21,952 nt of DNA, taken from IMG/VR virus record IMGVR_UViG_3300040816_001526, positions 1 through 21,952 of that record. One strand, 5' to 3'. The translations under genes were made by a program, and so were the position numbers. Shown piece by piece: positions 1 through 21,952 of this stretch; the stretch's first letter is position 1, and each line of letters starts with the position of its first letter. Origin of the DNA: a virus. Under the pieces are notes generated by a model. The model did not search any database. It saw nothing but the letters and a program-made list of their open reading frames with translations, and was not told the origin of the DNA.

Positions 1-3000
1 TTTAATTACTATAGCAGTTGCTAAAACTAGTGCAATTTGTTTGTTAGCATCTTCGCTGTACTTTATGGCTGTTGTCTTTATTTGATCAAAAATAGGTTGT
101 TCAATACCTATTACAATATAAAAGTTTTCATCTTTGTCTTTTAGATCAGGTTCGTTATAAAAGACAACTTTATCATAAATAGCTCTTCTGGCATTTTCAT
201 CACTTGCCTTGAACTTAAAATAAGCTTTCTGGTTATCTTCACCTGTTGACCAGCTTTTACTGATTGTACAACCATGTCTATTTAGATTGAAATTTTTAAT
301 AGGCTTACCAACATTTTCTTTATTGAAGCTATTTGAAAATTGTAATAAAATTCTTTCTATTTCTTTAACAAGAGCAAGACCTGTGTCTCTAGTAAATGTT
401 TCGTTGTGAACAACCTTGATTGGGCTGCTATAATTTGATCGCTTAAGAAGCTTGTCAATCCACTCATTGCTTTCAAGTTTACGAATAGCCTCTTCAGCAT
501 CAGACGCAATACTTGATGGCATACCATCCATCTCACCTTTAATTGTCTTAACAACAACGTCCATAACTTCTTGAACAGTTTGACCAGATCTACCGCCTGC
601 ATCAAACATAGAGTTGAGTTTGCCATTAGCTAAAAGATACATGATTACTTTAGAAACATCGCCTTCCATTGAGTTAAGCAATGTTGTAAAAGAGTCTATG
701 TCAAGGAAGTCACCACGACTCTTAGCTGTGTTACCTCTAGGTTGTGCGCCATTAATAGATCCGTGTCCTTGCTTTGCATTAGGATCAACGATAAGTCCTG
801 CTAAAGCTTCTGCCTGTGAAGCTCTAAGACTTAACTGTTCAACATCTGTAATCTTAATTCCAAAGCAGTCTGACATTAAAGCATTAAGTTTAACTGCTAA
901 TTCTCTCTCAACTCTAGAAAAAAGATTAGGATTACCAACCTTAAAGGTAGATTCATAAGCAAAGAAGTTTTTGGCCTCAAGCTTTTTAGAAATTGTTGCC
1001 CAATTGATGCTAGCACGAATATGACTAGTATCTTCTTCAGTTTCAGGCTTGCTTTCTTTTTTATCTTCTGAAGTTTCTTCTTTGTCACCTTCTTCTTCAA
1101 ATAAGAAGCTTAAGCCTTTATTGTGAATTAACTCATCTTGTATGTCTTCAATAAGTAGACTTAGACCTTGTCGATAAATAAAAGACTCTGCAGCAGTCTC
1201 TGGTCCTTCTGCTTCTTTTGGCTCTTCTTTAACACCTAACACGTCTTTTGAAATGTCTAAGATAATCTTTCTTATTTGATCTTTACCTGACTTAACATCA
1301 CTTTCTAAACCAATTTGTTGTGGGCCTTTTCTAAGATTCTTTCTAAGAGACCTATCTCCCATCTTGCTTCCAAAAAGTGAAGCTATAATTGGTGCAGCTA
1401 GAAGAGCTGTTCCTCCGGTTGCCAGAGTAGGCATTGCAATTGCGGCACCAACAAGTGCAGGCATAACAGCTAAACCGCTTAAAACTGATGCATCCATCGA
1501 GTCTTGTCTTGCCTGATAAGCAATCTGCGAAGCTTCTTGTTGTGCCATCTGTGTTCTTTGCTGAAACACCATTGCAGCAATGCTATTCATCATAGAATCT
1601 AATGTTACATCATATCTGTCTGTAAGCTCATTAATATCATCAGTGCCTTCAGACTTCTTAAACTTTTCTGTAAATAGACTTATAAGTTCATTTACTTCAT
1701 TTGCATCTTCAGCAAAATCTTCAAGTTTAGGTTCTTCTACTTTAGTAACTTCTGGTTTTTTTACTTCGACTTTATGTACTTCCTTTAGATATAACTGAAA
1801 TACTTCAACAATAAAGTCACCCATAACCTCTTTAACTTGCTCAAGAACTTTTGGATTTTTAGCAAAACTATCTTCGATTTTGCTCATAAGATGTTTCAAA
1901 ACAAATTCTTCTTTTTTGCCTTTTAAGAATGAAAGAGAATTTTTAAACCAGTTTCCTATTCCTTTAGCGCTATCTTTGAAAACTTCAATTATATCTTTTA
2001 TAAATACAGGAAGTTCGTTTACCATGATATATGCGCTTATAAAAGGAATCGCACACATTGTTGCAGCACCAATTGCTTTTGCAAGTTGAGCCAGAGCAAC
2101 GACAGTTACAACACTTTCAACTAAACCTTCGTTAAGTTGTCCATCTATTATTTTACCTGCTCTTTGAAGACCTGTTTCATACTTTACTTTAAGTATTTTA
2201 TCTAATTCTCGAACACCATTTTTACTAAAATCTTTAACTTTTTTTACTTCCTTACCAAACACTTCTTCTAATACATTTAACAAATAGTCAATAACTTCTT
2301 TGTTGGTAATGTTTTTAACTACATTTTGTTTAAGTTCTTTAAGATGATCAGTATTTATTTTTTTGTTTTCTAAAAGTTCTTTATACATTTTGAAATCTAA
2401 ATTGTCATATGTAAGCCCCTTGAAGTCAACTTTATTAAAAAGACTTAAAATATGATTTATATTTTTTTCAAAATTCTTAAAGTCTGGTGCTTTTTTCTCT
2501 TGTGGCTCTTCAACTTCACTTTTTTCAAAACTGTAATCAGACTGTGTTATTAAATTTTCTAACTCAGACTGTGTATATGGTGTGCCTTTTTTAAGTGTAA
2601 TAACTTTACCATCTTTAGATACTTCTTCAACAAGAAGACTTAGTCCTTGTGTATAAATAAAGCTTTCATCGGTCTGATTTTCTTCTTTAATCTTATAATC
2701 TTGATTAAATTTAATAGTTTTTTCTTGATTACTGCCTCTTTGACCAAGTCTACCTTCAACGTCCATAGTCTTGTCAGGCTGTGCATCAGATCTAAGAGTA
2801 ATCTTGACTTTTGATCTAAGGTTGCCTTTAATCTCATGCTTGTCAAAAGTATCTTGCAAAGTATTTGCCTGTACTTGTGCTTTCTCAGTCTTTTCTTTCT
2901 CTTGTGCTTTCTCAGTCTTTTCTTTCTCTTGTGCACCATCAGCAGGAGGACTTTGAAATTCAGCAGTCTGTATTATTTGATTTAATGCGTCTGCACTTAA

Positions 3001-5880
3001 AGGTCTACTAGATTTAGCAGGATCAAATGATTCTAGATCAGCTAATACATCGCCACGGTCATCTACTATAGTAATGCTTAAATCTTGATCGTCTCTGGTA
3101 ACTTTAACACTATCGGCGCCTGTAAGCTTGTTTTTGTCTTCTGGTTTGAGTTGAAGTTTTAATAAGTTTAGTTTAGCACTAAACGTTTTATTACCATCAA
3201 ACTTATCTAGATGATCTGCCGTATTAAAAACAGTGCTGCCTTTTGTATACTTTTCTAAGTCTTTAATTTGTGCTGATATGAATTCGTACTTTTTTCTTTT
3301 TAAGAATGATATAAATTTATTTTTTGTTACACTCTTCGCTAACTCGGGTAAGTCTGGAAGATTGTCCTTTTCCTCTATTAAAAGTGACAAACCTTGATGA
3401 TAAATAAAACTTTCTCGTTTTAACTCTTTTATATTGACATCACCAGATTTCGTGCTTATCTTTTTTAATTTAATAGTATTATCAGCCTTATATAGTTCAG
3501 TTTCTAATGTAAAAATCTTGTTGTCTTTTTTAAGATAAATTTTAACTGGAATCATAGCAGGTGTTTTAGGTTTATCTGGGTTTGACATGTTAGAAACAAA
3601 AAGATCTGCATTAAATAACGTGTCTACATCATTTATGTTGCCTTGAAGAGCTTTGCTTTTATCTTGTTGACTAGGTTCTTCTGGTGGCTCTCCGGATTGT
3701 TCTTCAGACTCTTCTCCTCCAAGAGCATCTCGTAAAGCTGCTCTAATATCTCCAGTAGAATGCCCTGCAGTTTGGAGAGCATTACTAACTTGATCTTGTG
3801 TAATGTCTAGGCTTTTCAATCTTTGTGTAAGATTTTCACCATCTACTTTTTGTAAAACATCATTTAATTCTTTAGGTGTAAGTTTTGCTATTACTTGATT
3901 TTTTTGATCAGCGCTAAGACTTTTAAGTTCTTTCGTTGCGTTAAGAGGACTTTCTGACTTAAGTGCTTGTGTTATTCTTTCTATAACATCTTCTTCCTTA
4001 GACTTTGCTAAACTCTCGAGTTCTTGCGTTTGTGCATCTGAAAGATTTGCTGCTTTAATGACTTCTTGCGATTTATCTAAGGCAAGGTCTAAAGTTTGAA
4101 ATCCTTGTGAAAGATCAGTGTCTTCTAAACTCTTCAAAAAATCTGCTATTTCATCAACAGATAGTTCTCCTGTTACTTGCTTTTTTTGATCATTGTTAAG
4201 TTTATTAAGTGTTTTACTAATAGATTCTAGATTTCCAGACTTCATAAAGTTTCTAATTGGTTGCACATCTATTTGACTACTTTGTTCGCCTGACTTTGCT
4301 TGATTTCTTGGAGACGGCTTAACACTATTTAATTTTTCTTTAGCATCTTGTTCACTTAAATTACCATCAAAAATTTCCTTTATTGCATCAGCTAAAGGCT
4401 GATCAACTTCACCATAGAAATCTGTAGTATTTTTTTCTGTAACAAGCACCAATGAAAGATCTTTGTCTACGTCGTCTATGTCAATAATTTTGCCTGTTGC
4501 AAATCCTCTAAATTCTCCTGGGTCGAGTTTTATATAATATCCTAAGCCTTTCTTTGAATAAAATCTAACATATAAAGTATTTTCTTTTGTTTTAGTGAGA
4601 TAATAGCTATTAAAGTCAGCTAAGCGAGTCCCATCATTTATATGATTTCTTGTTAGACTTTTATTTAAGTCTTCATCACTTTGAGCGTCGATAAAGTCTA
4701 TAGTCATATTGCTTTTAATCTTTAGACTTTGATCAATCACGCTATTTAATAATGTTTTAGAATCGTCTGAGTTGTCGGAGATAAAGCCTTTATTTTTAAT
4801 ATAATAAAGTTTTGTATCACCGTCACTAATTACAGCAATATTACTTTTGTCTAGTTTATTTAATTTTTCAATAAATTCATCAACATCGCTGGCATAATTT
4901 GTCAAGCTATTAGCTTTATCACTAGCAGGACTTTCTAAAGGGCTTTCCAATTCAGCTGAGTCTATGATCCTTAGGTTTAGGTCTAAGACAGAGTGCTCGC
5001 CTGTGCCGCTAGCAGCATTTGTTTCAAAAAGTAATGAAGATAAACTTGATTCATGAATCATTTCTCCTTCAAACCTTAAAGAAGAACTTTCATTAGAAAC
5101 ACCTTGTGCTTTATCAGAAGGATCCAAATCTATTTTTTTAGAGTTAAAAAGTGTTAAGTATATATCACTTTGAAATTTATTAAGATATTTTTTTATAGGT
5201 AATACAAAAACAATTACTTGATCTTCTTTTTTACTATTCTTTATCTTAACTTTTTTATTTGTTCTTGGATCAACAATTGTAAAAAATGCGTGTCCTAAAC
5301 GATCAAACATTTTTATGTCTCTATCTTGAGACTTTGTCTTGTCTTCTTTACCAACATTTAGAAAGTCAAATCTTACAGTCCCAATGTTCGTAAGAGTAGT
5401 ATTTGTACCTTGAATTAAATTTGCAACTTGTGTATTTAATTTATTGTCTGACTTTTCAAGGCTCTTATATAACTTGTCATCAGCATTTTTTGCAATTGAA
5501 TTTTTAATTTGAGTAAAACCTGCATCAGTACTTTCAGGACCACCTTGTTGTCCTGAGAGACTTGCAGCATTTTTCTGATATATTTCAAGCCTGCTTTTTA
5601 AGTTTGCTGTGGGTCTAAAAAGCATTGACGCAAAAGTTTGTAGCTCTATTTCAGGCAAAGCAAGAAAAGCTGCACTACTAATTCCTCTAATTTGGATGAC
5701 TGGCGTATTATCCTTGCTTAAAGCTTTTCTTGCTTTAATCTGCTTTTTTCGAGTAGCTCTTCTAGCACCTTTTTTTGCTGCTCTTTTTTTAGCAGCATCG
5801 TTTTTATTTCTCTCAACAACTAACTCGTTGTTTTCGTGATCTTCAAACAATAACTCTGAAAGACTTTTGTTATAATTCAT
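1..5880 (-). CDS. Giant repeat-bearing putative virion internal (polyprotein-like) protein, C-terminus off window
   Basis: I read this minus frame triplet by triplet and found no stop over 1960 codons; it continues beyond the left edge. The ATG at 5880 follows AAGGTG. I do not recognise a known family. Visible content: an N-terminal peptide MNYNKSLSELLFE (1-13) that resembles a T4 capsid-targeting sequence and ends in L-x-E; five internal relatives at 274-286, 823-836, 1072-1085, 1565-1578 and 1583-1595; a very basic stretch at about 25-50; two related helical segments at 561-598 and 655-692; a Glu/Lys tandem repeat near 980-1000; and two long hydrophobic stretches at about 1254-1285 and 1465-1504. 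Much of the rest is charged, Asp/Lys/Ser-rich and low in aromatic residues. No TTGTAA-N17-TATAAT promoter lies upstream, unlike the neighbouring metabolic genes. Inference: a late structural or internal-head protein that may be cut after the L-x-E peptides into products of about 273, 550, 249, 493, 17 and at least 365 residues. It could instead be a tail or baseplate-associated giant protein in which the peptide is only a docking motif. Confidence 0.85.
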   Translation of the reverse strand, partial: MNYNKSLSELLFEDHENNELVVERNKNDAAKKRAAKKGARRATRKKQIKARKALSKDNTPVIQIRGISSAAFLALPEIELQTFASMLFRPTANLKSRLEIYQKNAASLSGQQGGPESTDAGFTQIKNSIAKNADDKLYKSLEKSDNKLNTQVANLIQGTNTTLTNIGTVRFDFLNVGKEDKTKSQDRDIKMFDRLGHAFFTIVDPRTNKKVKIKNSKKEDQVIVFVLPIKKYLNKFQSDIYLTLFNSKKIDLDPSDKAQGVSNESSSLRFEGEMIHESSLSSLLFETNAASGTGEHSVLDLNLRIIDSAELESPLESPASDKANSLTNYASDVDEFIEKLNKLDKSNIAVISDGDTKLYYIKNKGFISDNSDDSKTLLNSVIDQSLKIKSNMTIDFIDAQSDEDLNKSLTRNHINDGTRLADFNSYYLTKTKENTLYVRFYSKKGLGYYIKLDPGEFRGFATGKIIDIDDVDKDLSLVLVTEKNTTDFYGEVDQPLADAIKEIFDGNLSEQDAKEKLNSVKPSPRNQAKSGEQSSQIDVQPIRNFMKSGNLESISKTLNKLNNDQKKQVTGELSVDEIADFLKSLEDTDLSQGFQTLDLALDKSQEVIKAANLSDAQTQELESLAKSKEEDVIERITQALKSESPLNATKELKSLSADQKNQVIAKLTPKELNDVLQKVDGENLTQRLKSLDITQDQVSNALQTAGHSTGDIRAALRDALGGEESEEQSGEPPEEPSQQDKSKALQGNINDVDTLFNADLFVSNMSNPDKPKTPAMIPVKIYLKKDNKIFTLETELYKADNTIKLKKISTKSGDVNIKELKRESFIYHQGLSLLIEEKDNLPDLPELAKSVTKNKFISFLKRKKYEFISAQIKDLEKYTKGSTVFNTADHLDKFDGNKTFSAKLNLLKLQLKPEDKNKLTGADSVKVTRDDQDLSITIVDDRGDVLADLESFDPAKSSRPLSADALNQIIQTAEFQSPPADGAQEKEKTEKAQEKEKTEKAQVQANTLQDTFDKHEIKGNLRSKVKITLRSDAQPDKTMDVEGRLGQRGSNQEKTIKFNQDYKIKEENQTDESFIYTQGLSLLVEEVSKDGKVITLKKGTPYTQSELENLITQSDYSFEKSEVEEPQEKKAPDFKNFEKNINHILSLFNKVDFKGLTYDNLDFKMYKELLENKKINTDHLKELKQNVVKNITNKEVIDYLLNVLEEVFGKEVKKVKDFSKNGVRELDKILKVKYETGLQRAGKIIDGQLNEGLVESVVTVVALAQLAKAIGAATMCAIPFISAYIMVNELPVFIKDIIEVFKDSAKGIGNWFKNSLSFLKGKKEEFVLKHLMSKIEDSFAKNPKVLEQVKEVMGDFIVEVFQLYLKEVHKVEVKKPEVTKVEEPKLEDFAEDANEVNELISLFTEKFKKSEGTDDINELTDRYDVTLDSMMNSIAAMVFQQRTQMAQQEASQIAYQARQDSMDASVLSGLAVMPALVGAAIAMPTLATGGTALLAAPIIASLFGSKMGDRSLRKNLRKGPQQIGLESDVKSGKDQIRKIILDISKDVLGVKEEPKEAEGPETAAESFIYRQGLSLLIEDIQDELIHNKGLSFLFEEEGDKEETSEDKKESKPETEEDTSHIRASINWATISKKLEAKNFFAYESTFKVGNPNLFSRVERELAVKLNALMSDCFGIKITDVEQLSLRASQAEALAGLIVDPNAKQGHGSINGAQPRGNTAKSRGDFLDIDSFTTLLNSMEGDVSKVIMYLLANGKLNSMFDAGGRSGQTVQEVMDVVVKTIKGEMDGMPSSIASDAEEAIRKLESNEWIDKLLKRSNYSSPIKVVHNETFTRDTGLALVKEIERILLQFSNSFNKENVGKPIKNFNLNRHGCTISKSWSTGEDNQKAYFKFKASDENARRAIYDKVVFYNEPDLKDKDENFYIVIGIEQPIFDQIKTTAIKYSEDANKQIALVLATAIVIK
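1096..1134 (-). repeat. Capsid-targeting-like peptide copy 6, residues 1583-1595
   Basis: ELIHNKGLSFLFE, ending in L-F-E. It shares the x-N-K-x-L-S core with the N-terminal copy and the G-L-S core with copies 3 to 5, so it links the two subtypes. Confidence 0.7.
1147..1188 (-). repeat. Capsid-targeting-like peptide copy 5, residues 1565-1578
   Basis: ESFIYRQGLSLLIE, ending in L-I-E. It lies four residues before copy 6, making a close pair. Confidence 0.75.
2626..2667 (-). repeat. Capsid-targeting-like peptide copy 4, residues 1072-1085
   Basis: ESFIYTQGLSLLVE, ending in L-V-E. It is nearly identical in protein to copies 3 and 5, but the codons differ at many positions, so conservation acts on the peptide and not on recently copied DNA. 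Confidence 0.75.
2881..2934. repeat. Perfect 27-bp in-frame tandem repeat (two units) inside the giant gene
   Basis: Units 2881-2907 and 2908-2934 are identical, and the last 7 bases of the unit also precede the first copy (2874-2880). On the minus strand each unit encodes AQEKEKTEK-like residues, giving a highly charged, probably helical or unstructured linker. Because 27 is divisible by three, copy-number change would keep the frame. Confidence 0.9.
3373..3414 (-). repeat. Capsid-targeting-like peptide copy 3, residues 823-836
   Basis: ESFIYHQGLSLLIE, ending in L-I-E. It belongs to the 10-residue-core subtype (Y-x-Q-G-L-S-L-L-x-E) shared with copies 4 and 5. Confidence 0.75.
3733..4200 (-). 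repeat. Internal duplicated helical segment of the giant protein (residues 561-598 and 655-692)
   Basis: Residues 561-598 align without gaps with 655-692 at an offset of 94 residues. Shared positions include D-Q-K-x-Q-V near the start and L-D at the end, about 14 identities in 38 by eye. Both look alpha-helical. The stretch 601-640 between them may be a third, more diverged unit. This is an old protein-level duplication; the DNA is not repeated. Confidence 0.55.
5023..5061 (-). repeat. Capsid-targeting-like peptide copy 2, residues 274-286
   Basis: MIHESSLSSLLFE, ending in L-F-E. It is the same 11-residue subtype as the N-terminal copy and is followed by a Gly/Ala/Ser-rich linker-like stretch. 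Confidence 0.7.
5842..5880 (-). repeat. Capsid-targeting-like peptide copy 1 (N-terminal), residues 1-13
   Basis: MNYNKSLSELLFE. It sits at the position where T4 internal proteins carry their targeting sequence and ends in L-F-E, matching the (L/I)-x-E rule of T4 gp21 prohead protease. It aligns without gaps with copy 2 (YNKSLSELLFE against HESSLSSLLFE). Confidence 0.7.
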
Positions 5881-5993
5881 TCTTTCACCTTATATTTTTA
5901 TCTACATCTAAATATCTATAGACTATTTTAATTTATTATCTACTAAAATAAACTCTATAAATATAGATTTTCAATATAAGATGATTTATTAAA

Positions 5994-6449
5994 CTACCAC
6001 AAATCAGGTCGATCAAATATCATGCAGTCCATATTTGCTTTCTTTTTTACTGCCTGCACGTCTAATCCAGCTGCCCTAAGTATTTCTAGGCCTTCGACGT
6101 TTCTATATTCATCAGCGTAAAATACGGACTCGATATTGCTATTCACAATAGCTCTTGCACAGTCAGGACAAGGTGACAAAGTCACATACATCTTTTTCTT
6201 TTTAGGATTATTATAGTCTAACTTCAAAAGTGCATTAATTTCAGCATGAATTAAACCACTACAACCAGGCTCTTCTGAAAGAGGTTTATTAGGTCCTCCC
6301 TTATAAGAACCATTATAACCAATAGAAAGAACCTGTGTGTTATCTTCTGTTACAACAATAGCACCAACCTGAAATGTAGGATGATGACTTCTTTGTGCAA
6401 TTGTCTTAGCCATATCCATCCAAATACTATCCCATGAAGGTCTTGTCAT
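5994..6449 (-). CDS. Deoxycytidylate (dCMP) deaminase
   Basis: It converts dCMP to dUMP, feeding dTMP synthesis, in the cytoplasm. The zinc-dependent cytidine/dCMP deaminase signature is complete: HAE at residues 68-70 (zinc His and proton-shuttling Glu) and P-C-P-D-C at 93-97 (two zinc Cys). The Gly-rich GYNGSYKGGPN segment (44-54) is typical of the dCMP branch. At 151 residues it has the normal length for phage and ComEB-type enzymes. The ATG is preceded by AAGGAG at a good distance. It begins 13 bases after the thymidine kinase stop, so the two are probably co-transcribed. Family assignment is firm. An allosteric dCTP/dTTP site, known in T4 dCMP deaminase, is not judged here. Confidence 0.95.
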   Translation of the reverse strand: MTRPSWDSIWMDMAKTIAQRSHHPTFQVGAIVVTEDNTQVLSIGYNGSYKGGPNKPLSEEPGCSGLIHAEINALLKLDYNNPKKKKMYVTLSPCPDCARAIVNSNIESVFYADEYRNVEGLEILRAAGLDVQAVKKKANMDCMIFDRPDLW

Positions 6450-6462
6450 ATTTCTCCTTTGT

Positions 6463-7023
6463 TTAACTCGTTAATGCAGGATGAGCATAAAACGATCTTG
6501 GTTCATACATATCTTCTCCTCCTACAACAGGATCATGCCCAACAGCTAACTTAGAGAACGTATAATAAGCGTCTTCACTAGTCCTAGGACATACTGCAGG
6601 ACAAACTTCAATTCTTGTTGCATAAGGCATCATCTCTTTTAACTCTCTAAACGGCTTAAGATTAGCACTTAACTGAATGGACGATACCACAATTGTAGCG
6701 CCTCTCTTAAAAACTTCCAACAACGTTTCTGCGACACCATCAATCATAAATGCTTCATCAACAGCAATAACATAATCTTTGTAGGACTCAATTTGTTGCT
6801 CATCAATAATGTGCATAATATCTGCTCCGCTACTTACACAATGAGCAACAACTTCAGCACCGCTATGCGAACAAATCTTTGACTCACTATATCTATCATC
6901 AAGACGCGGCTTAAATGCCAAAACACTTTTCTTTTGACGTGAAAACCTATCAACATCAGCAATTAGTCGTGATGTCTTTGAACCATACATAGGACCTGTG
7001 TAAATTGTAAACGTTGGAATCAT
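6463..7023 (-). CDS. tdk: Thymidine kinase (class II, TK1-like) with degenerate zinc lobe
   Basis: It phosphorylates thymidine to dTMP for salvage. Walker A is GPMYGSKT (10-17), close to the family pattern GPMxSGKT. The catalytic Asp-Glu pair is D89-E90 in AVDEAFM. The lasso-region signature VVGGxxxYEPR lies near 166-176. At 186 residues the length is normal. TK1 enzymes usually bind zinc through two Cys pairs. Here the first pair is C141 and C145 with wider spacing, and the second pair is missing: the YEPR segment is followed by SFYAH where Cys residues are expected. The fold may therefore be held without zinc. AAGGAG precedes the ATG. The leader at 7024-7083 has several TATAAT-like hexamers but no well-spaced -35, so I call no promoter. 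It probably reads on into dCMP deaminase. Confidence 0.93.
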   Translation of the reverse strand: MIPTFTIYTGPMYGSKTSRLIADVDRFSRQKKSVLAFKPRLDDRYSESKICSHSGAEVVAHCVSSGADIMHIIDEQQIESYKDYVIAVDEAFMIDGVAETLLEVFKRGATIVVSSIQLSANLKPFRELKEMMPYATRIEVCPAVCPRTSEDAYYTFSKLAVGHDPVVGGEDMYEPRSFYAHPALTS

Positions 7024-7083
7024 CTCATCTCCTTATGGAGACATTATATGATTATATCTTACACATTATATTTTATTTTACAT

Positions 7084-7980
7084 TTAAGGTGCAATATGTG
7101 CAGATCTAATATTTAAGGTCAATACAATGTCAGATGTTTGAATCTGCATAGCATTTGCGATATCTAAACTTAAAATTCTTAAGAATTCATAATCAGCCCA
7201 TAACGTATTAGCTACATTTGATGATCTCATCGTAACATTAACATCAATTGTATTATTACGATACATTGTATGAATTAAAGAAATACAAGAATCATCTGCA
7301 TAAACAAACCTTCTTGAGTCTAACTTCTGATTAGTCATCAAAACTCTTTCGATATTTGTAATGACCTTATCTCTAATACCTGCATAATACTCTTTTTCAG
7401 GTGGATATTCTAGGACATCCCAAGTAATTGGCCTTACTTTTTCTTTAGTAGAAAATACCAACTCACTAACAGAAACATCTGCAAGCTCGTTTTTACCACT
7501 TGCAAAGACAACATCACGAATCATATCAGCAGGACTAACACCTTGCATTGCACTTAGTCTTTGCTTAACAAGGTCTGAAATATCGTTAGTAGTAGTTTCG
7601 GAATCAATGTCTACAACAAGAATGTTTGGAAAGATACTTCTAAAATAGAACTTTGCAAGCTTTCTAAACTCTGCATTTATTTTAACTGCTGAGTCCGGTG
7701 TTTGCTTATCATCCCCTCGTGACTCAATGCGACTTCTAATGACACCATCATCAGGCAAAAGAATAACGTAAAGCGTATTAAAGCTTTTAATCTCTTTCCA
7801 AAAGTTTCTATACCACTTATTAGAATCATTACGACCATATAGATTAGCATAAACATACATGCTTAAGTTTGATCTATCCTGAATATTATAAGCGTAGTTT
7901 GTATCTTTATGTAGTGCTTCAAACAATGTTGTCTTACCGCTACAATCAGCACCTTCTAAAACGATATTGTCAATAATCAT
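7084..7980 (-). CDS. Thymidylate-kinase-like protein fused to ThyA/dCMP-hydroxymethylase-like domain
   Basis: The N-terminal half (about 1-145) is a P-loop nucleotide kinase: Walker A GADCSGKT (10-17), a DRS-type motif at 35-37 and an Arg-rich lid at 82-88. It resembles dTMP or deoxynucleoside kinases. The C-terminal part (about 180-298) can be aligned by eye to the active-site core of thymidylate synthase: C232 lies where the catalytic Cys (PCH) is, MRSSN (251-255) matches the QRSCD phosphate-binding motif, and H295 matches the late GD-x-H-(L/I)-Y motif. The residue equivalent to E. coli ThyA N177 is D263. In dCMP hydroxymethylases an Asp there selects cytosine. The domain is much shorter than ThyA (at least 260 residues), so it may only bind nucleotide. 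AAGGAAG precedes the ATG. A sigma70-like promoter lies at 8000-8029. Kinase identity is firm, substrate unknown; the fusion partner is an inference. Confidence 0.8.
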   Translation of the reverse strand: MIIDNIVLEGADCSGKTTLFEALHKDTNYAYNIQDRSNLSMYVYANLYGRNDSNKWYRNFWKEIKSFNTLYVILLPDDGVIRSRIESRGDDKQTPDSAVKINAEFRKLAKFYFRSIFPNILVVDIDSETTTNDISDLVKQRLSAMQGVSPADMIRDVVFASGKNELADVSVSELVFSTKEKVRPITWDVLEYPPEKEYYAGIRDKVITNIERVLMTNQKLDSRRFVYADDSCISLIHTMYRNNTIDVNVTMRSSNVANTLWADYEFLRILSLDIANAMQIQTSDIVLTLNIRSAHIAP

Positions 7981-7999
7981 GTGCTTCCTTTTTTGTCTT

Positions 8000-8029
8000 A
8001 TTATATTATATGATTCTTCTTTTTTACAA
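8000..8029 (-). promoter_or_regulatory. Probable sigma70-type promoter of the kinase fusion gene
   Basis: Minus strand: TTGTAA (8029-8024), 18-base spacer, TATAAT (8005-8000), giving a leader of roughly 10-15 bases before the AAGGAAG ribosome-binding site. Same -35 and -10 words as the dnaE and epimerase promoters. Confidence 0.6.
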
Positions 8030-8030
8030 C

Positions 8031-8062
8031 AAAAAACCCGAATTGACGCAAGCCAATCGGGT
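8031..8062 (-). terminator. Rho-independent terminator after the lipoprotein gene
   Basis: The arms at 8036-8045 and 8053-8062 pair as ACCCGA-TTG with CAA-TCGGGT, with one bulged A and a short loop. On the minus strand the hairpin is followed by a run of T (8035-8031). It lies 28 bases past the lipoprotein stop and just upstream of the next promoter, insulating that gene. Confidence 0.8.
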
Positions 8063-8090
8063 CTCTATATTATAACGTCTAAAACTTTTA

Positions 8091-8438
8091 CTACATATCA
8101 CTTAGTGCAGCATCAACAACAGCACCTGCGTCAGCTGGATCAACAGCACCATCAACAAGAGCCAAGTCAGCTGCAGGAGCCTCAGCATCAACAAGTGGTG
8201 CTTCAGCGTCAACTAAGCCAGAGTCTGCAAGTGGTAGCTCCATGTCGAGAGGAGGTAAGATACCGTCTGCAACAGGTAGATCTCCATCAAGAACTTCGCC
8301 GTCACTAGCACCGCCATCCTCTAGTGGAGCCTCAACGTCGAGAAGTCTTGCGTCACCACCTCTGCGAACAACCTCACCATCATCGTCTTCGCAGCCAAAA
8401 GCAAAAGCAAGAATCATAACAAGAAATAGATTTTTCAT
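8091..8438 (-). CDS. Asp/Ala-rich secreted lipoprotein
   Basis: A 115-residue protein. It has a short signal peptide, MKNLFLVMILAFAFGC, with the probable lipidated C16 (an A-F-G-C lipobox, looser than the L-A-G-C consensus). The mature chain is very acidic (C-E-D-D-D start) and consists mainly of Asp, Ala, Leu, Gly and Pro with the recurring word EAP followed by L or A (three times); it contains no Cys after the first and almost no Lys. I chose the ATG at 8438 because GGAGG lies just upstream; the in-frame TTG at 8450 overlaps that site. It is monocistronic, with promoter 8459-8487 and terminator 8031-8062. GC content is visibly higher than in flanking genes. Asp/Ala-rich lipoproteins are common in Myxococcota and relatives, suggesting host origin. 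A role at the infected-cell surface, such as exclusion of other phages, is possible but only a guess. Confidence 0.8.
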   Translation of the reverse strand: MKNLFLVMILAFAFGCEDDDGEVVRRGGDARLLDVEAPLEDGGASDGEVLDGDLPVADGILPPLDMELPLADSGLVDAEAPLVDAEAPAADLALVDGAVDPADAGAVVDAALSDM

Positions 8439-8458
8439 AATTTCCTCCAATCCGGATT

Positions 8459-8487
8459 ATTATATTATTATGTTTTCTATATTACAT
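8459..8487 (-). promoter_or_regulatory. Probable sigma70-type promoter of the lipoprotein gene
   Basis: Minus strand: ATGTAA (8487-8482), 17-base spacer, TATAAT (8464-8459), followed 10 bases on by GGAGG. It differs by one base from the TTGTAA -35 seen elsewhere in the window. Confidence 0.55.
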
Positions 8488-8534
8488 ATAATAAATGTTA
8501 TATTTGAAAATAAATATATAGTAGTGAGGTAAAT

Positions 8535-9662
8535 ATGTTAAATGTTGAAAAAGACATATTGTTCTTAGAACAATTTATTAATGAAGAAAAAGAGCAAGTA
8601 AATGAAGTAATTGGAACTGCAGCAGTTGTAAAAGGGATTGCTTCTGTTTTGTCAATTCCAGTTATTCTTCAAATTATGGCTACTGCTCTACAAAAGATAA
8701 ACACAACCAAACTTAAGTTTTATTTTCCTGAAGAAGAATTAGATGAAATAAAACTTAAGTCTTTGTTATATCCTCGAGGTCCTGAGTCCGCTGTAGGGGA
8801 CGAAGATATTAAATACTCACCTAAAAGTGTCAAAGTAATAATTGAGTTTATCAACAAATACGGAATGAAAAGCGCAAATGCCTTAAATCAATATAATAAT
8901 AATGAAAAACTAGAGTTTGCAAAAAGAAATGCTGGAGATCAGACTAAGAAGAATATACGTGGTGCTTTAAGCGCAAATGATCCTCTATATCAAATTTCTC
9001 TTATTCTTAATTCTATTCAACAAAACATGCAAACAATAATTGACGAGATATTTGAAACAGTTTCAGCTGGTATTGTTGAATCTATTAATTTACACCCAGC
9101 AATTAATCTCAGTATACAAGACAATAAATACTATTCTAAAGTTGTTACAAAACTATCGAAAGTTCTTTTGTTTGTAGTGGTAGGCGCTTCAATATTTCAG
9201 ACTACCGACTCAGAAGGTGCAAAGAACATTGCTGAGAAAGGTGTAGGCATTTTTAAGAAATTTAAGAACGGTAAAAAGTTTTATGAGTTTCTTAAAGACT
9301 TAGAAGTATTTATACTAGAAGTATCTGCTTTTGTCGGTGATGCACCAGCAGCAGCACAACTTGCAACTGTTGTAGAAGTTAACTACGCTTTGCGTGCGAT
9401 TCAAGCAATTAAACAAAAAATAACTGAAAAGTTTGGCGACTTTAATCTACTTGAATTTTTAGTTGAACTTGAAAGAAAAATAGCAGACTACTTCAAAGAA
9501 GGAAACGTAAAATCACCTTCATTTCAAGATAAACTTAGCGCTGAAGAAGAATTTTCCGATGCAGAAGCAAGACAAGCTTCATTGTCAGGTGAAGACTATT
9601 ATGGCAGCCCTGTTAAATATGAAAACTTTTTACGTCAATATATTAAAATGCTTCTAAGCTAA
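8535..9662 (+). CDS. Unknown protein with capsid-targeting-like N-terminus; probable virion protein
   Basis: 375 residues, family not recognised. The start MLNVEKDILFLEQFINEE carries F-L-E and I-N-E and resembles the T4 targeting peptide MKTYQEFIAE (compare EQFINE with QEFIAE). Hydrophobic helices lie at about 26-53 and 202-222, with the rest alpha-helical and Lys/Glu/Asn-rich. Residues 361-375 end in NFLRQYIKMLLS, which resembles the N-terminus of the next protein (LLLETYIKAILKE). GAGG precedes the ATG. The gene opens a plus-strand pair with the kinase gene 12 bases downstream. No TTGTAA-N17-TATAAT promoter is visible in the 84-base divergent gap, though AT-rich boxes are present. Inference: a late protein packed into or attached to the capsid; the hydrophobic segments would also suit membrane interaction after ejection. 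Confidence 0.8.
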   Translation: MLNVEKDILFLEQFINEEKEQVNEVIGTAAVVKGIASVLSIPVILQIMATALQKINTTKLKFYFPEEELDEIKLKSLLYPRGPESAVGDEDIKYSPKSVKVIIEFINKYGMKSANALNQYNNNEKLEFAKRNAGDQTKKNIRGALSANDPLYQISLILNSIQQNMQTIIDEIFETVSAGIVESINLHPAINLSIQDNKYYSKVVTKLSKVLLFVVVGASIFQTTDSEGAKNIAEKGVGIFKKFKNGKKFYEFLKDLEVFILEVSAFVGDAPAAAQLATVVEVNYALRAIQAIKQKITEKFGDFNLLEFLVELERKIADYFKEGNVKSPSFQDKLSAEEEFSDAEARQASLSGEDYYGSPVKYENFLRQYIKMLLS

Positions 9663-9674
9663 GAAAGATAAATA

Positions 9675-10724
9675 ATGAGCAGACTATTATTAGAAACATA
9701 CATAAAGGCAATCCTAAAAGAAGACAGATTTGACCCTCATACAAAAAAATGTGTTCTTGTTCTAGGCCCTGCTGGTGTTGGAAAGTCTTCCACAATAGAA
9801 AGCATTACAGCAGGTAATAGTCTTAAATACTTAAACTCCGATCAGTTTCTAGAAATCTTTATTGACAGAGAGCTTGCAAAAATCAACAAAGGTAAACCTA
9901 AGTCTAGACAGCTTAATAGAGCATCTTATATGGACAGCTTTGATGCTAAGGTTCAAGAGTTTAGAAAAAAAGCAAGCGAGTTAAATGATAAAAGACTTAC
10001 AAAGTTTACAGGAACAATGTTTGTTGATGATGATAAAGAGCTAAAAGAAAAAGATCCTGAGCTTTATAATGCGCTCGAATCTTATAAAAGCATTGATAAT
10101 AACTTAGGCATTGTAATTGAAGGAACAGCTTCAAGTCCAGGCAGTGCTGAATGGTTTCATAATAGCTTTGTCAAACCTCTTAAATCTAGAGGCTACCAAG
10201 TATTTATTGTTGGAGTTTATGCTCCACTTTATGTTTGTATGAAAAGAAATAAGTTTAGAGGTCAAAGTGGTGGTAGAGAACTTACTTCTTCACATATGAG
10301 TAGTGTTTTTTACGGATTTATCAACGAATATTCTAAACTTATTAAGAACGCTAAAAACGATATTTGGGGTTCTTTGACTGTTCTTAACATTAATGACGAT
10401 GATTTTGATAGCGAATCAAAAGAACAACTTATTAGCTATGTCAATATGATTAATCATCCTAATACTATCAAAATAAAGCAACAACGTCATGCTGATAGGA
10501 TGTCTAGCGAAATTATAGACTCTTTTGAAGACAAAAAAGAAATGTCAGACGAAGAAAGAGCTCAAACACTTGAAATGGAAAACTTAGCAATAGAACTTAA
10601 CCTATTAAAAAAAGCTGAAGAATCATCTGCAGCTGAAAAATACATTATTCAACATAGCAAAGATCCTAAAGCTATTAATAGCTATATGAGCGCTTTCTTA
10701 AGTAACTCCTCTCCACCTGCCTAA
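9675..10724 (+). CDS. P-loop zeta-toxin/PNK-like kinase with capsid-targeting-like N-terminus
   Basis: 349 residues. Walker A is GPAGVGKS (31-38). A probable catalytic Asp is D56 in LNSDQF, matching the N-x-D of zeta toxins. An acidic strand IVIEG (146-150) and a basic lid with R191, R195 and R201 follow. This order fits the zeta-toxin/polynucleotide-kinase superfamily, whose members phosphorylate UDP-amino sugars, nucleic acid ends or other small substrates; the substrate here cannot be told. The first 16 residues, MSRLLLETYIKAILKE, precede the kinase core, end in L-K-E, and look like a targeting peptide. The C-terminal third (about 250-349) is charged and helical, without a recognised domain. 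Only a weak AAGAAAG lies before the ATG, so translation may depend on the upstream gene. Inference: an enzyme carried in the virion and delivered into the host with the DNA. Confidence 0.75.
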   Translation: MSRLLLETYIKAILKEDRFDPHTKKCVLVLGPAGVGKSSTIESITAGNSLKYLNSDQFLEIFIDRELAKINKGKPKSRQLNRASYMDSFDAKVQEFRKKASELNDKRLTKFTGTMFVDDDKELKEKDPELYNALESYKSIDNNLGIVIEGTASSPGSAEWFHNSFVKPLKSRGYQVFIVGVYAPLYVCMKRNKFRGQSGGRELTSSHMSSVFYGFINEYSKLIKNAKNDIWGSLTVLNINDDDFDSESKEQLISYVNMINHPNTIKIKQQRHADRMSSEIIDSFEDKKEMSDEERAQTLEMENLAIELNLLKKAEESSAAEKYIIQHSKDPKAINSYMSAFLSNSSPPA

Positions 10725-10919
10725 TTAGTCTTTAGTTTCTTTTACCATCATATTACCACACACAAATATAAAACTTCCTGTTAGGAATAAATCCACATAA
10801 TCAATCTGTTTTATATCGTATCCTAACATAAAAAATAAAAAGCTAATAATGATACATAATAAGCCTATTAGCTTAAAGCTGTTACCTGCTGCTACATAAT
10901 ATTCGTGATCTCTATTCAT
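10725..10919 (-). CDS. Small two-helix membrane protein
   Basis: 64 residues with two hydrophobic helices, at about 16-35 and 43-58, joined by a short polar loop (YDIKQIDYVD), and a short basic C-terminus. No homologue recognised. Its ATG comes 3 bases after the dnaE stop, with only GAG overlapping that stop as ribosome-binding sequence, so translation is probably coupled to dnaE. Its own stop abuts the stop of the plus-strand kinase gene with no base between. The size and topology would suit a holin-like or membrane-anchoring protein, but nothing specific supports either. Confidence 0.65.
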   Translation of the reverse strand: MNRDHEYYVAAGNSFKLIGLLCIIISFLFFMLGYDIKQIDYVDLFLTGSFIFVCGNMMVKETKD

Positions 10920-10922
10920 AAC

Positions 10923-13900
10923 TTACTCAAATGCGTTAATAAGCTTCATCTTGCGAAGCGATGTTGACATACCCCAACTTGCGTCATTGTGGACTTCTGA
11001 TAACCAAAGTGTGTAGTTAATATCGTCTTCAAGCGTTCCCCAAACACGAACCCAACCTGTATTACTTTCATTATCAGTTACCTTTAGACGCAAGAAATCT
11101 TTACCATTCTTTGTCTTTTTCTTAATCGTTTCTAAGATACAAAACCAACCAATACCTTTCTCACCCGATGGAATCTTAAAGACAGAACCTACATTCTTTT
11201 GTTCAACCTTATCTACGAAGCTTTGTGGAAAGAGAAGATCAATAGAAGCGTCATTAGAAAGATCCATATAGTTTTGAATCTTTTCTGTACGATTCCAATC
11301 ACTAACTGTCTTTACAACTTTCATAATATCGTTAACTACTGGAACTAGCTCTTCACCATTCTTAAGAGCACGCTTTTGCTGCGTTTTTGTTACACCATAA
11401 CGTCCTTTTCGCAACCTATCATAGTTACTAATAATCATTTCAAAAAGCTGGCGGTGATTATCTAAGATACCTTCTTTGATCTCTTTAAGCGAAGAGAACG
11501 CCTCCATTTTACATAAGGTAGTAAATGCTGTCTTGTTAAGCTTTGAATGACGCCACGAGCCATCTTCTGTAAAGAAAAGATCATCAAGTTCTTGATAAGG
11601 ACGATTTTCAAAGATTTCATCAACAGCTTTATCACCTACACCTTTCAAAGATGTTAGAGGCGGAACAAATGCCTGGAGTTCATCCGAATATTGCCAATTT
11701 GCACCAGAGTGATTAATATCTGCAGGAGCGATTTCATAGCCAAACGATTTGATTTCGCTAATAGCTTTGGACATTGCAGCTGGATTACCGTTTTCGGACT
11801 GAAGGATTGTTGCTAACCAATCAGTTTCGTGATGTGTATGAAGCCATGCTGCGTAATAAGAGTCAATAGCATAAGCAACTGCGTGACTTTTATTGAAGCC
11901 GTAAACACTAAAAAATTCAATCTCTGACCAAAGCTTTGATGAAACTTCTTCAGGAACACCATTTAGTTCTTTAGCACCTTTGATAAACTTATCACGTGCA
12001 ATAGCTTTTTCGGAACCCTTCGAATGAAGCGTATCAAGTGACTTTTTAACAAGTGTCTTACGAAGCTTATCAGATTCGCCTGGATCAAATCCAGCTAGCT
12101 TCTGTGCCAAAAGCATGAACTGCTCTTGGAATGTTACGAATCCGAATGTTGGTCCTAAGATTTCTTCAATAATAGGATGATCATATTTGATGTTATCTGC
12201 ATCACGCTTTGCCTTAACATACTTTCTATGAACATTAGCCTTGAGTGGTCCAGGTCGATAAATAGCTGTTAGTGCCGCTAACTCTTCAATGCTGTCAGGT
12301 TGTGCTTCTAGTGCGAACTTTCTAGCACCACTTGCTGTGAACTGGAATACGCCACAGAATCTTCCGTTATGATAAACATGTTCCCAAACTTTAGGATCAT
12401 CCTGCTTAACAAACCTACAGTTAAGATGCTTATCAAAGAAAGCTTTTGCATCAAGGAATGTAGGATTAGGATTGCCTTGTTTCTTAAGGATACGATAGAT
12501 ACAGTTTTCTACATCTTTTAGCAGGGTCAAGCCAAGAAAGTCAAACTTAAGAAAGCCATTGTCTTCTAGGTTTCGGAAGTTCATACCTTCTGTCCAAGGG
12601 GTTTGTAGATCACCTCTTACACCGATGATTGGCATTGACTCCTGTAGGTCTTTTGGGTCAGCAACAATAACACCTCCTGCGTGACGTCCAACAGAACGGT
12701 TTTGCATAAACAAGGTTGCTACATGCTCGCCAACCTCCGGATACTTTTCCATAAACTCCTGATATGTAGGAGAATACTTCATGCAGTCTTCATGCTTAAG
12801 AACAAAGACAGACTTTTCTTGATTTTCATCACGAGCAAGTGCCATTACTTCTTCTTGCAGCGGTCCTGTTAGTTTATTTACCTCATCAAAAGGAACACCA
12901 TGGAACTTAGAGATATCTTTGATAAGTGACTTAAGTTTAAGAGTATTAAAGTTAGATACAGGAATAACAGCATCATCACCATAAAGTTCACGTGCTGCAT
13001 TGATTAGTTCATCACGGTCACCTGCATCTGTATCAATATCAGGCCAAGAAACACGGTGACGACCTAGGAAACGAGACCATAGAAGATTATAAGGAATAGG
13101 ATCAAGCTGTGTAATACCAAGTAGATAGTTTACAAGAGATCCACCTCCACTACCACGAGCAGGGCCAAATAGAGTCTTAGTTTCAGCCTTCTTGAAGATT
13201 TCATACATCGTAATAAAGTATGATTCGTGTCCTAGAAACTTAATATCAGATAACTCTTCTTTAGCACGATCAACGTATTCTTTGTTATCTGCTAAACCTT
13301 CTCGAACTAGTGCTTCTTTAACAAGATCTGATAGATGCTTAAATGGCGTTTTGCCAGGAACACTAATCTTCGGAAGCTTTGCTTCGCTATCTACCCATGT
13401 ATCTTCACATTCATTCCAAACGATATCATGAGTTCTTTCAATAGCACCTTTAACTAGTTCTTCATTGCCTTTATAGAAATCGTGGTTACTGTAACCGTCC
13501 TTAAACTCATCCCACATTTGAGATGCATTCTTAGGAAACAGCTCACACTGCAACTCTTCATACTGCGGAAGAGTCATGCCATCACGTTTACCAAGCCAAC
13601 CAAGCTTTTTATACAGCTCACGTGCTTGCCATTTGTCTTGTGTAGGATAATGAGAATCAGCTGTTGCAATAATCGGGATGTTTGTTAGCTTATGATGTTC
13701 AATAAGATAATCATTAACAACATGTTGCTTATCGATTTTATTGAACTGTAGTTCTAGATTAAAGTTATCACCAACGCAGTCAAGGAAACGATCAGAAAGC
13801 TTTGTAAGCTCTGCTTGGATTTCAGCACGTGATTGACCATGTGCTACACCACGAAGAATACGATTTGCAAAAACACCGCCTAAACATGCAGTTGATACAT

Positions 13901-14495
13901 GCAAACCTTCACCATGCTCTTTAAGCATTTGAAAGTCAATGCGAGGATATCGATAGAAGCCGTATTTATATGACTTCTTAACAAGAGTAAATAGATTTGC
14001 TAGACCTTTAGCATTCTTTGCAATAGCAACAAGGTGATATCGTCGTTTCCATTCATCTTTTAAGATGTCAATGCTTTTGGTTTCATCTTCATCCTCAACA
14101 ACGTGACCGCCTGCCTCATCATCGGCATCAATATCAATCTTTTCTTTTGCCTTCTTTTCAGCAGCAGCTGATGACTTTGCATCTTTAATAGCTTGCTTAT
14201 GTGCAGCATAATCTTCAGTCCATTGCTGCAGTGAAGGAACGAAATAAAACTCAACACCATAAAGCTGGCGATAGTTTTTACCTTGCTTTTGAAGTTTAGC
14301 TGCATGCGAATGTGCATGAGCAAGGCCATTACCATTACCATGATCAGTAAGTGCCCATGCATCCATACCTTGTGACTCAGAAGTAATGAAGTCAATGTGA
14401 TCGGCAGGATAACCTAGACCATCAAAGGTTGAGAAATGTGAGTGAGCATGGAGCCCGACGAATCTTGTTGGAGGCTTAATTAAATCAATTGACAA
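10923..14495 (-). CDS. dnaE: DNA polymerase III alpha subunit (DnaE type)
   Basis: 1190 residues, close to bacterial DnaE (about 1160). Domains in order: PHP domain with HAHSH (16-20), TDHGN (50-54), S-T-A-C-L-G-G and D-S-H-Y, so its metal-binding residues look intact; an acidic/Lys-Ala-rich insertion at about 105-145; palm with RGSGGGS (about 446) and catalytic PDIDTD (485-490; D488 and D490); third catalytic Asp D652 in KFDFLGL; YRPGPL; FQEQ; YGFNKSHA (about 865); helix-hairpin-helix LKGVGDKA (about 950); and an OB-fold near 1115-1145. No exonuclease insertion, so it is DnaE and not PolC. The start must be TTG at 14495 (MSIDLIK), because the next Met lies inside the PHP domain; AGGTGA is 4 bases upstream. 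It likely replicates the phage genome. Whether it uses host clamp and loader is unknown. Confidence 0.97.
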   Translation of the reverse strand: MSIDLIKPPTRFVGLHAHSHFSTFDGLGYPADHIDFITSESQGMDAWALTDHGNGNGLAHAHSHAAKLQKQGKNYRQLYGVEFYFVPSLQQWTEDYAAHKQAIKDAKSSAAAEKKAKEKIDIDADDEAGGHVVEDEDETKSIDILKDEWKRRYHLVAIAKNAKGLANLFTLVKKSYKYGFYRYPRIDFQMLKEHGEGLHVSTACLGGVFANRILRGVAHGQSRAEIQAELTKLSDRFLDCVGDNFNLELQFNKIDKQHVVNDYLIEHHKLTNIPIIATADSHYPTQDKWQARELYKKLGWLGKRDGMTLPQYEELQCELFPKNASQMWDEFKDGYSNHDFYKGNEELVKGAIERTHDIVWNECEDTWVDSEAKLPKISVPGKTPFKHLSDLVKEALVREGLADNKEYVDRAKEELSDIKFLGHESYFITMYEIFKKAETKTLFGPARGSGGGSLVNYLLGITQLDPIPYNLLWSRFLGRHRVSWPDIDTDAGDRDELINAARELYGDDAVIPVSNFNTLKLKSLIKDISKFHGVPFDEVNKLTGPLQEEVMALARDENQEKSVFVLKHEDCMKYSPTYQEFMEKYPEVGEHVATLFMQNRSVGRHAGGVIVADPKDLQESMPIIGVRGDLQTPWTEGMNFRNLEDNGFLKFDFLGLTLLKDVENCIYRILKKQGNPNPTFLDAKAFFDKHLNCRFVKQDDPKVWEHVYHNGRFCGVFQFTASGARKFALEAQPDSIEELAALTAIYRPGPLKANVHRKYVKAKRDADNIKYDHPIIEEILGPTFGFVTFQEQFMLLAQKLAGFDPGESDKLRKTLVKKSLDTLHSKGSEKAIARDKFIKGAKELNGVPEEVSSKLWSEIEFFSVYGFNKSHAVAYAIDSYYAAWLHTHHETDWLATILQSENGNPAAMSKAISEIKSFGYEIAPADINHSGANWQYSDELQAFVPPLTSLKGVGDKAVDEIFENRPYQELDDLFFTEDGSWRHSKLNKTAFTTLCKMEAFSSLKEIKEGILDNHRQLFEMIISNYDRLRKGRYGVTKTQQKRALKNGEELVPVVNDIMKVVKTVSDWNRTEKIQNYMDLSNDASIDLLFPQSFVDKVEQKNVGSVFKIPSGEKGIGWFCILETIKKKTKNGKDFLRLKVTDNESNTGWVRVWGTLEDDINYTLWLSEVHNDASWGMSTSLRKMKLINAFE

Positions 14496-14539
14496 TTTAT
14501 CACCTTTCTATGTTTTTTATATTATATACACATTATTTC
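14488..14539. repeat. 52-bp direct repeat, copy A (dnaE promoter -10, ribosome-binding site and TTG start)
   Basis: Identical base for base to 17059-17110. On the minus strand it contains TATAAT, AGGTGA, the TTG start and the first codons (M-S-I) of dnaE. Just upstream, outside the exact match, both copies also keep TTGTAA at the right spacing. Confidence 0.95.
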
Positions 14540-14549
14540 TTTATTACAA
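14521..14549 (-). promoter_or_regulatory. Probable sigma70-type promoter of dnaE
   Basis: Minus strand: TTGTAA (14549-14544), exactly 17 bases, TATAAT (14526-14521). Expected transcription start is near 14514, giving a leader of about 19 bases that contains AGGTGA. Confidence 0.75.
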
Positions 14550-14563
14550 CTATGAAAGTCTAA

Positions 14564-14776
14564 CTATTCATCAACAATGACAGCAACGTGTTCATCTTTA
14601 CATAGTATAAGATCGTTTTTATCGCAAAGAACTCTAAGTTTTCTTGAAGGGTTAAAGCCAGGAGACCTATCAATAACTTCTATGACTAAACCTATTTTAT
14701 TTTGATCATTCCCAAGTGGGCCAAATATCTTTACTAGGTCACCTGGTTTTGAATAAGCACCATGGATAAAATTCAT
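14564..14776 (-). CDS. Small SH3-like barrel protein (paralogue 1)
   Basis: 70 residues. The pattern G-D-L-V-K-I (12-17), IGLVIEVID (27-36 region) and LRVLCDKNDLILCKDEHVAVI looks like a short five-strand barrel, as in KOW/SH3-like proteins that are common hypotheticals in marine myoviruses. Three more proteins in this window share the D-L-V ... I-G-(I/L)-(V/I) ... strand-turn-strand layout. The ATG overlaps the upstream stop as ATGA, with no ribosome-binding site, so translation is coupled. Last gene of the small-gene operon. Function unknown. Confidence 0.7.
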   Translation of the reverse strand: MNFIHGAYSKPGDLVKIFGPLGNDQNKIGLVIEVIDRSPGFNPSRKLRVLCDKNDLILCKDEHVAVIVDE

Positions 14777-14970
14777 AGAAAAGTTACGTAGTCTGAAGGT
14801 TCTTTTACTACTTCACCATGTGACCAGTAGATTGTCAATATTTTTCTTTCTTTACCTAGAAGATCTTTGTGAATGGAGTTTTCTATTTTCATGATTATAC
14901 CTACAATGTTGTTTGTTAGCTCATAAGTGCTAAGAGGATATTTTGGTTGGACTAAATCATATTTCTTCAT
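14773..14970 (-). CDS. Small SH3-like barrel protein (paralogue 2)
   Basis: 65 residues from the ATG at 14970; an in-frame GTG at 14976 would add two. It begins MKKYDLVQP and contains VGIIMKIE and LTIYWSHGEV, ending in DYVTFL. The opening MKKYDLV-x-P is the same as in the 76-residue protein at 18029-18259, and the W-S-x-G turn is also shared, so the two are clear paralogues. The start lies inside the end of the upstream gene (14-base overlap), and only a weak AAGTG precedes it. Function unknown. Confidence 0.7.
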   Translation of the reverse strand: MKKYDLVQPKYPLSTYELTNNIVGIIMKIENSIHKDLLGKERKILTIYWSHGEVVKEPSDYVTFL

Positions 14971-15229
14971 TGACACTTAAGTCTTTAATTAAATTATCAA
15001 AACTTTTTTGGCAAAGTGTATTTTCTTTCGTGCTTAATACAATATCGACTTTGTTTTCAACATATTCTAGATTTTTCAATAAGTTTTCGCAATCTTTCTT
15101 TTCCCATGATGCTGGGAGAAGATCTTCATCTAAAAGTGCTGCTCTAAAATATTCTTTTGAATGAATAAGAGCAGCTTTAATAACGCCGAAGTCTTCGCGG
15201 TGAAAAAATACTTTTTTAAGTTTTGACAT
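14957..15229 (-). CDS. Unknown small helical protein
   Basis: 90 residues, predicted mostly helical, acidic overall with a basic N-terminus (MSKLKKVFFHRED). Two Cys residues, no zinc pattern, no membrane segment. It overlaps the gene before it and the gene after it by 14 bases each, the tight overlapping layout of this operon. A GGAA about 12 bases ahead of the ATG is a poor ribosome-binding site, so coupling is likely. Not recognised. Confidence 0.65.
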   Translation of the reverse strand: MSKLKKVFFHREDFGVIKAALIHSKEYFRAALLDEDLLPASWEKKDCENLLKNLEYVENKVDIVLSTKENTLCQKSFDNLIKDLSVNEEI

Positions 15230-15437
15230 TGTTATATGTTTCCAATTGATGTTTTAAGTGAAGTGAAAGTTTCTGTAAAGCTTTTATGTCTTCTTTATCT
15301 TTTAGACTAAAGAACATTGTAATGAGATTTGCTTCTGGATAGTTATGATCCCACATTTCAAATTCAATGCCATAAGATTTTATTTCAAGTGAAAATGTTT
15401 TACAACCTTCAGATTTAATTTCAATATTTGAACTCAT
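15216..15437 (-). CDS. Unknown small protein
   Basis: 73 residues from the ATG at 15437 (MSSNIEIKSEGC). The frame is open further upstream to 15572, but that stretch overlaps the preceding gene by about 120 bases and is of low-complexity Ile/Leu composition, so I prefer this start, 13 bases after the previous stop. The chain looks like beta strands followed by a helix (LQKLSLHLKHQLE). No recognised motif and no clear ribosome-binding site. Confidence 0.55.
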   Translation of the reverse strand: MSSNIEIKSEGCKTFSLEIKSYGIEFEMWDHNYPEANLITMFFSLKDKEDIKALQKLSLHLKHQLETYNNVKT

Positions 15438-15450
15438 ATATGTTTTAATA

Positions 15451-15807
15451 TTAAGTGAGAGGTAGATTATAATGTTCTGTATATATTTGACTCTGAACTT
15501 CTTTAAGTTTTTGAATTGTAATAAGTTGATTAAATAGCTCAGTATAATTGGTTTTATTAGCAATGGGAGCAATATAACATCTACGTTGCCAGATAGATTT
15601 CATTTTTTTAATTGCTTTTTTCTTTCTTAGTCTTTTATTTCCTTTTTCTTTTTTCATGTAAGATAAAAGAAAGTTTTTTCTAAATTCTTTCCATGTCAAA
15701 ACACTTGATAAAGTTTCATAGTGTTTCTCAGATAAGAAAAAATCTTTTTGACGTGACATTAATTGTTGTAGAATATTTGATTTATATTTATTTGTTATTG
15801 TTATCAT
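15451..15807 (-). CDS. Unknown basic protein
   Basis: 118 residues with a strongly basic central stretch (KKEKGNKRLRKKKAIKK, about 52-68) that could bind nucleic acid. It overlaps the end of the 226-residue gene by 20 bases and lacks an obvious ribosome-binding site. A Met at residue 17 is an alternative start that removes the overlap. No family recognised. Confidence 0.55.
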   Translation of the reverse strand: MITITNKYKSNILQQLMSRQKDFFLSEKHYETLSSVLTWKEFRKNFLLSYMKKEKGNKRLRKKKAIKKMKSIWQRRCYIAPIANKTNYTELFNQLITIQKLKEVQSQIYTEHYNLPLT

Positions 15808-16468
15808 TTAATTTAATTTTCATCAACAAAATTTCTATTTCATTGGCAATATCATATACTTTTACTAGTTCATCTGGAATTTCTCCGGCAAGTAAAGTCT
15901 CAGCGTCTTTTAAGTCATTTACTAAATCCCAACAAAGATGACAAAAACTCTTATTTATTTCTTTAACTACTTTGTTTTCGGCTTTTAGTACCTCTAGCTC
16001 ACTTAAATCTTTCTCATGTTCTGTTTTATTATTGCTATTAGCAAAATATTTTTCTACATTTGAAGACACTTCTTGATCTGACATTTCTTTTATTTCTTCA
16101 CATAACTTTTGTTCGAAAAGATCATCTGTTTCTAGAGGAGAATAATAAAGACCAAGATTACACTTTTCAATAATGTCTTTTACTTCTTCTAAAGTCCAAA
16201 TAATTTTTGTATATAACATTCCTCTCTGTGAGCTAGTTATAACAAATTTATAAATTAGACTAGGCGCATCCATTACTAGACCTGGAGGGGCTTTAAAATC
16301 TTTTTGAAAGTTTTTTTCCCAAGACTTTACAGCACTTATAATCTTGCCTAAACTTTGACTTTTTTCTAATATTCTGTCCAGTCCCCACGGATCTGTTTCA
16401 GCTAATTCTATCTGCCAAGTGTTTTCTTTGTTTCTTAGAAATTTTTTTATTTCTTTCACGTTGTTCAT
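15788..16468 (-). CDS. Unknown helical protein
   Basis: 226 residues, acidic, mostly helical. A Lys/Trp-rich N-terminal half (WGLDRILEKSQ, WEKNFQKDF) is followed by a probable coiled-coil region around 145-170 (KDLSELEVLKAENKVVKEI). A single CHLC motif (about 177-180) is not enough for a zinc site. Its ATG follows the upstream TAG by 3 bases, with AGG overlapping that stop, suggesting translational coupling. Function not recognised. Confidence 0.65.
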   Translation of the reverse strand: MNNVKEIKKFLRNKENTWQIELAETDPWGLDRILEKSQSLGKIISAVKSWEKNFQKDFKAPPGLVMDAPSLIYKFVITSSQRGMLYTKIIWTLEEVKDIIEKCNLGLYYSPLETDDLFEQKLCEEIKEMSDQEVSSNVEKYFANSNNKTEHEKDLSELEVLKAENKVVKEINKSFCHLCWDLVNDLKDAETLLAGEIPDELVKVYDIANEIEILLMKIKLNDNNNK

Positions 16469-16471
16469 AAC

Positions 16472-16939
16472 CTAAATCCACTTGTTACAATCTGTACAAC
16501 CATATCTTGTAGGAAAGCCTGGCCTTCTATCTTCAATTGTATTTTGATGAGCACATTTAGCTTTTGAAGTCTGTGTAGTATATGAATATTGCATATCTTC
16601 AGGGCTAGAGAAGTCTTGCAGTCCTTCCTTGTAACCTTTTACAAAAGATTGATATAGACTTTCTTTTACATCTTTTTCTGATAGATCAGACAGTTCTACA
16701 GTTCTATAATTGTCATGTAACCAAGTTTCAAACATAATAGGAATACTAACATCGTGATACTCTGTATTTAAGCCTCGATGATAACCTGCATTATAAGAAT
16801 TGACTTCGTAATTAGACCACATTTTATAAAAAATACTTTCTTTTGAATAATTTGTAGATTGATATTTAATTTTCTTCAACAACTTTTTTAAGAATAGAGA
16901 AACTGTGTCTTTCTCTAGAACCATCAAACCACCAGACAT
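16472..16939 (-). CDS. Unknown protein with C-terminal Cys/His zinc-ribbon-like motif
   Basis: 155 residues from the first ATG; the Met at residue 6 (16924), preceded by GGTGG, may be the true start. The body is helical and aromatic-rich. The C-terminus has C-A-H and, about 18 residues later, C-T-D-C four residues from the end, a plausible zinc ribbon. The gene overlaps the upstream 66-residue gene by at least 59 bases in another frame, unusually long for this operon, so the start of this gene or the end of the other deserves checking. Confidence 0.6.
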   Translation of the reverse strand: MSGGLMVLEKDTVSLFLKKLLKKIKYQSTNYSKESIFYKMWSNYEVNSYNAGYHRGLNTEYHDVSIPIMFETWLHDNYRTVELSDLSEKDVKESLYQSFVKGYKEGLQDFSSPEDMQYSYTTQTSKAKCAHQNTIEDRRPGFPTRYGCTDCNKWI

Positions 16940-17066
16940 AGTGCCAGTTTGGGGTAATTTTTGTAATTATTCCAATATAACTTTCATTAAAACCAATATG
17001 ACTTACTAGATCACCTTCTTTAAGACTTTGATTGGAAATAGATTTGTCATAATAGAATATTGACAA
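16866..17066 (-). CDS. Small SH3-like barrel protein (paralogue 3), TTG start
   Basis: 66 residues with no internal Met, so TTG at 17066 is needed. It has AGGTGA 4 bases upstream and the same M-S-I opening as DnaE, because its promoter, ribosome-binding site and first codons are the second copy of a 52-bp repeat. Visible pattern: EGDLVSHIG, YIGIITKI, HYVWWFDGS, as in the other small barrels here. First gene of the operon that runs down to 14564. Confidence 0.7.
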   Translation of the reverse strand: MSIFYYDKSISNQSLKEGDLVSHIGFNESYIGIITKITPNWHYVWWFDGSRERHSFSILKKVVEEN

Positions 17067-17110
17067 TTTATCACCTTTCTATGTTTTTTATATTATATAC
17101 ACATTATTTC
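17059..17110. repeat. 52-bp direct repeat, copy B (promoter -10, ribosome-binding site and TTG start of the small-gene operon)
   Basis: Identical to 14488-14539. The two copies, in the same orientation 2571 bases apart, enclose the eight-gene small operon. Similarity fades immediately beyond the ends, apart from the conserved -35 word. Confidence 0.95.
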
Positions 17111-17120
17111 ATATTTACAA
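17092..17120 (-). promoter_or_regulatory. Probable sigma70-type promoter of the small-gene operon
   Basis: Minus strand: TTGTAA (17120-17115), 17 bases, TATAAT (17097-17092). The -35 word and spacing match the dnaE promoter even though the -35 lies outside the exact 52-bp repeat and the spacer starts differently, which supports function. Confidence 0.75.
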
Positions 17121-17145
17121 TATAGAGAATTATATAGGCTGAAAC

Positions 17146-18027
17146 ATGAATAGAAAAGAATTTACTAATCTTCTTCTCGAATGGCGAGAAAACTTTATTA
17201 TTGAAAGAGGCTTGCCTCATGAAAAACTTGGAAAATTTGAAGGTATAATAAAATTTTCGGAGCTTGTAAGGAAAAACCCGAGTATCATACCTATTGAGTT
17301 TGTTACGTTTAAGTTCAATCAAGAGAAAAAGCCTTTTTATCAAGATATTATAGCAAAGTATAGCTCTGAAGGGAGCAACAGAGAAGCTGTTTTAGATAAC
17401 ACAGAACAAAATAGACAAGCCATAGCAAAAGATTTAGAGGACGCAAATCTCATTGACAAAGTAAAGTCTAATCAAATATTAAATTCTTCAGACGCTGATA
17501 TTGTTATAATACCTGAAGAAGGTGATATTTCTTCAGAAATAAATAAAGATTCAATGGGTAATACAATTTGGTCAATACATGATTTGTGGCACGCTTATTT
17601 ACAAGATGTCATTAAATATAATTTTAAATCAAAACATGACCATAATGATTATTACTTGTTTTTAGAGTTTGTAATGCAAGCTCTTTCAACAGAAGACTAT
17701 CCTCATTTTTTTGACTTTGTTGACGCTGATCCTTCGATATTCGCTTTTTTGTATTTGTTTATTATGGAATTTGATAGTCAAACAAATGAATTTGATATTG
17801 AAAAATCAAATAATAACATTGATAAGCTAAAAGCTGACTTGCAAAATTTTGATCTATCAAACTATTTGAGCAAAGATGAATATCCTGATTACTTAGAGAA
17901 AGAAACAATTGTAAATGTTGATTCTCTTATAGACACAATTAAAAATATAAACAAAAGTACTTGTGAGACTTTGCAACAAAAGATTTTTAATAAAAACAAA
18001 GAGATTAAATTAGAAATCATATCGTAA
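17146..18027 (+). CDS. Unknown protein with capsid-targeting-like N-terminus and HxxxH motif
   Basis: 293 residues, family not recognised. The start MNRKEFTNLLLEWRENF has L-L-E at 10-12 and resembles targeting peptides of T4 internal proteins. A central segment, SIHDLWHAYLQD (143-154), gives H145-x3-H149, with E174 in FLEFVMQAL 25 residues later; this could be a metal site, but it is not the standard HExxH. A His/Asp cluster (KHDHND, 163-168) lies between them. The rest is acidic and helical. It stands alone on the plus strand between two minus-strand blocks, with only a weak AGG before the ATG and no TTGTAA-N17-TATAAT promoter. Its stop is one base from the stop of the convergent small gene. 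Inference: possibly a late, virion-packaged protein. Confidence 0.75.
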   Translation: MNRKEFTNLLLEWRENFIIERGLPHEKLGKFEGIIKFSELVRKNPSIIPIEFVTFKFNQEKKPFYQDIIAKYSSEGSNREAVLDNTEQNRQAIAKDLEDANLIDKVKSNQILNSSDADIVIIPEEGDISSEINKDSMGNTIWSIHDLWHAYLQDVIKYNFKSKHDHNDYYLFLEFVMQALSTEDYPHFFDFVDADPSIFAFLYLFIMEFDSQTNEFDIEKSNNNIDKLKADLQNFDLSNYLSKDEYPDYLEKETIVNVDSLIDTIKNINKSTCETLQQKIFNKNKEIKLEIIS

Positions 18028-18028
18028 A

Positions 18029-18259
18029 TTAAAGATTGTAAAACGAATACAAGTTTTTTAGATAATCATCAGGACATTCAGAGATATTACCATTTGACCA
18101 GAATATCCTAACTTTTTTAGAATGTCTTAATTGATGCAAGCCTTCTATTTCTTCTTCAGCATAAACGCTTACATTCGTTACTAAACCAATTAGACCAGTA
18201 TGGTTAGGAAAAGCATGATTCATGCTGTGATAAGGAACAACTAGATCATATTTCTTCAT
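18029..18259 (-). CDS. Small SH3-like barrel protein (paralogue 4)
   Basis: 76 residues, opening MKKYDLVVP and containing LIGLVTNV, VRIFWSNGNI and PDDYLKNL, which match paralogue 2 at 14773-14970 in order and spacing. Its ATG overlaps the photolyase-like stop as ATGA, so it is translated with that gene. Function unknown; its placement away from the other copies shows the family has spread within the genome. Confidence 0.7.
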   Translation of the reverse strand: MKKYDLVVPYHSMNHAFPNHTGLIGLVTNVSVYAEEEIEGLHQLRHSKKVRIFWSNGNISECPDDYLKNLYSFYNL

Positions 18260-19449
18260 ATAATTTCTTTACCTTCGATAAGTCTAAATGTTCTTTTTTC
18301 ATTAAACCGCATTACTTTACCATACTTGAGACGCATACTTTCAACACAACTTATGTAGTTATTAGGGCTTTGCGCATCATCTGTATGTTCGTTGAAAAAC
18401 TGAATGAGTGTTTCCAATGATTGATATCCTCCGCCTAATCCCCAATAACATTCACCTGCAAACCACATACGCAATCGATTAGGCATCCATCTCTTTTCTT
18501 TACAACTTAAAACTTCAGCATTTAACAGCGAATTATTTGTTTGACTGCTAAACAACTCTTCTTTAGTAAACTCTGGCTGAAATGTATTTTCTTTTAAGTT
18601 GTCTTGCGAAGCTTTATCTAATAAAGTTATGGACCATTGTTCAGCTGTATCAAACATAGACATATTTTTACTTCTTGCTTTTAAGATGCTTATTTCTCTA
18701 AATGCTAGCTGTCTAAGCAGTGGAACCAAAACATTGTCTTTTTCAATAAACGGGGGAGCTAAGCTAAGAAGAATATGTGTAAGCTGCCTAGCATCAATTA
18801 GACCGTGATGCAATGCCGTAGATATTTGTGTGCTTCCGTTACGCATATTGCGAGTTGTACGATATGTGAGAATCTTTTCTTCTATTCGTTTCCAAAGACT
18901 TTTAACATAACTTTCAGTCTTTTCATATAGAGTCTTGTCAAGCTGATAAACTTCACCTAAACCGTCGAAAGACTTAACAAGCTCGTGATCAAACTTAACC
19001 TCCTTGATGTCTTTTCTATTTTTAGCCCAATACACCCATCTGCTTTTTGCTGTCATTTTAAGACAAGAAGGGTCGTAAGAGTCACTATCTATAACTTCTA
19101 AGCATACGTTTTCAATGTTTAGCGAATCTTTACCAAAGAGTGGCATATCATATAAGACTTTATCAATCTTGTTTCTCTGGCAGTAATCTTGTATATCTTT
19201 TTCTGGATGCGCAGATTTAAGAATATAAAGGTTAAAGTTTAACTTTTCTTTTAAGGAGTAAGCAAAATGATTTAATGCTTCTTTATGCATTGATATGTCT
19301 GTAGACTTATATAAGTTTCTAGCTTCAGAAGACCAATACCAGTTTGAAGGATAAACAAAAGAAGCTTGGTCGTAGTTATCACATGCTGTTTTAACAAGAA
19401 GACTATTAAGTCTAAAACTATGATCTAAAACAACTAAACATTTAGACAT
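18256..19449 (-). CDS. Divergent DNA photolyase/cryptochrome-family protein
   Basis: 397 residues, shorter than typical photolyases (about 450-500). N-terminal alpha/beta part (1-130): SLKEKLNFNLYILKS and a following DYCQRNKIDKVLYD segment resemble the antenna-binding domain. FAD-binding part: STQISTALHHG (207-216) matches the S-x-L-S-x-x-L-x-x-G phosphate motif, RQLAFRE (246-252) matches the E-L-x-x-R-E helix, LNAEVL...NRLRMWFAGE (309-333) matches N-A-x-Q...R-M-x-W, and SPNNYISC (361-368) matches the D-P-N-G-Y motif. Photolyases use light to repair cyclobutane dimers or 6-4 products. Several Cys residues occur, but I cannot assign an Fe-S cluster. Repair activity is inferred; a cryptochrome-like or light-independent role is possible. 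AAGG precedes the ATG. Confidence 0.72.
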   Translation of the reverse strand: MSKCLVVLDHSFRLNSLLVKTACDNYDQASFVYPSNWYWSSEARNLYKSTDISMHKEALNHFAYSLKEKLNFNLYILKSAHPEKDIQDYCQRNKIDKVLYDMPLFGKDSLNIENVCLEVIDSDSYDPSCLKMTAKSRWVYWAKNRKDIKEVKFDHELVKSFDGLGEVYQLDKTLYEKTESYVKSLWKRIEEKILTYRTTRNMRNGSTQISTALHHGLIDARQLTHILLSLAPPFIEKDNVLVPLLRQLAFREISILKARSKNMSMFDTAEQWSITLLDKASQDNLKENTFQPEFTKEELFSSQTNNSLLNAEVLSCKEKRWMPNRLRMWFAGECYWGLGGGYQSLETLIQFFNEHTDDAQSPNNYISCVESMRLKYGKVMRFNEKRTFRLIEGKEII

Positions 19450-19471
19450 TCAATAGCCTTTCTTTTTATTT

Positions 19472-19500
19472 ATTATACAATATTTTTATCAATAATACAT
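19472..19500 (-). promoter_or_regulatory. Probable promoter of the photolyase-like gene
   Basis: Minus strand: ATGTAT (19500-19495), 17 bases, TATAAT (19477-19472). The -10 region (TTGTATAATAAAT) is identical to that of the epimerase promoter; the -35 is weaker and touches the stop of the upstream nuclease gene. Confidence 0.5.
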
Positions 19501-20312
19501 TACTGAGTCTTTTCTATAACATACCTTTCATCATCTCTTTCACTAGACTCTTGGTAAGATAACCACTTTGTTCCTGCATAGTCTCTAAATTCGAGATGAG
19601 GTATAACCCAAAACAAGTTTCTGTCTTTAAGGTCTTTATAGAAAGGCCTCATAAAGACAACTTCAATATCAATGCCGTGATCTCTTTTTAGGAGAGCGGC
19701 TGCGGCCAAGTTAGCATCATATTTAGAGTCTCTTCTCTTTGCTTTTGTCTCAATATATTTGTCTTCGTCAGGCAAATAAAAATCTGGCGTATAAGATCTA
19801 ATGTAACCGTTCATTTCAAACTGAAATGTTTTATGTTCGTAGATCCACTTTTTATTTGTCCAGTTGCAATATCTTGCAAAGTCTGCCTCTAAAGCACTCT
19901 TAAAAAAGAAGTTATCAGGTAAATCTCTTCTATAACCTGCTCTGGTTGTTCTAGGCATAGATATTTGACCTGATGATTGTGCATAGTTTCTACATGTTGT
20001 AGAACAATGCTTTGTTTCTCTTCCTACAGGACGCTCAAAGTCTTTCTTGCAGACAGGACAACTTTTTGTCACTCTTGTTAACTTGACACTGTCAACATAA
20101 CACTCTTTTGTGCAAAACTGTTTATCGTCATTTTCCTTAACAATAAAGATGTTATTACACTTTATGCAGTTTCTTTTTTCAAGAGGAATCTTTTTACTTT
20201 CATTAATTCCTCTATTTCTGCATTTTATGTTGCAGTATTTACTTTTTTCTGCTCTTGCAGCTGATACTTTATATTCTTTACCACATGTTTGGCAATTCTT
20301 TAATACTGGCAT
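19500..20312 (-). CDS. Zinc-finger PD-(D/E)xK endonuclease (probable free-standing homing-type nuclease)
   Basis: 270 residues from the ATG at 20312, preceded by AAAGGAGG; an upstream in-frame GTG at 20345 lacks such a site. Three zinc fingers of the form C-x2-C-x(14-16)-C-x3-C: C7/C10/C27/C31, C49/C52/C67/C71 and C85/C88/C103/C107. Then a nuclease core: E142 in SALEADF, T-P-D177-F and E188-T-K190, with lysines/arginines following, the classic E ... PD ... E-x-K layout. It should cut DNA with Mg2+, the fingers giving site recognition. Phages often carry such enzymes as selfish homing endonucleases between genes. A role in recombination or host DNA degradation is the alternative. It sits between the epimerase and photolyase genes, and no intron or split gene is visible. 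Confidence 0.8.
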   Translation of the reverse strand: MPVLKNCQTCGKEYKVSAARAEKSKYCNIKCRNRGINESKKIPLEKRNCIKCNNIFIVKENDDKQFCTKECYVDSVKLTRVTKSCPVCKKDFERPVGRETKHCSTTCRNYAQSSGQISMPRTTRAGYRRDLPDNFFFKSALEADFARYCNWTNKKWIYEHKTFQFEMNGYIRSYTPDFYLPDEDKYIETKAKRRDSKYDANLAAAALLKRDHGIDIEVVFMRPFYKDLKDRNLFWVIPHLEFRDYAGTKWLSYQESSERDDERYVIEKTQ

Positions 20313-20362
20313 AGTTCCTCCTTTTAGATAAATAGGGGAAACCACACCTTATATTGCCCAGT

Positions 20363-21352
20363 TTACACAACTTTTGGAAAATGACTTTCTAAATTAAAGC
20401 CATCCGCTTCAGCCTTGTCTAAGTGCAATAGTGGATTATAACCATCAGTTCGATCTAAGTTAAGACTGTCCCAAACTTCTTGGATGCCACTACGAAGACT
20501 ATATTGAGGCTGCCAATTTGTTTGTTTACGAATCTTGTTTGATGAAAGCCTATGGTTACCAAGGTAATCAGTTTCGGGCTTCCACGTAAAAACCTCCTGC
20601 ATGTCTAGACCACTAACTTCTTGCATGATATTAACAATATCGCGTGTTACGCAAGGAGTTTCTGCTGCAACATTAAAGTCATCTTGCCAAAGATCTTGAG
20701 AAATAACAGACATTACACCATCACAAAAGTCTTCAACATAAAGATAGTCTTTAACTTTAAGTGGATCAAGAAACATCTTAATGCTATTTCGACCATTAAG
20801 AGCTGAATATAAACCTTTTGCAATAAGAGAGTTCATATCACCAATGCCACCAAATGCAAATAGTGGTCTAACAATATTCCACTTTTCACACATACCACGA
20901 ATAATATCTTCAGCAGCAACCTTTTGACAACCATAAAGTGTTGTTGGCTTTCTAGCAGAGTTTTCAACGATTTTATTTGTTTGATACCTAGCAGTATCAT
21001 AAATAACTGTTGTTCCTGTATAACAAACTGCTACATCACATGCATTTGCTGCGCGAACGATATTATGTGTTCCTGCAACATTACTTAACGTAGAATCAGT
21101 AGAATTTAGTGCTACAACATCGGTTCCTACAACAGCAGCATTATGAATGACAACATCAATGTCTAGATCATAAAAAGCCCTAATCCATGCTTGCTCGCTG
21201 TTATTATATACACAAGGCTCGTCGGTTCTTGGACGCCTACTAACAAAGTTTTTATAGTTATTTAGGGAAACAAACTCGTGACCAAACTTTTCAATTGATT
21301 TAGGTAGGTTTCTACCAATAAAGCCACTTTCACCAGTAATAGCAATCTTCAT
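20363..21352 (-). CDS. NAD-dependent epimerase/dehydratase (SDR family, nucleotide-sugar type)
   Basis: 329 residues, normal for extended short-chain dehydrogenases. Rossmann motif TGESGFIG (6-13), HNAA (70-73) under the cofactor, catalytic Y140-x3-K144 (YGCQK) and RPLFAFG (162-168). Closest by pattern to UDP-glucose 4-epimerase or GDP-fucose synthase-like enzymes; the exact sugar cannot be told. In phages such enzymes make or alter sugars for virion or DNA decoration, or remodel host surface polysaccharide. AAGGAT precedes the ATG. A promoter lies at 21372-21400. Confidence 0.88.
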   Translation of the reverse strand: MKIAITGESGFIGRNLPKSIEKFGHEFVSLNNYKNFVSRRPRTDEPCVYNNSEQAWIRAFYDLDIDVVIHNAAVVGTDVVALNSTDSTLSNVAGTHNIVRAANACDVAVCYTGTTVIYDTARYQTNKIVENSARKPTTLYGCQKVAAEDIIRGMCEKWNIVRPLFAFGGIGDMNSLIAKGLYSALNGRNSIKMFLDPLKVKDYLYVEDFCDGVMSVISQDLWQDDFNVAAETPCVTRDIVNIMQEVSGLDMQEVFTWKPETDYLGNHRLSSNKIRKQTNWQPQYSLRSGIQEVWDSLNLDRTDGYNPLLHLDKAEADGFNLESHFPKVV

Positions 21353-21371
21353 TTAATATCCTTTTTGATTT

Positions 21372-21400
21372 ATTATACAATACAAAAGTCTAATTTACAA
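21372..21400 (-). promoter_or_regulatory. Probable sigma70-type promoter of the epimerase gene
   Basis: Minus strand: TTGTAA (21400-21395), 17 bases, TATAAT (21377-21372). The -35 is embedded in the last codons of the glycosylase gene. Predicted leader is about 10-15 bases and contains AAGGAT. Confidence 0.7.
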
Positions 21401-21952
21401 CACCAAATACTTGTCTTCCAGGCGACCAATGTGTTGTTCTTTTATCTGGTGTTTCTTCTTTAATAACTTGATTTCCTAGAGGATCAATCTTTTTACTATA
21501 AACATTAAAAAAGTCAGTTGCTTCACCTTCTTCATTGTCAAAGTTTGTGTATGTTTTCAATGAAGCACCTTGACTTTTATATGACTCTCTTATCACATGT
21601 AGTATAGCTAGTTCTAACCTCATTAAGTCTTTATCTGAAAGATTACTTATTGTTGCATGAGGGTTAATTTTAGATAACCACAAACTTTCAGCTTTAATAT
21701 AGTTTCCAACACCACTTATGATATTTTGCTTCATTAAAACTTCACATATATTTTTACTATCTCTCTTTCTCATAATTTGAACAAAGTTATGTGGAGGATT
21801 ACTTAACATATCAGGTCCAATTGACTTAAGCTTTTTAACTAGCTCTTCTCTTGTTTTAACATGAAAAGTGCCAAAGTTTCTAATATCATTAAAGTAAACG
21901 TGGTCATCTTCGACAAAGTTTATTTGTAGTCTAGAATGTTTCTTATTTACTC
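21390..21952 (-). CDS. Fpg/Nei-family DNA glycosylase with zinc-less finger, N-terminus off window
   Basis: The frame is open from the right edge: 187 residues are in the window, not just those after the Met at 21809. Visible core: VYFNDIRNFG matches the F-x-D-x-R-x-F-G motif; the helix-two-turn-helix IISGVGNYIKAESLW matches I-x-G-x-G-N-x-y-x-x-E-x-L-w; and the C-terminal finger region ends KRTTHWSPGRQ, aligning with the usual R-S-T-H-F-C-P-x-C-Q. All four zinc Cys are absent (LGN and SPGR replace the C-x2-C pairs), while the Arg of the finger loop is kept, as in NEIL1-type zinc-less fingers. Such enzymes remove oxidised bases and cut the strand. The catalytic N-terminal Pro-Glu lies beyond the edge and cannot be checked. 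Confidence 0.88.
   Translation of the reverse strand, partial: VNKKHSRLQINFVEDDHVYFNDIRNFGTFHVKTREELVKKLKSIGPDMLSNPPHNFVQIMRKRDSKNICEVLMKQNIISGVGNYIKAESLWLSKINPHATISNLSDKDLMRLELAILHVIRESYKSQGASLKTYTNFDNEEGEATDFFNVYSKKIDPLGNQVIKEETPDKRTTHWSPGRQVFGVVN

Follow-up and report, generated by a model that had tools for sequence, protein, structure and literature searches.

Is a giant viral protein that carries the same kind of short peptide six times one protein, or the precursor of several? The question is raised by a virus record of 21,952 bases, itself a fragment (22 kb), which was analysed over its full length and is called the window below. A preliminary description had reported one open frame of at least 1960 codons, with six copies of a peptide of the capsid-targeting and prohead-protease type, and had proposed a "self-segmenting" internal-head polyprotein. 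The frame proved real, though it lies on the minus strand, reading from 5880 to 1, and is unclosed at the window edge. A near-identical sister contig, L001 (IMG/VR 3300043015_003085, 51 kb, also a fragment), holds the complete gene of 2136 residues, with the C-terminus ...LLRLWKIR. Because L001 provides the complete gene, the last segment, previously put at "at least 365" residues, can be set at 541. L001 and the window show 39 mismatches over the shared 5880 bases, all within the last ~600. Window positions 1-595 (residues 1762-1960) carry all 39 nucleotide differences, the remaining giant gene being identical, and 18 residue changes fall at 1816-1918 of the protein; this stretch appears to have recombined or to be changing fast.

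1..5880 (-): giant multi-signal protein gene, 1960 codons here; 2136 aa in L001 (10001-16411)
5994..6449 (-): dCMP deaminase, conserved upstream neighbour of the giant gene and slot marker

Searches for known relatives of the chain gave little. It has no Pfam match above cut-off and no PHROG match, and tblastn returned no match to it among 50,697 isolate phage records. Domain searches detected no protease or peptidase domain in it. When the L001 segments alone were used as queries, their relatives were just L001 itself and one further contig, L006.

All six peptides were confirmed at the positions initially reported, every one terminating in L-x-E. The chain opens with MNYNKSLSELLFE, whose Glu at 13 falls within the length of about 10-20 residues expected of an N-terminal (L/I)-x-E peptide of the T4 type.

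5842..5880 (-): signal 1, residues 1-13, MNYNKSLSELLFE; N-terminal, with similar N-terminal peptides in divergent slot proteins
5023..5061 (-): signal 2, residues 274-286, MIHESSLSSLLFE; homology to L006 stops 10 residues beyond
3373..3414 (-): signal 3, residues 823-836, ESFIYHQGLSLLIE; ESFIY copy, by self-comparison
2626..2667 (-): signal 4, residues 1072-1085, ESFIYTQGLSLLVE; ESFIY copy, by self-comparison
1147..1188 (-): signal 5, residues 1565-1578, ESFIYRQGLSLLIE; ESFIY copy, by self-comparison
1096..1134 (-): signal 6, residues 1583-1595, ELIHNKGLSFLFE; tandem partner of signal 5, the two ends lying 17 residues apart

The L-x-E triplet on its own is weak evidence, being short and common; the chain holds 43 [LIV]-x-E triplets. 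Comparing all ungapped 14-mer windows within the chain, we found that three copies share the form ESFIYxQGLSLLxE and score 59, 60 and 62 against each other, whereas 60 shuffles gave 36.6 on average and never more than 46. The likeness of the ESFIY peptides is thus not due to chance. Within the pairs of these copies, codons differ at 4-8 of the 12-13 identical residues, which argues against a recent duplication and indicates that the likeness is held at the protein level. Weaker pairs were not significant by self-comparison (34 for 1-13 vs 274-286; 31-37 for 1583-1595 vs the others). Copies 1 and 2 nevertheless gain support from L006, where 22/26 of their residues are identical to L001, compared to 96/253 outside the signals. 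A position-specific scoring matrix trained solely on N-terminal peptides from other genomes ranked signal 2 first (18.0) and signal 1 second (16.1) within the chain; the four GLS-type copies were not separated from background by this N-terminal matrix.

The signals divide the chain into five long segments:

5023..5841 (-): segment 1, residues 14-286, closing with signal 2; basic (predicted pI 9.8); homology to L006 1-281
3373..5022 (-): segment 2, residues 287-836; acidic; weak MgtE_N-like match at 551-598
2626..3372 (-): segment 3, residues 837-1085
1147..2625 (-): segment 4, residues 1086-1578; hydrophobic, transmembrane-like stretches at 1252-1294 and 1463-1504
1..1095 (-): segment 5, residues 1596-1960 (L001: 1596-2136); C-terminal

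MgtE_N was rejected as the family of segment 2, the match reaching 20.3 bits against a Pfam cut-off of 25.9. AlphaFold2 gave mean pLDDT values of 36.5 for segment 1 (6 sequences) and 37.4 for the C-terminal segment (3 sequences); at 36-37 the models are too poor for domains or linkers to be read from them.

The giant gene occupies a defined slot, between the dCMP deaminase and superoxide dismutase (SOD) genes, that can be followed through related viruses. Using the window's DnaE-type polymerase as query, we found ~90 viral contigs forming a clade. Many of these genomes have a small gene alone in the slot; in others it holds one large protein of 313-2744 residues, mostly dissimilar in sequence. 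Many slot proteins start with a signal-type peptide, such as MSLKLKDALFE, MNIKLADLLFE, MNTKLSELLFE or MQHSLSKMLFE, and several carry further signals inside the chain:

L140 (2744 aa): signals at 11, 294, 1301, 1433 and 2339
L011: signals at 11, 276, 303, 1103 and 1391
L071: signals at 11, 269, 1678, 1822 and 1846
L142: signals at 11, 500 and 1071
L144: signals at 17, 1356 and 1928
L177: signals at 45, 446 and 469

Tandem pairs comparable to that at 1565-1595 recur in L011 (276/303), L071 (1822/1846) and L177 (446/469). Across 23 slot proteins (24,377 residues), an extended motif occurs 21 times, whereas 200 shuffles gave a mean of 0.43 and a maximum of 2, an excess that is somewhat optimistic because the regular expression was composed after examples were known. 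L088, L165 and L174 are among the slot proteins with a clear signal near the N-terminus alone. Since many genomes have no large slot protein and some have the N-terminal signal alone, multi-segmentation must be dispensable in the clade. The slot proteins also show two kinds of C-terminal tail, one RLWKIR-like (L001, L140, L011, L220) and the other RWxxLAGL-like (L146, L148, L172, L176, L091).

The preliminary description had proposed to check by homologue alignment whether the peptides stand out as conserved islands, and they do so both in the L001/L006 comparison (22/26) and in a second pair of giants. This pair, L220 (2699 aa) and L140 (2744 aa), consists of orthologues that have diverged to 24% identity overall. 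Their signals align one to one (5/5, signal 3 within one residue), and in the four internal signal windows 36/56 residues are identical, a level reached in 0/20000 random draws.

Several boundaries at which homology changes also lie at or close to signals. The similarity between L001 and L006 ends 10 residues past signal 2, and the L006 sequence differs thereafter; this giant slot protein (L006:17644-19830) contains a glutathione peroxidase domain at residues 603-699 (E=1.7e-26), and no other glutathione peroxidase was found in the 50 clade contigs searched. The alignment block shared by L220 and L140 stops at the signal Glu 1284/1433, and that shared by L011 and L142 at the signal Glu 303/500. 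Some homology boundaries do not fall at signals. Following the last signal, a related C-terminal domain is present in L140, L011 and L220 and, more weakly, in L001, where residues 1621-1798 of segment 5 match the domain of L140 and L011 with a two-sequence profile (E=7e-4); single-sequence hhalign comparisons of the C-terminal segments gave nothing significant for L001 vs the others, significance being reached solely with this profile. The L140-type segment 1 is a stand-alone 248-aa gene in L014 (E=3e-8) and lies inside the chain, at 288-473, in L142. The L014 gene starts MKLSDILYN, without Glu, and its product would therefore not be cut at the N-terminus. A 203-aa protein encoded separately in L144 bears its own signal at the N-terminus and resembles the first segment of the adjoining giant (E=3e-4).

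Clade contigs of sufficient length have T4-type head genes. A gp23-type capsid protein was present in 16/20 clade contigs searched (match to T4 gp23 with E about 1e-30), and the head module comprises portal, protease, a gp22-like scaffold candidate and gp23. The search for a gp21-like protease, proposed as a check on the initial reading, succeeded in relatives, with a PF03420 protein in 16/50 clade contigs (match to the T4 gp21 structure 5jbl with E=5.5e-17), and gave none in the window's own 22-kb contig or in the 51-kb sister L001, both of which are fragments. The window's SSB is ~40% identical to its best isolate phage matches. Microcystis phage Mel-JY01, the best isolate by SSB, was considered as a bearer of the system and set aside: it has a T4-type head module, but site enrichment at its N-termini is weak (9.0 vs 4.2 per 1000), and no giant with multiple signals was seen in it.

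L-x-E sites are not confined to the giants. The clade's gp23 has [LV]L[KR]E near residue 61 in 8/8 proteins examined, and this L-[KR]-E site lies in the region in which T4 gp23 is known to be cleaved. Two genes downstream of the giant gene, the SOD-like protein bears a 22-63-residue N-terminal extension. In most genomes examined the extension terminates, ahead of [AS]YV, in [LI]-x-E (with M or V in rare cases); in four sequences that are out of register a Glu likewise precedes A/S, further upstream. This Fe/Mn superoxide-dismutase-like gene (L001:16838-17575) has homologues in 44/50 clade contigs, and its product is likely a head-packaged antioxidant enzyme. More generally, among 1671 clade ORFs the pattern [LIVM][LIVMF]xE occurs at residues 11-20 at a rate of 20.5 per 1000, compared to 4.6 further in, an enrichment of 4.5x. 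N-terminal peptides of the L-x-E kind are hence common in the clade.

Taking these observations together, we consider it more likely than not that the product of the giant gene is a precursor from which several internal head proteins derive; the reiterated targeting peptides would recruit it, and a gp21-type protease would probably cut it. The model builds on T4, in which a 10-residue targeting sequence is all that a protein needs to enter the prohead, and gp21 cleaves behind this sequence (PMC9026906). Each peptide of the giant chain would, like the T4 capsid-targeting propeptide, provide an amphipathic stretch that docks the chain on the prohead core, and several such docking peptides together would recruit the chain into the prohead. 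There, a separate gp21-type prohead protease, once active, would probably cut after L-x-E, leaving some five packaged proteins, of approximately 31, 61, 28, 55 and 61 kDa, and a 17-residue piece. The packaged segments would then be ejected into the host along with the DNA; the hydrophobic stretches at 1252-1294 and 1463-1504 would suit proteins that meet the host membrane at ejection. Weighing against the model are the shortness and frequency of L-x-E, the L014 gene without the Glu, the relatives that have an N-terminal signal alone or no large slot protein, the homology boundaries away from signals, and the negative protease searches in the window's contig and its sister, both fragments. The initial proposal of multi-signal recruitment followed by cutting is supported in part: it agrees with the clade protease, the L-x-E sites and the conserved islands, and none of the findings named there as refuting it turned up, but two of its elements need amending. 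Because the searches revealed no protease domain within the chain, the term "self-segmenting" should be dropped; the cutter would be a separate protease of the gp21 type. The exact fragment list (273, 550, 249, 493, 17 and >=365 residues) is provisional, because further L-x-E triplets exist in the chain.

The peptides might instead act in multivalent docking without segmentation, in which case the N-terminal copy alone or none would be cut and one large internal protein would be packaged and ejected. We regard this as unlikely, though it draws on real features of the T4 system, where targeting is separable from cleavage: an Asp at position 10 stops processing and spares targeting (PMC9026906). 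The tandem copies at 1565-1578 and 1583-1595, too, are hard to explain as mere cut sites. However, docking alone would not require the copies to retain the Glu and the Leu/Ile two positions before it, as they do even in divergent relatives, nor would it account for several homology blocks changing at signals and for one segment existing as a separate gene. It seems more doubtful still that the chain is targeted and then chewed small like T4 gp22, gp67 and gp68, as part of a core or scaffold that is cleared away without giving rise to packaged products. Such a fate has precedent, since gp21 cuts the T4 core proteins into short fragments that exit the head (PMC5694885), and the L-x-E triplets of the giant chain are numerous. 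Yet the clade's own gp22-like scaffold candidate adjoins the capsid gene, the large slot protein is missing from many genomes, the glutathione peroxidase domain of the L006 chain (E=1.7e-26) is unexpected in a discarded scaffold, and hydrophobic membrane-like stretches suit ejected proteins better than a discarded core.

Two further explanations would detach the internal peptides from head maturation or from the finished chain. That they are a structural or binding motif unconnected with the head, such as an amphipathic helix that recurs to link domains of a tail or injected protein, we judge highly improbable: the giant gene does adjoin nucleotide-metabolism genes and not the capsid gene, but similar peptides are common near the N-termini of separate clade proteins, the propeptide of the neighbouring SOD ends in [LI]xE|[AS], and the clade has both a gp21-type protease and a gp23 L-x-E site. 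Least credible, to the point of being nearly negligible, is the idea that gene fusion left the internal copies behind or that they mark internal translation starts, each segment having been, or still being, begun separately with the peptide as its N-terminus. It would fit signal 2, which opens with an in-frame ATG (M274) preceded by AAGGAGAA, and the L144 slot, where two adjacent genes each carry an N-terminal signal; M274 is not kept in L006, however, and the other internal copies have no in-frame ATG, GTG or TTG just before them. Fusion as the evolutionary origin of the chain is compatible with a precursor that is recruited and then cut.

How does the proposed precursor relate to known systems? 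Like T4 IPI-IPIII and Alt, it has a short N-terminal peptide ending in L-x-E, which in T4 is removed by gp21 after (L/I)-x-E (PMC9026906, PMC5694885). The clade has a gp21-type protease and a gp23-type capsid, and the first segment of the giant is basic. Unlike the T4 internal proteins, with one targeting peptide per chain, the giant has six, five of them internal, over 2136 residues. No homology of its mature part to IPI, IPII, IPIII or Alt was detected with Pfam, PHROG or tblastn; T4 internal proteins are themselves poorly conserved. The likeness we claim is accordingly one of the way of working and not of homology: as we read it, the giant chain follows the T4 mode of targeting and processing and probably makes use of that system. 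Cutting at more than one place has a precedent in T4 Alt, which gp21 cuts at both ends, at ITE-6 and LTE-619 (PMC5694885). T4 gp22, gp67 and gp68 also have several gp21 sites per chain, but are reduced to small discarded fragments, and the giant's clade has a separate gp22-like candidate. Nor does the giant gene behave as a conserved member of the head cluster, as a T4-type core or scaffold gene would: it sits in the slot flanked by dCMP deaminase and SOD, and many genomes lack a large gene there.

More distant parallels can be drawn with head proteins of phiKZ, 201phi2-1 and SPN3US, which undergo extensive Glu-specific proteolysis at several sites per chain (PMC9026906, PMC10052503). In those phages the extra sites break up a propeptide for clearance, whereas the giant's sites separate long segments, and the motif of the giant and the head genes of its clade are T4-like. 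A further parallel is offered by the polyvalent proteins of phages and conjugative elements, which are likewise large chains of several domains, presumably delivered along with DNA and then divided into units (PMC5512222). Conflict domains can be recognised in them and a peptidase is often embedded (PMC5512222), while the cutter proposed for the giant is the head protease; neither an embedded peptidase nor known conflict domains of polyvalent proteins were found in the giant chain.

On a broader and more tentative view, to which we would give slightly less than an even chance, the giant is a phage cargo polyprotein, encoded by a single modular gene, in which targeting-plus-cleavage tags serve as punctuation, allowing unrelated internal proteins (such as the glutathione peroxidase domain of L006) to be swapped, packed in equal numbers and released by the maturation protease. 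The strategy of cutting a polyprotein is known from RNA viruses of animals and plants; a reiterated polyprotein form of T4-type head processing did not appear in the literature searched (open-access papers). Should this hold, the head-maturation protease of these phages would double as the cutter of a cargo polyprotein, and one gene might load several cargo proteins at equal copy number. Giant anonymous genes would be explained as strings of separate proteins, and the combination of peptide and L-x-E would serve as a rule by which packaged and injected proteins of uncultivated viruses could be recognised.

Several other genes of the window and its relatives deserve mention. Downstream of SOD, an acidic ~260-residue protein (L001:17572-18375, with similarly placed proteins in L139, L172 and L142) carries an N-terminal and one internal signal, for example at residues 26 and 154, and is thus a second kind of protein with an internal copy. 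The window itself encodes at 9675-10724 (+) a P-loop protein with a zeta-toxin/kinase-like match and the N-terminus MSRLLLETYIKAILKE, which makes it a candidate for another packaged protein. Two proteins of no known family, at 8535-9662 (+) and 17146-18027 (+), have N-termini (MLNVEKDILFLEQFINEE and MNRKEFTNLLLEWRENFIIE, respectively) that resemble signal-class peptides. A small lipoprotein-like ORF at 8091-8450 (-) has a low-complexity body rich in Asp, Ala and Leu, and opposite-strand ORFs overlap it. Finally, the DnaE-type DNA polymerase at 10923-14495 (-), found here in a virus group with T4-type head genes, is ~30% identical to the nearest isolate phage enzymes, and in L087 an insertion of intein-like appearance interrupts the polymerase gene.
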